A DNA stretch of 64,000 bases from Serratia proteamaculans (GTDB taxonomy: Bacteria; Pseudomonadota; Gammaproteobacteria; Enterobacterales; Enterobacteriaceae), in contig NZ_SWDE01000003.1 of the NCBI RefSeq assembly GCF_013337185.1, forward strand, positions 124,001 through 188,000. Reading direction: 5' to 3'. The position numbers were made by a program, and so were the translations under genes. Below are positions 1 to 64,000 of the stretch, one piece after another (positions within the stretch are counted from its first letter, which is position 1; the number at the start of each line of letters is the position of its first letter). Below the pieces are notes generated by a model. That model saw nothing but the letters and a program-made list of their open reading frames with translations, did no database searches and was not told where the DNA came from.

Positions 1-2
1 TA

Positions 3-1187
3 CAAATCTTTGGCATAGCCTCGCTGATGTGCGGGCTAGCCAACTCGGTCTGGCTGTTGTTGGTTGCCAGGGTGCTACAAGGCGTCGGTGCAGCTTTAAT
101 CGTGCCGCAAATTCTGGCCACCATCCACGTCGGCCTGCAGGGGCGCGATCACACCCGGGCGCTGGGGTTGTACGGAGCCATCGGCGGGCTGGCATTTATC
201 GTGGGTCAGGTGCTGGGCGGGTTGTTGATTACCTTTAACATTGGTGGCTACGGCTGGCGCAGCGTGTTTCTGATTAATATCCCGGTCTGCTTGCTGGTAC
301 TGGCCTGCGCTTATCGTTGGGTACCCAATACCCGCGGTGAGAAGCGAGTGAGCCTCGATCTGCCCGGCACGCTGTTGCTGGGGTTAACTATCGCCTGCCT
401 GTTATTTCCGCTGGCGTTGGGGCCGGTGTTGCACTGGCCGTGGCAGTGCCTGTTATTGCTGGCGGCCAGCGTTCCCTTGCTCTGGTTACTGTGGCGTGTC
501 GAACAGCGGCAGGAGCAACGGCATCAATCCCCGCTATTGCCGCCGGCGCTGCTGCGTTTGCCGAGCGTGCGTTTCGGGCTGGTGCTGGCCATCCTGTTTT
601 TCTCCTGCTGGAGCGGCTTTATGTTTGTGATGGCGCTGACATTGCAGTCCGGCGCCGGGCTGAGCTCATTCCAGTCAGGTAATGCCTTTATCGCGCTGGG
701 CGCCGCCTTTTTTCTTTCATCGTTGCTGAGCAGCAAAGTGGTGGAACACCTCGGTGAAGTGCGGTCGTTAATCCTGGGCTGCCTGATCCAGATGCTCGGC
801 CTGTTGGCGCTGATGCTGACGCTGAAGCTGGTTTGGCCGCACCCGGGGATATGGAACCTGATCCCGGCGACGGTATTGGTCGGTTTCGGTCAGGCCTTTA
901 TCGTCAGCAGCTTTTTCCGTATTGGGCTGTCTGACGTGCCGCCTGAGCATGCCGGTTCCGGCAGCGCGATGTTAACCACGGTACAACAGACCGCGTTGGG
1001 GCTGGGGCCAATCCTGCTGGGGACGCTGTTAGTGCAGATGCTGCATTTGGCACCGGGTAATTACCTGCACGCAGTGCTGGTTGCCATGGCGGCAGAGTTT
1101 TGCCTGATGCTGGTGCTGTTGGGCCGGACGCTGATATATCAACGGGCCGAACGTCAGCAGGGGCGGGAAGCGGTAAAGCAGGTCTGA
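3..1187 (+). CDS. MFS drug/multidrug exporter, DHA2-like (5' end cut by window)
   Basis: The reading frame is open from base 3 to a TGA at 1185-1187, so the true start lies outside the window; 394 residues are visible. The residues seen first (LLVARVLQGVGAALIVPQILATI) fit the membrane segment of EmrB/QacA-type transporters, where an arginine and a glycine-rich stretch sit in transmembrane helix 4. About ten further hydrophobic segments follow, agreeing with a 14-helix DHA2 protein that has lost its first 70-90 residues here. Such proteins are inner-membrane proton antiporters exporting drugs or dyes. The substrate cannot be told from sequence. It converges on yhbW, 44 bases away. In E. coli the tryptophan permease mtr occupies this side of yhbW, so the exporter is probably an accessory gene. 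Confidence 0.82.
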   Translation, partial: QIFGIASLMCGLANSVWLLLVARVLQGVGAALIVPQILATIHVGLQGRDHTRALGLYGAIGGLAFIVGQVLGGLLITFNIGGYGWRSVFLINIPVCLLVLACAYRWVPNTRGEKRVSLDLPGTLLLGLTIACLLFPLALGPVLHWPWQCLLLLAASVPLLWLLWRVEQRQEQRHQSPLLPPALLRLPSVRFGLVLAILFFSCWSGFMFVMALTLQSGAGLSSFQSGNAFIALGAAFFLSSLLSSKVVEHLGEVRSLILGCLIQMLGLLALMLTLKLVWPHPGIWNLIPATVLVGFGQAFIVSSFFRIGLSDVPPEHAGSGSAMLTTVQQTALGLGPILLGTLLVQMLHLAPGNYLHAVLVAMAAEFCLMLVLLGRTLIYQRAERQQGREAVKQV

Positions 1188-1231
1188 GAGTGCTAGTCAA
1201 AGTGGGGGAAGGGGTTCCCCCACAGGCTCAA

Positions 1232-2245
1232 TTAACCTTTCACCAAATCGCCTTTCACCGCGGCGACAATTTCAAACGAATGTAATCGCGCCTGATGGTC
1301 AAAGATCTGGCCGTTAACCATGATTTCATCCGCACCGGTTTCGTTCAGCAGCGTCTGCAACCCATTACGTACGGTAGTTTCATTGCCGATGACCGACATA
1401 CGCAGCGCTTGATCGACGCCGTATTGTTCCCCGGCGCTCCACAGCGCGTGGATATTGTCCACCGGTGCCGGCAGCGGGCCCGGCGAGCCGCGGCGCAGAT
1501 TGATAAACTGCTGCTGCATCGAGGTAAACAGGAAACGTGCATCGGCATCACTGTCGGCGGCCACCACGTTGACGCACACCATGGCGTGCGGACGTTGACA
1601 TTGCTCGGAAGGCTTGAAGTTGTCGCGGTACAGGTTAAATGCCTGGAACAGCATCTCAGGGGCAAAGTGAGAGGCGAAGGCAAACGGCAGGCCAAGCTGG
1701 GCCGCCAACTGGGCGCTGTACAGGCTGGAGCCCAGCAGCCAGATCGGCACATGTAACCCCTGGCCGGGTACCGCCTGCACCGGCTGGCCCGGTTGTACTT
1801 CACCAAAGTAATGTTGCAGTTCCTGCACGTCGCGCGGGAAGTTATCCACTTCACCGGACAGATGACGACGCAATGCCATCATGGTGCGTTGGTCAGTGCC
1901 GGGGGCACGGCCCAGACCCAGATCGATACGCCCAGGGTACAGCGACTCCAGCGTACCGAACTGCTCGGCAATCACCAACGGCGCATGGTTGGGCAGCATC
2001 ACACCACCGGAGCCAAGGCGGATACTTTGGGTACCGGCGGCCAGATAACCCAGCAAAACCGAGGTTGCCGCGCTGCCAATGCCGGTCATATTGTGATGTT
2101 CTGCCAACCAATAGCGTTGATAGCCCCATTTTTCGGCATGTTGTGCTAAATCTAAAGAAGCGTGAAAAGCGTCGCGTGGTTTGGCCCCTTGCGGAATGGG
2201 GGATAAATCCAGTACCGAAACCGGCACCGCAGTTTTTTCAGTCAT
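1232..2245 (-). CDS. yhbW: LLM-class flavin-dependent monooxygenase YhbW
   Basis: The 337-residue protein has the luciferase-like monooxygenase fold and is closely similar to E. coli YhbW (335 aa) along its whole length. Conserved stretches include [11 protein letters not shown] near the N-terminus, [21 protein letters not shown], and [14 protein letters not shown]. The family uses reduced FMN and O2, but the substrate of YhbW is not established. I chose the ATG at 2245 because the following MTEK aligns with the E. coli start; an in-frame ATG at 2257 would add four residues and has no better ribosome site. In E. coli the gene is next to yhbV (ubiV). Here 4.8 kb of other genes separate them. 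Confidence 0.9.
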
Positions 2246-2315
2246 GATATCGTCCATCAAAGAGTTGATCGCTTAAAGGGCGATTGCAGGGTTCTGCAAA
2301 CTACAAAGCAAAATG

Positions 2316-2335
2316 TGCTTTTAGTGTTAAAAGCA
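2316..2335. promoter_or_regulatory. Perfect inverted repeat in the yhbW/hlyD divergent region
   Basis: TGCTTTTAGTGTTAAAAGCA has 8-base arms around GTGT and is perfectly symmetric. It lies between the divergent starts of yhbW (2245) and the HlyD gene (2471). Its size suits an operator for a dimeric repressor. No regulator gene is adjacent, so the binding protein is unknown. Confidence 0.5.
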
Positions 2336-2359
2336 TAATCCAATTTATGGTTATAAAAG

Positions 2360-2384
2360 AGGATATATGTGCTTGCTATATCCT
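2360..2384. promoter_or_regulatory. Second inverted repeat upstream of the HlyD operon
   Basis: The arms AGGATATA and TATATCCT are perfect complements separated by nine bases (2368-2376). This dyad is 45 bases from the first one and about 87 bases before the HlyD start. It could be a second operator or a hairpin in the leader; the sequence alone does not decide. Confidence 0.4.
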
Positions 2385-2470
2385 TATGAGAAAAATGGTT
2401 TTTTTGGGAGCCGATTGAAATATGGACGTGATGATTCCACCTGCCGCTTATCGCTCAGGGAGCTGAGAGA

Positions 2471-3442
2471 ATGAAGAAAAAGACGTTGTTTACCTTATTG
2501 TTGATGGTGGTGGCGATCGCCATGGCGATCTTGTTCCGGGCACATAATCAGGATTTGTTATTGCAGGGGGAAGTGGACGCGCCGGAGGTGATCGTGGCCT
2601 CCAAGGCCAAGGGACGGGTGGTTGAACGCCTGGTTGAGCGTGGTGACGACGTGAAAGCCGAACAGGTGATGATCCAGCTCGATAGCCCGGAGCTGATGGC
2701 CCAGCTACGTTCCGCCCAGGCGTCGCGCGATGAAGCCAAAGCGCAGCTCGACCAATCGCTGCACGGCACGCGTGAAGAAAGCATCCGTAATCTGCGCGCC
2801 AACCTGGCGCAGGCCGAGGCGCAATACCGCAACGCGCAGAACGACTACAACCGTAACCTGAGCGTTTCCGGCAAAGGTTATATTTCGAAGTCCGAGCTGG
2901 ACAGCTCGCGCCGTGCGCGCGACACCGCATTCCAACAGGTGCAGGCGGCAAAGGCCAACCTGGACGAAGGCACCAATGGCGACCGTATCGAACTGCGGCA
3001 ACAGTACGCCGCAGCGCTGCGGGCGGCGGAAGAAAACCTGCTGCAAGTGAAGGCTCAGACTGACGACCTGCGGGTTTTAGCCCCGGTGGCCGGTGAAGTC
3101 GGGCCGATCCCGGCGGAGGTCGGGGAACTGTTGAACGCCGGCAGCCCGCTGCTGACGCTGATCCGCGTACCGGATGCCTACTTCGTCTTCAACCTGCGCG
3201 AAGACATTTTGGCTCATGTGCGCAAGGGCGATAAGGTGCAGATGCGGGTACCGGCGCTGAAGGACAAAATGATCGAAGCGGAAGTACGCTATATTGCGCC
3301 GCTGGGCGATTACGCCACCAAACGCGCCACTCGTGCTACCGGTGACTTCGACCTGAAAACCTTTGAAGTGCGTCTGTATCCGTCACAGCCGGTGGAAGGC
3401 CTGCGTCCAGGGATGAGCAGCTTATGGCTATGGAAAGAGTAA
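2471..3442 (+). CDS. HlyD-family membrane fusion (periplasmic adaptor) protein
   Basis: The 323-residue protein starts with a signal anchor (residues 5-25). It then has a biotinyl-lipoyl-like half (about 38-70), a long charged coiled-coil hairpin (about 75-195), the second half of the lipoyl motif and a beta-barrel end. This is the layout of adaptors that link inner-membrane exporters to an outer-membrane channel. The start is backed by a purine-rich GGGAGCTGAGAGA upstream. It is the first gene of a three-gene operon with two ABC-2 permeases and overlaps the next gene by 19 bases. It resembles the yhiI-rbbA-yhhJ type of system in E. coli, but no ATPase gene is present here. Confidence 0.88.
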   Translation: MKKKTLFTLLLMVVAIAMAILFRAHNQDLLLQGEVDAPEVIVASKAKGRVVERLVERGDDVKAEQVMIQLDSPELMAQLRSAQASRDEAKAQLDQSLHGTREESIRNLRANLAQAEAQYRNAQNDYNRNLSVSGKGYISKSELDSSRRARDTAFQQVQAAKANLDEGTNGDRIELRQQYAAALRAAEENLLQVKAQTDDLRVLAPVAGEVGPIPAEVGELLNAGSPLLTLIRVPDAYFVFNLREDILAHVRKGDKVQMRVPALKDKMIEAEVRYIAPLGDYATKRATRATGDFDLKTFEVRLYPSQPVEGLRPGMSSLWLWKE

Positions 3443-4578
3443 GGGCCGGTTGGCGCTGCTTCAGTCACGCGTTTGACAACGAGTGCCGCGTCGCCTTCCG
3501 CAGCCCGGTAATACACTGGCTGAGCTGGATTTTCCCGCTGATGCTGTTTGGCCTGGTCAGCAGCAACTTTTCGGAAGGGACCTTGCTGGATCTGCCGGTG
3601 TCGGTGGTGGATAACGATCACAGCTCGTTGTCCAAGTCGCTGACGCGCCGACTGGATGCCGGCTCTCATGCTCACGTCGAGCTGTATGACGGCGGGCTGA
3701 ATGAATCGCTGTATCGTCTGCGTAGCGCGCAGGATTACGCGCTGTTGTACGTACCGCCGGACTTTGAAGCCAATGCGCTGGCGGGTAAGCAGCCGAGCGT
3801 GGTGATGTATTACAACGCGTTGTTCTACGGGGCCGGGCTGTATTCCACTCAGGATTTCAGCGGGCTGATGAGCGAAATCAATGCCGGCTACCGCAGCATT
3901 ATCGCCGCCGAGATGGGCAAGACGCTGCCGCCGTTGGCGAACGTGACGCTGTCGTACGGCAGTTTATTCAACGCCAGCGGCAGTTATATTTATTACCAGC
4001 AATTTGCCGCGACTATCCATTTGCTGCAACTGTTTGTGGTGACCTGCATGATCTACGTGTTGGCACGCAGCAAATCACTGTTGAAGGCCCGGCCATTCAG
4101 CCTGGCGCTGCTGGGTAAATTGGCGCCATACACCCTGTGTTTCACCAGCTTGCTGATGGTTGAAATTGCCGCGCTGGTGGGTATTTTTGACGCCCGCGTC
4201 AGCGGCAATCCGCTGTTTATGCTGATGATAGCCTTCTTTTACGTGATGGCGGCGCAGAGCATCGGCCTGCTGCTGTTTACCTTTACCAGCAGCATTATCA
4301 CCGCCTACAGCCTGATCGCCATCCTGGTCAGTATTGCGCTGACCTTCTCGGGTATGGCGGTACCGGAACTGTCGATGCCGTTGCCGGCGCGAATTATCTC
4401 CAATATTGAGCCGTTAACCCACGCGCTGTACGCGATGTTTGACGTGTTCCTGCGGCAGGTTCCGGCCAGCGCCATCTTCAGCGTTTGCGCGTTACTGTCC
4501 GTCTACCCGTTGGTGACGGCATTCCTGGTGCGTAACCGGCTGTTGCCGCGGCTGCTGAAGGAAGGGGGCGCAGGATGA
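3424..4578 (+). CDS. ABC-2 type permease, first subunit
   Basis: The 384-residue inner-membrane protein has one N-terminal helix (about 27-47) and a large periplasmic domain (about 50-200). Five or six helices follow in the C-terminal half. This is the ABC2_membrane_3 layout found in YhhJ-like exporters and efflux permeases. The start lies inside the end of the HlyD gene (19-base overlap), and the stop overlaps the next start by four bases, so translation is probably coupled. The internal start MER at 3430 is a slightly shorter alternative. Its partner is the paralogous permease that follows. The substrate is unknown and the required nucleotide-binding subunit must come from elsewhere. Confidence 0.85.
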   Translation: MAMERVRAGWRCFSHAFDNECRVAFRSPVIHWLSWIFPLMLFGLVSSNFSEGTLLDLPVSVVDNDHSSLSKSLTRRLDAGSHAHVELYDGGLNESLYRLRSAQDYALLYVPPDFEANALAGKQPSVVMYYNALFYGAGLYSTQDFSGLMSEINAGYRSIIAAEMGKTLPPLANVTLSYGSLFNASGSYIYYQQFAATIHLLQLFVVTCMIYVLARSKSLLKARPFSLALLGKLAPYTLCFTSLLMVEIAALVGIFDARVSGNPLFMLMIAFFYVMAAQSIGLLLFTFTSSIITAYSLIAILVSIALTFSGMAVPELSMPLPARIISNIEPLTHALYAMFDVFLRQVPASAIFSVCALLSVYPLVTAFLVRNRLLPRLLKEGGAG

Positions 4579-5714
4579 AAATCTACTGGCAAACCTTTGT
4601 CCGGGTGCTGCTTGGCATGCTGGAGAGGCCGATGTGGCTGATGCTGATCCTGTCGCTGTGCGTCATGAGCATGGTCTATGCCAACCGGACGGTGTGGGAT
4701 CTGCCGGTCGGCGTGATTGATCAGGACCACAGCACCGCCAGCCGCCAATTGATCCGCCAACTGGATGCTACCTCGAAGATTTCCATCGTGACTTACGACA
4801 GTCTTGAACAGGCGAAGCTTGATCTGGGCTGGCGCAAGCTGTTCGCGGTGATCATCATGCCGGTGGATCTGGAGAAGAAGATCCTGAGCGGCCAAAATAT
4901 CGTGGTGCCGGTCTATGGCGACGCCACCAACCGGCTGGCCAACGGCCAGATCCAGCAGGACGTGGTTGCGGCCTATCAGCAACTGATGAACCAGTACAAC
5001 AACGGGTTGCTGCTGCGCAGCGGTTTCAGCGAACGTCAGGCGCAGGTGATCCTGACGCCAATACAGGGGCAAACGCTGGACGTGTTCAACCCGGGCATCA
5101 GCTTTGCGGCGATCATCTTCCCCGGCTTGCTGGTGATGCTGTTGCAGCACTCGTTATTGATTGCCTGCGTCCGCGTCAGCATTGCCATGAAGAGCATCCC
5201 CGGCGGCAAGCCACCGTTGGCGGCCCACTTGGGCGGGCTGACGGCGTTGCTACCGATCTGGCTATTCCTGTCTATCGTGCTGTTTGTCCTGTGGCCGTGG
5301 GTTTTGGGCTATCGTCAGACGGCGGGCATTGCAGAAATTTTGCTGCTGACCTTTCCGTTCCTGTTGGCGGTACTGGGGCTGGGCAAGCTGGTCACCGAAT
5401 GCCTGCGCAGCGTTGAAATGATCTACCTGACGCTGGCGTTTATCACCACGCCGATATTCTACCTCTCCGGTACCATCTGGCCGCTGCAGGCGATGCCGGC
5501 CTGGGTGCGGGCGATTTCCTACTGTATTCCCTCCACCTGGGCCACCAAGGCCATTGCCGGGGTGAACCAAATGGGCTTGTCGCTCAATGAAGTCTGGGGC
5601 GACGTGGTGATGCTGCTGGTGTTGGGGATTATTTACACTCTGCTGGGTGTCGGGGTGGGCTTCATGCGTAACAGCGTGGCGCTGCGTAGCCTGCTCCGCA
5701 AACGGGCAAGTTAA
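4575..5714 (+). CDS. ABC-2 type permease, second subunit
   Basis: This 379-residue protein is a paralogue of the preceding permease. It has a first helix near residues 18-36 and a periplasmic domain that shares the LPVGVIDQDHSTASRQL pattern with the upstream LPVSVVDNDHSSLSKSL. A C-terminal block of helices includes the typical FYLSGTIWPLQAMP segment. The two permeases probably form a heterodimer with the HlyD adaptor. The ATG overlaps the upstream stop as ATGA. No ATPase follows: the next gene, 101 bases downstream, is roxA. Confidence 0.86.
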   Translation: MKIYWQTFVRVLLGMLERPMWLMLILSLCVMSMVYANRTVWDLPVGVIDQDHSTASRQLIRQLDATSKISIVTYDSLEQAKLDLGWRKLFAVIIMPVDLEKKILSGQNIVVPVYGDATNRLANGQIQQDVVAAYQQLMNQYNNGLLLRSGFSERQAQVILTPIQGQTLDVFNPGISFAAIIFPGLLVMLLQHSLLIACVRVSIAMKSIPGGKPPLAAHLGGLTALLPIWLFLSIVLFVLWPWVLGYRQTAGIAEILLLTFPFLLAVLGLGKLVTECLRSVEMIYLTLAFITTPIFYLSGTIWPLQAMPAWVRAISYCIPSTWATKAIAGVNQMGLSLNEVWGDVVMLLVLGIIYTLLGVGVGFMRNSVALRSLLRKRAS

Positions 5715-5815
5715 TTCAGGGGGCCTGAAGCCATATTTCCTTGACCCTTAACAAGGTGTGCAGGCCCGCGCTCTCGCATAATCACGCCCGTGGATCCTCT
5801 TACTGGTGTGATGAT

Positions 5816-6937
5816 ATGGCTTACCAACTGAACCTGAACTGGCCCGAGTTTTTAGAGAAGTACTGGCAGAAAAAACCTGTGGTTTTGAAAAATGCCTTCC
5901 CGAACTTTGTTGACCCTATCACGCCAGACGAACTGGCTGGGCTGGCGATGGAGCCGGAAGTTGACAGCCGTCTGGTCAGCCAGACAGAGGGTCAATGGCA
6001 GGCCAGCCACGGTCCGTTTGAACACTTCGATGACCTCGGCGAAACCGGCTGGTCCTTGCTGGCGCAGGCGGTAAACCATTGGCATGCGCCCTCAGCCGAG
6101 TTGGTGCGCCCGTTTCGCGTTTTGCCGGACTGGCGTCTGGATGACCTGATGATCTCCTTCTCGGTGCCGGGCGGCGGTGTGGGGCCACACATCGACAACT
6201 ACGATGTGTTTATCATTCAGGGGATGGGCAGCCGTCGCTGGCGCGTAGGCGATGCCTTACCGATGCGTCAGTTCTGCCCGCATCCGGCGCTGCTGCACGT
6301 TGATCCGTTCGAGCCGATCATTGATGAAGATCTGGAGCCGGGCGACATCCTGTACATCCCACCGGGTTTCCCGCATGACGGCTTCACCCACGAAACTGCT
6401 CTCAACTATTCCGTGGGTTTCCGTGGGCCAAACGACCGCGACCTGATCAGCAGCTTTGCCGACTATGCACTGGAAAACGATCTGGGTGGCACGCACTACA
6501 GCGATCCTGATTTAACCCTGCGTGAACATCCGGGACGGGTAGAGGAATATGAGCTTGAGCGCCTGCGCGCAATGATGGTCGAAATGATCGGCAAGCCGGA
6601 AGACTTTAAGCAGTGGTTTGGCCGCTTTGCTACCACGCCGCGTCATGAGCTGGATATCGCCATGGCGGAGCCGCCTTATGAAGCGCAAGAGGTGCTGAGT
6701 GCGCTGATGGAAGGTGAAACCCTGACCCGTTTGAGCGGCTTGCGTGTGCTGCACATTGGCGACAGTTTCTTTATCAACAGCGAGCGTCTGGACACCGTGG
6801 ACGCACGCGCGGCCGATGCGCTGTGTCGTTATACCGAGCTTGGCCGGCAGGAACTGGGCGATGCGTTGCAAAACCCGGCGTTTGTGGCTGAGCTGACGGA
6901 GCTGATGAATCAGGGTTACTGGTTCTTCAAAGAGTAG
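5816..6937 (+). CDS. roxA: 50S ribosomal protein L16 3-hydroxylase (cupin oxygenase RoxA/YcfD)
   Basis: The 373-residue protein has exactly the length of E. coli RoxA, a JmjC-type 2-oxoglutarate and Fe(II) oxygenase that hydroxylates an arginine of ribosomal protein uL16. The iron triad is present: H125 and D127 in GPHIDNYDVF and H187 in PPGFPHDGF. The C-terminal dimerisation and winged-helix part is also conserved and ends in GYWFFKE. I chose the ATG at 5816, matching the E. coli N-terminus; the longer frame upstream begins with a non-ATG codon. The gene appears to have its own transcript, since the previous operon ends 101 bases upstream. In E. coli the gene is not near yhb genes, so its position here is different. 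Confidence 0.93.
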   Translation: MAYQLNLNWPEFLEKYWQKKPVVLKNAFPNFVDPITPDELAGLAMEPEVDSRLVSQTEGQWQASHGPFEHFDDLGETGWSLLAQAVNHWHAPSAELVRPFRVLPDWRLDDLMISFSVPGGGVGPHIDNYDVFIIQGMGSRRWRVGDALPMRQFCPHPALLHVDPFEPIIDEDLEPGDILYIPPGFPHDGFTHETALNYSVGFRGPNDRDLISSFADYALENDLGGTHYSDPDLTLREHPGRVEEYELERLRAMMVEMIGKPEDFKQWFGRFATTPRHELDIAMAEPPYEAQEVLSALMEGETLTRLSGLRVLHIGDSFFINSERLDTVDARAADALCRYTELGRQELGDALQNPAFVAELTELMNQGYWFFKE

Positions 6938-6957
6938 TTGCCGCTGCCTGCTTAATT

Positions 6958-6983
6958 GCCGGGTAGCGTTACGCTTACCCGGC
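6958..6983. terminator. GC-rich hairpin between convergent roxA and ubiV
   Basis: GCCGGGTA (6958-6965) pairs with TACCCGGC (6976-6983), and GCG/CGC continues the stem inside with one bulged base. It lies 20 bases after the roxA stop. There is no clear U-run, so it may be a REP-like palindrome or a processing hairpin rather than a strong intrinsic terminator. Confidence 0.5.
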
Positions 6984-6999
6984 CTGCAAATATTCCGTT

Positions 7000-7016
7000 G
7001 CCTGCCTGTGGCAGGC
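7000..7016 (+). terminator. Probable roxA terminator
   Basis: GCCTGC (7000-7005) and GCAGGC (7011-7016) form a short stem with a five-base loop, followed by TGTTTGATT. It sits just before the end of ubiV, which reads the other way. The T-run is weak. Confidence 0.4.
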
Positions 7017-7023
7017 TGTTTGA

Positions 7024-7902
7024 TTACGGCACCAACTCCAGCCCGGCAACCCGCCGCCAGTAACCGTTGCAATCGGCCTGATCGGTGAGCGTTAACGGTT
7101 GAGTACCTTGCTCATTGGCGCGGAAGCGCTCGACCAGCGCCAGCGTCTCGGTGCCCTGTGGCGAAAGACGCACAATGTCCACCAACCCCTGCATGCTGGT
7201 CAACTCGTTGCCCAGGTTGTAGCAGTAGCCGCTCATGGTCTGAATGCCGTTAAGCACAAATACCTGCTGCTGTTCTTGCGAACGCATCACTCGCCCCTGC
7301 GGGTATTTGATGCAGCAGGTTTCGCATTCGTCCTTGGCGCGGTCTTCCGAACGTGCGGTGAAGCAGCGTGCCGAATAGGCCAGTGGCAGGTGACCGTAGC
7401 TCAACACTTCCACCTCAAACTGCTGGCGGAAACCCAGTTCGTCGCACTGTTCCAGCAGTTTGGCCAGCCAGTCGCGGGACAGCTCGACCGGCATGCACCA
7501 GCGCGTCATACCCTGGCGATGCAGCAGGCGCAGGGTGTAGGCGTTGTAGCAGTTCAGCGCATGACCGGCAACAAACGGCAGGCGGCGCTCGGCCGCCATG
7601 TTCACGGTACCCAGATCGTTGGCTTCAATCAGGAATTCCCCGTTTTCCACATAGCGCTTCAGTTCGTTCAGTTCGGACGGTGCCTGCAGCAGTGCCAGAG
7701 TGGAGAGAGCCACCTGTTTGCCGCTGCGGGCAATCTCTTGCGCCAGCGCCAGCCAGTCGCCGACCTTCATCTCGCGCCGCTTGGTGCAGACGCTCTCACC
7801 GAGGTAAATAATCTCCGCGCTGCTGCTTACCGCCTGCCGGTAGAACTCTTCGACCTCGGTTTTCGGCCAATAATACTGCACCGGGCCTAATGCGTATTTC
7901 AT
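7024..7902 (-). CDS. ubiV: O2-independent ubiquinone hydroxylation protein UbiV (U32 family)
   Basis: UbiV is a U32-peptidase-family protein that carries a [4Fe-4S] cluster and works with UbiU to hydroxylate ubiquinone precursors without O2. The protein has 292 residues, as in E. coli YhbV. The four cluster cysteines fall at the same positions: C39, C180, C193 and C197 (C196 is an extra neighbour). I chose the ATG at 7902, giving MKYALGPVQYYWPK as in E. coli; the upstream extension would run into the end of ubiU. The gene starts 11 bases after the ubiU stop, so the two are co-transcribed. Confidence 0.96.
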   Translation of the reverse strand: MKYALGPVQYYWPKTEVEEFYRQAVSSSAEIIYLGESVCTKRREMKVGDWLALAQEIARSGKQVALSTLALLQAPSELNELKRYVENGEFLIEANDLGTVNMAAERRLPFVAGHALNCYNAYTLRLLHRQGMTRWCMPVELSRDWLAKLLEQCDELGFRQQFEVEVLSYGHLPLAYSARCFTARSEDRAKDECETCCIKYPQGRVMRSQEQQQVFVLNGIQTMSGYCYNLGNELTSMQGLVDIVRLSPQGTETLALVERFRANEQGTQPLTLTDQADCNGYWRRVAGLELVP

Positions 7903-7913
7903 GTTTCCTCCTG

Positions 7914-8909
7914 CTACTGCCATTTACGGTGATAAGCACCGAGCGTGGTTTGGGTGCCTTCGGACACCGCACCCAGGGCTTCCATCCAGCCGGTGTCGGC
8001 CTGATAGGCGGCCGGGTCGGCCTGGCAGCGGTCGATGGCCTGGCGCCAGACGCGGGCCACCTGACTCACGTAGGCCGGGCTGCGTTGGCGACCTTCAATC
8101 TTCACCGAAGCGATATTGGCAGCCAGCAGTTCCGGCAGCAGCTCCAGCGTATTGAGGCTGGTGGGTTCCTCCAGCGCGTGGTAGCGCACGTCATCGACCA
8201 GATAGCGGCCCTTGCACAGCGTGGGGTAGCCGGCATTCTCATCGTCGCGATAACGGTCGATCAGCACGCCATTCAGGCGCGACTCCATGCCCTGCGCCGT
8301 TTGCTGCCAGCGCACGTAGCGTGCCGGTGAGCAGGCCCCGACGGTGTTGGGGGACTCGCCGGTCAGATAAGAGGAGAGGTAGCAGCGCCCCTCGGCCATG
8401 ATGCACAGGCTGCCGAAGGCGAAGACCTCCAGCGGCACCGGGCTGGTACGAGCCAGCTGCTTGACCTGGTGCATCGACAGCACGCGCGGCAGCACTACCC
8501 GGCTGACGTCGAAATGGCGTTGGTAGAAGCGGATCGCTTCTTCGTTGGTGGCAGATGCCTGCACCGAGACGTGGCGCTCCAACTGCGGGTAACGTTCGGC
8601 GGCGTATTCCAGCATCGCCAAATCAGCCAGGATCAGCACGTCAGCCCCCAGTTGTGCCGCCATATCTACCGCGCGCTGCCAGCGGACATAGCCGTCCGGG
8701 TGGGCGAAGGTATTGATGGCGATATGCAGTTTGCGGTTATGGCGATGCACATACTCGACCGCTTCCTGCAGCTTTTTCTCGGTAAAGTTGAGGCCGGCAA
8801 AGTGGCGGGCGTTGGTATCATCTTTCAGGCCGATATACACGGCGTCGGCACCGTTATCCACCGCAGCCTTCAGGGCCGGCAGATTACCGGCGGGACAAAG
8901 CAGCTCCAT
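7914..8909 (-). CDS. ubiU: O2-independent ubiquinone hydroxylation protein UbiU (U32 family)
   Basis: UbiU forms a heterodimer with UbiV, each with its own [4Fe-4S] cluster, for anaerobic ubiquinone synthesis. The 331-residue length equals E. coli YhbU. The cluster ligands C169, C176, C193 and C232 are all present at the E. coli positions. The ATG at 8909 gives MELLCPAG and has an AGGA ribosome site. It is first in the ubiUV operon and diverges from ubiT. In E. coli this operon is activated by FNR; here I see only separated TTGAT half-sites in the intergenic region, not a full FNR palindrome. Confidence 0.96.
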   Translation of the reverse strand: MELLCPAGNLPALKAAVDNGADAVYIGLKDDTNARHFAGLNFTEKKLQEAVEYVHRHNRKLHIAINTFAHPDGYVRWQRAVDMAAQLGADVLILADLAMLEYAAERYPQLERHVSVQASATNEEAIRFYQRHFDVSRVVLPRVLSMHQVKQLARTSPVPLEVFAFGSLCIMAEGRCYLSSYLTGESPNTVGACSPARYVRWQQTAQGMESRLNGVLIDRYRDDENAGYPTLCKGRYLVDDVRYHALEEPTSLNTLELLPELLAANIASVKIEGRQRSPAYVSQVARVWRQAIDRCQADPAAYQADTGWMEALGAVSEGTQTTLGAYHRKWQ

Positions 8910-8931
8910 AGATTTATCCTGACTCCAAGGG

Positions 8932-8957
8932 TTGCCGGTGACCCTTTCAACCGGCAA
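8932..8957. promoter_or_regulatory. Perfect 8-bp inverted repeat upstream of ubiU
   Basis: TTGCCGGT (8932-8939) and ACCGGCAA (8950-8957) are exact complements separated by ten bases. The element begins 23 bases before the ubiU start codon, so it would form a hairpin in the ubiUV leader if transcription starts upstream of it, or serve as an operator. It overlaps no gene. Confidence 0.5.
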
Positions 8958-9131
8958 ACGCTAATCGGGAGGCAATTTTAGTGAAAGCCTGCTTAACAGG
9001 TTTTGATTTGAGGCAGCTTCTGGCGTATTGATAAAGCTGGCGGTGAAATACACTATTTGTTGATATAGAGCGCGGCAGCCGTGCATCGCTGTGGCAAAAT
9101 AGCGTATCTGTGTTGAAAGGAGTGAACGACA

Positions 9132-9653
9132 GTGTTGGAACAATTAAGAGCGCGCATTGTGCGCCAGGGGCCGTCGTTGCTGCGTGTACCGCTAAAATTC
9201 ACGCCGTTTGCCTTGCAGCGTCAGCTTCTGGAACAGGTACTGGGCTGGCAATTTCGTCAGGCGCTGGCAGATGGCGATCTGGAATTTCTCGAATCGCGCT
9301 GGTTGAAGATCGAAGTTCGCGATCTGGCGCTACACTGGTTTATGACGGTAGAAAACGACAAACTGGTTGTCAGCCAACACGCCGAAGCTGATGTCAGCTT
9401 CAGCGGCGACGCCAACGATCTGATTCTGATCGCAGCGCGTAAGCAAGATCCCGATACGCTGTTCTTTCAGCGTCGGCTGCAGATTGAAGGGGACACCGAA
9501 TTGGGCCTGTATGTAAAAAATCTGATGGACGCCATCGAGCTGGAAGCCATGCCTGCGCCGTTGCGCATTGGCCTGCTGCAACTGGCCGAATTTGTGGAAG
9601 CAGGACTGCAGGAGGGCACGGTGCAAACTTCCCGTGTGCCGGCAACATGTTAA
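9132..9653 (+). CDS. ubiT: Ubiquinone biosynthesis accessory factor UbiT (SCP2 domain)
   Basis: UbiT binds lipid precursors through an SCP2 domain and is needed for anaerobic ubiquinone synthesis with UbiU and UbiV. The 173-residue product matches E. coli UbiT (YhbT, 174 aa), including KQDPDTLFFQRRL and IEGDTELGLYVKNLMDA. The start is GTG at 9132, five bases past an AAAGGAGTGA ribosome site. The gene diverges from ubiUV, and its 3' end overlaps yhbS by seven bases, so the two are translationally coupled. Confidence 0.95.
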   Translation: MLEQLRARIVRQGPSLLRVPLKFTPFALQRQLLEQVLGWQFRQALADGDLEFLESRWLKIEVRDLALHWFMTVENDKLVVSQHAEADVSFSGDANDLILIAARKQDPDTLFFQRRLQIEGDTELGLYVKNLMDAIELEAMPAPLRIGLLQLAEFVEAGLQEGTVQTSRVPATC

Positions 9654-10150
9654 TCCGCGTGGAAATTCCGGTAGATGCGGCGGGTATAGATGCCCTGCTG
9701 CGTCGCGCCTTTGGGCGAGATGATGAAGCCGATCTGGTGCAACAACTGCGCGAAGACGGCCTGCTGACGTTGGGCATTGTCGCCACCGACGACGAAGGCG
9801 GCGTGGTGGGTTATGCCGCGTTCAGTCCGGTGGACGTGGCCGGTGAGGATCGCCAATGGGTCGGTCTGGCACCGCTGGCGGTGGACGAAAGTCTGCGTCG
9901 CCAGGGGCTGGGCGAAAAGCTGATATACGAAGGGCTGGATGCGTTGAACGAGTTCAGCTATGCCGCGGTAGTGGTGCTGGGTGAACCGGCTTACTACGGG
10001 CGCTTTGGCTTTAAACCGGCCGCAGCCTATGGTTTGCAGTGCCGCTGGCCAGATACCGAGGCCGCGTTCCAGGTTTACCCACTGGCGGAAGATGCATTGG
10101 TCGACGTTAGCGGGGCGGTGGAATACTCCGAGCCGTTTAACCGGCTTTAA
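9647..10150 (+). CDS. yhbS: GNAT N-acetyltransferase YhbS
   Basis: The 167-residue protein equals E. coli YhbS in length and has the GNAT acetyl-CoA loop RRQGLG at residues 84-89, followed by the [14 protein letters not shown] motif of motif B. Its acetyl acceptor is uncertain. The ATG lies within the last codons of ubiT. Its 3' end overlaps the convergent yhbQ by 14 bases. The order ubiT-yhbS-yhbQ is the same as in E. coli. Confidence 0.92.
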
Positions 10151-10445
10151 CCTCAACCTCCGGCAGTAAATAATCCAACGAAAGAGGCGGGTGACTCACC
10201 AGCCTCTCTTTTTGCGTTTTGCTCAGTTGCTTGACCCGATATTCCAGCCTCAATGCTTTTGAGCGATCCCCCGCCTGACAGTGAAAAGCCAGCACCAGTT
10301 GACCTTTCCCCCGTAGCGCCTTGGCCCCTTTGCCCGCCTGATGCTGCGCCAGCCGCCGCGCCACGTCGGTAGTAATCCCGGTATACAACATGCCGCTGGG
10401 CATGCGCAGCATATACAGGTGCCAGGTTGAGGGTATTTCCGTCAT
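10137..10445 (-). CDS. yhbQ: GIY-YIG nuclease superfamily protein YhbQ
   Basis: The 102-residue protein carries a GIY-YIG domain, seen as LYML (10-13) and LYTGITTD (20-27), and the typical [10 protein letters not shown] block. Small proteins of this UPF0213 type have been linked to DNA damage tolerance, but the in vivo substrate is not settled. I chose ATG 10445, which aligns with the E. coli start; a longer frame to 10490 has no supporting homology. The tail overlaps the end of yhbS on the other strand. Confidence 0.9.
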
Positions 10446-10468
10446 GAATATGCAGCAACGTTGGTGGC

Positions 10469-10515
10469 CAGGGATGGAATATGATGGCATGTTCCCCGTC
10501 GTAATCCCATCCCTG
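10469..10515. repeat. Long-loop inverted repeat between yhbQ and potE
   Basis: CAGGGATGG (10469-10477) and CCATCCCTG (10507-10515) are perfect complements separated by 29 bases. The element lies just past the potE stop (10537, minus strand) and just before the yhbQ start. It may act as a weak 3' hairpin for the speF-potE transcript. There is no U-run. Confidence 0.35.
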
Positions 10516-10536
10516 ACCGCCTATGGCTTATCACCG

Positions 10537-11853
10537 TTAGCCTTTTTTCCCCGCCATTTCAAAACGCGGTGAAACCATACCGTACAGCGTCCAGCCGAGG
10601 AAGGTGGCGATAGCGCCCCACATCATCGCTTCTTCACCGGAACTGTAGAGGGCATAGAAGCTGTACAGTGCGCCAATGCCGGCAATGATGTTGGCAATTC
10701 GCGCTTTTTTCTCCGGTACTTTCGCCACTTTCTGAATAATGATCAGCGCCGCCATCGACAGAATGTAAGGGATGATATTGGTCACCACCGCCAGATTCAC
10801 CAGCACGTTGAACTGTTTATTCAGCGACGGGCTGATGGTCATCAGAGACAGCACGCTCTGGATCACCACGATGGTCAGCATGCCTTTAACCGGTGCATCG
10901 GCCTTGCTGAGTTTGGAGAAAATTTTCGGGAAGAAACCGCTGTCGGCAGAGGATTTGAACACCTGGGCGATAGTGAACTGCCAGCCCAGCAGTGAGCCGA
11001 CGCAGGACATAATCATCAGGGCCATGATGATCTTGCCGACCGTTGGGTTGAACATGTGGGAAAACGCCAGCCCAAATGGCGCGGTTGAGTTGGCCAGATC
11101 CATATTCGGCACGATACCGGCGATGACGTTGGTTGAAACGATATAGATGACTGCCGCGCTGAGGGTACCGCCCAATACGGCGATCGGCACGTTCCGTTCC
11201 GGGTTTTCCACCACGTCGGTGTTGGCGCAGGCGGACTCCAGGCCCAGGAATGCCCACAGTGTCATGGAGATAGAAGCGCCAACGGCTTCAAAGGTCGGCA
11301 CCGAGTGCGGGTTCCAGGCGGCAATATAGGCGCTGCCGCTGAACCAGTGCCAGCCAATGATTGAGATCCCCACCACCGGGATGATCACGCCCCAGACGGT
11401 GATGCCGCTGATTTTCCCGGTCAGGCGTGCCCCGCCGAAGTTGGCGACGGTAGCCAGCCATAATACGCCGATGGTGGCGATACAGATCCCCAGTGGTGAC
11501 AGGTTGGCACCAAACAGCTCGGTACCGTAACCGACGGCGGAAATGGCGATGGCGATATTGGCGATCAGCAACGACACGCCATAGGTGTAGTTCGCCATGA
11601 AATTGCCCGATTTACCGAAAGCGTATTCGGCATATCCGCCCATACCGCCGGATTTGCGGCTGAACATACCGCATTTGGCGAAGGCATAGGCCAGCGCCAT
11701 CGAGCCCACGGCGGTCACCAGCCAGGAAACGATAGAAATAGTACCCACTTCGGCCAGTTTGGTGGGCAGCATAATTATGCCGGAACCCATCATGTTGACC
11801 GCCGTCAGGATCGTTAGCTGCACGACCCCCATTTTATTATTGGACTTACTCAT
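10537..11853 (-). CDS. potE: Putrescine/ornithine antiporter PotE
   Basis: PotE is an inner-membrane APC-superfamily antiporter. It brings in ornithine in exchange for putrescine made by SpeF, which helps acid resistance. The 438-residue protein is nearly collinear with E. coli PotE (439 aa). It keeps the NMMGSGIIMLPTKLAEVG start of helix 1 and the FLGLESACANTDVVENPERNVP segment. Twelve hydrophobic helices can be counted. The ATG at 11853 follows AGAGAGAATGATC. It is the second gene of the speF-potE operon, 63 bases after the speF stop. Confidence 0.96.
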   Translation of the reverse strand: MSKSNNKMGVVQLTILTAVNMMGSGIIMLPTKLAEVGTISIVSWLVTAVGSMALAYAFAKCGMFSRKSGGMGGYAEYAFGKSGNFMANYTYGVSLLIANIAIAISAVGYGTELFGANLSPLGICIATIGVLWLATVANFGGARLTGKISGITVWGVIIPVVGISIIGWHWFSGSAYIAAWNPHSVPTFEAVGASISMTLWAFLGLESACANTDVVENPERNVPIAVLGGTLSAAVIYIVSTNVIAGIVPNMDLANSTAPFGLAFSHMFNPTVGKIIMALMIMSCVGSLLGWQFTIAQVFKSSADSGFFPKIFSKLSKADAPVKGMLTIVVIQSVLSLMTISPSLNKQFNVLVNLAVVTNIIPYILSMAALIIIQKVAKVPEKKARIANIIAGIGALYSFYALYSSGEEAMMWGAIATFLGWTLYGMVSPRFEMAGKKG

Positions 11854-11916
11854 GATCATTCTCTCTTTTATAATGCGATCCGGGCGGTGAATAAAATTCA
11901 CCGCCTTGTAAGGTGA

Positions 11917-14079
11917 TTAATTTTTCATTACATAACCGTAAGCACGGTTCCAGCCATCTTCATCCTGTTGGATATACACACCTTGTAATTCCGGCGCGAA
12001 GCCTGGCAATAAATTGATGCCTTCTTCCAATGCCAGGAAATAACGCTGTGCAGCACCGCCCCAAATTTCCCCTGGGACGACGCACAATACGCCTGGGGGA
12101 TAAGGCAAGGCACCTTCGGCGGCAATTCTGCCTTCGGATTTCGCCAGGGAGACCAATTCCACATTACCGCGTACAAATTCGGTGTTGGCATCTTGTGGAT
12201 TCATTGCCACACGAGGGAAATAACTCTTCCTGAACATTTCTTTCTGCAGTTCTTTAACGTCGTAGCTGACATAAAGGTCGTGCATTTCCTGGCAGAGTTG
12301 GCGCAGGGTATAATTTTCATAGCGCTGCTGATTGTTTTTATAAACCGCAGGCAAGACTTCGCTTATTAAAGAATCTTGCTCAATATGTTTTTCAAAGCGG
12401 GCAATCAGCGCCACCAAATGCTGCATTTTGGCGATGTCTTCGGCCGGCGTCAGCAGGAACAGGATCGAATTGAGGTCGCATTTCTCCGGCACTATGCCGT
12501 TTTCGCGCAGATAGTTGGCCAGAATGGTCGCCGGAATACCGAAATCGCTGTAGTTACCGCTGGCCGTATCAATGCCCGGCGTGGTGAGCAACAGTTTGCA
12601 AGGGTCGACAAAATACTGTGATTCCGCATAGCCTTCAAAGGCATGCCATTTCTCACCGGGAACGAAGTTGAAGAAGCGTAAATCGTTGGCCATGGTTTCG
12701 GTGTCAAAGGACTGCCAGGCTTTGCCCTCGATTTGGTCCGGCACAAAAGGTTTGATTAAGCTGCAGGTTTCCAGCAGCATCTTGCGCGCTTCAATACCCA
12801 CGCGAACGCATTCTTTCCACAGGCGTCGGCCGCTTTTGCCCTCATGCATTTTGGCGTTAACGTCCAGTGCGGCGAACAGCGGGTAAAACGGGCTGGTGGA
12901 AGCATGCAACATAAAGGCATTGTTAAAGCGTTTATGGTTGCAGTAACGATCCTGGCCCTTGATATGTTTGTCTTTCTTATGGATTTGCGAGGTCTGCGAG
13001 AAGCCGGCTTGTTGCTTGTGGACGGACTGGGTCACAATGATCCCAGGGTCGTTTTCATTGAGCTCAAGCAGTAACGGAGAGCAGTCTTTCATCATTGGGA
13101 TGAATTGCTCATAGCCGACCCAGGCCGAGTCGAACAGGATGTAATCACACAGATGGCCAATTTTATCGACCACCTGCCGGGCGTTATAAATGGTGCCGTC
13201 ATAGGTGCCCAACTGAATGATCGCCAGGCGGAAAGGTCTGGCTTCATTGGCGCGGTCCGGCGCGACTTCGCGGATCTGCTGGCGTAAGTAGCGTTCTTCA
13301 AAGCAGTGCGCGTCAATGCCGCCGATAAAGCCAAACGGGTTGCGGGCGGTTTCCAGATACACCGGTGTCGCCCCCGCCTGGATCAGAGCGCCATGGTGAT
13401 TGGATTTATGGTTATTGCGGTCGAACAGCACCAGGTCACCGCGCGTCAGCAGGGCGTTGGTTGCTACCTTGTTCGATGCGGAGGTGCCGTTGAGAACGAA
13501 ATAGGTTTTATCGGCGTTAAACACTTTGGCGGCATGCTGCTGCGCCGCGCAGGGTGCGCCTTCATGGATCAATAAATCACCCAGTTTGACGTCCGCGTTG
13601 CACATATCGGAACGGAACAGGGTCTCGCCAAAGAAGTCAAAGAACTGACGCCCGGCCGGATGCTTACGGAAAAATTCGCCCCCCTGATGCCCGGGGCAAG
13701 CAAAGGTGGCGTTACCCATTTCGACATACTGGGTCAGCGTATTAAAGAAAGGTGGCAGCAGTTCGCTTTCATATTTTACTGCCGCCGCTTCCAGCTGCTT
13801 GCCATAGAACTGGGTGTTCTTGCCACAGAGTTCAAATACGCCATGCAGGGCAGGCAGTATGGCGTTATCCAGCTCTTCTTCGCAGCAAACTGCGACAAAC
13901 AACGGGATATTTAGGCCGATCTCTTCGAGGTGGGCCACCATGCCTTGCGTGACGTCCTCCACCGACAATACGATGGCGGCAATATCATTAAAATCGCTCT
14001 GATGTACATCGACAACTTCGCGAGTGGTTTCAAAGCAGCTTAATGTTTTGCTATTAGCGGCAATTTTTAATTTATTCAT
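11917..14079 (-). CDS. speF: Inducible ornithine decarboxylase SpeF
   Basis: SpeF decarboxylates ornithine to putrescine with PLP and consumes a proton. The 720-residue protein is a fold-type I, prokaryotic-type Orn/Lys/Arg decarboxylase. It has an N-terminal wing domain (about 1-105), the PLP domain with Schiff-base lysine K355 in TQSVHKQQAGFSQ, and the C-terminal domain ending AYGYVMKN. It is co-transcribed with potE. The 278-base untranslated stretch between speFL and this ATG fits ornithine- and Rho-dependent control by the upstream arrest peptide. Confidence 0.97.
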   Translation of the reverse strand: MNKLKIAANSKTLSCFETTREVVDVHQSDFNDIAAIVLSVEDVTQGMVAHLEEIGLNIPLFVAVCCEEELDNAILPALHGVFELCGKNTQFYGKQLEAAAVKYESELLPPFFNTLTQYVEMGNATFACPGHQGGEFFRKHPAGRQFFDFFGETLFRSDMCNADVKLGDLLIHEGAPCAAQQHAAKVFNADKTYFVLNGTSASNKVATNALLTRGDLVLFDRNNHKSNHHGALIQAGATPVYLETARNPFGFIGGIDAHCFEERYLRQQIREVAPDRANEARPFRLAIIQLGTYDGTIYNARQVVDKIGHLCDYILFDSAWVGYEQFIPMMKDCSPLLLELNENDPGIIVTQSVHKQQAGFSQTSQIHKKDKHIKGQDRYCNHKRFNNAFMLHASTSPFYPLFAALDVNAKMHEGKSGRRLWKECVRVGIEARKMLLETCSLIKPFVPDQIEGKAWQSFDTETMANDLRFFNFVPGEKWHAFEGYAESQYFVDPCKLLLTTPGIDTASGNYSDFGIPATILANYLRENGIVPEKCDLNSILFLLTPAEDIAKMQHLVALIARFEKHIEQDSLISEVLPAVYKNNQQRYENYTLRQLCQEMHDLYVSYDVKELQKEMFRKSYFPRVAMNPQDANTEFVRGNVELVSLAKSEGRIAAEGALPYPPGVLCVVPGEIWGGAAQRYFLALEEGINLLPGFAPELQGVYIQQDEDGWNRAYGYVMKN

Positions 14080-14357
14080 TTTAATAATTCTTCAGGCAAA
14101 GGCATCCTGTCGGCAGGTTAAACACCCTGCCGCTAATGCCCTCACTAAAATAAAGGCGTGAGAAGAACGCAACCATGCTTAACAGCAGGCCTGAGTTCAT
14201 TCGGATTTTTTGTTTTATGTCGTGTGTACTATAAACAGGAATTTACTTCTGCTATTTCACGGGAAAATAAAATAGAAATCCGTCCTGATATATCAGGAAA
14301 AATAGTTCAGACGTAATAGTGATAGGCTGTTTTGAGCAACAACGAGAGAGGTGAGGG
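14080..14357 (-). promoter_or_regulatory. speF leader region between speFL and speF
   Basis: This 278-base untranslated stretch separates the speFL stop from the speF start on the same strand. In E. coli and Salmonella the corresponding region holds the Rho-dependent termination zone that is spared when ribosomes stall on SpeFL in the presence of ornithine. Here the part next to speFL is purine-rich and the rest is AT-rich. I see no other open frame of note. The function is inferred from the family and position. Confidence 0.6.
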
Positions 14358-14462
14358 TTATCTGCAGTTAAAGAAGGCAAAGCTAAAGCAGCTACGATGA
14401 GCCATCATCATAATATGGGTTGTGCGTCTTATATGCGCCATTTTTCGATTGTTGTTTTCCAT
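14358..14462 (-). CDS. speFL: Ornithine-sensing arrest peptide SpeFL
   Basis: A 34-codon frame runs from ATG 14462 to TAA 14358, with an AAGGTGG ribosome site. The peptide begins MENNNRKMAHIRRTTHIM, continues through AHR and ends FFNCR. E. coli SpeFL is also 34 residues, with MENN, HIRRTTHIM, AHR and FFN.R at the same positions. In that system the nascent peptide and the ribosome form an ornithine-binding pocket; stalling then prevents Rho termination and switches on speF. The differences here (C25, C33, three consecutive Met at 18-20) lie outside the most conserved parts. Position and direction relative to speF are as expected. Confidence 0.93.
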   Translation of the reverse strand: MENNNRKMAHIRRTTHIMMMAHRSCFSFAFFNCR

Positions 14463-14523
14463 TTCTAATCCACCTTATGGAGTGAAAAGATGGCGTTATT
14501 TTAACGTGCTTCAGCGTTAAATA

Positions 14524-14539
14524 TGTGATGCCAGTCACG
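14524..14539. promoter_or_regulatory. CRP-like binding site upstream of speFL
   Basis: TGTGATGCCAGTCACG matches the CRP consensus TGTGA-N6-TCACA except for the last base. It is centred about 70 bases before the speFL start, which would suit activation of the speFL-speF-potE transcript. No experiment supports it here. Confidence 0.5.
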
Positions 14540-14893
14540 TAATGTGGGTTATTGATAAATAATTATTCACTTGTTATGCAGTGATGTGCATAAAAATGAA
14601 TAATGGTGCTTTTTCGATATGTAAATACTTTGATAAAAAACCATCGAATTTAACGCTGAATTTTTTCTGTGTTGGACTGACAACAAAAAAAAGCATTTAA
14701 ACTGTCCGCATAATGCCCAGATAAAGATAATTTGTTTTTTATATGTTATAAGGCTACTCATTCGTGATTTGAATATAAATTCACTATATTTAATTGATTA
14801 ATCATATTGGTGAGGTGGTGGCATTATCGTTATTTGTGACCGCCCTCAACAACGCATGTAAGATGACGCGAGCAAAGGCAAGGAGAATCGACG
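14540..14893. other. AT-rich intergenic stretch between speFL and yhbP promoters
   Basis: This stretch of about 350 bases is clearly AT-richer than the surrounding genes. A 64-codon frame on the minus strand (14567-14761) has no ribosome site or known relative. The end holds the yhbP ribosome site AAGGAG. I see no RNA gene or strong hairpin. Confidence 0.5.
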
Positions 14894-15328
14894 TTGAACA
14901 CGACTGAAGAGCAGCAACAAATTGCACATTTCCTCAGTAAACAACATGTGCTGACACTGTGCGCCGGCAACGGCATGGACATGTGGTGTGCCAACTGTTT
15001 TTACGTCTTTGATGCCGAACGCATGTCGCTGTGGCTAATGACCGAAACCCATACCCGCCACGGCGAGTTGATGCTGCAAAATAGCCGCGTGGTCGGGACC
15101 ATAGCGCCAAAACCGAAGACCATCGCGTTGATCCGCGGCGTGCAGTATCGCGCCGAAGCGGTGATGCTGAGCGGTGATGAAGAGCGGCTGGCACGGGCGC
15201 GCTACTGCAAGCGTTTCCCGGTAGCCAAAGTGATGAAAGCGCCGGTTTGGCAACTGAGTCTGCAAGAAGTGAAAATGACCGACAACACCCTCGGCTTCGG
15301 CAAGAAACTGCATTGGACGCGGACCTGA
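14894..15328 (+). CDS. yhbP: UPF0306 protein YhbP (FMN-binding split-barrel fold)
   Basis: The 144-residue protein resembles E. coli YhbP (147 aa), a small pyridoxamine-phosphate-oxidase-like split-barrel protein of unknown role. Shared segments are [23 protein letters not shown] and [10 protein letters not shown]. The start is a TTG at 14894 with AAGGAG eight bases upstream; there is no in-frame ATG near it. In E. coli yhbO lies between yhbP and yraR; here yraR follows directly. Confidence 0.88.
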
Positions 15329-15374
15329 CGCAATAAACTATACTTTTCAGACAGATCAATCGGCGGGAGGGTAT

Positions 15375-16013
15375 ATGGCACGGGTATTTATGGTAGGGGC
15401 TACCGGATTGGTAGGGCGTGAACTGTTGCGCCTGTTGCAGGCCGAACCGCAGGTCACGGCGATCGTGGCGCCAACGCGTAAGCCGCTGCCGGCGCATGAA
15501 AAATTGGATAACCCGGTGGGTGATGACCTGTTCGCGCTGCTGACAAAGCAGGAGCAGCCGGTCGATATCCTGTTCTGTTGTCTGGGGACCACGCGGCGTG
15601 AGGCGGGCAGCGACGCCAATTTTCACTACGTCGATTACACCCTGGTAGTGGAAAGTGCGTTGACCGGTCGGCGCCTGGGGGCGCAGCACTGTCTGGTGGT
15701 CAGTGCGCTGGGCGCCAGCACGCGCTCGACCTTCCTTTACAACCGGACCAAGGGTGAAATGGAACAGGCGCTGCGTGAGCAGAACTGGCCACGCCTGACG
15801 CTGGTACGGCCATCGATGCTGCTGGGCGAACGGGCTTCACCACGTTTGCTGGAGCGCCTGAGCGCCCCCTTGTTCAAGATGCTGCCCGGAAAATGGCGGG
15901 GTGTCGCCGCCAAAGATGTGGCGCAGACCCTGCTGGAGCAGGCGTTCAGCCCCGGTAACGGCGTTAAGGTGCTGGAATCCGATCGGCTGCATTGTTACCA
16001 CAGTGCACACTGA
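15375..16013 (+). CDS. yraR: NAD(P)-binding oxidoreductase YraR
   Basis: The 212-residue protein has a Rossmann fold of the extended SDR type with the nucleotide loop GATGLVG at residues 8-14. It keeps the segments FCCLGTTRREAGS, DYTLVVESALTGRRLGAQH and RPSMLLG of E. coli YraR (211 aa). The substrate is not known. ATG 15375 follows a GGGAGGGT ribosome site. The last 50 bases overlap the 3' end of phnP on the opposite strand, which marks the junction of the phn operon with the old yra/yhb gene row. Confidence 0.9.
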   Translation: MARVFMVGATGLVGRELLRLLQAEPQVTAIVAPTRKPLPAHEKLDNPVGDDLFALLTKQEQPVDILFCCLGTTRREAGSDANFHYVDYTLVVESALTGRRLGAQHCLVVSALGASTRSTFLYNRTKGEMEQALREQNWPRLTLVRPSMLLGERASPRLLERLSAPLFKMLPGKWRGVAAKDVAQTLLEQAFSPGNGVKVLESDRLHCYHSAH

Positions 16014-16746
16014 GATTATCGAACGCCAGCTCCAGACCCGGTGGCAGTTCGTTGTCCATCAGCCACAGATCGAGATGATGGCTGATGTGCGTCAGCAGGG
16101 TGCGGCCGGGTTGCAAGCGTTGTTGGGTTTCCCGTGCGCGGGTCAGATCGTTGTGATTACGCGGTGCCTGTGGCTGGGGTGGCAAACTGCAGTCGAGCAC
16201 CATTAAATCCAGTGTTACTGCACGCAGAAAAGCCTCGGTATCCGGCGGTAAACCGACGGTATCGGTCAGATAGGCCAGCGATTTCCCTGCGGCCTGGATC
16301 AGGTAACCCAAAGTGAGTTTCGAATGTTGCAGCGGTAGCGGGGTGATGCACAGCCCGCCCAGTTCAACCGTTTCAAAGGGTTTTAACGGCGGCTGAAACG
16401 CCAGAATACCCGGGTGTTTGAACAAGTCGTCACAGCCCTGTTCATCGGCCGGGCCATACACTGGAATGAAATTTCCGCAGCCCCAGCGCAAAGGAAATAA
16501 CCCCTGCACGTGATCCATGTGGTAATGTGTCAGTAAAAAACGTTGAATTTCCCCCGCCGAAAAACGCCGTTCCAACGACGGCAATCCCGCATCCAGCAAG
16601 GTCGTTTCCCCCTGAAATTTAAGCATTGCACTGCAAGGTCTGCGCCGGAATGCCGGCTCGCGCCGCGCCCGCTGACAGACCAGACAATCACAGCCGAACA
16701 CTGGGACCTGCTGGGCACCGCCGGTACCGAGAAACGTCAGTTGCAT
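15964..16746 (-). CDS. phnP: Phosphoribosyl 1,2-cyclic phosphodiesterase PhnP
   Basis: PhnP opens the 5-phosphoribosyl 1,2-cyclic phosphate made by C-P lyase. The 260-residue protein has the metallo-beta-lactamase signature THYHMDH (H74, H76, D78, H79) and the extra N-terminal cysteines C19, C21 and C24 that hold a structural zinc in this family. I chose ATG 16746, giving MQLTFLGTGGAQQVP; the longer frame lacks homology. It is the last gene of the phn operon, 14 bases after the acyltransferase gene, and its 3' end runs 50 bases into yraR. Confidence 0.95.
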   Translation of the reverse strand: MQLTFLGTGGAQQVPVFGCDCLVCQRARREPAFRRRPCSAMLKFQGETTLLDAGLPSLERRFSAGEIQRFLLTHYHMDHVQGLFPLRWGCGNFIPVYGPADEQGCDDLFKHPGILAFQPPLKPFETVELGGLCITPLPLQHSKLTLGYLIQAAGKSLAYLTDTVGLPPDTEAFLRAVTLDLMVLDCSLPPQPQAPRNHNDLTRARETQQRLQPGRTLLTHISHHLDLWLMDNELPPGLELAFDNLSVHCGNNAADRIPAP

Positions 16747-16760
16747 CTCGTCACTCCCGA

Positions 16761-17363
16761 TTATAAATACTTCTCCGCAAAGGCATGGATATCTCGGAAA
16801 TCCGCCAGCCGTTGTTGCAACGTCTGATGATCCCAGTGCCACCACTGGCTGCGTTCAATACGTTCGATCAGTGCGTCGTCAAAACGCATGCCGATCTTTT
16901 TGGCCGCCACGCCGGCGACAATCTCATAAGGGGCCACATCTTTGGTGACCACTGCCGCGCTGCCGATCACCGCGCCGTTGCCGATGCTGACGCCGGGCAT
17001 CACGATGGCGTTATGGCCGATCCACACGTCGTGGCCGATGGTCACGTGGTGTTCGCGCCGCCAGTCGAAGAAGGCCTCATCATCTTCCCCCAGGTCGTAC
17101 TCTGAAGCGCGATAGGTGAAATGGTGCTGGGCGATGCGTTGGTAGGTGGGGTGGTTGCCGGGATTAATGCGTGCGTAAGAGGCGATCGACACGAATTTGC
17201 CGATGGTGGCGTAAAAAATCTGGTTATGTCCGGCGGTGTAGGAATAGTCGCCCATTTCGACTTCTTCGAGGATCGCATCGTCGGCCAGATGAACATACTG
17301 GCCGAGGCGGCTGCGGTTAAGCGTCACGTTGTCGCCGATTTTCGGCTGCGCCAGGTCATTCAT
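16761..17363 (-). CDS. Hexapeptide-repeat acyltransferase of the phosphonate operon
   Basis: The 200-residue protein is a left-handed beta-helix acyltransferase. Hexapeptide repeats run from about residue 25 to 165, with the acetyltransferase pattern [19 protein letters not shown] and [22 protein letters not shown]. It belongs to the phn-linked family known from many C-P lyase clusters (TIGR03308-like). It probably takes the place of the GNAT protein PhnO, which acetylates aminoalkylphosphonates in E. coli, but this substrate role is inference. Its ATG overlaps the phnN stop (ATGA), so it is translated with the operon. Confidence 0.86.
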
Positions 17364-17929
17364 GGCATAGCATCCTGTGGTTGTTTGGCTGAAGCGGGCA
17401 GCAGCGCCAACAGCGCTGCCAAAGTGTCATCAAGGTTGCCGTCGTTATCCAGTCGGCAGCAAATGGCGGGCAGCTTTTGCTGATATTCCGCCGCCCGCGC
17501 CAGCCGCTGCGCTATCTGATCGGCATTCTCACGTCCGCGGTTTTGCAGGCGCTGGCGCAGAATATCGCTGCTGACCTGCAGGCACACCGGCAGCAGTTGT
17601 GCACCATAGCGTTGCTGTGCCTGTGCCAGGTGGGCACGCGAGCCGTTGACCACCACATCGATCCCCTGCAGTAACCACAGATCGACCTCGATGCCAAAGG
17701 CGTAATGGTGCTGATGCGCCTGCCAGTCGAGGGCAAACAACCCTTTGGCGCGGCGGCGCAGGAACTCCGGTTCGCTGAGCGCAATATGGTTTTCGCAGCC
17801 GGCGTCTGCCGGCCGGGTGATATAGCGGTGCGCCACCAGTGGGGCGCTGTCTACGTCGGCGCGCAGTGCGGCCAACAGACTGTCCTTGCCTGAGCCGGAC
17901 GGCCCCATCAGATAGATAAGCTGCGCCAT
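17360..17929 (-). CDS. phnN: Ribose 1,5-bisphosphate phosphokinase PhnN
   Basis: PhnN phosphorylates ribose 1,5-bisphosphate to PRPP, the last step of phosphonate ribose salvage. The 189-residue protein is a guanylate-kinase-like P-loop enzyme with Walker [10 protein letters not shown] at residues 9-17 and the family segments [20 protein letters not shown] and [10 protein letters not shown]. The ATG at 17929 shares one base with the phnM stop. The next gene starts inside its stop codon. Confidence 0.95.
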
Positions 17930-19065
17930 CAGAACACCTGCTTGCCCTGGCGCCACACGTTCTGCACGTAGACGTGCTCGCCGTGCGGTCGTACCAGCAC
18001 CAGATCTGCCCGCAAGCCTTCGGCGATGGTGCCGCGATCCTGCAAATTCAGCGCCCTGGCCGGGTTGCGGGTGATCATCTGCACTGCCTGCGGTAAGTCG
18101 TAATCGTTGCGTTCATCGGCGGCGATACGAAACGCCGCATCCAGCAGGCTGGCCGGGTAATAGTCGGAGGACAGGATATCCAGCACGCCCAGCGTTGCCA
18201 GGTGGTGCGCCGCCACGTTGCCGGAATGCGAGCCGCCACGCACGATGTTCGGCGCGCCCATCAGCACCTGCAATCCTTGTTGGTGCGAAGCCAGAGCGGC
18301 ATCTTCGGTGGTGGGGAACTCGGCAATCACGCTACCCAACGCGCAGGACTCGCTGACGTGGGTGGCGGTAGCATCGTCGTGGCTGGCGAGCGAAATTTTA
18401 CGCGCCCGGCAATGGGCGGCAATGGCTTCGCGATTCGGCGTAGCCCAGCGGGCAGAAAGCTCGACCTGGTGCTCTTCATACTCGCTCATCTGCTGGTCGT
18501 TAAGGTGATATTTGCCCTGATAATACTCGCGGTATTTTTCACGCGAGGCGAACTGGCGCTGGCCCGGCGAATGGTCCATCAGCGACACCAAAGACACCCC
18601 GGGCTTGTCCATCAACTGTTCGAACAGCGACAGGGTGCTCTCGTTGGGCAGCTCGCAGCGCAGGTGCAGCCGGTGCTCGGCGCGGTTGACCCCGGCGCGC
18701 TGGCTGTGGATCACCGCGTCGATCATTTTTTGCAGGTTTTCCAGCCGGTGGCCGCCGTCGCGAACGTCACCAATGGCCACCGCGTCCAGCACGGTGGTGA
18801 TGCCGTTGGCCACCATCAGCGCATCATGGCTGCTCATGGCTGAATGCGCCGGCCAGTCGACGTTCGGACGCGGGGTGAAAAACTTGTCCAGATTGTCGGT
18901 GTGCAGTTCAATCAAGCCCGGCAGCAACCAGCCACCTTCACCGTTCAATGCCTGCGGCAACTGGCTGGGCGTATCGGCAAAGCTGCGGATCATGCCGTCA
19001 CTGACTTCCAGCGATCCTTCGACGGTTTGATCTTCCAGCACCAGTTTCACGTTATTGATGATCAT
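17929..19065 (-). CDS. phnM: Alpha-D-ribose 1-methylphosphonate 5-triphosphate diphosphatase PhnM
   Basis: PhnM is an amidohydrolase-fold enzyme that removes pyrophosphate from the triphosphate intermediate of the C-P lyase pathway. The 378-residue length equals E. coli PhnM. The metal motif is [11 protein letters not shown] with H55 and D57, and later [12 protein letters not shown] and [11 protein letters not shown] are conserved. The start and stop each share a base with the neighbouring genes (TGATG junctions). Confidence 0.96.
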
Positions 19066-19769
19066 CAGAGGATCTCCAGCGCCTGTGGCGCCTGCATGTC
19101 ATATAACCGGTCGGCGACCTGCTGACGGACGCCTTCATCATGGAAAATGCCGACGATCGCCGCGCCACGTTGTTTGGCCTGTTCGATCAGTGCGACCACG
19201 GCCGCACTGTTACGGCTGTCGAGGGAGGCGGTGGGTTCGTCCAGCAACAGGATCGGGTAATCGACGATAAAACCGCGTGCGATGTTCACCCGCTGTTGTT
19301 CACCACCGGAGAAGGTGGAGGGGGCCAGTTGCCACAGGCGTTGCGGTACGTTGAGCTGATTGAGCAGCCTCTCGGCACGTTCGCGGCATTCGGCGCGGTT
19401 GATGCCCTGTTCCAGCAGCGGCTGCATCACTACGTCCAGCGCGCTGATACGCGGGATCACCCGCAGAAACTGGCTGACCCAGCCGAGGGTATGGCGGCGT
19501 ACCGCCAGGATCTGACGCGCTTCGGCTTGCACCATATCCAGCCATTCACCCTGGTGATTAACCCAGATATGGCCGCTGTCGGGCAGATAGTTGGCATACA
19601 GTGAGCGTAGCAGCGTGGATTTTCCGCTGCCGGAATGGCCGTGCAGCACCACACATTCGCCGCTGCTGACCGTCATGTTGGCATCGTGCAGTACCGGCAG
19701 TTGCGTGCCGTGCTGCTGGTGGAGCACAAAGGTTTTGCTGAGGTGTTCAACCCGGATTTGAATAGTCAT
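19065..19769 (-). CDS. phnL: C-P lyase accessory ABC ATPase PhnL
   Basis: The 234-residue protein is a single ABC ATPase domain with Walker [10 protein letters not shown] (44-52), signature [15 protein letters not shown] and Walker [13 protein letters not shown]. PhnL docks with PhnK on the PhnGHIJ core complex; it is not a transport subunit. The small difference from the E. coli length (226) is at the C-terminus. It is 16 bases downstream of phnK and shares one base with phnM. Confidence 0.95.
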
Positions 19770-19785
19770 TTATCATTACCTTGCG

Positions 19786-20574
19786 TTACGACAGCACCGA
19801 AGAAACCAGCAGTTGGGTATAAGGATGGTGCGGATCGTCAAGCACCCGGTCGGTCAGGCCGCTTTCCACCACCTCGCCCTGTTTCATCACCAGCAGCCGG
19901 TGCGCCAGCAGGCGTGCCACGCCAAGATCGTGAGTGACGATCACCGCCGCCAACTGCATTTCCACCACCAGGGTGCGCAGTAGATCGAGCAGCCGCGCCT
20001 GTACCGAAACGTCCAGCCCGCCGGTGGGTTCGTCCATAAACACCAGCTTCGGGTGGGTCACCAGATTGCGGGCAATCTGCAACCGCTGCTGCATGCCACC
20101 GGAGAAGGTGGTCGGCAGGTCATCCAGGCGCGAGACCGGGATCTCGACGTCCTCCAGCCATTGGCCGGCCTGACGGCGAATGTCGCCGTAGTGACGCTGT
20201 CCGATAGCCATCAGGCGTTCACCGATGTTGCCACCGGCAGAAACCTTGGGGCGCAGCCCATCGAGAGGATGCTGATGCACCACGCCCCAGTCGGTACGCA
20301 GCAGGCGACGGCGATCGCTTTCCGCCATCGCGTACAGGTCGTGCTGTTGCCCGGCCTGCGGGCGGTAAAGGATCTGCCCTTGTTGCGGCGCCAGCCGGGC
20401 GGAAATCGACTTCAACAGGGTGGTTTTACCGGAGCCGGATTCGCCAACGATGCCCAGCACTTCGCCGGGATAGATATCAAAAGAGACATCGCTAAAGCCT
20501 TTGCCCGGTGCGTACAGGTGGGTGAGGTTAGTCACCGACAGCAGCGGAGTGGTGCTCAGAGGGGTGGAAGTCAT
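19786..20574 (-). CDS. phnK: C-P lyase accessory ABC ATPase PhnK
   Basis: The 262-residue ABC ATPase has Walker A GESGSGKTT at residues 44-52, signature FSGGMQQRLQIARNL and Walker B LVFMDEPTGGLDVSVQ. PhnK binds the PhnGHIJ core at PhnJ. The ATG at 20574 shares a base with the phnJ stop; a longer frame to 20637 overlaps phnJ and has no homology. The two ABC proteins of this operon serve the lyase, since no permease gene is present. Confidence 0.95.
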   Translation of the reverse strand: MTSTPLSTTPLLSVTNLTHLYAPGKGFSDVSFDIYPGEVLGIVGESGSGKTTLLKSISARLAPQQGQILYRPQAGQQHDLYAMAESDRRRLLRTDWGVVHQHPLDGLRPKVSAGGNIGERLMAIGQRHYGDIRRQAGQWLEDVEIPVSRLDDLPTTFSGGMQQRLQIARNLVTHPKLVFMDEPTGGLDVSVQARLLDLLRTLVVEMQLAAVIVTHDLGVARLLAHRLLVMKQGEVVESGLTDRVLDDPHHPYTQLLVSSVLS

Positions 20575-21434
20575 CAGTGCTGCGCCTCTTGCGAAGGTTG
20601 CGCCAGTTGCTGCTGGCAGTAATCGGTGTCGGAACAAACGAACATGCGATTGCCCTGATCGTCGAGCACCACTTCATCGAGATAGCTGTGGCGTGAGCCA
20701 CACAGGGCACAAGGCTCGTCCCACTGCTGCACGGTGAAAGGATGGTCGTCGAAGTCCAGGCTCTCCACCTTGGTGAACGGCGGCAGGGCATAGATGCGTT
20801 TCTCGCGCCCGGCACCAAACAGCTGCAGGGCCGGCATCATGTGCATTTTCGGGTTATCGAATTTCGGGATCGGCGACGGATCCATCACGTAGCGGTCGTT
20901 GACCTTCACCGGATAGGCGTAGGTGGTGGCGATATGGCCGTAGCGCGCGATGTCCTCGTACAGTTTCACCTGCATCACGCCGTATTCTTCCAGCGCGTGC
21001 ATTTTGCGGGTCTCGGTTTCACGCGGTTCGATAAAGCGCAGCGGTTCCGGGATCGGCACCTGATAAATCAGGATCTGGTCTTCACGCAGCGCGGTTTCCG
21101 GGATGCGGTGACGGGTCTGGATCAGCGTGGCTTCCGGTGTGCGCTCGGTGGTGGCGACGCCGGCAACGCGCTGGAAGAAGCGACGGATGGAAACCGCATT
21201 GGTGGTGTCGTCGGCCCCCTGGTCGATTACCTTCAGCACGTCGGCGCGGCCAATCACGCTGGCGGTCAACTGAATGCCGCCGGTGCCCCAGCCGTAAGGC
21301 ATTGGCATCTCACGGCCGCCAAACGGCACCTGATAGCCGGGGATTGCCACCGCCTTCAAAATAGCGCGGCGGATCATGCGTTTGGTCTGTTCGTCCAGAT
21401 AGCCCAGGTTATAACCGGTTAATACTTCACTCAT
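20574..21434 (-). CDS. phnJ: Alpha-D-ribose 1-methylphosphonate 5-phosphate C-P lyase PhnJ
   Basis: PhnJ is the radical-SAM-type enzyme that breaks the C-P bond. The 286-residue protein has the C-X2-C-X21-C-X5-C pattern at C242, C245, C267 and C273, one residue shifted from the E. coli cluster and active-site cysteines. The N-terminus GYNLGYLDEQTKRMIRRA and the GWGTGGIQLTAS segment are typical. The long frame upstream (to 21752) lies within phnI and is not coding; the ATG at 21434 overlaps the phnI stop by eight bases. Confidence 0.97.
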   Translation of the reverse strand: MSEVLTGYNLGYLDEQTKRMIRRAILKAVAIPGYQVPFGGREMPMPYGWGTGGIQLTASVIGRADVLKVIDQGADDTTNAVSIRRFFQRVAGVATTERTPEATLIQTRHRIPETALREDQILIYQVPIPEPLRFIEPRETETRKMHALEEYGVMQVKLYEDIARYGHIATTYAYPVKVNDRYVMDPSPIPKFDNPKMHMMPALQLFGAGREKRIYALPPFTKVESLDFDDHPFTVQQWDEPCALCGSRHSYLDEVVLDDQGNRMFVCSDTDYCQQQLAQPSQEAQH

Positions 21435-22512
21435 CGCGGGCCTCCTGACGTTCGCTGAATTCCTGCCGCAGGCGTTTGAGCAATTCCAGCTCGGCCTGGA
21501 AATCGACGTAGTGCGGCAATTTAAGGTGGGAAACAAAGCCGGCGGCTTCAACGTTGTCGGCGTGGGCCAGCACGAACTCTTCGTCCTGCGCCGGGCTGGC
21601 GATGCCTTCGTTGTACTCTGGGCTTTGCAGGGCGCGATCCACCAGCGCCATTGCCATGGCCTTGCGTTCGGCACGGCCAAACACCAGGCCATAGCCGCGG
21701 GTGAAATGTGGCGGTTGGTCGACCGGGTCGATAAAGCCGTTGACCATTTCACACTCGGTCAGCAGGATCTCGCCGATATCTACCGCGAAACCCAGCTCTT
21801 CAGGCACTATCTCCGCCGAAACATAACCAGTACGGATCTCACCGGCAAACGGGTGGGTACGGCCGTAACCGCGTTGGGTGGAGTAGCTCAGTGCCAGCAG
21901 GAAACCTTCGTCACCGCGCACCAGCTGTTGCAAGCGTGCCGAACGGGAACAAGGGTAAACCGGCGGATTACGGGTGATGTCATCCGGCGCGCTGCCGTCA
22001 TCCTGTTCCGCCAGCGCCAGTTGCTGCTGACTGAGCAAGTCGAACACATGGGCGCAATTTTCCGGCAGCGGTTCGTCGGCCTGTGGCGCGCGTGGCGCTT
22101 CGCCTTCGGCCAGCAGGGCAAAATCCAGCAGCCGGTGGGTGTAATCGTAGGTTGGCCCCAGCACCTGCCCACCGGGCAAGTCCTTGTAAACTGCCGAGAT
22201 ACGGCGTTCCAGCCGCATATTTTCGGTCGCCAATGGCTCACTGACCGCCAGCCTTGGCAGCGTGGTGCGGTAGGCGCGCAGCAGGAAAATAGCTTCGACC
22301 AGATCGCCGCTCGCCTGCTTGATGGCCAGCGCTGCCAATTGAGGATCGTAGATACCGCCTTCGGTCATCACCCGATCCACCGCCAGCCCCAATTGCTGTT
22401 CAATCTGTTGGGTGCCTAGCGCCGGTACGCTGTTATCGCCGCGCCGCAGTTGTTCCTGTAACTGATGGGCGGCCTCAATGGCTTTTTCGCCCCCTTTAAC
22501 GGCAACGTACAT
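21427..22512 (-). CDS. phnI: C-P lyase core subunit and nucleosidase PhnI
   Basis: PhnI displaces adenine from ATP with phosphonate, together with PhnG, PhnH and PhnL, to start phosphonate breakdown. The 361-residue protein begins MYVAVKGGEKAI and keeps VYPCSRSARLQQL, RGYGRTHPFAGE, EELGFAVDIGEI and CEMVNGFIDP from the E. coli protein (354 aa). The ATG at 22512 shares one base with the phnH stop. The 3' end overlaps phnJ. Confidence 0.96.
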   Translation of the reverse strand: MYVAVKGGEKAIEAAHQLQEQLRRGDNSVPALGTQQIEQQLGLAVDRVMTEGGIYDPQLAALAIKQASGDLVEAIFLLRAYRTTLPRLAVSEPLATENMRLERRISAVYKDLPGGQVLGPTYDYTHRLLDFALLAEGEAPRAPQADEPLPENCAHVFDLLSQQQLALAEQDDGSAPDDITRNPPVYPCSRSARLQQLVRGDEGFLLALSYSTQRGYGRTHPFAGEIRTGYVSAEIVPEELGFAVDIGEILLTECEMVNGFIDPVDQPPHFTRGYGLVFGRAERKAMAMALVDRALQSPEYNEGIASPAQDEEFVLAHADNVEAAGFVSHLKLPHYVDFQAELELLKRLRQEFSERQEARDE

Positions 22513-23093
22513 CAGCACACCTCCACGTGGGTGGTCCGTGGCAGCGCCAGCAGGCGCTCACCGCAGGTCAGCAGGAAATCCAGCCCCAGCGGGAAACGCT
22601 GCGGGCGGTTAATCAGGTAATCCAGTAAGGCCTGCGGCAATGACGGCGAGATAACCCGTTGATGTTCAATACCGGGGCCGCTCAGGCGCAGCGGGGTACC
22701 CTGTTCCAGACTGTCGAGCTGGACCACTACCGTGGCGCTGAACTCGGGGGAAATCTCGCTGCCGTGCGGCAACGCCTGCAAATCCGCGGCCTGCAATTGC
22801 GTATCGAACAGGGCAAAGCACACTTCTTCGCTGTAATTGGCCAGCGGCGCACCGCTGTGGAAGCGAATGTTTGTTAGCACTTGCTCACTTTCTAGCGCCA
22901 GAGACAGTTGGATCGGCGTTTCCTGGTCTGCCAGGGTCAACAGTGCGGCGGTGCTGGCGGCGTTCAGCGCCCCCCAGGCCGGGCTGTCTGGCAGGGTGAC
23001 GATGTGGCCAGGTTCACTTAATGCCTTAAGGATCAGGCGGAAAGCCTGTTGCGATTGTTCAATCGGTTGTGCAAAACCTGTCAGTAGGCTCAT
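22512..23093 (-). CDS. phnH: C-P lyase core subunit PhnH
   Basis: PhnH is a PLP-transferase-like fold protein without PLP and a structural part of the PhnGHIJ core. The length is 193 residues (E. coli 194). It begins MSLLTGFAQPIEQSQQAFRLI and contains LSEPG, SPAWGAL and PLGLDFLLTCG, which are hallmarks of the family. It lies three bases after the phnG stop and shares one base with phnI. Confidence 0.94.
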   Translation of the reverse strand: MSLLTGFAQPIEQSQQAFRLILKALSEPGHIVTLPDSPAWGALNAASTAALLTLADQETPIQLSLALESEQVLTNIRFHSGAPLANYSEEVCFALFDTQLQAADLQALPHGSEISPEFSATVVVQLDSLEQGTPLRLSGPGIEHQRVISPSLPQALLDYLINRPQRFPLGLDFLLTCGERLLALPRTTHVEVC

Positions 23094-23096
23094 TGG

Positions 23097-23540
23097 TTAA
23101 TCCCCTCGCACCAGCGTAAAGAAGTCCACCCGGCTGGAGGCTACCGCCCGGGCGCGGAGCTGGCGTTGTTCATGTTGCAAGGCCGCCAGTGGCTCAATCA
23201 GCTGCTGTTGCAGCAATTCGGCCTGCTCAGGCAGCTGCAGCAGGGCATCCGCCAGCGCACAGAGTTCGGCATGGGCCTTGTCACGTCCGGCGATATAGCT
23301 GTAGCCGTAACCGCCATTTTCCAGTTGCACCACCGCGCGGGTAACGGTCATGTCGCCCAGCACAAAGCGGCGGCCGGTGGCTCCCATGCGGCCCTGTAAC
23401 TGCGCCAGGCCAATCTCCGGCGCGCGAATGGTTTGGTAGCGCGGGCTGAGGTTCAGCGCCTGCCAGTGGCTGCGCAACTGGTCCGGCTGGCTGTGCGCCA
23501 GTACCGACATCCAGCGTTGTCTCGGCTGTAAGGCTTGCAT
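23097..23540 (-). CDS. phnG: C-P lyase core subunit PhnG
   Basis: The 147-residue protein (E. coli 150) is the small subunit of the PhnGHIJ core. It shows RQRWMSVLAHS near the N-terminus, RAPEIGLAQLQGRMGATGRRFVLGDMTVTRA in the middle and the YSYIAGRDKAHAELCALADALLQ helix. Its ATG directly follows the phnF stop with no spacer, so translation is probably coupled. Confidence 0.94.
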   Translation of the reverse strand: MQALQPRQRWMSVLAHSQPDQLRSHWQALNLSPRYQTIRAPEIGLAQLQGRMGATGRRFVLGDMTVTRAVVQLENGGYGYSYIAGRDKAHAELCALADALLQLPEQAELLQQQLIEPLAALQHEQRQLRARAVASSRVDFFTLVRGD

Positions 23541-24266
23541 TCAGTGCTCCATGGTCAGTTCAATCATGTCGGCGCGTGCCAGGCTGACGGAGTATTCCGC
23601 CACGCTGTCACTGCCGCTGCAGACGTTGAGGGTGCGCACGCACAGCAGCGGCGCGTGGGTGGCTATTTCCAGCAACCGGCTCTCTTTGGCCTGCGCGCGG
23701 CGTGCGCTGATGCGCGTCTGCTTGCGGGTCAGCGGCTGGTGGATGTTGAGTTCGATAAATTCGTGCAATGAGCCGCTGTGGAACTGCTGCAGCGCCGGCC
23801 ACCAGTCCAGATCGGGCAGATAATGGTCGATCAGGCTCATCGGCACGCCGTTGACCCGGCGCAGGGTACGCAGGTGGATCACCGTTTCGCCTTCTTCACG
23901 CGACAGTGCACTGGCCACATGCCCATTACACGGGCGTAATACTGCGAGTAAGCGCTCACTGGTGGGGTGACTTCCCTGCTCGAACAGGTTCTGGCTAAAG
24001 CGGGTATTGGCATGCAGCGGATAGTCATAGGGGCGCATCAGCACCAGAATGCCGATGCCGTGTCGACGTTGCAGCCAGCCGCGATCCACCAATTGGTCGA
24101 CCGCGCGGCGCAGGGTATGGCGATTAACCTGATAGCGTTCTGCCAGCTGTTGTTCGGAAGGCAGATAGTCACCGCAGCGGTATTGGGTACGCAGCTCTTG
24201 CTCAAGCTGCGCGGCGATTTGCTGATAACGGGTGGGGTAACTGGTCGGATGTCTAGATAAGTCCAT
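23541..24266 (-). CDS. phnF: GntR/HutC-family regulator PhnF
   Basis: PhnF has an N-terminal winged helix-turn-helix (about residues 8-75, with GDYLPSEQQLAERYQVNRHTLRRAVDQL) and a C-terminal UTRA ligand domain ending ADMIELTMEH. From ATG 24266 it has 241 residues, the same as E. coli PhnF; the ATG at 24269 would add one Met. It is first in the phn operon, so it is likely an autoregulator of phosphonate genes. Its ligand is unknown. Confidence 0.95.
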   Translation of the reverse strand: MDLSRHPTSYPTRYQQIAAQLEQELRTQYRCGDYLPSEQQLAERYQVNRHTLRRAVDQLVDRGWLQRRHGIGILVLMRPYDYPLHANTRFSQNLFEQGSHPTSERLLAVLRPCNGHVASALSREEGETVIHLRTLRRVNGVPMSLIDHYLPDLDWWPALQQFHSGSLHEFIELNIHQPLTRKQTRISARRAQAKESRLLEIATHAPLLCVRTLNVCSGSDSVAEYSVSLARADMIELTMEH

Positions 24267-24492
24267 CATAATAAAAACCTCGGCGTGCCGAATACCCATT
24301 TGCAGGATGCTGATGGTTGTCGTTGCATGATGTGTACCCTTTGGTGAAGTTGGCGTTATTCTGCCGGGGTTAAATGACAATCTGGTTACGCGTCAGTGGC
24401 GAACAGATGAACTATTTGGGACAGGCTGATGATGCGCTCGGGGCTGCGGCGCGCTAAGCTGACGTCATTGTTCACCGAACCGAGCCAACCCC
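24267..24492. promoter_or_regulatory. Divergent phnF/yraQ intergenic region
   Basis: This 226-base space must hold the promoters of the phn operon and yraQ. On the minus strand a TTGTCAT followed by TTAAC (about 24372-24384) looks like one half of a Pho box, but the second CTGTCAT repeat at 11-base spacing is not clear. I therefore do not call a PhoB site. No terminator or small gene was seen. Confidence 0.4.
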
Positions 24493-25551
24493 ATGCCACA
24501 GCCCCTGACCACAACCGAACACCGCAGCCGCCCCTGGCCGCTGTGGAAACCGATCCTGTTTCTGCTGGTGGTGGCCGTCGGCCTCTACTACGTCAAATGG
24601 CAGCCCTATTACGGCAAGGCTTTTCTGGCGGCGGATACCCACTCGATCGGCAAATCGATACTGGCTAATGGCGACAGCAGCCCGTGGCTGGCGGCCTGGC
24701 ACTATGCGCTGGTCTATTTCACCGCGGTGTGGAAGGCGGCGGTGCTCGGTGTGGTGTTGGGCTCGCTGGTGCAGGTGTTAATCCCGCGAGATTGGTTGAT
24801 GCGTACCTTGGGTCATCCGCGCTTTTCCGGCACCTTGCTCGGCGCAGCGATCGCACTGCCGGGCATGATGTGTACCTGCTGTGCGGCACCGGTTGCCGCC
24901 GGGCTGCGCCGTCAGTCGGTATCCAGTGGTGCGGCGATGGCATTCTGGCTAAGTAATCCGGTGCTGAACCCGGCGACGCTGATTTTTATGGGCTTCGTGC
25001 TCGGCTGGCAGTTTGCCGCTATTCGGCTGGTGGCCGGGGTGATTATGGTGTTGGGCATTGCCTGGCTGGTGCAGCGCGCGACGGCCAACGACCCGCAACC
25101 CGCCGCGCTGCAAATGCCGGTGATACCGCTGGAGAAAACCGAGGCGCAGCCCTTCTTTGGCCGCTGGCTAAAGGCGCTGTGGTCGCTGTTTTGGTCGACC
25201 ATTCCGATCTACATTCTGGCGGTACTGGCACTGGGGGCGGCGCGGGTCTGGCTGTTCCCGCATGCTGACGGCGCGATAGACAACAGCCTGCTGTGGATTA
25301 TTGGACTGGCGATCGCCGGTTGCCTGTTCGTTATCCCCACGGCAGCGGAAATCCCGATTGTGCAGACCATGATGCTGGCAGGGATGGGCACCGGCCCGGC
25401 ATTGGCGTTGTTGATGACCCTGCCTGCGGTCAGCCTGCCTTCACTGCTGATGCTGAACAAAGCCTTTTCCGCCAAGGCCCTGTGCCTGACCGCCGCGCTG
25501 GTGGCGCTATGCGGGATCGTCACTGGCGTGGTGGGAATGGGGTTGGTATAA
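24493..25551 (+). CDS. yraQ: Permease YraQ (UPF0718/DUF318 family)
   Basis: The 352-residue inner-membrane protein is close to E. coli YraQ (346 aa), sharing YVKWQPYYGKAF, HSIGKSILA, LPGMMCTCCAAPVAAG and IPTAAEIPIVQTMMLAGMG. It has eight to ten helices in two halves joined by a cytoplasmic loop. The conserved CTCC motif in a membrane helix is typical. Members of this family move arsenicals, thiols or metals in some bacteria, but YraQ itself has no proven substrate. In E. coli yraQ and yraR are adjacent. Here the phn operon stands between them. Confidence 0.9.
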   Translation: MPQPLTTTEHRSRPWPLWKPILFLLVVAVGLYYVKWQPYYGKAFLAADTHSIGKSILANGDSSPWLAAWHYALVYFTAVWKAAVLGVVLGSLVQVLIPRDWLMRTLGHPRFSGTLLGAAIALPGMMCTCCAAPVAAGLRRQSVSSGAAMAFWLSNPVLNPATLIFMGFVLGWQFAAIRLVAGVIMVLGIAWLVQRATANDPQPAALQMPVIPLEKTEAQPFFGRWLKALWSLFWSTIPIYILAVLALGAARVWLFPHADGAIDNSLLWIIGLAIAGCLFVIPTAAEIPIVQTMMLAGMGTGPALALLMTLPAVSLPSLLMLNKAFSAKALCLTAALVALCGIVTGVVGMGLV

Positions 25552-25580
25552 ATTGTCTAAAAAATAGTCTTTCATTCGTG

Positions 25581-25596
25581 TTTGTGTTGTCACAAA
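25581..25596. promoter_or_regulatory. Inverted repeat in the toxin-antitoxin promoter region
   Basis: TTTGTG and CACAAA are separated by TTGT, giving a 16-base dyad 60 bases before the antitoxin start. Overlapping CACAAATGTG and the AACGTT that follows add more symmetry. RelB-type antitoxins repress their own operon through such repeats, so it is a plausible operator. Confidence 0.4.
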
Positions 25597-25655
25597 TGTG
25601 CTAACGTTGGTCCGTTGTCAGTTGTTAACTATTGAGCGAATGCAGGAGTCTCAAG

Positions 25656-25943
25656 ATGGAAAGTCGTATCCAGTTTCGCATTGAAGATGAGACTAAGCGT
25701 TTGGCGCAGAAAACGGCAGAGGCTAAGGGGATCACGCTAAGTGAGGCGTGTCGACGTTTGACCGAACAAATGGCGGATGAGCAACGAGCTCTTGAACAGC
25801 ATGAGAATTGGCTGCGAGAAAAAGTCGATGCCGCCTTTGCCCGTTTACATGAAGGAAGTGCGGTCTATCTTAGCCAACAGCAGGTTGAAGAAAGCATGGA
25901 TGCCTTTAAAGCAAAAGTCCGGGCGAAATACGACCAAAAATAA
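25656..25943 (+). CDS. RelB/DinJ-family antitoxin
   Basis: The 95-residue protein begins MESRIQFRIEDETKRLAQKTAEAKGITLSEA..., a ribbon-helix-helix DNA-binding motif. A charged helical C-terminus (about 40-95) would wrap the toxin. ATG 25656 has a GCAGGAG ribosome site; the upstream in-frame codon at 25632 lacks one. The stop is eight bases before the RelE-like gene. Antitoxins of this type neutralise the partner and autoregulate the operon. Confidence 0.85.
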   Translation: MESRIQFRIEDETKRLAQKTAEAKGITLSEACRRLTEQMADEQRALEQHENWLREKVDAAFARLHEGSAVYLSQQQVEESMDAFKAKVRAKYDQK

Positions 25944-25951
25944 GGATCGTT

Positions 25952-26230
25952 ATGCGTGTCGAATGGGATGATGAAGCGTTACGGGACAGGGAACGTATTT
26001 TTGATTTTCTCTATCCCTTTAATCCACAGGCTGCTGAGCAGGCTGATTCCGAGATAGATAAGGCAGTGAAGCGCCTGTTGGCTTACCCTGAACTCGGTAA
26101 GATTTGGTACGGACAGGCGCGTAAATTATTGATCAGTCAAGCTTCATTATTAGTTTTATACGTTGTTGTTGGCGATGTGATTAAGGTTTTAGCCGTTGCT
26201 CATCAACGAGAGAGATTCCCTGACTTATAG
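25952..26230 (+). CDS. RelE/ParE-family toxin
   Basis: The 92-residue protein matches the RelE/ParE fold: VEWDDEALRDRERIFDFLYP, then AYPELGKIWYGQARKLLI, LVLYVVVGDVIKVLAVAHQRERFPDL. The ending with H-Q-R-E-R-F-P is typical of this superfamily. Some members are mRNA interferases at the ribosome and others poison gyrase; the sequence does not settle which. It follows its antitoxin by eight bases with a TAAGGA ribosome site, and ends two bases before the convergent nrdG stop. Confidence 0.85.
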   Translation: MRVEWDDEALRDRERIFDFLYPFNPQAAEQADSEIDKAVKRLLAYPELGKIWYGQARKLLISQASLLVLYVVVGDVIKVLAVAHQRERFPDL

Positions 26231-26232
26231 AG

Positions 26233-26697
26233 TCAACGCAGCTTATGCACCACCTGATTGGCGCTGCCGCGCCAGATCAGCGCCGGGTCTTTTAAATCCT
26301 GCACAAACTTGCCGTCAATCAGCACGTTAATCCGATCCACTACCTGCATTTGCTGTTCATCCAGCTCCGCCAGCCGGTAACCGGTCCACAGCCAGATATC
26401 CTTGCCGCGGCACTCGGCATGCACCCTTTTCACCAATTGCAGCACCGCCGGGATATTGGCCGGATGCAGCGGATCGCCACCGGACAGCGACAGGCCCTGA
26501 CGCGGAATACGTGTGTCGTTCAGATCGGCAATCAACCGGTCTTCCATCGCCTGGGTAAAAGGCTGGCCGGAGTTAAGCCGCCAGGTGCTTTTGTTGTAGC
26601 AACCGGGGCACTGGTGTACGCAACCGGCAACAAACAGCGTGCAGCGGGTGCCGGGGCCGTTGACCACGTCGAGGGGGTAATACTGGTGGTAATTCAT
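26233..26697 (-). CDS. nrdG: Anaerobic ribonucleotide reductase-activating protein NrdG
   Basis: NrdG is a radical SAM enzyme that makes the glycyl radical on NrdD. The length of 154 residues matches E. coli. The CX3CX2C cluster motif is C26, C30 and C33 in GCVHQCPGCYN, followed by the SAM-binding LSLSGGDPLHPAN. It is the second gene of nrdDG, 60 bases downstream of nrdD, and a GTAG-REP palindrome sits in that gap. Confidence 0.97.
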   Translation of the reverse strand: MNYHQYYPLDVVNGPGTRCTLFVAGCVHQCPGCYNKSTWRLNSGQPFTQAMEDRLIADLNDTRIPRQGLSLSGGDPLHPANIPAVLQLVKRVHAECRGKDIWLWTGYRLAELDEQQMQVVDRINVLIDGKFVQDLKDPALIWRGSANQVVHKLR

Positions 26698-26713
26698 ATT
26701 TCGCTTTCTGATG

Positions 26714-26737
26714 GTAGGGGCTCAGCATGCTGAGCCC
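26714..26737 (+). repeat. GTAG-REP palindrome (copy 1) between nrdD and nrdG
   Basis: A GTAG tetranucleotide (26714-26717) is followed at once by the perfect 20-base palindrome GGGCTCAGCATGCTGAGCCC (26718-26737). GTAG plus palindrome is the form of REP elements tied to RAYT (TnpA-REP) transposases. It may also act as a hairpin that tunes nrdG expression relative to nrdD. Confidence 0.65.
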
Positions 26738-26757
26738 TGATGCATAGCGGCCCGGCG

Positions 26758-28896
26758 TTAGCCGATCTGGCCATTCCCCAGGTGTTTTACCCGGCGTTTC
26801 ACTTCTTCCTGCTTGCCGGCGTTGAACGGCCTGGCATCCGGGCTGCCGAGGTAACCACACACCCGACGGGTGACGGAGACCTTGGACGGTTCGTGATTGC
26901 CGCATTTCGGGCAGGTAAAGCCCTTGCTGGTACAGGCAAACTCACCGGTAAAGCCGCACTCGTAGCACTCATCGATTGGCGTATTGGTACCGTAATAAGG
27001 TACGCGGCTGTAGCTGTAATCCCACACGTCTTCCAGCGCTTTCAGGTTGTGCTGCAGGTTCGGGTATTCGCCGTAACAGATGAAACCGCCGTTGGCCAAT
27101 GGGGGATAAGGCGCTTCAAAATCCAGCTTATCGTAAGGATTAACCTTTTTCTCCACGTCGAGGTGGAAGCTGTTGGTGTAATAGCCTTTGTCGGTGACGC
27201 CCGGCACCACGCCGAAATCGGCGGTATCCAACCGGCAGAAGCGGTCGCACAGGTTCTCGCTCGGCGTGCTGTACAGGCTGAAGCCATAACCGGTTTCTTC
27301 TTTCCAACTGTCGGTGGCGGCCCGCAGGCGGGCAACAATGGCAACCGCCTTGGCGCGCAGCGCTTCGTCGTCGTAGACGTGCCGTTGGTCACCGAACAGC
27401 GCGTTAATGGTTTCATGCAGGCCGATATAGCCCAGTGAGATCGACGCCCGGCCATTCTTGAAAATGTCGGCGATATTGTCGTCCGCCTTCAGGCGTACAC
27501 CGCAGGCGCCTTCCATATACAGGATTGGCGCGACCCTGGCCTTGATGCCTTCCAGTCGGGCGATGCGCGTCATCAGCGCCTTTTTCGCCAACAGTAAACG
27601 TTGATCCAGCAACTGCCAGAAGCGGCTTTCATCGCCGACCGCTTCCAGCGCAATGCGCGGCAGGTTCAGGCTGATCACGCCGATATTGTTGCGGCCGTCG
27701 TGCACCAGTTCGCCATCTTCTTCATAGGTACCGAGGAAGCTGCGGCAGCCCATCGGGGTTTTGAACGAGCCGGTGACTTTCACCACCTGATCGTAATTGA
27801 GGATGTCCGGGTACATGCGCTTGCTGGCGCACTCCAGTGCCAGCTGCTTGATGTCGTAGTTCGGATCGCCGTATTGGTGATTAAGGCCGTCGCGGATGGC
27901 GAACACCAGTTTGGGGAACACCGCCGTCTTGCGGTTCTTGCCCAGCCCGGCGATGCGATTTTGCAGGATTGAACGCTGGATCATCCGTGATTCCCAGCAG
28001 GTGCCCAGGCCAAAACCGAAGGTCACGAACGGCGTCTGACCGTTGGCGGTGTGCAGGGTGTTGACCTCATATTCCAGCGACTGGAAGGCGTCGTAACACT
28101 CTTTCTCGGTGCGTGCCATGGCGTAGCCTTGCGCGTCCGGGATCTGCCACTGTTCGGCGACCTGACGATGCTTGTTGAAGCTTTCGCTGACAAACGGGGC
28201 CAGGATCTCGTCGATGCGGTTAATGGTGGTGCCGCCATAAATATGGCTGGCAACCTGCGCGATGATCTGGGCGGTGACCGCAGTGGCGGTAGAGATCGAC
28301 TTCGGGGGTTCGATCTCGGCGTTGCCCATCTTGAAGCCGTTGGTCAGCATGCCTTTCAGGTCGATCAACATGCAGTTGAACATCGGGAAGAAGGGCGAGT
28401 AATCGAGATCGTGGTAGTGGATCTCGCCGCGCTCGTGGGCCAGCACCACGTCACGCGGCAGGATGTGTTGCTTGGCATAGTGCTTGGCGACGATCCCGGC
28501 CAGCAGATCGCGCTGGGTGGGGATCACTTTGCTGTCCTTATTGGCATTTTCGTTCAGCAGCGCCATGTTGCTTTGCTCCACCAGGCCGCGGATCTCCTGG
28601 TTCAGCCGACCGCGCAGTTCACGCGCTACGTCGCGATCGTGACGATATTCAATATAGGCACGGGCCAGCTGCTTGTATTCACCGGCCATCAGCTGATTTT
28701 CTACCGCCTGCTGAATTTCATGGATATCAACGCGCTGCTGCTGTGACATCCGTTGAGCGACTACGCGGGCGACGGTAGCGCAGTAGTCGGCATTGACAAT
28801 ACCGACGGCCAGCGCGGCGCGCTCGATAGCTTGCCCAATACGTGCCTCGTCAAAAGGTACCTGACAACCGTCCCGTTTAATCACTACTGGTTTCAC
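26758..28896 (-). CDS. nrdD: Anaerobic ribonucleoside-triphosphate reductase NrdD
   Basis: NrdD reduces NTPs to dNTPs without O2 using a glycyl radical. From the GTG at 28896 (AAGGAGT ribosome site) it has 712 residues, exactly the E. coli length. It has an ATP cone at the N-terminus (about 1-95), the ten-stranded barrel with FGLGTCWESR, a C-terminal zinc finger CYECGFTGEFACTSKGFTCP, and the glycyl radical G681 in RRVCGYLGS. The frame is open further upstream, but that part holds the DnaA and NrdR sites. The gene is followed by nrdG. Confidence 0.97.
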   Translation of the reverse strand: MKPVVIKRDGCQVPFDEARIGQAIERAALAVGIVNADYCATVARVVAQRMSQQQRVDIHEIQQAVENQLMAGEYKQLARAYIEYRHDRDVARELRGRLNQEIRGLVEQSNMALLNENANKDSKVIPTQRDLLAGIVAKHYAKQHILPRDVVLAHERGEIHYHDLDYSPFFPMFNCMLIDLKGMLTNGFKMGNAEIEPPKSISTATAVTAQIIAQVASHIYGGTTINRIDEILAPFVSESFNKHRQVAEQWQIPDAQGYAMARTEKECYDAFQSLEYEVNTLHTANGQTPFVTFGFGLGTCWESRMIQRSILQNRIAGLGKNRKTAVFPKLVFAIRDGLNHQYGDPNYDIKQLALECASKRMYPDILNYDQVVKVTGSFKTPMGCRSFLGTYEEDGELVHDGRNNIGVISLNLPRIALEAVGDESRFWQLLDQRLLLAKKALMTRIARLEGIKARVAPILYMEGACGVRLKADDNIADIFKNGRASISLGYIGLHETINALFGDQRHVYDDEALRAKAVAIVARLRAATDSWKEETGYGFSLYSTPSENLCDRFCRLDTADFGVVPGVTDKGYYTNSFHLDVEKKVNPYDKLDFEAPYPPLANGGFICYGEYPNLQHNLKALEDVWDYSYSRVPYYGTNTPIDECYECGFTGEFACTSKGFTCPKCGNHEPSKVSVTRRVCGYLGSPDARPFNAGKQEEVKRRVKHLGNGQIG

Positions 28897-28973
28897 GTTG
28901 TTACTCCTTGTTCCCCGAGGGAGCGCTGATGCCCTGCAGGCTAAAAGCCGTTGGGTATCGGTATGATTTTGGC

Positions 28974-29038
28974 TTATCCACAGGGCAATGCCGCAGCGCA
29001 CAAGGGCTGAGGCGACGTGTGGATGATTTTGTGGATAA
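28974..29038. promoter_or_regulatory. Cluster of three DnaA boxes upstream of nrdD
   Basis: Perfect DnaA boxes are TTATCCACA (28974-28982) and its reverse TGTGGATAA (29030-29038). A third, TGTGGATGA (29018-29026), has one mismatch and is spaced 12 bases from the last. They lie 78-142 bases upstream of the nrdD GTG. DnaA is known to regulate nrdAB in E. coli, so DnaA control of nrdDG is a reasonable inference. Confidence 0.65.
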
Positions 29039-29041
29039 CTA

Positions 29042-29082
29042 CTACATATAGGTGCTGGTGTTTCTTAATGCACTATATATAG
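29042..29082. promoter_or_regulatory. nrdDp: Pair of NrdR boxes upstream of nrdD
   Basis: NrdR recognises a core like CWATATATWG in tandem. CTATATATAG (29073-29082) is an exact match and CTACATATAG (29042-29051) has one mismatch. Their starts are 31 bases apart, three helical turns, as is usual for NrdR box pairs. NrdR represses ribonucleotide reductase operons when dATP is high. Confidence 0.8.
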
Positions 29083-29168
29083 ATATTGGCGAGATTCTTT
29101 TGACGTAGAACAAGGAAATGGAAAGAGCGGGTGTTAGCTGTACAAGCCCGACTTTTTGGCCTGATAAC

Positions 29169-30077
29169 TCAGGCCGGGCGATGACGGAAATGCTCGAGCA
29201 GGAACTCAACCCAGACGCGCACCCGCGGCGGCAGGTCGGCGGAGGCATAGTACAACCAGAGTTGGGTCGGCTGTGGCCAGCAATCCGCCAGCACCGGCTG
29301 CAGGGTGCCTTGAGCAAAATGATGTTCCGCGTACCAGCGCGCCAGGCAGACGATGCCCAGTCCGGTCAGCGCCGCATCCAGCAGCATTTCAGGGCGACTG
29401 GCGACCAGACGCCCCTGCAGCTCCAGCGTTTTGACTTCGCCGTGCTGTTGCAACGGCCATTTTACGCTGCGACCAGTGGCCGGATTGCGGTGCAACAGGC
29501 AGTTGTGTTGCAACAGATCTTGCGGATCCTGCGGCGTGCCGTGCTGCGCCAGATAGTCGGGCGAGGCCGCCAGCACCATCTGCATCGGGTACAAGGATCG
29601 TGCCACCAACCGGCTGTCGGGATCGACCCGGCTGCCGATCCCCACATCAAAACCTTCCCCGACCAGATTGACCACCCGCGCATCCAGCGAAAGATCCAGG
29701 TCGATCTGCGGATAGCGCTCAAGGAACTGGGGGATCAACGGCATCAGTATCTGTCGACCAAAACCGGGGATCATGCTGACGCGGACCGTACCGGAAGGGG
29801 TTTGCTGTGCGCTGCCGGCGGTTTCCAGCGTGGCGGACAGTGCCTGCCACAACGGCGCTACCTGCTGCAATAGCACCTTGCCTTCATCGGTCAGCACCAC
29901 GTTGTGGGTGTTGCGTTGGAACAACCGCAGCGCCAGCTTTTCTTCCAGCACGCGGATATTCTTGCTGATGGCCGCCGGTGTGACGCCCAGCTGGCGTGCG
30001 GCGGCGGAAAAGTTCTGCGCCTGGGCGGCGGCAAGGAATGCTGGCAGCAGGCGGTGGACATCAAAGGGCAGCGACAT
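29169..30077 (-). CDS. LysR-family transcriptional regulator
   Basis: The 302-residue protein has an N-terminal winged HTH (about residues 5-64: FLAAAQAQNFSAAARQLGVTPAAISKNIRVLEEKL) and a periplasmic-binding-like effector domain (about 90-295). Its sequence groups with LysR proteins that control reductases or small redox genes. It is divergent from the flavodoxin-fold reductase starting at 30182, with 104 bases between, so that gene is its most likely target. The ligand is unknown. ATG 30077 is the natural start. Confidence 0.88.
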   Translation of the reverse strand: MSLPFDVHRLLPAFLAAAQAQNFSAAARQLGVTPAAISKNIRVLEEKLALRLFQRNTHNVVLTDEGKVLLQQVAPLWQALSATLETAGSAQQTPSGTVRVSMIPGFGRQILMPLIPQFLERYPQIDLDLSLDARVVNLVGEGFDVGIGSRVDPDSRLVARSLYPMQMVLAASPDYLAQHGTPQDPQDLLQHNCLLHRNPATGRSVKWPLQQHGEVKTLELQGRLVASRPEMLLDAALTGLGIVCLARWYAEHHFAQGTLQPVLADCWPQPTQLWLYYASADLPPRVRVWVEFLLEHFRHRPA

Positions 30078-30181
30078 GGTGGTTGATACTTTCAGTTGAA
30101 ATTAAAGTGACAACCAACAGCCTACACCCGGCGCGCAGGAAATGGAAAAATGCGATATCAAATCTTAAACAAGGATCTCTT

Positions 30182-30706
30182 ATGTCGCGCATTTTAGTGT
30201 TAACCGCCCACCGTTTTCCCGATGAATCACGGATTAACAAAACCTTGATCGAAGCGCTGCGTCCTTTGCCGAACGTGACTGTTCATGAACTGATGCGAGC
30301 CTATCCGGACTATCAAATCGACGTGGCGCGTGAGCAGGAGTTGCTGCAGGGTCATGATGCGGTGGTGATGCTGTTCCCATTCTACTGGTACAGCTCCCCG
30401 GCGATCCTCAGTGAATGGCAGGACGCGGTATTAACCCACGGTTTCGCCTACGGTAGCGAAGGCACTAAACTGCAGGGTAAACCGCTGCAACTGGTGGTCA
30501 CTACCGGCGGTAATCAGCAGGCTTATACGCCAGAAGGCTATAACCGCTATCCGGTGGCAGATTTGCTGCGTCCGTTCCATGCGATGGCCAACCTGACCGG
30601 CATGGATTACCTGCCGCCGTATCTGGTTCAGGGGGTGTTTGATATTAGTGAGGAGCGTCTGGCGCAAGAGGCTGCCGGCGTGGTGGCACTGTTGAAAAAA
30701 CTGTAG
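30182..30706 (+). CDS. Flavodoxin-fold NAD(P)H oxidoreductase (KefF/MdaB-like)
   Basis: The 174-residue protein has the flavodoxin-like quinone reductase fold. MSRILVLTAHRFPDESRINKTLIEAL forms the first beta-alpha unit, MLFPFYWYSSPAILSEWQDAVL contains the FMN-binding and dimer loop, and LVVTTGGNQQAY binds the flavin phosphate or isoalloxazine. Relatives such as KefF and MdaB reduce quinones or modulate K+ efflux. The ATG at 30182 follows AAGGATCTCTT. It is likely controlled by the divergent LysR protein. Confidence 0.85.
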   Translation: MSRILVLTAHRFPDESRINKTLIEALRPLPNVTVHELMRAYPDYQIDVAREQELLQGHDAVVMLFPFYWYSSPAILSEWQDAVLTHGFAYGSEGTKLQGKPLQLVVTTGGNQQAYTPEGYNRYPVADLLRPFHAMANLTGMDYLPPYLVQGVFDISEERLAQEAAGVVALLKKL

Positions 30707-30728
30707 GGCGCGGCAACAAGCCACGCCC
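30703..30728 (+). repeat. GTAG-REP-like palindrome (copy 4) at the reductase/treC junction
   Basis: GTAG (30703-30706, overlapping the reductase stop codon) leads into GGGCGcGGC and GCCaCGCCC arms (30706-30714 and 30720-30728) around AACAA. It lies between two convergent genes and could also help terminate both transcripts. Confidence 0.5.
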
Positions 30729-30736
30729 CGACAGCA

Positions 30737-32401
30737 TCAGTCTTCCAGCAACCACCACACCGCTTCGAACGGTCGCAGGGTAGTGGCCTGCGGCTGGGCA
30801 GGGGCGTCGGCGTAGTTGCTCATCAGCGGACGCCACAAAGCTGACGGCTCCACACCTTCGGCCTGCCAGGCCAGCGGCTCGCGGCTGAGGTTGGCCACCA
30901 CCAGCAGGCGTTGGCCGTTCCAGCTACGTTGGTAGCACCACAGCGCCGGGTGAGCAGGGGCTAGGTCACGGTAGTCACCGTGAGTCAGCAGCGGATACTG
31001 CTTGCGCAGGGTGATTAACTGGCGATAGGCGTAAAACACCGAATCCAGATCGGCCAGCGCCGCTTCGGCGTTGATCTGCGGGTAGTTTTCCGCACAACTA
31101 ATCCACGGTGTGCCCTGAGTGAAACCGGCGTTCGGCGCGCTACTCCACTGCATTGGCGTGCGGCCGTTATCGCGTGATTTGCTGGCCAGAATAGCCAGCA
31201 GCTCGGCGTCACTTTTTCCCTGCGCGCTGAGTTCGGCGTACATGTTCAGACTTTCCACATCGCGATACTGCTCTATGGCGTTAAAGCCCGGATTGGTCAT
31301 GCCGATCTCTTCGCCCTGATAGATATAAGGCGTGCCCTGCATGCCATGCAGCACCATCGCCAGCATCTTGGCGGCCGGCACCCGCAGTTCACCCTCATCG
31401 CCGAAGCGTGAAACGATGCGCGGCTGATCGTGATTACACCAAAACAGCGCGTTCCACGCCTGATTGTGCATGCCTTGCTGCCAGTGGCTGAAAATCTGTT
31501 TGAGTTCGACGTAATCCGGCGCTGCCAGCGTCCATTTTTCGCCGCCGGCATAGTCCACCTTCAGGTGGTGGAAGTTGAAGGTCATCGACAGCTCTTCACC
31601 GCTCTGCGCCGCGTACTGCCGGCAATGTTCCAGGGTGGTGGAGGACATTTCCCCTACGGTCATCAGGCCGCGCGGCTGGAACACGTCGCGGCTCATTTCC
31701 TGCAAAAACTCATGAATACGTGGCCCATCGGTGTAGAAACGGCGACCGTCGCCCTGGCTATCTGACGGGAAATCCTGTTGCTTGGAGACCAGGTTGATCA
31801 CGTCGAGGCGCAGACCGTCGACCCCTTTGTCGGCCCAGAACTGACAAACCTTCTTCAACTCTTCGCGTACCGGTGGGTGCTCCCAGTTGAGATCCGCCTG
31901 CTCGGTGGCGAACAGGTGCAGATAATATTGGCCGCTGTCGGCGTGCCACTGCCAGGCGTTGCCGCCAAACTTGGAGCGCCAGTTGTTCGGCAGGGCATCG
32001 CCTTTGCCGTCGCGCCAGACATAAAACTGGCGGTACGGGCTGTCAGGATCCTGCGAGGCTTTGAACCACGGGTGCTCGGTCGAAGTGTGGTTGAACACCA
32101 TATCCATCACGATACGGATGCTGCGCTGGTGGGCGGCGGCAATCAGGCGGTCGAAATCCTCCATGGTGCCGTAGGCGGGGTCGATGGCGCAGTAGTCTGC
32201 CACGTCATACCCGTTGTCCACCTGCGGCGAGACGTACACCGGCGTCAGCCAGATGGCGTCGATGCCCAGTTCCTGCAGGTAGTCCAGCCGCTGCGTCACA
32301 CCGGCCAGATCGCCGTAGCCGTTACCGGTGCTGTCCTGAAAACTCTTCGGATAGATTTGATAGATGACGCCGTTCTGCCACCAGGGGATTGGATTACTCA
32401 T
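30737..32401 (-). CDS. treC: Trehalose-6-phosphate hydrolase TreC
   Basis: TreC (GH13) splits cytoplasmic trehalose 6-phosphate, made by the TreB transporter, into glucose and glucose 6-phosphate. The 554-residue protein has the start WWQNGVIYQIYPKSFQDSTGNG and the catalytic residues D200 (GLRLDVIN), E251 (VGEMSS) and D325 (NHDQPR). The C-terminal beta domain is complete. It is the second gene of treBC, 45 bases after treB with a REP palindrome in between. Confidence 0.96.
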   Translation of the reverse strand: MSNPIPWWQNGVIYQIYPKSFQDSTGNGYGDLAGVTQRLDYLQELGIDAIWLTPVYVSPQVDNGYDVADYCAIDPAYGTMEDFDRLIAAAHQRSIRIVMDMVFNHTSTEHPWFKASQDPDSPYRQFYVWRDGKGDALPNNWRSKFGGNAWQWHADSGQYYLHLFATEQADLNWEHPPVREELKKVCQFWADKGVDGLRLDVINLVSKQQDFPSDSQGDGRRFYTDGPRIHEFLQEMSRDVFQPRGLMTVGEMSSTTLEHCRQYAAQSGEELSMTFNFHHLKVDYAGGEKWTLAAPDYVELKQIFSHWQQGMHNQAWNALFWCNHDQPRIVSRFGDEGELRVPAAKMLAMVLHGMQGTPYIYQGEEIGMTNPGFNAIEQYRDVESLNMYAELSAQGKSDAELLAILASKSRDNGRTPMQWSSAPNAGFTQGTPWISCAENYPQINAEAALADLDSVFYAYRQLITLRKQYPLLTHGDYRDLAPAHPALWCYQRSWNGQRLLVVANLSREPLAWQAEGVEPSALWRPLMSNYADAPAQPQATTLRPFEAVWWLLED

Positions 32402-32416
32402 ATAAATACCTTAACA

Positions 32417-32439
32417 GGCCCGGCGTACCGGGCCCCTAC
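32417..32439 (-). repeat. GTAG-REP palindrome (copy 3) between treB and treC
   Basis: On the minus strand GTAG (32439-32436) is followed by a GGCCCGG/CCGGGCC palindrome (32417-32434) around CGTA. It fills nearly all of the treB-treC gap and would form a strong hairpin in the treBC mRNA. Confidence 0.6.
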
Positions 32440-32446
32440 ATTTCAA

Positions 32447-33862
32447 TCAGACCGGCAGCTCACCGCGGCTGGCCTTGCGTTTGTAAACCATGATGGTCAG
32501 TACCAGCGGGATCACCACCGCCACCAGGATCGCCACCGTATAAATCATCCAGAACTGCGGTTTGATCGACAGAATGCCCGGCAAACCACCGACGCCGATA
32601 CCGTTGGCCATCACGCCGTCCAGGCCGCAGATCAGCCCGGCGAAGGCGGAGCCGATCATCGCGCACAGCATCGGGAAACGGTACTTCAGGTTGATCCCGT
32701 ACATCGCCGGTTCGGTCACGCCGAGGTAGGCGGAGATGGCCGCCGGCACCGAGATTTCACGCTCGTTGGCCTTGCGGCTGACAATGATAATGCCCAGCAC
32801 CGCCGAGGCCTGCGCAATGTTGGACAGCGCAATCAGTGGCCAGACCGGGGTGCCGCCCATGCTCTGGATCATCTGCATATCGATGGCCAGCGTGGTCTGG
32901 TGTACGCCGGTAATCACCAGCGGCGCATACAGGAAGCCAAACAGCGCGGCACCAATAGGGGCGAAGCTGCCGGTCATCACGGCCTTCACCGCCCAGGCTA
33001 CGCCATCGCCAATCATGCGGCCGAACGGCCCGATAAACGCATGCGCCAGGAACACCGCCAGCAGCAGGGAAACCACCGGCACCACCACCAGATACAGGTA
33101 ATCCGGCACGATCTTTTTCAAGCGGGTCTCAATCCAGCCCAGCGCCATACCGGCCAGCATGGAGGGGATCACCTGCGCCTGATAGCCGACTTTCTGAATG
33201 GTGAACCAGCCAAAGTTCCACACTTCCGGGATCTGTTGCCCGAGCTGATAGGAGTTCATCAGTTGCGGGGACACCAGCGTGATGCCCAGCACGATACCCA
33301 GCACCGGCGTGCCGCCCATTTTTTTCACCGTCGACCAGCAAATGGCGACCGGCAGGAACATGAAGATGGCTTCACCGAGCAGCCACAGGAAGTCGTAAAT
33401 GGTTTTCCACGCCGGATGCATCTGCGCCAGCGTTTGGCCGCCGGACATCGGGATGTCGCCGATCACGTTGCGGAAACCGAGGATCAAACCGCCGCTGATT
33501 AAAGCAGGCAGCAGGGGGAAGAAGATTTCGGCGAAGTGCGAGATGGCGCGTTCGCTCCAGGTCATGTTCTGGCGTGCTGCGACCTTGGCCTGCTCTTTGT
33601 CGGCTTCATTGACGCCGGTGGTGGCGATCAGGGCCTGGTAGTAATCCCCGACCTCGGGGCCGATCACTACCTGGAATTGCCCGGCGTTGGTGAAGCAGCC
33701 TTTGACCATCGGCAACTCTTCGATTTCTTTCGGTTTGGCCAGGGCTGGGTCATTGAGAACAAAACGCAGCCTGGTAATGCAGTGGCTGACGGTAGCGATA
33801 TTCTCGCGCCCGCCCACCAACACAATCAGGCGATCGATATCCTGCTGTTTTACTTTGCTCAT
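32447..33862 (-). CDS. treB: Trehalose-specific PTS enzyme IIBC TreB
   Basis: TreB imports and phosphorylates trehalose, using the soluble EIIA-Glc (Crr) since no IIA domain is present. The 471-residue protein has an N-terminal IIB domain with the phosphorylated cysteine C28 in SHCITRLRF and a IIC membrane domain (about 110-460) with about ten helices. The length and sequence agree with E. coli TreB (473 aa). ATG 33862 has an AAAGG site. A TreR-type operator lies 90 bases upstream. In E. coli treR is next to treB; here it is 4.5 kb away. Confidence 0.96.
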   Translation of the reverse strand: MSKVKQQDIDRLIVLVGGRENIATVSHCITRLRFVLNDPALAKPKEIEELPMVKGCFTNAGQFQVVIGPEVGDYYQALIATTGVNEADKEQAKVAARQNMTWSERAISHFAEIFFPLLPALISGGLILGFRNVIGDIPMSGGQTLAQMHPAWKTIYDFLWLLGEAIFMFLPVAICWSTVKKMGGTPVLGIVLGITLVSPQLMNSYQLGQQIPEVWNFGWFTIQKVGYQAQVIPSMLAGMALGWIETRLKKIVPDYLYLVVVPVVSLLLAVFLAHAFIGPFGRMIGDGVAWAVKAVMTGSFAPIGAALFGFLYAPLVITGVHQTTLAIDMQMIQSMGGTPVWPLIALSNIAQASAVLGIIIVSRKANEREISVPAAISAYLGVTEPAMYGINLKYRFPMLCAMIGSAFAGLICGLDGVMANGIGVGGLPGILSIKPQFWMIYTVAILVAVVIPLVLTIMVYKRKASRGELPV

Positions 33863-33951
33863 TATTAGATACCTTTCTTGGTATGGGACTGCCGCAGAGG
33901 TGTTGTTGGAGTAATGATCAAAGCTTAGTCACTCCGCTTTTTTTATGAAAT

Positions 33952-33963
33952 GGGAACGTTCCC
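33952..33963. promoter_or_regulatory. Probable TreR operator
   Basis: GGGAACGTTCCC is a perfect 12-base palindrome, the form bound by TreR and other LacI-family repressors. It lies 90 bases upstream of the treB start and within the region that would carry the treBC promoter. Confidence 0.72.
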
Positions 33964-34056
33964 GGTTTGGGGCGAGGATCACAAAACGATAAAAAAATGA
34001 CCATTTATCCAGCAGGGAATTTTTGCGAGCTGACCGAAACATCCGGAAATATTATC

Positions 34057-34083
34057 TTGAACAAGCGCATAGGCGGCTATACT
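34057..34083 (+). promoter_or_regulatory. Possible promoter of the lipoprotein gene
   Basis: TTGAAC (34057-34062) and TATACT (34078-34083) resemble sigma-70 boxes, but the spacer of 15 bases is short. It lies about 100 bases before the lipoprotein ATG. The rest of 33964-34184 shows no gene. Confidence 0.35.
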
Positions 34084-34184
34084 GTCACCCTTAACAATCA
34101 ATAAGTTGATTTAAATTAGCGCGACTCGTTAGTCCAATACGTTATGTGATCGCCACTACCACGCACTTTTTTCAAGGAAGAATG

Positions 34185-34598
34185 ATGACTTTGACATTGC
34201 CCCGGATCCTTATTGTCTTCACCGCGCTGTTCCTGAGCGCCTGTACCAGCCAAAAAAGCAGCCCGGAACGTCACGCCCGGCATGCGATTTATCAAATGGC
34301 GCGCGAGGATTTTTCTCCAGAAATACGAACCCAAATTCCGGACTCGATAAAAGCCTCTATTCCGTTCTTTGACCAGTTCTATCAAATGGGGAAGGCCGAT
34401 CGGGCCAAGGGATTGACGCGCCAGCAGGCACAGCAGCGGGAAGCCTATTTCCGCAGCCCTGAATTCCTTAGCGACGTGGGGAAGAAAGGGAAATTTATCA
34501 ATCAGGAATATTCAGTGGATAACCCGCAAAAACAACGGCAGATCCTGCTGGATTCCGCCGTGGCTACCTACTGGGATGGCTATGACGGCCGGCCTTGA
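34185..34598 (+). CDS. Small lipoprotein, Exc2-like
   Basis: The 137-residue protein has a clear lipoprotein signal: hydrophobic residues 7-19 and lipobox LSAC with the lipidated cysteine C20. After it comes a soluble, mostly helical domain with repeated Tyr, Phe and Arg. Position +2 after the cysteine is Thr, so an outer-membrane location is likely. It resembles the Exc2 family of enterobacterial lipoproteins in length and layout, but I am not certain of the family. Start: two ATGs (34182, 34185) follow AAGGAAGA; the second has better spacing. It is the only plus-strand gene in the treB-treR islet, and its link to the bacteriocin operon is unproven. Confidence 0.72.
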   Translation: MTLTLPRILIVFTALFLSACTSQKSSPERHARHAIYQMAREDFSPEIRTQIPDSIKASIPFFDQFYQMGKADRAKGLTRQQAQQREAYFRSPEFLSDVGKKGKFINQEYSVDNPQKQRQILLDSAVATYWDGYDGRP

Positions 34599-34627
34599 GG
34601 GGTATAGATAAATACGTTATTAATAAA

Positions 34628-34661
34628 AAATGCCCAATAAACGATAGTTTGTTGGGCATTT
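34628..34661. terminator. Bidirectional terminator between lipoprotein and bacteriocin genes
   Basis: AAATGCCCAATAAAC (34628-34642) pairs with GTTTGTTGGGCATTT (34647-34661) around GATA, with one T-G wobble. A-runs on the left and T-rich bases on the right allow use from either side. It ends both the lipoprotein transcript and the bacteriocin operon. Confidence 0.85.
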
Positions 34662-34694
34662 GTTTAAATAATCCTGTTTAGAAATGGTGGAAGA

Positions 34695-34961
34695 TTAAAG
34701 CAGATTAAATTTATCCAGGGTCGCTTTTACTTCTTTTCTCAACCCAGATTCATCCAGTTCATAATCAGCACGATCTGAATCTGGATTATAAATCTCAGCC
34801 ACCATAAATAGTTCTTCACCACAATTTAAGATATTCTTGTCTTGATCTTTAATGCCGTATAGCTTACGTCTTTCAACACATATTTCCTCAGAGAACTGAA
34901 GCGCATTAACTTTTGATTCTAAAAAACTTCTAGCTAATTCAATTATCGCCATTTTGTTCAT
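34695..34961 (-). CDS. Colicin D immunity protein (ImmD-type)
   Basis: The 88-residue acidic protein is strongly similar to the immunity protein of colicin D in length and motifs: [37 protein letters not shown] and [14 protein letters not shown]. In the known complex this four-helix protein covers the tRNase active site. It overlaps the colicin stop as ATGA on the same strand, so toxin and immunity are co-translated. The gene is visibly more AT-rich than chromosomal neighbours, a sign of transfer. Confidence 0.93.
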
Positions 34962-36889
34962 AAATCACCTGTCTCTAAATAGATTCTACCATTATCTGCA
35001 TCGGGGTTTATTTTCCATCCGGAGAGAAAATCACCGTTGGCTTTGATTATTACAACCCTCATGCTTTTGGGATTGAAGTAAACTTTAGATCCCTTTTCCC
35101 TTCGATAAGTTCCCTTCTCGATGGTCTCTTTATCTGCCAAATGTGCATTGATCTCATCGCGGAATTTTGCCAACGTTTCACGATTTTTCTTTGCGTCACT
35201 GATACCAAAATCAATGGCATGTTTGTATTTCTTGTCCAATTGTTTACGAGTAAAACGTCCTGAGTCAAGTGGATCACTTAGCATCACATAAATCGCTTCC
35301 ACGCCGCTGCCTGTGGCGTCCGGCTGCCAGTAAATGAAATCCTGCAACTGCGGGACGTCGCTCGCCGGAAAGCTGGTGGTGACGATACTATCTGCCTGCT
35401 TTATGTCAGTGCCGGTATGCACCGGCGTCACTGGCACCGGGGCGTCGTTGCCGGTATGAGACGGGGCTGTAGGCCTTACAGGTGCCGGATTGATCAGGAT
35501 GGTTCTCGATGGTGCCCCGGCCATCGCCGGTAACACTATTCTGTCCAGGCCCGTTTCTTTATCACGTACCGGGCGATGCACCGGCACGCTGGCGGAAACG
35601 CCGCCGGCCCCTGTTTTAACCAGTATCACCTCTTGCTGACCGTTGTTCCCCATGGCAATAAAACCGCGTACCGGTAAATTGACCACGTTCATTTCTGGTT
35701 GGACAGGGGAGTACCCGGCGGCAAATAGGCTTGCCTGGGCAGCAAACATCTCTATGTTGCGTCCAGGTACTATGTCACTACCCTCGCCAGCTTTCCGCGG
35801 CCAGAAGCCGATGACAAAAGCGCCCACAGTCGGACCTATAGCGCTGACTGTTGCTATTCGGGAAACTTCAGCTACGCCACGCCACACTGAGCTCGATACC
35901 CAGCCTGCCAACTCGCTGGCTGTCGTCATGGCGCTGTTAGCCACCGTAGATAACTGCACCATGCCACTTGCACGGTTAAGCACGATTGTCCCTGCTGCTG
36001 CCAACGCTGCATTGGCTGCTTTCAGCTTTTCGGGGGGGTAAGCCGGTGCATCCAAAATACCCGCTTTGGCAAACAGCGCTTTCCTTGCCTCTTCAACTTT
36101 TCGGGCTTCCTCGGCCCTGCGGGATTCTTCGGCCCTGCGGGCTTCCTCGGCCTTGCGGGCTTCTTCGGCAGCAAACTCTAATTCTCTAAGGCGATGGACT
36201 TCATTTTCTTTTTCTCGCTGTTCGTTCTCAAGAACACTCACACGTTGCCTTGCTGTCTCAGCATCTATTTTATGCTGCTGTTCTTCTCGACGTTTTTCTT
36301 TCGCTTTTTTACTATTTTCTTTTCTGTAATTATTCCTCCAAGACGTAGCATCATATGCCATGAACATTTCTTCATTATAATATTTGGTATATTCTTCATG
36401 CGCCCTGCTTTTGTTCGCATTATGGCGCAGAACATTCAACCGCTCTTGCTTTACCTTTAATTTACTGAGCACCAGATTAAGACTGGCTTTCTCTAATTCT
36501 GTATGCTGTGGTTGTGTTAATTGACTACTGACATTAGCAATATCCTTATCGGTTTCTTGCATTTTCCTTTCAAGATCACTGGTAATACCAGAGGCTAAAT
36601 CGATCGCTTTATTTGCGTCGTCACGATAGATCTTCTTAGCCTCGTCCCCGAAAGGTATGACATCGTCATTTTCAGGATGAATAGAGATTGGCTTATTGAT
36701 ATCTGCAATCTTTTCAAAAACCTTGGTCAAGGGCTCTGGTTTTTTAGGTGGCCCCCCTACCCAAGCTTCAACAAGCATATTACCTTCGTTGTCAGAGAAG
36801 CCTCGCTGCCAACCCTCGCCACGCCACCCATATCCCATAGAGGTCATCACATCACGTTCAAACTGCGTTGTATCTTCGTATCGAGCCAC
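34958..36889 (-). CDS. S-type pyocin/colicin D bacteriocin (anticodon tRNase)
   Basis: The 643-residue protein (from GTG 36889) is a nuclease bacteriocin. The order is a short N-terminus (1-85), a long charged coiled coil (about 95-272) with AEEARK-type repeats, a Pyocin_S translocation domain (about 275-525), and a C-terminal domain (about 540-643) nearly identical in layout to that of colicin D. The catalytic histidine H557 in KYKHAIDFG stands 86 residues from the C-terminus, exactly as H611 stands in 697-residue colicin D. Colicin D cuts the anticodon loop of tRNA-Arg. GTG 36889 is chosen because GAGGAG precedes it by six bases; other in-frame codons lack a site. There is no obvious TonB or Tol box and no known receptor-binding domain, and a tail-fibre gene lies 56 bases upstream. 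Confidence 0.92.
36101..36172 (-). repeat. Four 18-bp tandem repeats in the coiled coil of the bacteriocin
   Basis: Units of the form GCGGGCTTCCTCGGCCCT (plus strand) start at 36101, 36119, 36137 and 36155, differing by one to four bases. They encode hexapeptide steps of the E-A-R-K-A-E/R-A-E-E-S-R type in the stalk. Such arrays can change copy number by slippage and alter stalk length. Confidence 0.85.
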
Positions 36890-36945
36890 ATCAAGCTCCT
36901 CTTCAAAAACAAGCAAATCACCGAGTGTATAAACGACGATGTTGG

Positions 36946-38082
36946 CTAAACCTGTTTACCGCTAGTCGCTTCTTCCAACGCAACCAAGCGTAATTCCAGC
37001 GCAAGCCGGGCCTCACGCTCTTCCTTTAACGCTTCGACCAGAAGGGCGACCACGCCATTGATATTAATTCCGCGGGCGTCTTTCAAAACGCTGCCGTCAT
37101 TTAATTTCAGTTCGGTGGTGGTGACGGATTGAGGTAATACATTCTCTACTTCCTGGGCAATGACCCCGGCTTCCGGCACGCCCTGTTTCAGGTAGGTATA
37201 ACCGCCAATTTTCCCCAGCTTCTCCAGTGCGCCTTCAATTTTTTCGATGTCGGTTTTCATGCGAACATCGGAGCTGCTGTTCCAGGCACCGTTGGTATAC
37301 GCATGGCCGTCGTTGCGGAATTCATACCAGCCGTCAGCGCCTCCATTGGCAACGTGCAGCGCCAGCATGTGGTGTTTGCCGATTCGTTCATAGTGGTATA
37401 GGTCGGCGGACAGGTTTCCCGCTCCCTGTACATGCAGGCCGTTGGTAATGCGGTCGGCATTATTGTTAACGTTTTTATTGCCAGCAGCCCAAATCCAACC
37501 ATCGGCATTGCGTTTGATTAATTGCCCGACCGAAAGCTCGCTGTTGGCTCTGACCTGTAATTCGTTCCAGTTCCCCTGCCAGTCACGGTAAGAGAGCAAG
37601 CCATGATCCTCCTTGCCGGCGACAACGCGCGATCCCATCAACATGGTGGTGGTCACATTGCCGCTGGTGAAACCGGCACTGACGTCTGCAGCATAGTAGA
37701 CTTGCCCTGCGATCAGCGGTGTTGGGCCGGTGGTCGCAGTGGAAACACCGGCATTGTGCGACACCATAGCGCCGCCGGAGATATCGACGCCGTTACGAAG
37801 TGCAACCCGGCCACTTGAGAGGTTAAAAGAGAAGGGGCGCAGGGTGTTCCACAGTCCGTCCTGTGCCTGGCCGCTTGGCGTGGTCAGGGCGTAAAAATCC
37901 TTACCGTCGTTACGCAGCATCACGCCGGTATTGCCGTTTGCCAGACGGAAACCGTTTGCTGCCTTGGTCACAATTTCCTCGTCACTGATGATGCGTTTAC
38001 GCAGGGTGGTCAGGGATTTCAGCTCAGTCACATCGTCATTAACGCCGTTAGTCACCTGAGCATTTTTCTTTTCTTCAGCCAT
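36946..38082 (-). CDS. Tail-fibre-like protein with S74 self-cleaving chaperone domain
   Basis: The 378-residue protein starts with a short region (1-40), then repeated fibre-like segments (GFRLANGNTGVMLRNDGKDFYALTT, about 42-265). It ends in an intramolecular chaperone of the peptidase S74 family (about 268-378). The cleavage site is the conserved Ser-Asp S271-D272 in WNSSSDVRMKTDI, with K276; GVIAQEVENVLPQSV and the C-terminal coiled coil are also typical. In phage endosialidases and fibres this domain trimerises the protein and is then released. There is no phage structural, lysis or replication gene nearby; the next gene is the bacteriocin. I chose ATG 38082, whose product begins MAEEKKN. 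It probably is the first gene of the SOS-controlled operon. Confidence 0.86.
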   Translation of the reverse strand: MAEEKKNAQVTNGVNDDVTELKSLTTLRKRIISDEEIVTKAANGFRLANGNTGVMLRNDGKDFYALTTPSGQAQDGLWNTLRPFSFNLSSGRVALRNGVDISGGAMVSHNAGVSTATTGPTPLIAGQVYYAADVSAGFTSGNVTTTMLMGSRVVAGKEDHGLLSYRDWQGNWNELQVRANSELSVGQLIKRNADGWIWAAGNKNVNNNADRITNGLHVQGAGNLSADLYHYERIGKHHMLALHVANGGADGWYEFRNDGHAYTNGAWNSSSDVRMKTDIEKIEGALEKLGKIGGYTYLKQGVPEAGVIAQEVENVLPQSVTTTELKLNDGSVLKDARGININGVVALLVEALKEEREARLALELRLVALEEATSGKQV

Positions 38083-38214
38083 GATTATCTTCCTTTTCGA
38101 CATTCTGTTTCCTGATGGTTAACAGCGTCCGGTCCCCTCCGTTGCTCCTGAATGGCAGGTCTGGGGAGGTACACATTCCGTGTGCTGAAAAACCGCTAAA
38201 ACACACAGATAGCA

Positions 38215-38230
38215 CTGTGTGTATAAACAG
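38215..38230. promoter_or_regulatory. LexA (SOS) box of the fibre-bacteriocin operon
   Basis: CTGTGTGTATAAACAG fits the LexA pattern CTGT-N8-ACAG exactly. It lies 133 bases upstream of the fibre ATG. Colicin operons are typically held off by LexA until DNA damage. A 7-base inverted repeat CACACAG/CTGTGTG (38202-38221) overlaps it and may be a second operator. The remainder of 38083-38381 shows no gene. Confidence 0.8.
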
Positions 38231-38381
38231 TAATTTACTTGGCTGGGTGAAGAAGGTCGATTAGCGGTTGTTGCGTGGTGGCTGGCACAAAAATAGCGAT
38301 GAATTGACGCTCACTGGGTGTGAGCATCAACAGGGGATTTCAGGCTGAAGGATATGGGGAGCTAAACAACTCCCCTCGTTA

Positions 38382-39329
38382 TCAGGCGAGTTGGCTTGGC
38401 ACGATGATCTGGCGGATACCCTGTTCGCCGCTGAGCTGGCCCAGCAGCTGTTGGGCGGCCTGCAGCCCGGCCGTGCCGTAGCCCAGATCAACCGAAAAGG
38501 TTTCGGGGAACAGGAAGTTTAGCAGCGGGGTATTACCGATACCGCACACTTGCAGCGGGGCAATATGCTGCTGTTGCAGGTATTTGATCGCACCCAGGGC
38601 GATAGTGTCGGAGGCGCACACCAGCGCGGTGGTCTGCGCATCGATGACCGAGGCGGCCAGTTGGAAACCACTCTGATAGCTCAGTTCGCCCAGCGCCACG
38701 CTCGGGGTAATCTGCTGTTGCCGGCAGGCGTCGAGATAGGCCTGGTGGCGGCGCATACCGGTGGTGGCATCCGACAGTTGCACCCCCAGGTAGCCGATAT
38801 GCCGGTGCCCCTGTTGCTGCAGGCGTTCCATCAGCAGCCGCACGGCACCGTCGTCGTCGTAGCAAACCGAAGAAAACCCCTCGTATTCGCGCGCCAGCAC
38901 CACCATTTTATCCTGCCACGGGCTGAGCATCGCTGCCGTAAGATCGGTGAAACCGAACAGGATCACTCCGTCGACATTACGCTGCTGCAGAACGTGCAAA
39001 TGCTCTTCCACCAGCCGGGTCTCGAACTGGCTTTCCATCACGATCGGGTCGAAGCCGTGCTGATACAGCAACGGCAACATGGTGCGTACCGCCTGGTTTT
39101 CAGACGGAGAGTCGAGACGGGAAACGATAATGCCGACCACTTTGTCGCTCTGGCCACGCATGGCGCGTGCCGATTTGGACGGGGTGAACCCCTGCTGACG
39201 GATCACCGCTTCCACCCGTTCGCGGGTCTGCGGGCTCACGCTGCCTTCGTTGTTCAGCACGCGTGATACGGTGGATTTACCTACGCCGCTCAGGCGTGCG
39301 ATGTCCTTGATGGTCAGCCGGTTTTGCAT
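38382..39329 (-). CDS. treR: Trehalose repressor TreR (LacI family)
   Basis: TreR represses treBC and is induced by trehalose 6-phosphate. The 315-residue protein has the LacI HTH at the N-terminus (TIKDIARLSGVGKSTVSRVLNN) and a periplasmic-binding-like core; it equals E. coli TreR in length. ATG 39329 is the natural start. The matching operator GGGAACGTTCCC is upstream of treB. The bacteriocin islet separates regulator and target. Confidence 0.94.
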   Translation of the reverse strand: MQNRLTIKDIARLSGVGKSTVSRVLNNEGSVSPQTRERVEAVIRQQGFTPSKSARAMRGQSDKVVGIIVSRLDSPSENQAVRTMLPLLYQHGFDPIVMESQFETRLVEEHLHVLQQRNVDGVILFGFTDLTAAMLSPWQDKMVVLAREYEGFSSVCYDDDGAVRLLMERLQQQGHRHIGYLGVQLSDATTGMRRHQAYLDACRQQQITPSVALGELSYQSGFQLAASVIDAQTTALVCASDTIALGAIKYLQQQHIAPLQVCGIGNTPLLNFLFPETFSVDLGYGTAGLQAAQQLLGQLSGEQGIRQIIVPSQLA

Positions 39330-39624
39330 GGTTTAATTTTCATTGAGGTTAAAAGGCGTAAACTGGCGGCCTACGCTGAATGCCCGTCAGCATAGCCTAT
39401 TTTCCGCAACGGATCTTGGCGCTGTATCCGTCATCTTTCAAGTTGCAGCGTTGTTACCTGCACTTGCTCACCCCAGTTACTTACTCGAGTAAGCGCCTGG
39501 GGATGAGCAAGCTGGTCGTCTAGCTGTAACTTGAAAGCTATAGGCTAATGCAGGGATTTACGTACCGCGCTGAACGGCCGCTCTTGTCGTTTGTTCTTTT
39601 CATTTACCGGAGGTTATCACCTAT
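39330..39624. other. treR to mgtL intergenic region
   Basis: This 295-base stretch contains the ERIC element (39424-39545). I see no PhoP box with the expected 11-base spacing: a GGTTTA near 39330 lacks its second half. No gene is apparent. Confidence 0.5.
39424..39545. repeat. ERIC element
   Basis: About 122 bases show the ERIC (enterobacterial repetitive intergenic consensus) pattern. The terminal parts CTTTCAAGTTGCAGC and its counterpart CTGTAACTTGAAAG form the outer inverted repeat. The core contains CACCCCAGTTACTTACT and AGTAAGCGCCTGGGGAT, very close to the ERIC primer sites. It lies in a space between two genes, as usual. Confidence 0.85.
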
Positions 39625-39672
39625 ATGGATCCCGATCCGACCCCGTTAGACACCCACTCGGTGATCCGGTAA
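39625..39672 (+). CDS. mgtL: mgtA leader peptide MgtL
   Basis: A 15-codon frame (MDPDPTPLDTHSVIR) follows a GGAGG ribosome site. E. coli and Salmonella MgtL begins M-E-P-D-P-T-P-L and controls mgtA: ribosomes falter on the acidic and proline-rich codons when Mg2+ is low. Here the D-P-D-P-T-P-L core is kept while the tail differs. It lies 201 bases before mgtA, the expected leader layout. Confidence 0.88.
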   Translation: MDPDPTPLDTHSVIR

Positions 39673-39873
39673 AACCTGCCCGCTTTGCGCTGCTGTTTTA
39701 CCGGTGAAGTAATAAACGGTAACCGGTAGCGCACGCCCGTCGTTCGCTCCTGCTGCTATAAAAATGTAAGGATCTGCCCCGGCAGAGGTTTTTTGGCGTG
39801 TCCGAAAGCTTGGCCGGGGAGGCTCCCGTGTTCACCCACTGCCGGGAGGTATTGGGCGACGAGGTGCGAAAAA
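39673..39873 (+). promoter_or_regulatory. mgtA mRNA leader (Mg2+-responsive region)
   Basis: The 201 bases between mgtL and mgtA correspond to the mgtA leader, which folds into alternative stem-loops and carries Rho-dependent termination control in related bacteria. GTAAAACCTGCCCG...TTTTAC and later ACCGGTAGCG segments can pair. A precise fold cannot be given without modelling. Confidence 0.55.
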
Positions 39874-42582
39874 ATGAAACTGAAAAATATCCCCCGTCAG
39901 CTGCTGGGCCTGCTCAGCCGCAATTTACCGCGCCGTTTGGTGCACCGTGACAGCCTGTTGGACGGCCTTGGCGGCAAAGCGCAGGGCTTGCCTGCCGGTT
40001 TGGCACAGCAGCGGCTGGAATGCGCAGCCGCGAACACCACCGAGCTTTATCTGCGTTTCCAAAGCCATCCGGAAGGCATAACCGCCCATGAGGCGGAGCG
40101 GGTACGCGAACGCTGCGGTGAGAACGTAATTGACGATCAGCAGCAAGAGGCCTGGTGGCAGCACCTGTGGCACTGCTATCGCAATCCGTTCAACCTGTTG
40201 CTGACCGCTCTCGGCATGATCTCTTATGCCACCGAGGATCTGACCGGCGCACTGGTGATCGCCCTGATGGTGGTGATCTCCACGCTGCTGAATTTCATTC
40301 AGGAAGCGCGATCCAACAAGGCGGCGGATGCGCTGAAAGCCATGGTCAGCAACACCGCCACGGTTATCCGCAGTGACGCACTGACCGGTAAAAGTGAACA
40401 TCTGGAGCTGCCGATCTCGCAACTGGTGCCGGGCGACATCATCAAGCTGGCGGCGGGCGACATGATCCCGGCGGATCTGCGCGTGCTGTCGGCAAAAGAT
40501 CTGTTTATCAGCCAGGCGGCGCTGACCGGTGAGTCCCTGCCGGTGGAGAAAATCGCCGAGCTGCGCGAACAGGTGGAAGATCCGCTGGAATGCCAAAACC
40601 TGTGCTTTATGGGCACCAACGTGGTGAGCGGCACCGCGCTGGCGATGGTGATTGGCACCGGCGGCGACACCTATTTCGGCCAACTGGCGCAGCGCGTGAT
40701 CGGTCAGGATCAGCAACCCAATGCCTTCCAGAGCGGGATCAGTAAAGTCAGTTGGTTGTTGATCCGTTTTATGATGGTGATGACGCCAATTGTGCTGCTG
40801 ATCAACGGCTACACCAAGGGTGACTGGTGGGAAGCGGCACTGTTCGCGCTGTCGGTGGCGGTGGGGCTGACCCCGGAAATGCTGCCGATGATTGTCACTT
40901 CTACCCTGGCCAGAGGGGCGGTGAAACTGTCCAAACAGAAAGTGATCGTCAAACGCCTGGACGCCATTCAGAACTTTGGCGCCATGGACATTCTGTGCAC
41001 CGACAAAACCGGCACCCTGACCCAGGATAAAATCGTGCTGGAGCGCCACACCGACGTGTTTGGCGTGGCCAGCGATCGGGTGCTGCATTACGCCTGGCTG
41101 AACAGCTTCTACCAGACCGGGCTGAAAAACCTGCTCGACGTGGCGGTGCTGAGCTGCGCGCAACAGAGCCAACAGCCGGATGCGTTACAGCATTACCACA
41201 AAGTGGATGAGATCCCGTTTGATTTTGAACGCCGCCGGATGTCGGTGGTGGTGGCCAAAGACGCGCAGTATCACGAGCTGATCTGCAAGGGCGCTCTGGA
41301 AGAGATGCTGGCGATTTGCAGCCATGTGCGACAGGAAGATCAAGTGATCCCGCTGACCGAGGCGCTGTTGGCACGCATTCGTCGCGTTACCGACGATCTC
41401 AACCAGCAGGGGCTGCGGGTGGTGGCGGTGGCCAACAAGATCCTGCCGGCGCAGGCTTATGAATACGGCGTGGCCGACGAATCGGATCTGATCCTCGAAG
41501 GTTATGTGGCCTTCCTCGATCCACCGAAAGAGAGCACCGCACCGGCGCTGGCAGCGCTGAAAAACAGCGGCGTCACGGTGAAGATCCTCACCGGCGACAA
41601 CGAGCTGGTGGCGGCCAAGGTATGTAAAGACGTTGGGCTGGCGGCGGATCATGTGCTGCGTGGCAGTGAGATCGAACAGATGGACGACCAGCAACTGGCG
41701 CAGGCGGCGGCGCGTACCACGGTGTTCGCCAAGCTGACGCCGTTGCATAAGGAACGTATCGTCAAGCTGCTGCGCCAGCAGGGCCATGTGGTCGGCTTTA
41801 TGGGCGACGGAATTAACGATGCCCCGGCGCTGCGTGCGGCGGATATCGGGATTTCAGTAGATTCGGCGGTGGATATTGCCAAGGAAGCTGCGGATATTAT
41901 CCTGCTGGAAAAAAGCCTGATGGTGCTGGAGCAGGGGGTGATGGAGGGGCGTCGCACCTTCGCCAATATGCTCAAATACATCAAGATGACCGCCAGTTCC
42001 AACTTCGGTAACGTTTTCAGCGTGCTGATCGCCAGCGCCTTTTTGCCGTTCCTGCCGATGTTGCCGCTGCATCTGCTGATCCAGAATCTGATGTATGACA
42101 TTTCGCAAATCGCCATTCCGTTCGACAACGTCGATGACGATCAGATAACCCAGCCACAGCGCTGGAACTCCGGCGATATTGGGCGTTTTATGGTGTTCTT
42201 TGGGCCGATCAGTTCAATCTTTGACGTGCTGACCTTTAGCCTGATGTGGTGGGTGTTTAAAGCCAATACGCCGGAAATGCAGACGCTGTTCCAGTCCGGC
42301 TGGTTCGTTGAAGGGCTGCTGTCGCAAACGCTGATTGTGCATATGATCCGCACGCGCAAAATTCCGTTTATCCAGAGCCGTCCTTCATGGCCGCTGTGCA
42401 TCATGACCCTGCTAGTGATCGCCACCGGTATCGGCCTGACCTTCTCGCCGCTGGCCAGTTTCCTGCAGCTGCAGGCGCTACCGCTTGGCTACTTCCCATG
42501 GCTGGTGCTGATTCTGGGCGGTTATATGGTGCTGACCCAGTGTGTGAAAGGCTGGTTTGTGCGCCGTTACGGCTGGCAGTAA
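39874..42582 (+). CDS. mgtA: Magnesium-transporting P-type ATPase MgtA
   Basis: MgtA is an inner-membrane P3B-type ATPase that imports Mg2+ under limitation. The 902-residue protein, from ATG 39874, has the same length as Salmonella MgtA. It contains TGES in the actuator domain, the phosphorylation motif DKTGTLT with D377, MLPMIV in the membrane, and GDGIND in the hinge. Ten hydrophobic helices are visible. The frame is open 27 codons upstream, but the alignment and the leader place the start here. Mg2+ control is expected through mgtL. Confidence 0.95.
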   Translation: MKLKNIPRQLLGLLSRNLPRRLVHRDSLLDGLGGKAQGLPAGLAQQRLECAAANTTELYLRFQSHPEGITAHEAERVRERCGENVIDDQQQEAWWQHLWHCYRNPFNLLLTALGMISYATEDLTGALVIALMVVISTLLNFIQEARSNKAADALKAMVSNTATVIRSDALTGKSEHLELPISQLVPGDIIKLAAGDMIPADLRVLSAKDLFISQAALTGESLPVEKIAELREQVEDPLECQNLCFMGTNVVSGTALAMVIGTGGDTYFGQLAQRVIGQDQQPNAFQSGISKVSWLLIRFMMVMTPIVLLINGYTKGDWWEAALFALSVAVGLTPEMLPMIVTSTLARGAVKLSKQKVIVKRLDAIQNFGAMDILCTDKTGTLTQDKIVLERHTDVFGVASDRVLHYAWLNSFYQTGLKNLLDVAVLSCAQQSQQPDALQHYHKVDEIPFDFERRRMSVVVAKDAQYHELICKGALEEMLAICSHVRQEDQVIPLTEALLARIRRVTDDLNQQGLRVVAVANKILPAQAYEYGVADESDLILEGYVAFLDPPKESTAPALAALKNSGVTVKILTGDNELVAAKVCKDVGLAADHVLRGSEIEQMDDQQLAQAAARTTVFAKLTPLHKERIVKLLRQQGHVVGFMGDGINDAPALRAADIGISVDSAVDIAKEAADIILLEKSLMVLEQGVMEGRRTFANMLKYIKMTASSNFGNVFSVLIASAFLPFLPMLPLHLLIQNLMYDISQIAIPFDNVDDDQITQPQRWNSGDIGRFMVFFGPISSIFDVLTFSLMWWVFKANTPEMQTLFQSGWFVEGLLSQTLIVHMIRTRKIPFIQSRPSWPLCIMTLLVIATGIGLTFSPLASFLQLQALPLGYFPWLVLILGGYMVLTQCVKGWFVRRYGWQ

Positions 42583-42589
42583 CGCCCGC

Positions 42590-42615
42590 GCCCCTCTTGC
42601 GTCCACAAGAGGGGC
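42590..42615 (+). terminator. mgtA terminator
   Basis: GCCCCTCTTG (42590-42599) and CAAGAGGGGC (42606-42615) are perfect complements around a six-base loop, starting eight bases after the mgtA stop and followed by ATTTG. Confidence 0.82.
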
Positions 42616-42738
42616 ATTTGTGATCCAACCCGGCTTTTCACCCTCACCGTTGGACATCTGCACTGTGCTCAGTCTTTATTTACAGCTTGATTATCGTTTG
42701 CTGTTTTTATTGATATTTTTTCCTCTGAGGAATTTCTG

Positions 42739-45132
42739 ATGCACAGATCCCTGCGTTATACGCTACTGGCTTCATCGTTATTGTGTTCTCTGGGTGCATT
42801 GGCACAGCCGGCCGGTGATTTGCCGCTGATGCCTTGGCCGCAGCAGGTGGAACTGACCCAACCGGCGGGCAGGCTGGTGCTGGATCACCGCTTGTCGATT
42901 AATCTGCAGGGCGACGATTTGGCTGATGCGCTGTCGCGCTGGCGGCAACGTATTGAGCTGCAAACCGGTTGGACGCTGGCACCCCAGGCGGTAAAAGCTG
43001 CAGGCGTGGTGATTAACGTGAACATCAAGGACAAGGTGGCGGCGCAGCCGCTGCCGGGCAGCGACGAGAGCTATAAACTGGTGGTGAGGCAGGATGGCGT
43101 TACGCTGACCGCCAATACCCGTTTCGGCGCACTGCGTGGCATGGAAACCCTGCTGCAACTGGTGCAGACCGACGGCCAGAACACCTCCCTGCCGCTGGTG
43201 AGCATCAGCGACGTGCCGCGTTTCCCTTGGCGCGGCGTGCTGCTGGATTCGGCGCGTCATTTCCTGCCGCTGGCAGATATTCTGCGCCAGCTCGACGGCA
43301 TGGCGGCAGCCAAGCTCAACGTGTTCCACTGGCATCTGACCGACGATCAGGGCTGGCGCTTTGCTTCTGAGCATTATCCCAAGCTGCAACAGCAGGCCAG
43401 CGACGGCCAGTTTTATACTCGCGAACAGATGCAACAGGTGGTGGCCTATGCCACCGCTCGCGGCATCCGGGTGGTGCCGGAAATCGATCTGCCGGGCCAT
43501 GCTTCCAGCATTGCCGTGGCTTACCCGGAGTTGATGAGCGCGCCGGGGCCGTATCAGATGGAGCGCAACTGGGGTGTCCATAAGCCAACGCTTGATCCTA
43601 CACGTGATGAAGTTTATCAATTTGTTGACGCCATTATTGGCGAACTGGCGGCGATCTTCCCCGATCCTTACCTGCATATCGGGGGTGACGAGGTGGATGC
43701 CAGCCAATGGAAGCAATCGAAAACCATTCAGGCCTTTATGCAACAGCATCAGTTGGCGGACACCCATGCACTGCAGGCCTACTTCAACCAGAAACTGGAA
43801 AAGATCCTCGAACGGCACCAGCGACAGATGGTCGGCTGGGATGAGATTTATCACCCGTCATTGCCACGCAGCATTGTGATCCAATCCTGGCAGGGACAGG
43901 ACTCACTGGGGGCCAGCGCGCAGGACGGCTACCAGGGCATTCTGTCCACCGGCTTCTACCTCGACCAACCGCAGAGCAGCGCCTATCACTATCGCAACGA
44001 GATCCTGCCGCAGCCACTGGGTGTCGCCACCGAGGTGCAAGCCGATGAAAAGGCGCAGAGCTGGCAGTTCAGCATGCCGCGGCTGAAGGGCAGCGCGGTG
44101 GAAGGCAGCTTTACCCTGATTGAAGGGAAGCAGGGGTGGCGTGGCTTTATCGACTTCAACGGCAAATCCCGTCGTGCGTTGCAGGATATCGTCTGGCGTT
44201 CGCCGCAGCAGGTGAGCTTCCGCGTCGATACCTGGATGGGCGAGACGCGCCCGGTGTTCACGCTGCAACAGGATAAGCTCAGTGGGTATACGCTGGTTGG
44301 CAACGTGCGTTATCCGACCAGTGGCAGCAAGCTGATGGCGATCCCGGCGGGCAAGATGCCGGTGGTACCGGACGCGAAGCAGCAGGCCAATATTCTTGGC
44401 GGTGAGGCGGCGCTGTGGGCGGAAAACATCAGGGCGCCGATCCTCGATCTCAAGCTGTGGCCGCGCGGGTTCGCGGTAGCGGAGCGCTTGTGGTCGGCGC
44501 AGGACGTAACCGATGAAACCAACATGTACCGGCGGCTGGCGGCAGTTGACGCCTGGTCGGTGGTCTCGGTGGGCTTGCAGCAGCATGCAGAGACCGCCCG
44601 CGAATTCACCCGGCTGGCGAACAGCGTGCAGATTGCGCCGCTGCAAACCCTGGCCGAGGCGGTGGAGCCGGGCCAGTACTACACCCGTCAGCATCTGAAA
44701 TTCAAAGCCGGTAATTACCATCAGTTCGAACCGCTGAATCGCTTTGCCGACGCTCTGCCGGCGGAAAGCAACGCAGTGCGCGAGATGGGCCGGCAGGTCG
44801 CGGCCCTGGTGAAAGATCGCAATGACAGTGCGGCGGCACAGGCGCTGCGCGAACGTTTGCAACGCTGGCAGTTGAATACTGCGCCGGTGAAAACGGTGAT
44901 AGCCGGTAATCGGGTGATGCAGGATCTGGCGCCGGTAGCACAGGATGTCGGGGCGCTGTCGGCACTGGGGCTGATGCTGCTGGAACGTTATCAGCAGAAC
45001 AAACCCTTGAGCAAAGCCGAAGCCGGGCAGATACAGCAACAGCTGGACGCGGCGGCGCAAATTCGCGACGAAGTGGTGATTGCGGCGGTTTATCCGCTGG
45101 AAGCCCTGCTGCGTGCCAGCGCGATCGAGTGA
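42739..45132 (+). CDS. GH20 beta-N-acetylhexosaminidase, exported
   Basis: The 797-residue enzyme removes terminal GlcNAc from chitooligosaccharides or glycans. Residues 1-23 are a signal peptide, cleaved after LGALA-Q. A GH20b N-domain follows (about 30-160), then the GH20 barrel with FHWHLTDDQGW, PEIDLPGHA and the catalytic pair D317-E318 in HIGGDEV. The C-terminal half has an extra helical and beta domain of about 180 residues beyond residue 620. It is like the periplasmic or outer-membrane hexosaminidase of Serratia and Vibrio (chitobiase class). It is monocistronic: mgtA ends upstream with a terminator and Anbu genes converge downstream. No chitinase gene is nearby. Confidence 0.92.
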   Translation: MHRSLRYTLLASSLLCSLGALAQPAGDLPLMPWPQQVELTQPAGRLVLDHRLSINLQGDDLADALSRWRQRIELQTGWTLAPQAVKAAGVVINVNIKDKVAAQPLPGSDESYKLVVRQDGVTLTANTRFGALRGMETLLQLVQTDGQNTSLPLVSISDVPRFPWRGVLLDSARHFLPLADILRQLDGMAAAKLNVFHWHLTDDQGWRFASEHYPKLQQQASDGQFYTREQMQQVVAYATARGIRVVPEIDLPGHASSIAVAYPELMSAPGPYQMERNWGVHKPTLDPTRDEVYQFVDAIIGELAAIFPDPYLHIGGDEVDASQWKQSKTIQAFMQQHQLADTHALQAYFNQKLEKILERHQRQMVGWDEIYHPSLPRSIVIQSWQGQDSLGASAQDGYQGILSTGFYLDQPQSSAYHYRNEILPQPLGVATEVQADEKAQSWQFSMPRLKGSAVEGSFTLIEGKQGWRGFIDFNGKSRRALQDIVWRSPQQVSFRVDTWMGETRPVFTLQQDKLSGYTLVGNVRYPTSGSKLMAIPAGKMPVVPDAKQQANILGGEAALWAENIRAPILDLKLWPRGFAVAERLWSAQDVTDETNMYRRLAAVDAWSVVSVGLQQHAETAREFTRLANSVQIAPLQTLAEAVEPGQYYTRQHLKFKAGNYHQFEPLNRFADALPAESNAVREMGRQVAALVKDRNDSAAAQALRERLQRWQLNTAPVKTVIAGNRVMQDLAPVAQDVGALSALGLMLLERYQQNKPLSKAEAGQIQQQLDAAAQIRDEVVIAAVYPLEALLRASAIE

Positions 45133-45138
45133 GGTGCA

Positions 45139-45176
45139 GGGGCTCAGCATGCGTAGGGGCTCTGCATGCTGAGCCC
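45139..45176. repeat. GTAG-REP palindromes (copy 2, paired) between convergent genes
   Basis: GTAG (45153-45156) precedes GGGCTCTGCATGCTGAGCCC (45157-45176), almost the same palindrome as that in nrdDG, with one mismatch in the arm. A partial copy, GGGGCTCAGCATGC (45139-45152), stands directly before it, giving a BIME-like pair in the gap between the hexosaminidase and Anbu genes. The larger inverted repeat could terminate both transcripts. Confidence 0.65.
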
Positions 45177-45186
45177 TCACAAAAAC

Positions 45187-45915
45187 CTACAGCTGCAGCG
45201 GCGGCAACTGTTTGAAAATGCTGACCAGCCCTTCGCCCCAGCCTTTGCGGATGGCGTTGAAATGCGGATGATCTTCGGTGATGCGGTATTGTTGTGCGCT
45301 GCTGAAACTGTCGCGCGGGTAAATCATCACGTCGAGCGGCAGGCCGACCGACAGGTTACTGCGTAGCGTAGAATCGAGGGAGATTAGCGCGCACTGCATC
45401 GCCTGTTCCAACGGGGTATCGTAGTTCAGCACCCGATCGATAATCGGCTTGCCGTATTTGCTTTCGCCAATCTGGAAATAGGGTGTATCGCGGGTGGCTT
45501 CGATAAAATTACCCTGCGGATAGATATGGAACAGCCGCATCTCTTCGCCCTGGATCTGGCCGCCGAGCAGCAGGCTGCAACTGAAATCGGTGGTGCTGCC
45601 GCTCTGCTGGGCTTCGCTGTCGCGTTGGATCACTTCTCGTACCGTTTCGCCCACCAGCGTGGCGGCTTCGTACAGGCTGGGGGCATTGAGCAGATTGGGG
45701 CGTTCGGCGTCTTTGCAGCGGCGCTGCAGCAGACTGATGATGCTCTGGGTGGTCGCCAGGTTACCGGCGCTTTGCAGCACCAGCAAGCGCTCGCCGTCCT
45801 GCTGGAACACGTACAGTTTGCGGAAGGTAGAAATATGGTCCACTCCGGCATTGGTGCGTGAATCAGAAGCAAAGACCAGCCCGGATGACAAGCGCATGGC
45901 CACACAATAGGTCAT
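45187..45915 (-). CDS. Anbu, proteasome-like peptidase (ancestral beta subunit)
   Basis: The 242-residue protein is an Ntn-hydrolase of the Anbu type, related to HslV and proteasome beta subunits. The start MTYCVAMRL places T2 as the N-terminal nucleophile after Met removal. SGLVFASDSRTNAG and GESKYGKPIIDRVL are family signatures. It is the last gene of a four-gene operon with a transglutaminase-like protein, an alpha-E protein and an ATP-grasp protein, the standard context of Anbu. Structures show open helical or ring assemblies, but no substrate is established. I chose ATG 45915, so that Thr comes second. Confidence 0.93.
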   Translation of the reverse strand: MTYCVAMRLSSGLVFASDSRTNAGVDHISTFRKLYVFQQDGERLLVLQSAGNLATTQSIISLLQRRCKDAERPNLLNAPSLYEAATLVGETVREVIQRDSEAQQSGSTTDFSCSLLLGGQIQGEEMRLFHIYPQGNFIEATRDTPYFQIGESKYGKPIIDRVLNYDTPLEQAMQCALISLDSTLRSNLSVGLPLDVMIYPRDSFSSAQQYRITEDHPHFNAIRKGWGEGLVSIFKQLPPLQL

Positions 45916-45990
45916 TCCACATTCCCTCAAAACAAGACTGGCACGCCGCCAAATGCCAGCGTGCCGTAAACCTTCACTTTCGGCAAGTGG

Positions 45991-46785
45991 CTATTGCCCG
46001 CTGGGCATCATCTGCACTTCGGCGATGGTCTGCATATTCTCGCAGCCGCCGCCCAGCCGCATGCCGCGCACCGGGCAGGCGTCCAGATAGTCAATGCCCA
46101 CCGCCAGCTTAAGGTGCTGATTCGGCAGACGGGTGTTGTTGGTCACGTCAAAACTGTGCCAGCGTTCGTCGACCCAGGCTTCCGCCCAGGCATGGGTGGC
46201 GACGTGGGTAGAGTCCTCGCTGTAAAGGTAGCCGCTGACATAACGCGCTGGAATATTCAGACTACGGCAGCAGGCCAGAAATACGTGGGTGTGATCCTGA
46301 CAGACGCCGGTACCGGTGGCGAACGCCTGGGCCGCGCTGTCGGTAACGCTGGTGGATCCCGGGCTGTATGGCATTTTCAGCAGCAGTTCGCCCATCAGGT
46401 TTTCCAGCCCGTCCAACACCGCCTGCGGCTGGTAATAGCGCAGGGCAAAGGCCTGGATCGCGCTGTCGGGCTGTGTCAGGGGGCTGTGGCGCAGGAATAC
46501 CAGCGGTGACAGATGCCCCATCAACTGATCCTCTACGCCGTCTTCAATCTCCACCACGCCGTGGGCCTGAATGGTGATTGCCTGATGTGGGTGATCCAGC
46601 GTCAGCACGTGCAGTACGTTACCGAAGGCATCGGTGGTGCATACCGCATCTTCCGGCAGCGTCAGTTGCCAGGAGATCACGCGCTGGTGCTGGGAATTCT
46701 GTGGTGTCAGGCGCAGATACTGGGTGCTGCGCTGCACCTGCTGGGCGTAGGTGTAATGGGTATTGTGCTCAATGTTGAGTTTCAT
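45991..46785 (-). CDS. Transglutaminase-like cysteine peptidase of the Anbu cluster
   Basis: The 264-residue protein has a beta-rich N-terminal domain (about 1-110) and a transglutaminase/NlpC-like core. The catalytic triad is C162 (TGVCQDHTH), H198 (ATHAWAEAW) and D213 (FDVTNN). Members of this cluster are predicted to cleave or form isopeptide bonds in a peptide-based pathway. It starts four bases inside the end of the alpha-E gene (ATGA) and lies 75 bases before Anbu. Confidence 0.9.
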   Translation of the reverse strand: MKLNIEHNTHYTYAQQVQRSTQYLRLTPQNSQHQRVISWQLTLPEDAVCTTDAFGNVLHVLTLDHPHQAITIQAHGVVEIEDGVEDQLMGHLSPLVFLRHSPLTQPDSAIQAFALRYYQPQAVLDGLENLMGELLLKMPYSPGSTSVTDSAAQAFATGTGVCQDHTHVFLACCRSLNIPARYVSGYLYSEDSTHVATHAWAEAWVDERWHSFDVTNNTRLPNQHLKLAVGIDYLDACPVRGMRLGGGCENMQTIAEVQMMPSGQ

Positions 46786-47711
46786 TGTGCCTCCAGGTAG
46801 GTGTGATGGATGCTCTCCGCAATGCCGCCAATCTGCCCAAGAAAGGCGTCCAGCCAGTCGTTCAGCCCGATGTTGTTCAGATCTTTCATACTGCTGAAGC
46901 GCAGTTCGGCGTGCAGCGTGTGCGCCAGCCGACGCGGTTGATTGGCACTGTTGCCACCAATCTGCTCCAGCTGTTGCACCATATCGCCGACGCAGGCCAG
47001 CAGGGAGCGCGGGATTTCATTACGCAGGATCATCAGTTCGGCAATGGTGTCGCGGCTGAGCTGCTGCTTGTAGATGCTGTGATAGGCCTCGCGCGCGCTG
47101 ACTGCCCGCAGCAGCGTGTCCATGCGGTAATACTCGCGCACCGGATCGCCGTCGCTGTCCATCAGCGCGTTTTTCACCCCCAGCAGGCGGGCGGTGCTGT
47201 CGGCCCGTTCCAGCAGGGTGCCGAGGCGGATAAAGCACATGGCGTCGCTGCGCAGCAGGGTGCCGAACATCGCGCCACGAAACAGGTGTGAGCGTTCTTT
47301 TACCCAGTCGAAGAAGGCATCGGCACCCACCGAGCCAATGCCCTGACGGCGGATCAGCTTCATCTCGATCCAGGTGGAGTTAATGCACTCCCAAACCTCG
47401 GAAGACAGGCTGCCGCGTACCGCGTGAGCGTTGTTCCATCCCATCTGCAAACAGCTGTAAATGCTGCTGTGGTTGCGGCTGTCGAGGGCAAAAAAACTGA
47501 CCAGATTGGCCATGGTCAGGTCAGGGTAGGCCGCGGCATACAATTGCCCGGTGCTGGTCAGATTGAGCGGCACCTGCAGATCCTGATCTTCGCTGTCGCG
47601 GATCGGCATCATCGACAGCTTGTTGGTGACGTCGAGTACCCGGGCGATGCTTTCTGCCCGCTCCAGATAGCGGGCCATCCAATAGAGTTCACTGGCAGTT
47701 CGGCTCAGCAT
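46782..47711 (-). CDS. Alpha-E domain protein of the Anbu cluster (DUF403)
   Basis: The 309-residue, mostly helical protein begins MLSRTASELYWMARYLERAESIARVL, the DUF403/alpha-E signature. No catalytic motif is visible. Alpha-E proteins always appear with circularly permuted ATP-grasp and transglutaminase-like partners. It overlaps the ATP-grasp gene by seven bases and the transglutaminase gene by four, so translation is coupled. Its exact role is unknown. Confidence 0.9.
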   Translation of the reverse strand: MLSRTASELYWMARYLERAESIARVLDVTNKLSMMPIRDSEDQDLQVPLNLTSTGQLYAAAYPDLTMANLVSFFALDSRNHSSIYSCLQMGWNNAHAVRGSLSSEVWECINSTWIEMKLIRRQGIGSVGADAFFDWVKERSHLFRGAMFGTLLRSDAMCFIRLGTLLERADSTARLLGVKNALMDSDGDPVREYYRMDTLLRAVSAREAYHSIYKQQLSRDTIAELMILRNEIPRSLLACVGDMVQQLEQIGGNSANQPRRLAHTLHAELRFSSMKDLNNIGLNDWLDAFLGQIGGIAESIHHTYLEAQ

Positions 47712-49141
47712 GCGTCGTCCTCCAACACCCAGGTATCCTTGGTTCCCCCGCCTTGCGACGAGTTGACCACCAGCGAGCCTTGCGCCAGCGCTACGCGCGT
47801 CAGGCCACCGGGCACCAGGCGAATTTCCGCACCGCTGAGGGCAAACGGCCGCAGATCGATATGCCGTGGTGCCAGGCCGTCGTTGACGAAGGTCGGGCAG
47901 GTCGACAGCGCCAGCGTGTTTTGCGCAATGTAGTTATGGGGCTTGGCCAGCAGCAGGGTACGGAAATGGGCGATTTCATCTTTGGTCGCCGCCGGGCCGA
48001 TCAGCATGCCGTAGCCACCGGCACCGTGAACCTCTTTCACTACCATCTGTTCCAGGTTCGCCAGCACGTACGACAGCTCATTTTTGTGACGGCATTGCCA
48101 GGTCGGCACATTGTTGAGGATCGGCTCTTCCTGCAGATAGAAGCGCACCATCTCCGGCACGTACGGATAGATAGACTTGTCGTCGGCCACGCCGGTGCCG
48201 ATGGCGTTGGCCAGCACCACGTTACCGGTGCGGTATACCGACAGCAGCCCCGGTACGCCGAGCATCGAGTCCGGGCGAAAGGCCAGCGGATCGAGAAAGG
48301 CATCGTCCACCCGCCGATAGATCACGTCCACCTTGCAGGGCCCGGCGGTGGTGCGCATAAACACCGCGCCGTCCTTGACGAACAGGTCAGCGCTTTCCAC
48401 CAGCTCAACCCCCATCTGCTGTGCCAGGAAGCTGTGCTCGAAATAGGCGCTGTTAAAGCGGCCCGGCGTCAGCACCACCACGGTCGGATCGTTAATCGGC
48501 GAGCTTTCACGCAGGGTTTGCAGCAGGTGCGACGGGTAGCGCTCCACCGGCGCAATACGCTGTTGGGCGAACAGCTCCGGGTAAAGGCGCATCATCATCT
48601 TGCGGTTTTCCAGCATGTAGGACACGCCGGACGGGGTGCGCAGATTGTCTTCCAGCACGTAATACTGGCCATCGCCGCCGCGCACCATATCCACGCCGAC
48701 AATGTGCGCGTAAATATTGCGGTGCAAATCCACCCCTTGCATGCAGGGTTGATATTGATCGTTGGCCAGCACCTGTTCCGCCGGAATGATCCCGGCTTTC
48801 AGAATATGTTGTTGATGGTAAATATCGTGCAGAAAGGCGTTCAGCGCCTGGACGCGCTGGCGGATGCCGCGATCGAGCATCGCCCATTCGCCGGCGGGAA
48901 TGATGCGCGGCACGCTGTCGAATGGGATCAGCCGTTCGGCACCGTCATCCTCACCGTAAACGTTAAAGGTAATTCCCACCCGATGAAACAGCAGTGCAGC
49001 CTCTTCCCTTTTACGCTGAATGGCCTTGTGATCGGCCTGTTGCAACCAATGCCAGTAAGCTTCGTAATGACCCCGGTGTTTACCCTCAGCCAGAAGCATC
49101 TCATCAAAAAACGGTGAAGCGGACAGATCGATATTTAGCAT
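47705..49141 (-). CDS. Circularly permuted ATP-grasp protein of the Anbu cluster
   Basis: The 478-residue protein belongs to the circularly permuted ATP-grasp family (DUF404/407). Characteristic parts are YEDNLRTPSGVSYMLENR-like VLEDNLRTPSGVSYMLENR, VVLTPGRFNSAYFEHSFLAQQMGVELVE and ANAIGTGVADDKSIYPYVPEM. ATP-grasp enzymes form peptide or amide bonds from carboxylates and amines. With alpha-E, transglutaminase and Anbu it is predicted to build and trim a small peptide or tag. ATG 49141 follows GAGGTGACG. An in-frame ATG at 49183 is possible. First gene of the operon. Confidence 0.92.
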   Translation of the reverse strand: MLNIDLSASPFFDEMLLAEGKHRGHYEAYWHWLQQADHKAIQRKREEAALLFHRVGITFNVYGEDDGAERLIPFDSVPRIIPAGEWAMLDRGIRQRVQALNAFLHDIYHQQHILKAGIIPAEQVLANDQYQPCMQGVDLHRNIYAHIVGVDMVRGGDGQYYVLEDNLRTPSGVSYMLENRKMMMRLYPELFAQQRIAPVERYPSHLLQTLRESSPINDPTVVVLTPGRFNSAYFEHSFLAQQMGVELVESADLFVKDGAVFMRTTAGPCKVDVIYRRVDDAFLDPLAFRPDSMLGVPGLLSVYRTGNVVLANAIGTGVADDKSIYPYVPEMVRFYLQEEPILNNVPTWQCRHKNELSYVLANLEQMVVKEVHGAGGYGMLIGPAATKDEIAHFRTLLLAKPHNYIAQNTLALSTCPTFVNDGLAPRHIDLRPFALSGAEIRLVPGGLTRVALAQGSLVVNSSQGGGTKDTWVLEDDAC

Positions 49142-49423
49142 CGTCACCTCGTCGACATTGCAGGCTGTAGACGGATCCAGCATAAAATGTGCCAAGGTGA
49201 TAAAGGGGCGAAAATGGCGCGAAAACGGCAGGTCGCGGCAGGAAACGGCCCACTTTGGGTGCAACCCAACCGGACACTGCCTTAAAACGGGGCAAAACTG
49301 CGGGGCGTATCTCAGTCTTTAAACATTGCAGCGGCTTCCTCGAAGACTGAATGTAAAGTGCGTTATAAAATCGAGAGCTTACTTCTAACGCATTAATTTA
49401 TAAAAGTATTCAAGGGAATGATA
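49142..49423. other. Intergenic promoter region between Anbu operon and GNAT-like gene
   Basis: This 282-base region has divergent promoters. The right half turns AT-rich, with TATAAA near 49366 and TTTATAAAAG before the GNAT-like gene. No obvious operator, lux-type box or RNA gene was found. Confidence 0.4.
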
Positions 49424-50062
49424 ATGCCGCATGATTTTAATGTTCAGGAACTGGGACGAAGGGTATTAGCAATAACCAATGAAATCTTTGCTGTCGGCGA
49501 ACATAACATTCGGGTGCAAATGTTGACCGCAGAGGATTTGGAATGGTGCATTGTACAGACGCGCCGGCAACCTGAAAGTCAGCGCATCCCCTGGGCGTTG
49601 AGCGGTGCGGTGCTGGATTACCCCGATGCTTTCAACTTTAGTTTTAAAATCCTGGGTGCGGACCAAAGGCCAGCCGGTGCCTGTATATGTCAGTTTTGCC
49701 CTGCAACAGGCAATATGTCGGCGGTGCTGAATGTTGAAATGCTGCAAAATTTCCACATCCAAAAGTCGTGTCTTGATGGTAATACCTTTCGTTTTGCTCT
49801 CTATGCTGCCGTGCTGTTCATGGTCGAGACTCAATGTTCCGGCCTGCGGCTAATATCACCGATCAATGAAAGGGTCGCGGATTATTACATCAATGAGCAT
49901 CACTTCGTTGATATCACTTCTGGTGATAAAGGTATTCTCTATCGTGATGCGCAGGCATTGTTCCAATGGTTTATCGAAGACTCAACACCTACAGAGTCAT
50001 CAGCTTTGGTTGATGCTGCACAATATTTGAGCGACAATAACGACCTGCTGTCAGGATTATAG
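49424..50062 (+). CDS. GNAT-like acetyltransferase, unknown target
   Basis: The 212-residue protein is not one I recognise by name. Its middle (about 60-165) fits a GNAT fold: FNFSFKILGADQRPAGACICQF as strands, AVLNVEMLQNF as the strand that usually leads to the acetyl-CoA loop, and YAAVLFMVETQCSGLRLISPINERVADYYINEHHFVD as the helix and strand that end in the usual Y-x2-x-GF-like region. The canonical RxxGxG loop is missing, so activity is doubtful. The start at 49424 follows AAGGGA at better spacing than the ATG at 49418. It is followed after eight bases by an 88-codon gene. Codon use is more AT-rich than in flanking genes. Confidence 0.62.
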   Translation: MPHDFNVQELGRRVLAITNEIFAVGEHNIRVQMLTAEDLEWCIVQTRRQPESQRIPWALSGAVLDYPDAFNFSFKILGADQRPAGACICQFCPATGNMSAVLNVEMLQNFHIQKSCLDGNTFRFALYAAVLFMVETQCSGLRLISPINERVADYYINEHHFVDITSGDKGILYRDAQALFQWFIEDSTPTESSALVDAAQYLSDNNDLLSGL

Positions 50063-50070
50063 GAGGGGAT

Positions 50071-50337
50071 ATGGTCATTAAAATCACAGATCGGAATGTA
50101 GCGGAAACCACTTCCTATGAGCTGGGGGTGGGCCAGGCAGAAGGAGACAGACTGGCAGTGGTAAAAACCTATACTTCTGATGAGATTAACAGCCTGACCC
50201 CGCGTGGGATGCCCATTACCGCTTCACGGGAAGAGGTAATAGCCGTTTTGAAACAAGCCGCGAAAAAAATTAAGGCTCAATCTTCCCCGATAATAGAAGC
50301 TGCTGGCGCTGTTCGTCGAAACCGAATCGATAAGTAA
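50071..50337 (+). CDS. Small unknown protein, co-transcribed with GNAT-like gene
   Basis: The 88-residue protein has no family I know. It starts MVIKITDRNVAETTSYEL, has a polar middle (TSDEINSLTPRG) and a basic C-terminus (KQAAKKIKAQ and AVRRNRIDK); the predicted character is a small soluble basic protein. It has a good GGAGGGG ribosome site and a strong hairpin right after its stop, so it looks like a real gene. It could be a partner protein, an antitoxin-like factor or a modified peptide precursor; nothing in the sequence decides. Confidence 0.6.
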   Translation: MVIKITDRNVAETTSYELGVGQAEGDRLAVVKTYTSDEINSLTPRGMPITASREEVIAVLKQAAKKIKAQSSPIIEAAGAVRRNRIDK

Positions 50338-50367
50338 TCTACTGGCTGCAGTTGCGGCCAGTAGATT
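50336..50367 (+). terminator. Terminator after the 88-aa gene
   Basis: AATCTACTGGC (50336-50346) and GCCAGTAGATT (50357-50367) are perfect 11-base arms around a ten-base loop, directly overlapping the stop codon of the small gene and followed by ATTCAGTTC. It separates the two-gene operon from the convergent NRPS gene. Confidence 0.8.
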
Positions 50368-50413
50368 ATTCAGTTCAATAAGAACCCTTCCGGCTACCCT
50401 GACGCCTTGGCAT

Positions 50414-53395
50414 TCAAACCTGCAACGACGGTTGTGGAGCGCCGATAGACTGCTGCAGATAATTCAGTAGCACCTGCCGGGTAAAGCGCGGTTCTTCGAT
50501 CCCGCTGTGCTGCAGGAAATGCTGCAGGTTGCTGCAATCCCACTGGTAGGTATTTTGGTAGAGCTGCACCGTCGATTGTCCATTCACCATATTGTCCCTG
50601 AACAGGCTGAGCAACGGGTAGAGCGGTGCATCGCCGTTGTGTTCCCACTGCGCCCGCCATTGCTCGAACGGCAGCGGGTGGAAGTGGTAGCCAAACTCAC
50701 GCTCCAACAGGCCGAAGAAGTCCTGCAGCGTCAGGTTATTCTGGTGCTGGTGGATCAGGTTGAATTTCTTCCCCAGCGCCTGCGGATTACGGCTGACATG
50801 TGCAATGGCCTGGGTCATATAGTCCACCGTTGTCAGGCCCTCGCGCAAATCCTGCAGCGCCGGCCGTGTGCCACTGGCAATACAGGTTTTCACCAGTCTC
50901 CCCCACCATTGATAGCTGGCGCTGACGCCGGTTCGGCTATGGCAGGTGGCGTACCCCAGACGGAAGCTCATCAGCGGCAAGCCTTGCGATGCTGCCAGAT
51001 CGGCAATTTTTTCCATTACCCATTTGCTGCGGACGTAGCCGATATCGGTGATCACCGCCGGCAGGTTCTGATCGATGTCGTCACTTTCCAGCATCACCCG
51101 TTTGCCGGTGTGCAGATGCCCCCAGCTATAGACCGAAATCGTCGACATCAACATCAATGGTTTGGTGCGTTGGTGCGCGGCAAAGCGAATGATTTCGCGC
51201 AGGCCCTGCACGTTGTCGCGCTTCATATAAGAGTAGGGCTGGATAAAGTTCACCGCACTGGCCGAATGATAAATGATATCGACCCGCTGGCTGAGTTCAC
51301 GGTAGTGCTCAGGTGACAGGGCGAAATCAGGCTCGGCTACGTCGCCGGTAACCAGATGGATCCGGCCGCGTTGCTCGGCGGATAAAGCAATCTGATAGCG
51401 AGTCAGGATCTCGTCGAGTCTCCGTTGCGGGGATATCCGGCTGCGCTCCCGCACCAGGCAATACAATTCGGCACCGGTAGTGGTCAGCAACTCTGCCAGC
51501 AGATGCGCGCCGATAAACCCGGTGGCTCCGGTGAGCAAAATGGCCCTGGGTGAGCTTATCTGCCGTGCATCGTATTGCGGATTGATGGTGATGTCTGCGG
51601 GCAACCAAACGTCGTCCTGCAGAGCACGCACCGGTTCGCTGTCCACCGTCGGCAATGCATGGCCGCTGCGTTCATCCAGCGCCTGTGCCAGACGATTTAT
51701 CGTCGGGTATTCATAAATATCGCGGACATAAACTTTCACGCCAATCTGCTGGTCGATGGCCGTCGCCAGCTTTGCCGCCAGCAGGGAATGGCCGCCGATG
51801 TCGAAAAAGTTGTCTTCGGCACGGATATTCTCCCTCCCCAACAGCCGGCACCAAATCGCGGCAATGGTCTGTCGGCTGCCGGTCAGCGTTTCTGCTGCCG
51901 GAGGTTGATCCGTGCGGGAAAGGGCCAGCAGCGCAGCCTTATCGGTTTTGCCGTTGGCGTTGATCGGCAGACGCTCCAGCAGCCGGTAATCGGCGGGCAG
52001 GAAGTAAGATGGCAATGTGGTTTTCAGATGTTGCTTCACGCGTTCGATTAACCCAGCGTTGTTCTGGTCGGCCACCAGAAAGGCCACAATCTGTTTGTTG
52101 GCCGGATCCTGCGGCTGGGTAACGGCCGCAACGGCGGCCTTCACGCCTGTCACCTGTGCCATGACGCTTTCTATTTCGCCCAGTTCCACGCGGTTACCAC
52201 GGATCTTGATCTGGTCATCGATACGGCCGAGGAACTGGATCTGATGATCCGGCAGCCAGCGCGCCCGATCGCCGCTGCGATAGAGCCGTTTACCGGCAAA
52301 ATTCGCGGGGGTAATAAATTTTTCAGCAGTAAGCTGCGAATCATTCAGATAGCCGCGTGCCAGGCAACTGCCGCCGATGTAAAGCTCGCCGGGTTGCTGC
52401 CCGCTGACGGGTTGCAGATTATCATCGAGAATGAATATCTCGGTATCCGCCACCGGCCGACCGATAGTGGCAGGAGCGTGTTGTGTGGCGCAGCTGACCA
52501 AATTCCAGGTGGCGAAGATGGTAGCTTCCGTCGGGCCGTAGTAATCCACCAACGGGTAGCTCACCCCGCCGAGATTGACCGGGTTGAGCTTTTCCCCTGC
52601 GGTAAACAGGTAACGCAACGCCAGGTTTTCCGGCTGTGGCGCACTGACAATTTCAGGTACCAACACCGTGGGCACAAAGGCATGGGTGATGTGGTGGTGC
52701 GCGAAGAAGTCGAGCAGGGCCGAAGGCTGCAGGCGGGTCTCTTCCTCCGGCAAATACAAGGTAGCGCCGCTGGTCAACGCCGCCCAAATTTCCCACTGCG
52801 CCACGTCAAAACCAATACCGGCTATCAGCGTTGAACGGCTTGTGCGGTTCATGGCGAACTTTTGGTTATGCCAGAGGACAATATTCAGCAGTGAATGATG
52901 GGCAATCATGACCCCTTTGGGATTGCCGGTGGTGCCGGAGGTGAAAATAATATAGGCAGTCGCATTACCCTGCGGTTTTATTAATTCAAAGGGTAACGGT
53001 TCACTCGAGGTAATATTATCAATCGCAAAGACTTTTACGTCAGGGGACCTAATTTCGAGATCGATTGATAAGTTGCTTAATATTATTGTGTTAGCTGCAC
53101 TTTGTCTGAGGATATCCTGAATTCTTTTTTCAGGATATCGGGCATCAATGGGAATATAACTGGCTCCGGCTTTCAGGATGGCCAGTATACCAATCGGGAA
53201 TTCTACGGTACGTAATGCTATGAGCGGCACGCAGTCACCGCGGCGGACGCCTTGCTGTTGCAGGTATCCGCACAGTTGGTTACTGGCGTCATCCAACTGC
53301 CGATAAGTGAGGCGCTTATTGTTACTGACGATCGCCAGCGCTTCGGGGGAATAGGTCACCTGTTGGATAAAATAATCCAATACGCTTTGAGCCAT
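50414..53395 (-). CDS. NRPS-like A-T-R enzyme (adenylation, carrier, thioester reductase)
   Basis: The 993-residue protein has one adenylation domain (about 10-490) with FTSGTTGNPKG (A3), YGPTEAT (A5), YRSGDRARW (A7) and K483 in NANGKTDK (A10). A carrier domain follows (about 505-580) with the phosphopantetheine serine S537 in FDIGGHSLLA. The thioester reductase domain (about 615-990) has the NADPH motif TGATGFIG (622-629) and Y787/K791. There is no condensation domain. Such enzymes activate one acid or amino acid, load it on the carrier and release it as an aldehyde or alcohol (like carboxylic acid reductases and Lys2). The specificity pocket starts DV..W (D197, V198, W201) and I cannot assign a substrate. 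AGGAG precedes ATG 53395. A phosphopantetheinyl transferase is not visible in the window. Confidence 0.92.
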   Translation of the reverse strand: MAQSVLDYFIQQVTYSPEALAIVSNNKRLTYRQLDDASNQLCGYLQQQGVRRGDCVPLIALRTVEFPIGILAILKAGASYIPIDARYPEKRIQDILRQSAANTIILSNLSIDLEIRSPDVKVFAIDNITSSEPLPFELIKPQGNATAYIIFTSGTTGNPKGVMIAHHSLLNIVLWHNQKFAMNRTSRSTLIAGIGFDVAQWEIWAALTSGATLYLPEEETRLQPSALLDFFAHHHITHAFVPTVLVPEIVSAPQPENLALRYLFTAGEKLNPVNLGGVSYPLVDYYGPTEATIFATWNLVSCATQHAPATIGRPVADTEIFILDDNLQPVSGQQPGELYIGGSCLARGYLNDSQLTAEKFITPANFAGKRLYRSGDRARWLPDHQIQFLGRIDDQIKIRGNRVELGEIESVMAQVTGVKAAVAAVTQPQDPANKQIVAFLVADQNNAGLIERVKQHLKTTLPSYFLPADYRLLERLPINANGKTDKAALLALSRTDQPPAAETLTGSRQTIAAIWCRLLGRENIRAEDNFFDIGGHSLLAAKLATAIDQQIGVKVYVRDIYEYPTINRLAQALDERSGHALPTVDSEPVRALQDDVWLPADITINPQYDARQISSPRAILLTGATGFIGAHLLAELLTTTGAELYCLVRERSRISPQRRLDEILTRYQIALSAEQRGRIHLVTGDVAEPDFALSPEHYRELSQRVDIIYHSASAVNFIQPYSYMKRDNVQGLREIIRFAAHQRTKPLMLMSTISVYSWGHLHTGKRVMLESDDIDQNLPAVITDIGYVRSKWVMEKIADLAASQGLPLMSFRLGYATCHSRTGVSASYQWWGRLVKTCIASGTRPALQDLREGLTTVDYMTQAIAHVSRNPQALGKKFNLIHQHQNNLTLQDFFGLLEREFGYHFHPLPFEQWRAQWEHNGDAPLYPLLSLFRDNMVNGQSTVQLYQNTYQWDCSNLQHFLQHSGIEEPRFTRQVLLNYLQQSIGAPQPSLQV

Positions 53396-53561
53396 GGGGT
53401 TATTCTCCTGAGATTATTAGTCTGATTAACAAACTGCAAAGAGTCTTGTCCCGGCCGGGTGAAAAACAATTATAGACGCATTTTAATTGTGGGAATGAAA
53501 ATATGTTGAGAATAGAGTTATCTTTATAAAATAACTGGAATAATAATTTTCCTAAAATAAA

Positions 53562-53586
53562 AACGGCCAGCCGATGGCTGACCGTT
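53562..53586 (-). terminator. ridA (pyrLBI-ridA) terminator
   Basis: AACGGCCAGCC (53562-53572) and GGCTGACCGTT (53576-53586) pair with one mismatch around GAT. On the minus strand it is followed by a TTTTTATTTT run, so it ends the transcript of ridA reading leftward. Confidence 0.85.
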
Positions 53587-53608
53587 GGGCGCGTGCGTGG
53601 TCGTGGAA

Positions 53609-53995
53609 TTAACGACGAACGGCGATGGCTTCGATTTCGATTTTCACGTCTTTTGGCAGACGGGCCACTTCGACGCAAGAACGGGCCGGGAACGGCGCGT
53701 TGTGCTCGGTGAAGAAGCTTTCGTAAGCGGCGTTAACGGTGGCGAAATCGTTCAGGTCTTTGACGAAGACCGTGGTTTTCACGATGTCGGCGACTTTCAG
53801 GCCGGCAGCTTCAACGATCGCTTTAACGTTTTCCAGCGACTGGCGTGCCTGAGCGGCCACGTCGTCGGCAACGGCGCCGGTTTTAGGATCGACCGGGATC
53901 TGACCGGAAGTGATGATCATGCTGCCCAGATCAACGCCCTGCACGTAAGGACCAATGGCTGCCGGGGCGAGTTCAGTGCTAATGTTACGTGACAT
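53609..53995 (-). CDS. ridA: 2-iminobutanoate/2-iminopropanoate deaminase RidA
   Basis: RidA hydrolyses reactive enamine/imine intermediates made by PLP enzymes such as threonine dehydratase. The 128-residue protein is nearly identical in layout to E. coli RidA: GPYVQGV, SGQIPVDPKTG and the catalytic arginine R105 in FPARSCVEV. It follows pyrI by 98 bases in the usual pyrLBI-ridA order. Proteins of this family form trimers. Confidence 0.97.
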   Translation of the reverse strand: MSRNISTELAPAAIGPYVQGVDLGSMIITSGQIPVDPKTGAVADDVAAQARQSLENVKAIVEAAGLKVADIVKTTVFVKDLNDFATVNAAYESFFTEHNAPFPARSCVEVARLPKDVKIEIEAIAVRR

Positions 53996-54048
53996 TTTTT
54001 CTCCTGCTAATCGAGGGTTGTTCTATCCAGAAACCCCATTATAGGGCG

Positions 54049-54082
54049 TCGCCGGGAGAATAACAGCGCCGTCTCCCGGCGA
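54049..54082. terminator. Hairpin after pyrI
   Basis: TCGCCGGGAGA (54049-54059) and TCTCCCGGCGA (54072-54082) are perfect complements with a 12-base loop, just beyond the pyrI stop (54094, minus strand). There is no U-run, so some read-through to ridA is likely. Confidence 0.55.
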
Positions 54083-54093
54083 AAACAGCAGAT

Positions 54094-54558
54094 TCAGTCT
54101 GCCTGCAACACCACCTGATGTTCGAACTCTTTCTCGCAGTAGCGGCACTTCAGATGTACGTCGCCGTCGCGGGATTTCACGCTAAAGCTGGAGGACACCG
54201 GCTCACTGCGGCTGATGCAGTTGCTGTTCGGGCAGGTCAGCACGCCGTCGATATGGTCCGGCAGGCTGAGGGTCAGTTTGCGCACCACTTCGTAATTGTC
54301 GATGCGGTTAACCGTGGCTTTGGGTGCGTACATCGCCAGCTGGTTGGCCTGCTGTTCGGTCAGGAAGGTGTTCTCGATTTTGATCAGGTCTTTGCGGCCC
54401 AGCTCGCCTGAAGGCAGGTTCAGGCCGATGGTAATGCGCTGGTCGGTGGCGGTCAGCTTGAACAGCGTCAGCAGCTTAAAACCTATCTGCGCCGGAATAT
54501 GGTCAATCACCGTACCGCACTTGATCGCTTCAACCTGCAGTTTGTTATCGTGAGTCAT
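54094..54558 (-). CDS. pyrI: Aspartate carbamoyltransferase regulatory chain PyrI
   Basis: PyrI binds ATP, CTP and UTP and regulates the PyrB catalytic chain. The 154-residue protein has the zinc cysteines C109, C114, C138 and C141 at the E. coli positions and the N-terminal nucleotide-binding domain with [18 protein letters not shown]. It starts 12 bases after pyrB. Confidence 0.97.
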
Positions 54559-54570
54559 GACGGTTCCCCC

Positions 54571-55506
54571 TTAAAGAGCCAAATCTGCGTTTAATACCAG
54601 CGCCAACAGCGCCTGACGGGCGAAAATGCCGTTGCCCGCCTGCTGGAAGTAGTAGGCGTACGGCGTTTTATCCACGTCGGTGGTGATCTCATCAATGCGC
54701 GGCAGCGGGTGCAGCACCTTGAGGTTGTCACGTGCCCCGGCCAGATCCGCCGCGCGCAGCACGAACTGCGCTTTCACGTTGGCGTATTCGGAAGGATCCA
54801 GACGCTCTTTCTGCACCCGGGTCATGTAGAGAATATCCAGCTCCGGCACCACTTCTTCAATGCTGCTGTGCAGGCTGTATTGAATGCCTTTCTCTTCCAG
54901 CATTTGCAGAATGTAGGCCGGCATCGCCAGTGCGTCCGGGGCGATGAAGAAGAAGCGGTTGCCTTCAAACTTGGCTAGCGCCTGCGCCAGCGAGTGTACG
55001 GTGCGGCCGTATTTCAGGTCGCCGACCATGGCGATATTGATGTTGTTCAGGCGGCCCTGGGTTTCCTGAATGGTGAACAGGTCGAGCAGCGTCTGGGTCG
55101 GGTGCTGGTTGGCACCGTCACCGGCGTTGAGCACCGGAATGCCACCGGAGAACTCGGTCGCCAGCCGCGCCGCGCCTTCCTGTGGGTGACGCATTACGAT
55201 GGCATCGACGTAGGTCCCAATCACCGAAATGGTGTCGGCCAGGGTTTCGCCTTTCTTGCCGAGCGAGGTATTGCTGCCGTCGGCGAAGCCCACTACCGAA
55301 GCGCCCAGACGGTGCATCGAGGTTTCAAACGACAGGCGGGTACGGGTGGAGGCTTCAAAGAAGCAGCTGGCGATCACCTTGTGCTTTAGCAGCTCGGGTT
55401 GTGGATTGGCTTTCAGGCTGGCGGCGGTGCGCAGCACCAGCTCCAGATCCTCGCGGCTGAGATCGTTAATAGAGATGATATGTTTGTGATACAGCGGGTT
55501 GGCCAT
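54571..55506 (-). CDS. pyrB: Aspartate carbamoyltransferase catalytic chain PyrB
   Basis: PyrB joins carbamoyl phosphate and aspartate in the first dedicated step of pyrimidine synthesis. The 311-residue length equals E. coli. The carbamoyl phosphate loop STRTRLSF starts at S53, and [17 protein letters not shown] and HPLPRIDEI are present. Expression is controlled by the pyrL leader and attenuator just upstream. Confidence 0.98.
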
Positions 55507-55558
55507 TTTTCACTCTCCTCGACTCGTGCCCGTGGCGCGGGACTTTTCAGGCAAAAAA

Positions 55559-55579
55559 AAGCCCCTCAACGAGGGGCTT
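55559..55579 (-). terminator. pyrBI attenuator
   Basis: AAGCCCCTC (55559-55567) and GAGGGGCTT (55571-55579) form a perfect stem around AAC, followed on the minus strand by an eight-base U-run (55553-55560). The pyrL stop codon lies in the loop and ascending arm. High UTP lets this terminator form; slow RNA polymerase at low UTP lets the ribosome block it, as in E. coli. Confidence 0.93.
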
Positions 55580-55679
55580 GAAACGATCGGTTTAGCAACA
55601 GGAGAAACAACGGCAGTTGGCTGCCGCTTGGCAGTCGGTTTTGTCGGTTGTGGCTAACAAAACAAACGTCGTTTTTCAT
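55566..55679 (-). CDS. pyrL: pyrBI leader peptide PyrL
   Basis: A 37-codon frame from ATG 55679 (AGGAGAAAGC ribosome site) ends TGA at 55566, inside the attenuator stem. E. coli PyrL has 44 codons and also ends in the terminator. The start [19 protein letters not shown] differs from E. coli, which is common as only translation, not sequence, matters. Confidence 0.87.
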
Positions 55680-55704
55680 GCTTTCTCCTGGCAAATTGTC
55701 GCGC

Positions 55705-55732
55705 ATTATACTCGCGCTTTTGATCACTGCAA
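55705..55732 (-). promoter_or_regulatory. pyrLBI promoter
   Basis: On the minus strand TTGCAG (55732-55727) and a perfect TATAAT (55710-55705) have 16-base spacing. The start point would lie a few bases before a short leader leading into pyrL at 55679. Confidence 0.75.
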
Positions 55733-55809
55733 GCGCTAAAGCGCCGATTTTTGCCCTTTCGCAATCGATTGGCTGGTGGCCGTTAGAGACAGGCCCTATC
55801 AATTGACGA

Positions 55810-56814
55810 TCACTGGGTTCGTCGTAGCAAAATAGCCAGCACGAAAATACCGCCAAGACCGGCAGTAATAATGCCGATAGGCAGTTCCTGTGGCGCAGTA
55901 ATGACCCGGCTGAGCAGATCGCCGGCAGAAAGCAGTATGGCGCCCAAGACGCCAACCAGCGGCAGCAGACGCCGGTGACGTACGCCGGTAAAGGGGCGAG
56001 CCAGGTGGGGAACCATTAAACCGACAAACCCAATCACCCCGGTTAATGCCACCAGTAACGCGGTCGCCAGCGAACAGCACAGGAAGACTTCGGTGCGTAA
56101 GCGGCTGGTGTTGATGCCCAGGGTGCCTGCTGTCTGTTCGCCCGCCAGCAGGCCATCCAGCGAGCGCCAGCGCAAGGCAATCAATACCACCAGTATCAGT
56201 AGCGCCAGCAAGGCAAAAATCAAATTATCCCAACGCGCCAGCCCCAGTCCGCCCAGCGTCCAGAACAGCACGCTGCTGGCGGTGCGTTGATCGCCGGAAA
56301 ACACCAGATAGTTGGTGAAGGCCCCGAATAAAAATGAGACTGCCAGGCCACAGATAATCAGTTTCTCGGTGCCTTTCTGTGATTGAGTCATAAAAATAAT
56401 CATCACCACCGCGGCGGAGAGTATCCCACCGACAAAGGAAGACACCGGTAATGCCCAGGCCCCGAGGCTATTACCGAGGCGGGTAATCACCATGACCACG
56501 CCGGCAGAGGCACCGGAGGAAAGGCCGAACAGAAAAGGATCGGCCAAGTCATTGCGGGTGGTGGTTTGTAATAACGCCCCGACCAGCGCCAGCCCGGCAC
56601 CGGCCAGTAATCCCAGCAGCGTGCGGGGCAGCCGCAAGTCCAGCACAATGCTTTTAATCATCGGCGGCACTTCGCCAGGGGTGATACCCAGTGCGGTTAC
56701 CACCTGAGAGAAGGAAAGTGACACGCTGCCTTGTGCGACATTGGCGAACATCAACCCTGCCAGTAGCAGGGGGGCGACTACCCATGCCAGCCTGAAACGC
56801 ATTTTTTCCGACAT
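55810..56814 (-). CDS. FecCD-type ABC permease (iron/siderophore class)
   Basis: The 334-residue inner-membrane protein has nine to ten helices and the FecCD signature [24 protein letters not shown] and [25 protein letters not shown]. This class takes up iron-siderophores, haem or cobalamin. ATG 56814 shares a base with the stop of the binding-protein gene. The subunit should form a homodimer, since only one permease is encoded. Confidence 0.93.
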
Positions 56815-57770
56815 TAGGTAAAGGCTACGGGGTAAAGGGCGTGAGCCAGTTTGTGGATGGCATCGATATTGACCGGCCCCGGCGTCAGCTCCTGATATTT
56901 CAATTTCAAATAACGATGATGGAGCACTGCCCGCGTGTGTTTCATCAATGGGTGCTGCTCAAGGAAAAGCTGTCTTTGGTCGGTATCGCTGGTTGTCTCC
57001 GCCTGGTAATCCACCAGAATGATAAATTCAGGCTCAGCTGCCGCGACACTTTCCCAGTTGGTGGTTGCCCAACTGGTGTTTAGGCTATCCATCACATTCT
57101 TCGCCCCGGCGGCTTCAATAATTGCCGTCGGCATCGCGTAAGCCCCGCTGGTGTAGGGCTTGTCTTCGCCGGAGTCATAAAGAAACACCTTTATCGGCTT
57201 TTGCGTCGCAATTTTGCGCTGGATCTCGGTCACTTGCTGCTTCCAGCCGTTGACCAGCGTTTCCGCCTGTTCCTGTTTGCCGAAGACTTTGCCGAGTCTA
57301 ATCATGTCGTCGTACAACAAATCCAGACTGGCGCGTGGGCGATGACTGTCTACGTGGATGCAGCTTTCACTCAGTATCAGCGTTTTGATATTAAATTTTG
57401 CCAGTGCCTGCGGAGTGACGTCACCGCGCAGGCCATAGTTCCAGCCAGCGAAAAACAGGTCAGGATTAACGGCGAGAAGATTTTCGATGGTTGGGTATTT
57501 CGGTGCCAGCTCAGGGATGGTTCCCCGTTGTTGCGTAAACTCAGGGATATTTTTGTACCAGCCGGAGATGCCGGTCACGCCAACCATGGCAGGCTGTAGC
57601 TGCAGGGCAAAGGCCATTTGCGACATATTGATGTCCTGGATCACCACCCGCTGCGGGGCCTGGGCAAAGGTCAGTGGCTGACCGCAGTTGTCCACGGTGA
57701 CAGGAAAACCAGAGGCGCCGGCACTTCCTGAGGCGAATGCCAGTAAGGCGGCGAGGATTAACTTTTTCAC
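56814..57770 (-). CDS. Iron-class ABC transporter periplasmic binding protein
   Basis: The 318-residue protein has a signal peptide (1-19, ASGSAGA-SG) and a class III binding-protein fold: PQRVVIQDINMSQMAFAL, then PDLFFAGWNYGLRGD and DDKPYTSGAYAMPTAIIEAAGAKNV-like blocks. The binding pocket ligands cannot be assigned. It lies 121 bases downstream of its ATPase gene and overlaps the permease start. No clear Fur box is visible before it. Confidence 0.9.
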   Translation of the reverse strand: MKKLILAALLAFASGSAGASGFPVTVDNCGQPLTFAQAPQRVVIQDINMSQMAFALQLQPAMVGVTGISGWYKNIPEFTQQRGTIPELAPKYPTIENLLAVNPDLFFAGWNYGLRGDVTPQALAKFNIKTLILSESCIHVDSHRPRASLDLLYDDMIRLGKVFGKQEQAETLVNGWKQQVTEIQRKIATQKPIKVFLYDSGEDKPYTSGAYAMPTAIIEAAGAKNVMDSLNTSWATTNWESVAAAEPEFIILVDYQAETTSDTDQRQLFLEQHPLMKHTRAVLHHRYLKLKYQELTPGPVNIDAIHKLAHALYPVAFT

Positions 57771-57891
57771 ATCGACTCCAGGTTGATAAACCGAAGTCAG
57801 TAACCCGGCTCATAGGGAACCGGGGCAACATACCTGAATAATTCGTATGACAAATGTAGTTAGATCAAACAACCGTCGATTTAGATAAATT

Positions 57892-58689
57892 TCAGCAGGA
57901 TGATGTCGGCAACGCCTCGAAAAAACGCAGGGCTGCGCCGGTTAGCGGATGGCAGGCTTGCAGCGATTTCATACCAAACACCTGTTGCAGGTGTGTTGAC
58001 TCCAGCACCGCATCGGGGGGCCCGTAACAAAGGATTTTCCCTTGATGCATCATGATGACCTGGTCGGAAAAGGGTTGGACCAACTCAAGATCATGCAGCA
58101 CTTTCAAGCTGGCTATCTTTTTTTGATGGATCAGTGACAGCAGTTGGTGCCGGGCCAGGGGATCGAGATGATTGGTCGGCTCATCAAGTAATAACAGCAC
58201 CGGCTGCTGCGCCAGTACCCGGGCAAACCCGGCACGTTGACGTTCGCCCCCCGAAAGCCTGGCTAACGGGAGATGTTGCAGATGGCGAATACCTACGTCA
58301 TCCATCGCTTGTGCAATTATGCGCTGGTGCTCGGATGGCTCGCGATCGGCCTGCCAGGGCAGGCGACCCAGAGCCACATACTCATTAACTTTAAGCCGTA
58401 AATCTGCATTATCGTGTTGGCTAAGCAAGGCAATAGAGCGGGCGCGCTGCTGGGCTTTGATGGCGGATAAGGGCGTTCCCTGAAAGAGAATTTCACCTTC
58501 ACTCGGTTTTAGCTCACCGGTAATTAGCCGTAATAGCGTGGATTTTCCACTGCCGTTTGGGCCGATGAGGGTGACGGACTCATCTTGCTGCAGGGTAAAG
58601 GTGACCCGATTAATCCGTGGGACTTTCCCTGGGCCGGCCAGGGAAAAGTTCTGCACCGATAAGAGACTGTCGGTGGGCAGGTTATTCAT
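57892..58689 (-). CDS. Iron-class ABC transporter ATPase
   Basis: The 265-residue ATPase has Walker A GPNGSGKS (43-50), the LSGGERQRAGFARVL signature, and Walker B VLLLLDEPTNHLD. It resembles FepC/FecE/BtuD. ATG 58689 follows AAAAGGATATTTA. It starts 19 bases after the stop of the D-serine dehydratase-like gene, so both may be on one transcript with the binding protein and permease. Confidence 0.92.
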   Translation of the reverse strand: MNNLPTDSLLSVQNFSLAGPGKVPRINRVTFTLQQDESVTLIGPNGSGKSTLLRLITGELKPSEGEILFQGTPLSAIKAQQRARSIALLSQHDNADLRLKVNEYVALGRLPWQADREPSEHQRIIAQAMDDVGIRHLQHLPLARLSGGERQRAGFARVLAQQPVLLLLDEPTNHLDPLARHQLLSLIHQKKIASLKVLHDLELVQPFSDQVIMMHQGKILCYGPPDAVLESTHLQQVFGMKSLQACHPLTGAALRFFEALPTSSC

Positions 58690-58708
58690 TAAATATCCTT
58701 TTCCGTTA

Positions 58709-59950
58709 TCAGAAAAACGTCTCAATGGTTTCTATAACGTTGTAATTATCGTCAATCAAAAACAGCGTTTTCCATTTATCAAAGGTCAGGCACGGGTGAG
58801 AAGTGGCGAACACCAGAATATCACCGACCTGCACCGGGAACTCCGCCGGGCAGCTTAACATGGCGTGCTGATCCATGATGCCATGGGTCATCAGGTGCTG
58901 TGGGTCGCTTTGCTGGCGAACCCCATTGCGGTAATGGGCGATCGGTTGCGGCAGGCCGGCGTCGAAGGCGGCATCTCGTTTGCCGAAGTTGACGATAACC
59001 CGGCCCGGCTCAGGCACTGACTGCACCAGCGCCACCAGTTCCAATGCCGAGGTTAATTCCCCCGCCAAATCGCAGGCATAGCTGTCACGGGCCAACACCG
59101 CATTTTGCGCGTCCTGGTAAATACCCCGATCGTGGGTGATGTAGCAGCCGGGGCGGATCACCACGCGACAGTTTGCCGGCAGCGCCTCTTCACTCCAGAC
59201 GTTGCAAACCACGTCATACCAGGAGGAACCGGCACCGGTCAGGATCGCCTGCTCAGCGTTCAACAAACCTTGCTGGTGTAACCTGCGCAGCAGTCCGGCG
59301 GCTTCACGCAGGAATTGTTCGATTTTGCTCTGGGCGTCGTCGCCGTGCATCACGCCTTCATACAGCTCGATACCTTGCAGACGCAACCCCGGCAGTGCGG
59401 CTATCTCCTGTGCCAGCTGTTCCGCCTGCGCCACGCTGCGGCAACCGCAGCGCCCGCCGGGGACGCCCAATTCCACCAACACATCCAGCGTTTGCCCGCG
59501 CTGGCTGAAAAAGGCCGCGAGGGTCTGCGCATTGCTCAGGCTGTCGATACAGCAAAAGAAATCGCTAGCGGGGTGCTGCGCCTTGAGCTCGGCGATCAGC
59601 TGCATATTGGCCTTGCCGACCAGTTGGTTTGCCATCAGTACCCGGGGCACGCCGGCTTCCATGGCCACTTTGGCCTGCCAGGCGGAGCCGACGCCAATCG
59701 CCCAGGCGCCTTGCGCTACCTGACGCTGGAAGATCCACGGCGTCATGGTGGTTTTACCGTGTGGGGCTAAAGAGACGCCGCGCGCATCGGCATAGTTTTG
59801 CATCCAGGCAATATTGTTTTCCAGGCTGCTGCGCTTGATGGCGGCGGCGGGCAGGCAAACATCTTCATTGAGCAGATTGGCCGGGCCGTTCGGGGCGCTG
59901 TGCATCACGGCGGCTTTGTGGGTAACGGTGAAATCTGTTTGGTATTTCAT
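58709..59950 (-). CDS. D-serine/D-threonine dehydratase-like PLP enzyme (Dsd1 family)
   Basis: The 413-residue protein is a fold-type III (alanine-racemase-like) PLP enzyme, as in eukaryotic-type D-serine dehydratases. The PLP lysine is K66 in LAPHGKTTMTP. Near the C-terminus are H385 and C387 in SHPCLTF, the zinc-binding pair of these enzymes. It would turn a D-amino acid into a keto acid and ammonia through an imine, which fits the RidA gene in the neighbouring locus. It is divergent from the RpiR regulator. The exact substrate is uncertain. Confidence 0.86.
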   Translation of the reverse strand: MKYQTDFTVTHKAAVMHSAPNGPANLLNEDVCLPAAAIKRSSLENNIAWMQNYADARGVSLAPHGKTTMTPWIFQRQVAQGAWAIGVGSAWQAKVAMEAGVPRVLMANQLVGKANMQLIAELKAQHPASDFFCCIDSLSNAQTLAAFFSQRGQTLDVLVELGVPGGRCGCRSVAQAEQLAQEIAALPGLRLQGIELYEGVMHGDDAQSKIEQFLREAAGLLRRLHQQGLLNAEQAILTGAGSSWYDVVCNVWSEEALPANCRVVIRPGCYITHDRGIYQDAQNAVLARDSYACDLAGELTSALELVALVQSVPEPGRVIVNFGKRDAAFDAGLPQPIAHYRNGVRQQSDPQHLMTHGIMDQHAMLSCPAEFPVQVGDILVFATSHPCLTFDKWKTLFLIDDNYNVIETIETFF

Positions 59951-60142
59951 AACATTATCCTTTTGGTGTTCTATCTTTTTTGAAATGAGTATCTTGACTA
60001 AAATTATTGATTTAAATGATTTTTAAATATTAATTATTGTTAGTTGGGTACAAAGTATCATTTTTGGAACTGTTTTTTGTGTAGTCTTCCACTGTTTTCT
60101 TGCATTGTAAATGACAAAATTTAACCACTATGAGGTCAGGCG

Positions 60143-61006
60143 ATGGGTGTTGAAATCGACATTATTTCGCGCATTACGGAGCGTTTTATCGAGCTGAGCA
60201 GCGCCGAAAAACGCATCGCACAATTCATTCTGGATGATGCAGAGGCGGTGACTGCCCTGCCGATTGCCGAATTGGCCCGGCAGGCTAACGTTAGCCAGGC
60301 TTCGATCACGCGTTTCGCTAAAGCGCTGGGCTGCCGCGACGTGCGCGATCTTAAGGTCAAGCTGGCGCAGTCGCTGGCGGTGGGGCAACGCTTCATTCAT
60401 GAAGAGCCGGACCTTGAAGGAATTCAGGGGATTTATGAAAGCATTATCAATGTCCTGAATATTAATCGGCGGACCCTCGATGACGCCGCGCTGGCCAAGG
60501 CGGTGGAGTTACTCAGTGGTGCACGACAAATTGTGGCGATAGGGATGGGCGGCGGTTCGACCCTCTGCGCGGCAGAGATCCAGCATCGGCTGTTTCGGCT
60601 GGGGTTGCCGGTGACGGCACAAAGTGATGGCTTGCTGGTGCGCATGATGGCGGCAGCGGTGAGCAGGCAGGATGTGATCGTGGCGTTGTCGCTGGGCGGC
60701 TACACGCAGGAAGTGGTGGAAAGTGCCGCCATTGCCCGCCAGTACGGGGCCAAAGTGGTGGCGATTGCCCCTGCCGGAACGCCACTGGCGGCGCAGGCTG
60801 ACGTGCTGCTGGCGTTGGTGGTGCAGGAAAATGATTACATCTACAAACCCAGCAGCTCGCGCTACGCCATGCTGGCGATGGTGGACGTGCTGGCGACGGC
60901 GCTGGCCATGGCGAATAAACGCCAGTCCAGAGACCGGCTACGCCGCATCAAGCTGGCGCTGGACAGCCATCGCGGAGGGGCCGATCGGCAGCCGCTGGGT
61001 GACTGA
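60143..61006 (+). CDS. RpiR-family regulator of the D-amino-acid locus
   Basis: The 287-residue protein has an N-terminal HTH_6 domain (about 1-77: SSAEKRIAQFILDDAEAVTALPIAELARQANVSQASITRFAKALG) and a SIS sugar/phosphosugar-type domain (about 125-265). It has a clear GAGGTCAGGCG ribosome site. It is between the divergent dehydratase gene and the downstream aminoacylase gene, so it probably controls both; the effector is unknown. Confidence 0.92.
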   Translation: MGVEIDIISRITERFIELSSAEKRIAQFILDDAEAVTALPIAELARQANVSQASITRFAKALGCRDVRDLKVKLAQSLAVGQRFIHEEPDLEGIQGIYESIINVLNINRRTLDDAALAKAVELLSGARQIVAIGMGGGSTLCAAEIQHRLFRLGLPVTAQSDGLLVRMMAAAVSRQDVIVALSLGGYTQEVVESAAIARQYGAKVVAIAPAGTPLAAQADVLLALVVQENDYIYKPSSSRYAMLAMVDVLATALAMANKRQSRDRLRRIKLALDSHRGGADRQPLGD

Positions 61007-61044
61007 GCCGGATCCCACAGACCCTAACGGAAGGATGATGATTC

Positions 61045-62484
61045 ATGCGGTATCAGTATCTGTTTAAAAATGTCACGGTGATCGACGGCAGTGGCGGCCC
61101 ACAGTATCGGGCGGATGTTGCGGTCAAAGACGACCGCATCGCGGCGATTGCGCCTGTCATCGAGGCCGACGCCGAGGTGGTGATTGAGGGGCGCGAACGG
61201 GTATTGTCGCCAGGATTTATCGACGTGCATACCCATGATGATACCAACGTGATCCGCATGCCTGAAATGCTGCCGAAGATTTCACAGGGCGTGACCACGG
61301 TGATTGTCGGCAACTGCGGTATCAGCGCGGCCGGTGCGACGATCAGAACCCAGGTACCGGACCCGATGAACCTGCTGGGCGAAAAAGAGCATTTCGTTTA
61401 CCCGACGATTGCCGCCTACCGTCAGCAGGTGGAAACCGTGACGCCTGCGGTGAACGTGGCGACGCTGATCGGGCATACCACCTTGCGCAGCAACCAGATG
61501 GATGACCTGTTCCGCCCGGCCAATAGCGAGGAAATCGTTGCCATGCGCGAGCAGTTGCGCGTGGCATTGCAACAGGGCGCATTGGGGTTGAGCACTGGTC
61601 TGGCCTATGCCTCGGCGTTTTCGGCGCCCACCGAAGAGGTGATGGCACTGGCGGAAGAGCTGGCGGGTGAGCAGGGGATTTACACCACCCATTTGCGCTC
61701 GGAGTTTGAACCTATCCTCGAGGCGATGGATGAGGCCTTCCGCATTGGTCGCCACGGCCGGGTGCCGGTAGTGATTTCACATCATAAATGCGCCGGGGCC
61801 AAAAACTGGGGCCGCACGCAGGAAACCTTAAAGCTGTTCGACAAGGTGCGCCAGACGCAGGATGTGTCCTGCGACTGTTATCCCTATTCCGCCAGTTCCT
61901 CGACGCTGGATTTAAAACAGATCACCGATGAGTTCGACATCGTCATCACCTGGTCAGAAACGCATCCGGAGATGGCGGGGCAGTCTTTGCGTGACATCGC
62001 CGGAAGCTGGTCGCTGAGCCTGCATGAGGCCGGCAAGCGGCTGATGCCGGCGGGAGCGATTTACTACAACATGGACGAGCAGGATGTACGCCGGGTGTTG
62101 AGTTATCCGCTGACCATGGTGGGGTCGGATGGCCTGCCGAACGATCCGATGCCGCATCCGCGCCTGTGGGGAGCCTTCCCGCGCGTGCTGGGGCATTACA
62201 GCCGTGACGAAGGACTGTTCCCCCTGACCGTGGCGGTACATAAAATGAGTGGTATGTCTGCGGCACGCTATCAACTGCCGCAGCGTGGGCTGATCAAAAC
62301 GGGTTACTACGCCGATCTGGTGTTGTTCGATGCGTTGAAAGTGAAAGACAGCGCGACGTTCAGCCAGCCTCAACAACCGGCCGCCGGGATTGACGCGGTG
62401 TGGGTGAACGGCGTACTGAGTTATCAACATCAGGCCGTGACCGGCCTGCGCGCCGGGCGGTTTTTGTGCCGCCAGGGCAAATAA
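61045..62484 (+). CDS. N-acyl-D-amino-acid deacylase (D-aminoacylase)
   Basis: The 479-residue amidohydrolase releases free D-amino acids from N-acyl-D-amino acids. It has GFIDVHTHDD (H62, H64), the family-specific metal cysteine C91 in VGNCGIS, VVISHHKCAGA, and the catalytic aspartate in VGSDGLPND. It starts 38 bases after the RpiR gene and is followed by a RidA-family gene. The set of deacylase, dehydratase and RidA indicates growth on D-amino acid derivatives. Confidence 0.93.
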   Translation: MRYQYLFKNVTVIDGSGGPQYRADVAVKDDRIAAIAPVIEADAEVVIEGRERVLSPGFIDVHTHDDTNVIRMPEMLPKISQGVTTVIVGNCGISAAGATIRTQVPDPMNLLGEKEHFVYPTIAAYRQQVETVTPAVNVATLIGHTTLRSNQMDDLFRPANSEEIVAMREQLRVALQQGALGLSTGLAYASAFSAPTEEVMALAEELAGEQGIYTTHLRSEFEPILEAMDEAFRIGRHGRVPVVISHHKCAGAKNWGRTQETLKLFDKVRQTQDVSCDCYPYSASSSTLDLKQITDEFDIVITWSETHPEMAGQSLRDIAGSWSLSLHEAGKRLMPAGAIYYNMDEQDVRRVLSYPLTMVGSDGLPNDPMPHPRLWGAFPRVLGHYSRDEGLFPLTVAVHKMSGMSAARYQLPQRGLIKTGYYADLVLFDALKVKDSATFSQPQQPAAGIDAVWVNGVLSYQHQAVTGLRAGRFLCRQGK

Positions 62485-62501
62485 ATCGACAGGAGCAAGG
62501 C

Positions 62502-62900
62502 ATGACGATCAAAAGATACGGTATTGATGGCGGCACCGGCACGGGTGGGCAACACCTGCCCTTTTCCAGAGCGGTAGAAGCCGGTGGTTGGCTGTATATC
62601 TCCGGCCAGACGCCAATGAAAGACGGTGAAGTGGTGGAGGGCGGTATTATCGACCAGTCGCGTCTGGCGATCCAAAACTGTCTGGATATTATGCAGGAAG
62701 CAGGATATGGCCTGGAGGACGTGGTGCACGTTAAGGTCATTCTGACCGATGCCCGTTACTTCCAGTCATTCAATAAAGTGTTCCGAGAGTTTTTTGCCGC
62801 TCATCCCCCGGCGCGTATTTGCGCGGTTGCCGATTTGGTGGTGGATTGCAAGGTTGAAGTGGATATTACCTGCTATAACGCTGCACGCATTGCCCGCTAA
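62502..62900 (+). CDS. RidA-family protein (second copy)
   Basis: The 132-residue protein has the Rid fold with LYISGQTPMKDGEV and the catalytic arginine R105 in PPARIC, so it may deaminate imines. It differs from the pyr-linked RidA in the N-terminus (GGTGTGGQHLPFSRAVEAGG). It has an AGGAG ribosome site, 17 bases after the deacylase. Its likely job is to clear enamines made by the dehydratase. Confidence 0.92.
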   Translation: MTIKRYGIDGGTGTGGQHLPFSRAVEAGGWLYISGQTPMKDGEVVEGGIIDQSRLAIQNCLDIMQEAGYGLEDVVHVKVILTDARYFQSFNKVFREFFAAHPPARICAVADLVVDCKVEVDITCYNAARIAR

Positions 62901-62955
62901 TGGGTGACGAAACGATCATGAGTTGATGGTTTTAGTGCTTGTCGCACTGCAAAAA

Positions 62956-62982
62956 AAGCCAGGCCACGCAGCGGCCTGGCTT
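62956..62982. terminator. Strong hairpin after the RidA-family gene
   Basis: AAGCCAGGCC (62956-62965) and GGCCTGGCTT (62973-62982) pair perfectly around a seven-base loop. An A-run lies on the left, so the U-run belongs to minus-strand transcripts; it may still stop the plus-strand operon. Confidence 0.75.
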
Positions 62983-63019
62983 ACCTTCATCGACCTAATA
63001 GGCTAAAAGAGGTTGTATT

Positions 63020-63280
63020 TTGAATACCTATCAACCGATTGATTGCGATCTCCATGACCATTTGGAAATCGCCTGCTTATATTCCTGGGTATTAAAAATT
63101 GAGTTAGACGATGGGAAGGTAATAACCGCTAAATCCATCACCACTCTGACCCGGCCTGGCGATGGCGAGTTTCTTATTCTGGATGATGATGGGGAAAGAG
63201 TGAGTATCCGTCTTGATTATATTCATGCCATAACTCATCTGGATAAAAATAAGCCGGCTCATCGCATTGTTTTTAAATAA
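63020..63280 (+). CDS. rof: Rho-binding antiterminator Rof
   Basis: Rof (YaeO) binds Rho and blocks its RNA loading. The 86-residue protein fits in length and pattern: YQPIDCDLHDHLEIAC, then a beta-barrel domain with ILDDDGERVSIRLDYIHAITH. The start is TTG at 63020 with AGAGGTTG upstream; no ATG is in frame nearby. Sequence similarity to E. coli Rof is moderate. It is monocistronic between two hairpins. Confidence 0.84.
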   Translation: MNTYQPIDCDLHDHLEIACLYSWVLKIELDDGKVITAKSITTLTRPGDGEFLILDDDGERVSIRLDYIHAITHLDKNKPAHRIVFK

Positions 63281-63324
63281 AGCGTTGATATTACCCTGGT
63301 CAAGAAAATTGACCCGTTATAGAA

Positions 63325-63344
63325 GAGGCGGCGCTGGCCGCCTC
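63325..63344. terminator. Hairpin between rof and the solute-binding protein
   Basis: GAGGCGG (63325-63331) and CCGCCTC (63338-63344) form a perfect GC-rich stem around six bases, in the convergent gap. A U-run is lacking. Confidence 0.5.
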
Positions 63345-63384
63345 GTCATATCCCACCGCTTAAAGATGATTCCTGCGCAGCGCC

Positions 63385-64000
63385 TTATTTGCTGACGCGA
63401 TCGTAGTAGACCATGTCGGCATTCAGGCCCTGCTGGTAACCTTTGACGTTATCGCGCAGCACCACTTCGGTTTTGGCCTGATCGATAAACACATACGGCG
63501 AACTGCGCTGCAGCTCCTGCTGCATAGCGGTATACAGCGCGGTGCGCTTGACTGGATCGGCTTCGGCCACCGCCGCCAACGTTTGTTGGCTCAACTGCGG
63601 GATCTGCCAGCCGTTGAGGCCCGCCACCGTGCTGGCCTTGCCGTCGTTATAGGCGAAGGCGCTGGCGTTGGAGTGAGCGTCGAAGTAGTCGGGGATCCAC
63701 AAACGGATAGCGGCCTGATGCTGGCGGGCACGCACCCGTGAATAGACCTGGCTACCGGCGGCCGGCAGCAGTTCCAGCTTCACACCGCCCTCGGCAAAGC
63801 TGGCCTGCATCGCCTGGGCGATGGTGATAAACGGCGGTTTGTTCTCTACGTCCAGCGTCAGCGTGGCGTTGGTGATCCCGGCCTTGGCCAGGATGGCTTT
63901 GGCCTTGGCCGGATCGAAGCTGAACGGGTTGTCTTTCAGCGCACCCGGCAAGCCGACCGGCAGGAAGCTCTGGTGAACAAAATACTGGTTTTTCAACAGA
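63385..64000 (-). CDS. Peptide/nickel-type ABC solute-binding protein, C-terminal part
   Basis: Only the last 205 or so residues are in the window; the frame continues past base 64000. The segment FLPVGLPGALKDNPFSFDPAKAKAILAKAGI and the C-terminal block QQELQRSSPYVFIDQ, YQQGLNADMVYYDRVSK are typical of SBP_bac_5 dipeptide/oligopeptide-binding proteins, which work in the periplasm with an ABC importer. The ligand cannot be told. Confidence 0.88.
   Translation of the reverse strand, partial: LLKNQYFVHQSFLPVGLPGALKDNPFSFDPAKAKAILAKAGITNATLTLDVENKPPFITIAQAMQASFAEGGVKLELLPAAGSQVYSRVRARQHQAAIRLWIPDYFDAHSNASAFAYNDGKASTVAGLNGWQIPQLSQQTLAAVAEADPVKRTALYTAMQQELQRSSPYVFIDQAKTEVVLRDNVKGYQQGLNADMVYYDRVSK

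What the first reader, a model, noticed from the sequence alone, without database searches (positions are those of the whole stretch)
34695..38230. SOS-controlled operon pairing a self-cleaving tail-fibre protein with a colicin D-type bacteriocin
Seen: a LexA box, then a 378-aa S74 fibre, then (57 bases on) a 643-aa Pyocin_S/colicin D tRNase and its immunity protein, closed by a terminator. No phage tail, lysis or replication gene is present. The bacteriocin has no recognisable receptor-binding domain or TonB/Tol box, while the fibre is a typical receptor binder. Known: S74 domains trimerise phage fibres; nuclease colicins usually carry their own receptor domain. Inference: the fibre may supply target recognition as a separate subunit, a two-component bacteriocin that I do not know to be described.
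Basis: partly seen in the sequence, partly recalled or inferred. Interest (0 to 1): 0.88.

Follow-up and report, generated by a model that had tools for sequence, protein, structure and literature searches.

The report
Serratia bacteriocin with phage-fibre partner gene
A Serratia chromosome carries what looks like an SOS-controlled set of three genes, a phage-type fibre, a bacteria-killing toxin and its antidote, which belongs to the known klebicin C/D family; the toxin appears to have its own entry domain, and what the faithfully kept fibre does is still an open question.

Summary
The operon is real: LexA-type box, S74 fibre, colicin D-type tRNase bacteriocin, immunity protein and terminator-like repeat, between treR and treB of a Serratia. 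It is not a new architecture. Klebicins C and D have the same three genes, and print already compares the fibre-like protein with colicin receptor-binding domains (PMC10269471, citing Chavan 2005). A klebicin C hybrid kills as a purified toxin-immunity complex.

New here: the fibre goes with one clade of toxin core domain. Of 55 cores scored, 35 are fibre-linked (55-100% identical to this one) and 20 fibre-less (28-47%). Toxin import domains of about eight types, and several nucleases, sit behind related fibres. The fibre is under purifying selection, and its tip varies and recombines apart from its frame. One relative replaces S74 by another tail plus a chaperone gene.

Best reading: an accessory, separately evolving recognition subunit that cooperates with a toxin already able to enter cells. 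Contact and need are untested. New member of a known kind, with an old question made testable.

The parts
38215..38230 (.). LexA-type palindrome CTGTTTATACACACAG (read on the - strand), about 150 bases upstream of the fibre start
   Evidence: CTG-N10-CAG in 33 of 36 distinct upstream regions, the window's own included; 12 of 24 in a second set made mostly of viral contigs
36946..38082 (-). S74 fibre gene (378 aa from the conserved MAEEKKNAQV start; an ATG at 38103 gives 385 aa)
37723..38082 (-). conserved fibre frame, residues 8-127 (385-aa numbering), with a T4 gp34/Tail fiber protein S-like segment
   Evidence: low entropy, dN/dS 0.084 for residues 8-120
37273..37722 (-). variable, recombining fibre tip, residues 128-277
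   Evidence: entropy; distances of tip and frame uncorrelated, Mantel r 0.09 in 23 rows; 42.6-100% identity among 24 rows
36949..37272 (-). S74 intramolecular chaperone with predicted Ser278/Lys283 dyad and Arg281, then C-terminal helix
   Evidence: the three residues invariant in 18 of 18 fibres of A3; dyad and arginine roles from PMC3742443 passages
34958..36889 (-). bacteriocin, 643 aa, GTG start
36170..36889 (-). toxin import domain, residues 1-240: colicin FY-like N-terminus plus long helices
36767..36781 (-). TonB-box-like NMLVE (residues 37-41), aligned with TMTVT of colicin FY
   Evidence: function inferred
35255..36100 (-). Pyocin_S central (core) domain, residues 264-545, the part shared by fibre-linked toxins
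34961..35242 (-). colicin D-type tRNase domain; the five residues named as essential in colicin D (K607, K608, H611, D614, S677) are kept
   Evidence: alignment; residue list from PMC3482391 passage
34695..34961 (-). immunity protein, 88 aa
   Evidence: PF09204, E=4.5e-11
34625..34664 (.). terminator-like inverted repeat, 18-nt arms
   Evidence: I2; not listed by the scan

Best explanation
The locus is a klebicin C/D-type ('phage-associated') bacteriocin operon under LexA. On SOS induction the cell makes (i) a fibre that is predicted to trimerise and cut itself before Ser278, leaving a spike whose variable tip is exposed, and (ii) a complete colicin-like toxin with its immunity protein. The toxin carries its own Ton-dependent import domain (colicin FY-like), a Pyocin_S core and a colicin D tRNase. 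The fibre is a co-released accessory recognition subunit: its tip binds a surface feature of target cells and helps the toxin, while the toxin's own N-terminus selects the outer-membrane protein and drives entry. Shown by sequence: operon, domains, an import domain by homology, conservation, tip variation, and association with one core clade. Inferred: self-cleavage, SOS control, Ton dependence, tip binding, co-release, and that fibre and toxin cooperate or touch.
For: Same three-gene order in klebicins C and D. Of 19 loci of the named genome scan, 18 have a fibre frame of full-length size; a toxin frame follows in 17 of these 18 by the script's criterion, and in the 18th it is cut by the contig end. 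17 of 17 fibre loci in 30 genomes of the genus have a toxin core beside them (coordinates; these genomes overlap with the named ones). On a tree of 55 cores, fibre presence needs 2 changes against a shuffled mean of 16.5. Fibre median dN/dS 0.14 in the 80 of 300 pairs with dS<1.5. Tip recombines apart from the frame; e.g. L077/L086 have frame and S74 97-98% but tips 68% identical. Pluralibacter L087 replaces S74 by another tail plus a tail-assembly chaperone, PF16778. Import domain.
Against: No data on binding, co-purification or killing for this operon. A klebicin C hybrid killed as a purified toxin-immunity complex (PMC8324772 passages), so fibre need is not general. Fibre tip and toxin import type are not clearly linked (partial Mantel r 0.067, 778 of 5000 permutations as high), as an obligate pair might require. 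Association with the core clade could be operon inheritance plus within-clade recombination. Some relatives keep only one partner: L034, L038 and L042 have a fibre or fibre piece without a toxin found, L089 a broken fibre alone, L242 a toxin core behind an IS, and L041, L043 and L044 a toxin behind a fibre remnant. The fibre model was of low confidence (mean pLDDT 44).
Confidence: 0.55

Rival explanations
1. One reading: the toxin lacks a receptor domain and the fibre is its obligate receptor-binding subunit.
For: Fibre and toxin core travel together in nearly all intact loci examined; the fibre tip is variable.
Against: The toxin has a colicin FY-like N-terminus with a TonB-box-like motif. 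Fibres 90-94% identical sit beside toxins with unrelated import domains (window/L071, L075/L080, L081/L084, L085/L088). Partners include toxins with ColA_N or Cloacin domains. A klebicin C hybrid kills as a purified complex with its immunity protein.
Confidence: 0.07
2. The fibre is released with the toxin but works on its own, for example by binding phage or tailocin receptors or glueing cells; the shared promoter is the only link.
For: I know of no fibre-binding motif in such toxins (none was searched for); import types have been exchanged behind related fibres; host group explains fibre relatedness better (2 changes against 7.1 shuffled).
Against: Does not explain why fibres occur with the >=55% core clade and not with the 20 other Pyocin_S toxins examined.
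Confidence: 0.17
3. The fibre acts in the producer: a trimeric carrier or chaperone for the toxin core, or a help for release, since no lysis gene was seen beside the operon.
For: Association is with the central core domain rather than with import domain or nuclease; the conserved fibre frame is the non-tip part; core distances correlate with fibre frame (r 0.35) and S74 (r 0.52) distances, less with the tip (r 0.24).
Against: A varying, recombining tip is not expected of a carrier; 15 of 20 close copies in viral contigs lie among lambdoid genes, where the phage could supply lysis, yet keep the fibre.
Confidence: 0.13
4. The fibre is a phage remnant without function, kept only as a flank for recombination of toxin import domains.
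For: Fibre segments resemble phage tail fibres; close copies ride in lambdoid prophage contigs; import domains have been exchanged between fibre and core.
Against: Purifying selection (median dN/dS 0.14), invariant S74 dyad in 18 of 18, and replacement of S74 by another tail with its own chaperone gene.
Confidence: 0.05

Closest known systems
Klebicins C and D (kcp-kca-kci, kdp-kda-kdi; Chavan et al. 2005, known here only through papers that cite it)
   Same: Same gene order: phage-associated fibre-like protein, activity protein, immunity protein (PMC10269471 passages). Klebicin D is also listed as a Colicin_D-type tRNase (PMC9990079 passages). One homologue at 75-76% identity is annotated 'klebicin C phage associated protein' (H4).
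   Different: Serratia chromosome at the tre locus instead of Klebsiella; the import domain is colicin FY-like instead of the klebicin C TolC-binding type.
Colicin D (E. coli)
   Same: Toxin residues 272-652 (652-aa numbering) align with colicin D, E=1.5e-135; tRNase and immunity type.
   Different: Core 48-49% identical in the listed plasmids with cda; the N-terminal part differs. That colicin D has no fibre gene is recalled, not checked here.
Colicin FY (Yersinia frederiksenii)
   Same: N-terminal import domain, 34% identity over residues 1-221, TonB-box position; FY uses YiuR and, by the title of a cited paper, TonB import.
   Different: Colicin FY is a pore former (same title) on a small plasmid; no fibre gene among the six features shown.
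Telocins (TelA-TelE) of Klebsiella telomere phages
   Same: Bacteriocins carried as phage cargo (PMC12042878 passages).
   Different: Toxin-immunity cassettes; no fibre partner was described in the passages seen.
R-type tailocins (recalled)
   Same: Target recognition by fibres with variable tips.
   Different: No tail, tube or sheath genes were recognised beside this operon; killing is by a nuclease.

Membership tests
Klebicin C/D-type phage-associated bacteriocin | Fibre-like gene directly upstream of activity and immunity genes | tested here: met
   definition from PMC10269471 passages
Klebicin C/D-type phage-associated bacteriocin | Fibre-like protein homologous to Kcp/Kdp | tested here: met
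   H4, annotated 'klebicin C phage associated protein', 75-76% identity; the AY578792/3 records themselves were not compared
Klebicin C/D-type phage-associated bacteriocin | Bactericidal activity | not testable with these tools
   needs an experiment
Colicin D-family tRNase bacteriocin | Colicin_D catalytic domain with essential residues | tested here: met
   PF11429 E=2.3e-13; five of five residues kept
Colicin D-family tRNase bacteriocin | Cognate immunity protein | tested here: met
   PF09204 E=4.5e-11; binding to this toxin untested
Group B (Ton-dependent) colicin | TonB box near the N-terminus and a receptor/translocation domain | tested here: inconclusive
   homology to colicin FY and NMLVE at the TonB-box position; Ton dependence itself untested
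S74 (ICA) self-cleaving fibre | S74 domain with Ser/Lys dyad and Arg | tested here: met
S74 (ICA) self-cleaving fibre | Actual self-cleavage and trimer | not testable with these tools
   monomer model of low confidence
Two-component bacteriocin (fibre as obligate receptor subunit) | Toxin without its own import/receptor domain | tested here: not met
   by homology to colicin FY
Tailocin | Tail tube and baseplate genes beside the fibre | tested here: not met
   none recognised among ORFs of 31.0-41.5 kb as read; only six of these ORFs were searched against family libraries

The most novel reading that the evidence does not exclude
Two-handed bacteriocin: the trimeric fibre and the toxin core assemble into one particle (or act together at the cell surface), with two separately exchangeable targeting modules. 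The fibre tip chooses the surface and the toxin N-terminus chooses the import protein, while the constant pair is fibre frame plus toxin core. This would be a class of colicin-like weapon with a phage-derived docking subunit, spread by plasmids, lambdoid prophages and a chromosomal hot spot.
Probability: 0.33. Interest if true: 0.85.

Novelty: new member of a known kind. Interest (0 to 1): 0.5.

Why it matters
The phage-associated gene of klebicins C and D was reported in 2005 (by citation), and in the listings and passages that I saw I found no experiment on its function (searches; open-licence papers only). The comparison here sharpens the question: among the near-complete toxin cores examined, one clade comes with the fibre, while import domain and nuclease have been exchanged. 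If the fibre gives the toxin a second recognition step, natural colicin-like weapons have a modular docking part that work with purified toxins would miss, and published killing spectra of such toxins may not reflect the natural mixture. If it does not, the fibre's purifying selection needs another reason.

Tried and rejected
Considered and rejected: fibre as isolated phage remnant (conservation and dN/dS; no phage record at 60% identity or more among the 1296 with a match; but 20 viral contigs, most with lambdoid neighbours, do carry it at 62-74%, so phage carriage is real). Fibre as substitute for a missing receptor domain. Loss of LexA control in all prophage copies (12 of 24 upstream regions keep CTG-N10-CAG, several as an overlapping pair). 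Strict coupling of fibre tip to toxin import type (no clear signal for the tip). For fibre S74 against import type with host group held constant a residual association remains (r 0.225, 4 of 5000), and import types are mildly clustered on the fibre tree (12 changes, shuffled mean 15.6, 14 of 2000 as low). I count these as results against full independence.
Full report
OBSERVATION. The operon is on the minus strand between treR (38382-39329) and an Exc2-family lipoprotein gene plus treB. It holds a LexA-type palindrome (38215-38230), a fibre with a gp34-like segment and an S74 domain, a 643-aa toxin with Pyocin_S and Colicin_D domains, and a Colicin_immun immunity protein. The nearest named locus is Serratia quinivorans L071 (fibre 91%, TreR 99%), so I take it as Serratia. 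One palindrome in 64 kb is what chance gives (0.62 expected), but CTG-N10-CAG lies within 300 bases upstream of the fibre in 33 of 36 distinct upstream regions, the window's own included. In a second set of 24 upstream regions (20 viral contigs, L165, L166, and again L085 and L088, two of the three misses) it was found in 12.

ALREADY IN PRINT. [quoted passage not shown] 2005, which is not held). For klebicin C, a purified hybrid with the E9 DNase and Im9 kills Klebsiella, and TolC is likely both receptor and translocator; no word beginning with phage, tail or operon occurs in that paper's main text (PMC8324772 passages; a word such as bacteriophage would not have been counted). Toxins with the klebicin C TonB-box sequence MVSLG (from PMC10906532 passages) occur here behind a fibre in L088 and L168, and the latter has an rRNase-type domain, so klebicin C probably belongs to the fibre-linked group. 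That is inference.

FIBRE AND TOXIN CORE TRAVEL TOGETHER. The scan of one genome for each of 84,980 species gave 19 distinct loci. 18 have a fibre frame of full-length size (in L087 only the first 271 residues match). In 17 of these 18 a toxin frame follows on the same strand by the script's criterion; in the 18th (L084) the toxin frame starts 71 bases on and is cut by the contig end. In L086 the toxin frame is split, and in L087 one gene lies between. The 19th (L089) has an IS-broken fibre and no toxin. Of the nine plasmid records that cover at least 80% of the fibre, seven have a toxin downstream (in one, L032, its frame is split; in another, L039, the fibre frame is broken); in L034 a Tn5403 transposase follows the fibre, and in L038 no toxin was found. 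The five near-complete core loci there at 47-49% identity have no fibre in the 1.5 kb held upstream. Of the 20 closest viral contigs (62-74% fibre identity), 18 have the toxin core downstream, and the other two end 118 and about 590 bases after the fibre.

From loci of the best matches in 392 genomes of the family and 30 of the genus, plus plasmid and named loci, 55 distinct cores could be scored: 35 with fibre (55-100% identity to this core) and 20 without (28-47%). Fibre presence needs 2 changes on the tree (shuffled mean 16.5, minimum 9 of 500), and one of the two is a very long branch, L158, that is probably misplaced. The fibre-positive set includes a few loci whose fibre is broken or shortened. 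A plasmid toxin core at 57% (L242), not in the tree, lies behind an IS66 transposase with no fibre annotated. Orphan pieces of the core, not counted, lack a fibre of their own.

MODULES. Toxin N-terminal segments fall into about eight types by BLAST clusters and my reading, among them ColA_N and Cloacin domains. Fibres that are 90-94% identical sit beside unrelated types: window/L071, L075/L080, L081/L084, L085/L088. Nucleases include colicin D tRNase, Cytotoxic (rRNase type) and Col-Pyo DNase. For window and L071, core data reject the sister pair that fibre data favour (AU p=1.5e-8), likewise L082+L083 (9e-5), but not L075+L080 (0.17) or L085+L088 (0.19). So modules recombine, yet within the fibre-linked clade.

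THE FIBRE LOOKS LIKE A WORKING PROTEIN WITH A VARYING TIP. Median dN/dS is 0.14 over the 80 of 300 pairs with dS below 1.5 (by part, with 137, 41 and 94 usable pairs: residues 8-120 0.084, 121-276 0.186, 277-385 0.121; the largest whole-fibre value, 1.6, comes from a nearly identical pair). Entropy is highest in residues 128-267, apart from the last 18 residues, just before the predicted cleavage site at Ser278. Ser278, Arg281 and Lys283 are invariant in 18 of 18 fibres, matching the dyad and arginine described for the ICA domain (PMC3742443 passages). Frame and S74 distances correlate (r 0.68, 0 of 2000 permutations as high), frame and tip do not (r 0.09, 411 of 2000). L077 and L086 share 97-98% of frame and S74 but 68% of the tip; L032 and L082 share 98 and 92% but 63% of the tip. 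In Pluralibacter (L087) the first 271 residues are 62% identical to the window's, while S74 is replaced by another tail and a gene with a tail assembly chaperone domain (PF16778, E=1.8e-7). Fibre relatedness follows host group (Klebsiella and Enterobacter, Serratia, Erwinia: 2 changes, shuffled mean 7.1).

MECHANISM. These facts fit a co-released recognition subunit that cooperates with toxins that can each enter on their own. They do not show contact or need. The exchange of import types behind related fibres speaks against an obligate receptor subunit; the tie to one core clade speaks for some cooperation with the core. Operon inheritance with recombination limited to similar sequences remains a sufficient, duller cause of that tie.

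VERDICT. New member of a known kind. The interest lies in a 20-year-old question that now has clear tests, not in a new architecture.

Noticed in passing
L164:3424-8317 (unnamed Serratia relative); also L073, L076, L079: Downstream of the main toxin-immunity pair lies a row of five orphan nuclease-plus-immunity cassettes (one with a split toxin frame), each keeping a piece of the end of the Pyocin_S core; the last is a colicin D-type pair close to the window's. This looks like the orphan toxin tips of Rhs/CDI systems (recalled) and may feed toxin exchange.
   Followed up: partly
L167-L186 (IMG/VR contigs): 15 of 20 close fibre-toxin copies have lambdoid O, P, NinB, NinG, BstA or Q relatives in the held flanks, so in these contigs the operon seems to ride as prophage cargo. 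In L168 it lies between a BstA relative and antiterminator Q.
   Followed up: partly
L087:971-2828 (Pluralibacter gergoviae): Fibre variant with a non-S74 tail and its own tail-assembly chaperone gene ahead of a toxin with a glycine-rich N-terminus.
   Followed up: partly
window 32447-39329; L071-L074, L076, L091-L096, L098: The place beside treR (and treB, where the flank reaches it) is a repeated home of this operon with different toxins; L126 has TreR and only an orphan core piece.
   Followed up: partly
window 34146-34598: Exc2-family lipoprotein gene (NF033828, E=1.9e-51) converging on the operon.
   Followed up: no
G000:C13:545401-545760 (own genome): A second, distant fibre-like frame (30% identity over residues 33-156, 686-aa frame).
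   Followed up: no
Shigella flexneri plasmid records H150-H155: Short pieces (60 residues, 62% identity) of the end of the Pyocin_S core in genes annotated as S-type pyocin domain proteins.
   Followed up: no
PDB 9hn1/9hn2: Klebicin G has solved structures and aligns with toxin residues 127-616 in 652-aa numbering (E=7e-25); none of the seven chains listed for the fibre is from these entries.
   Followed up: no
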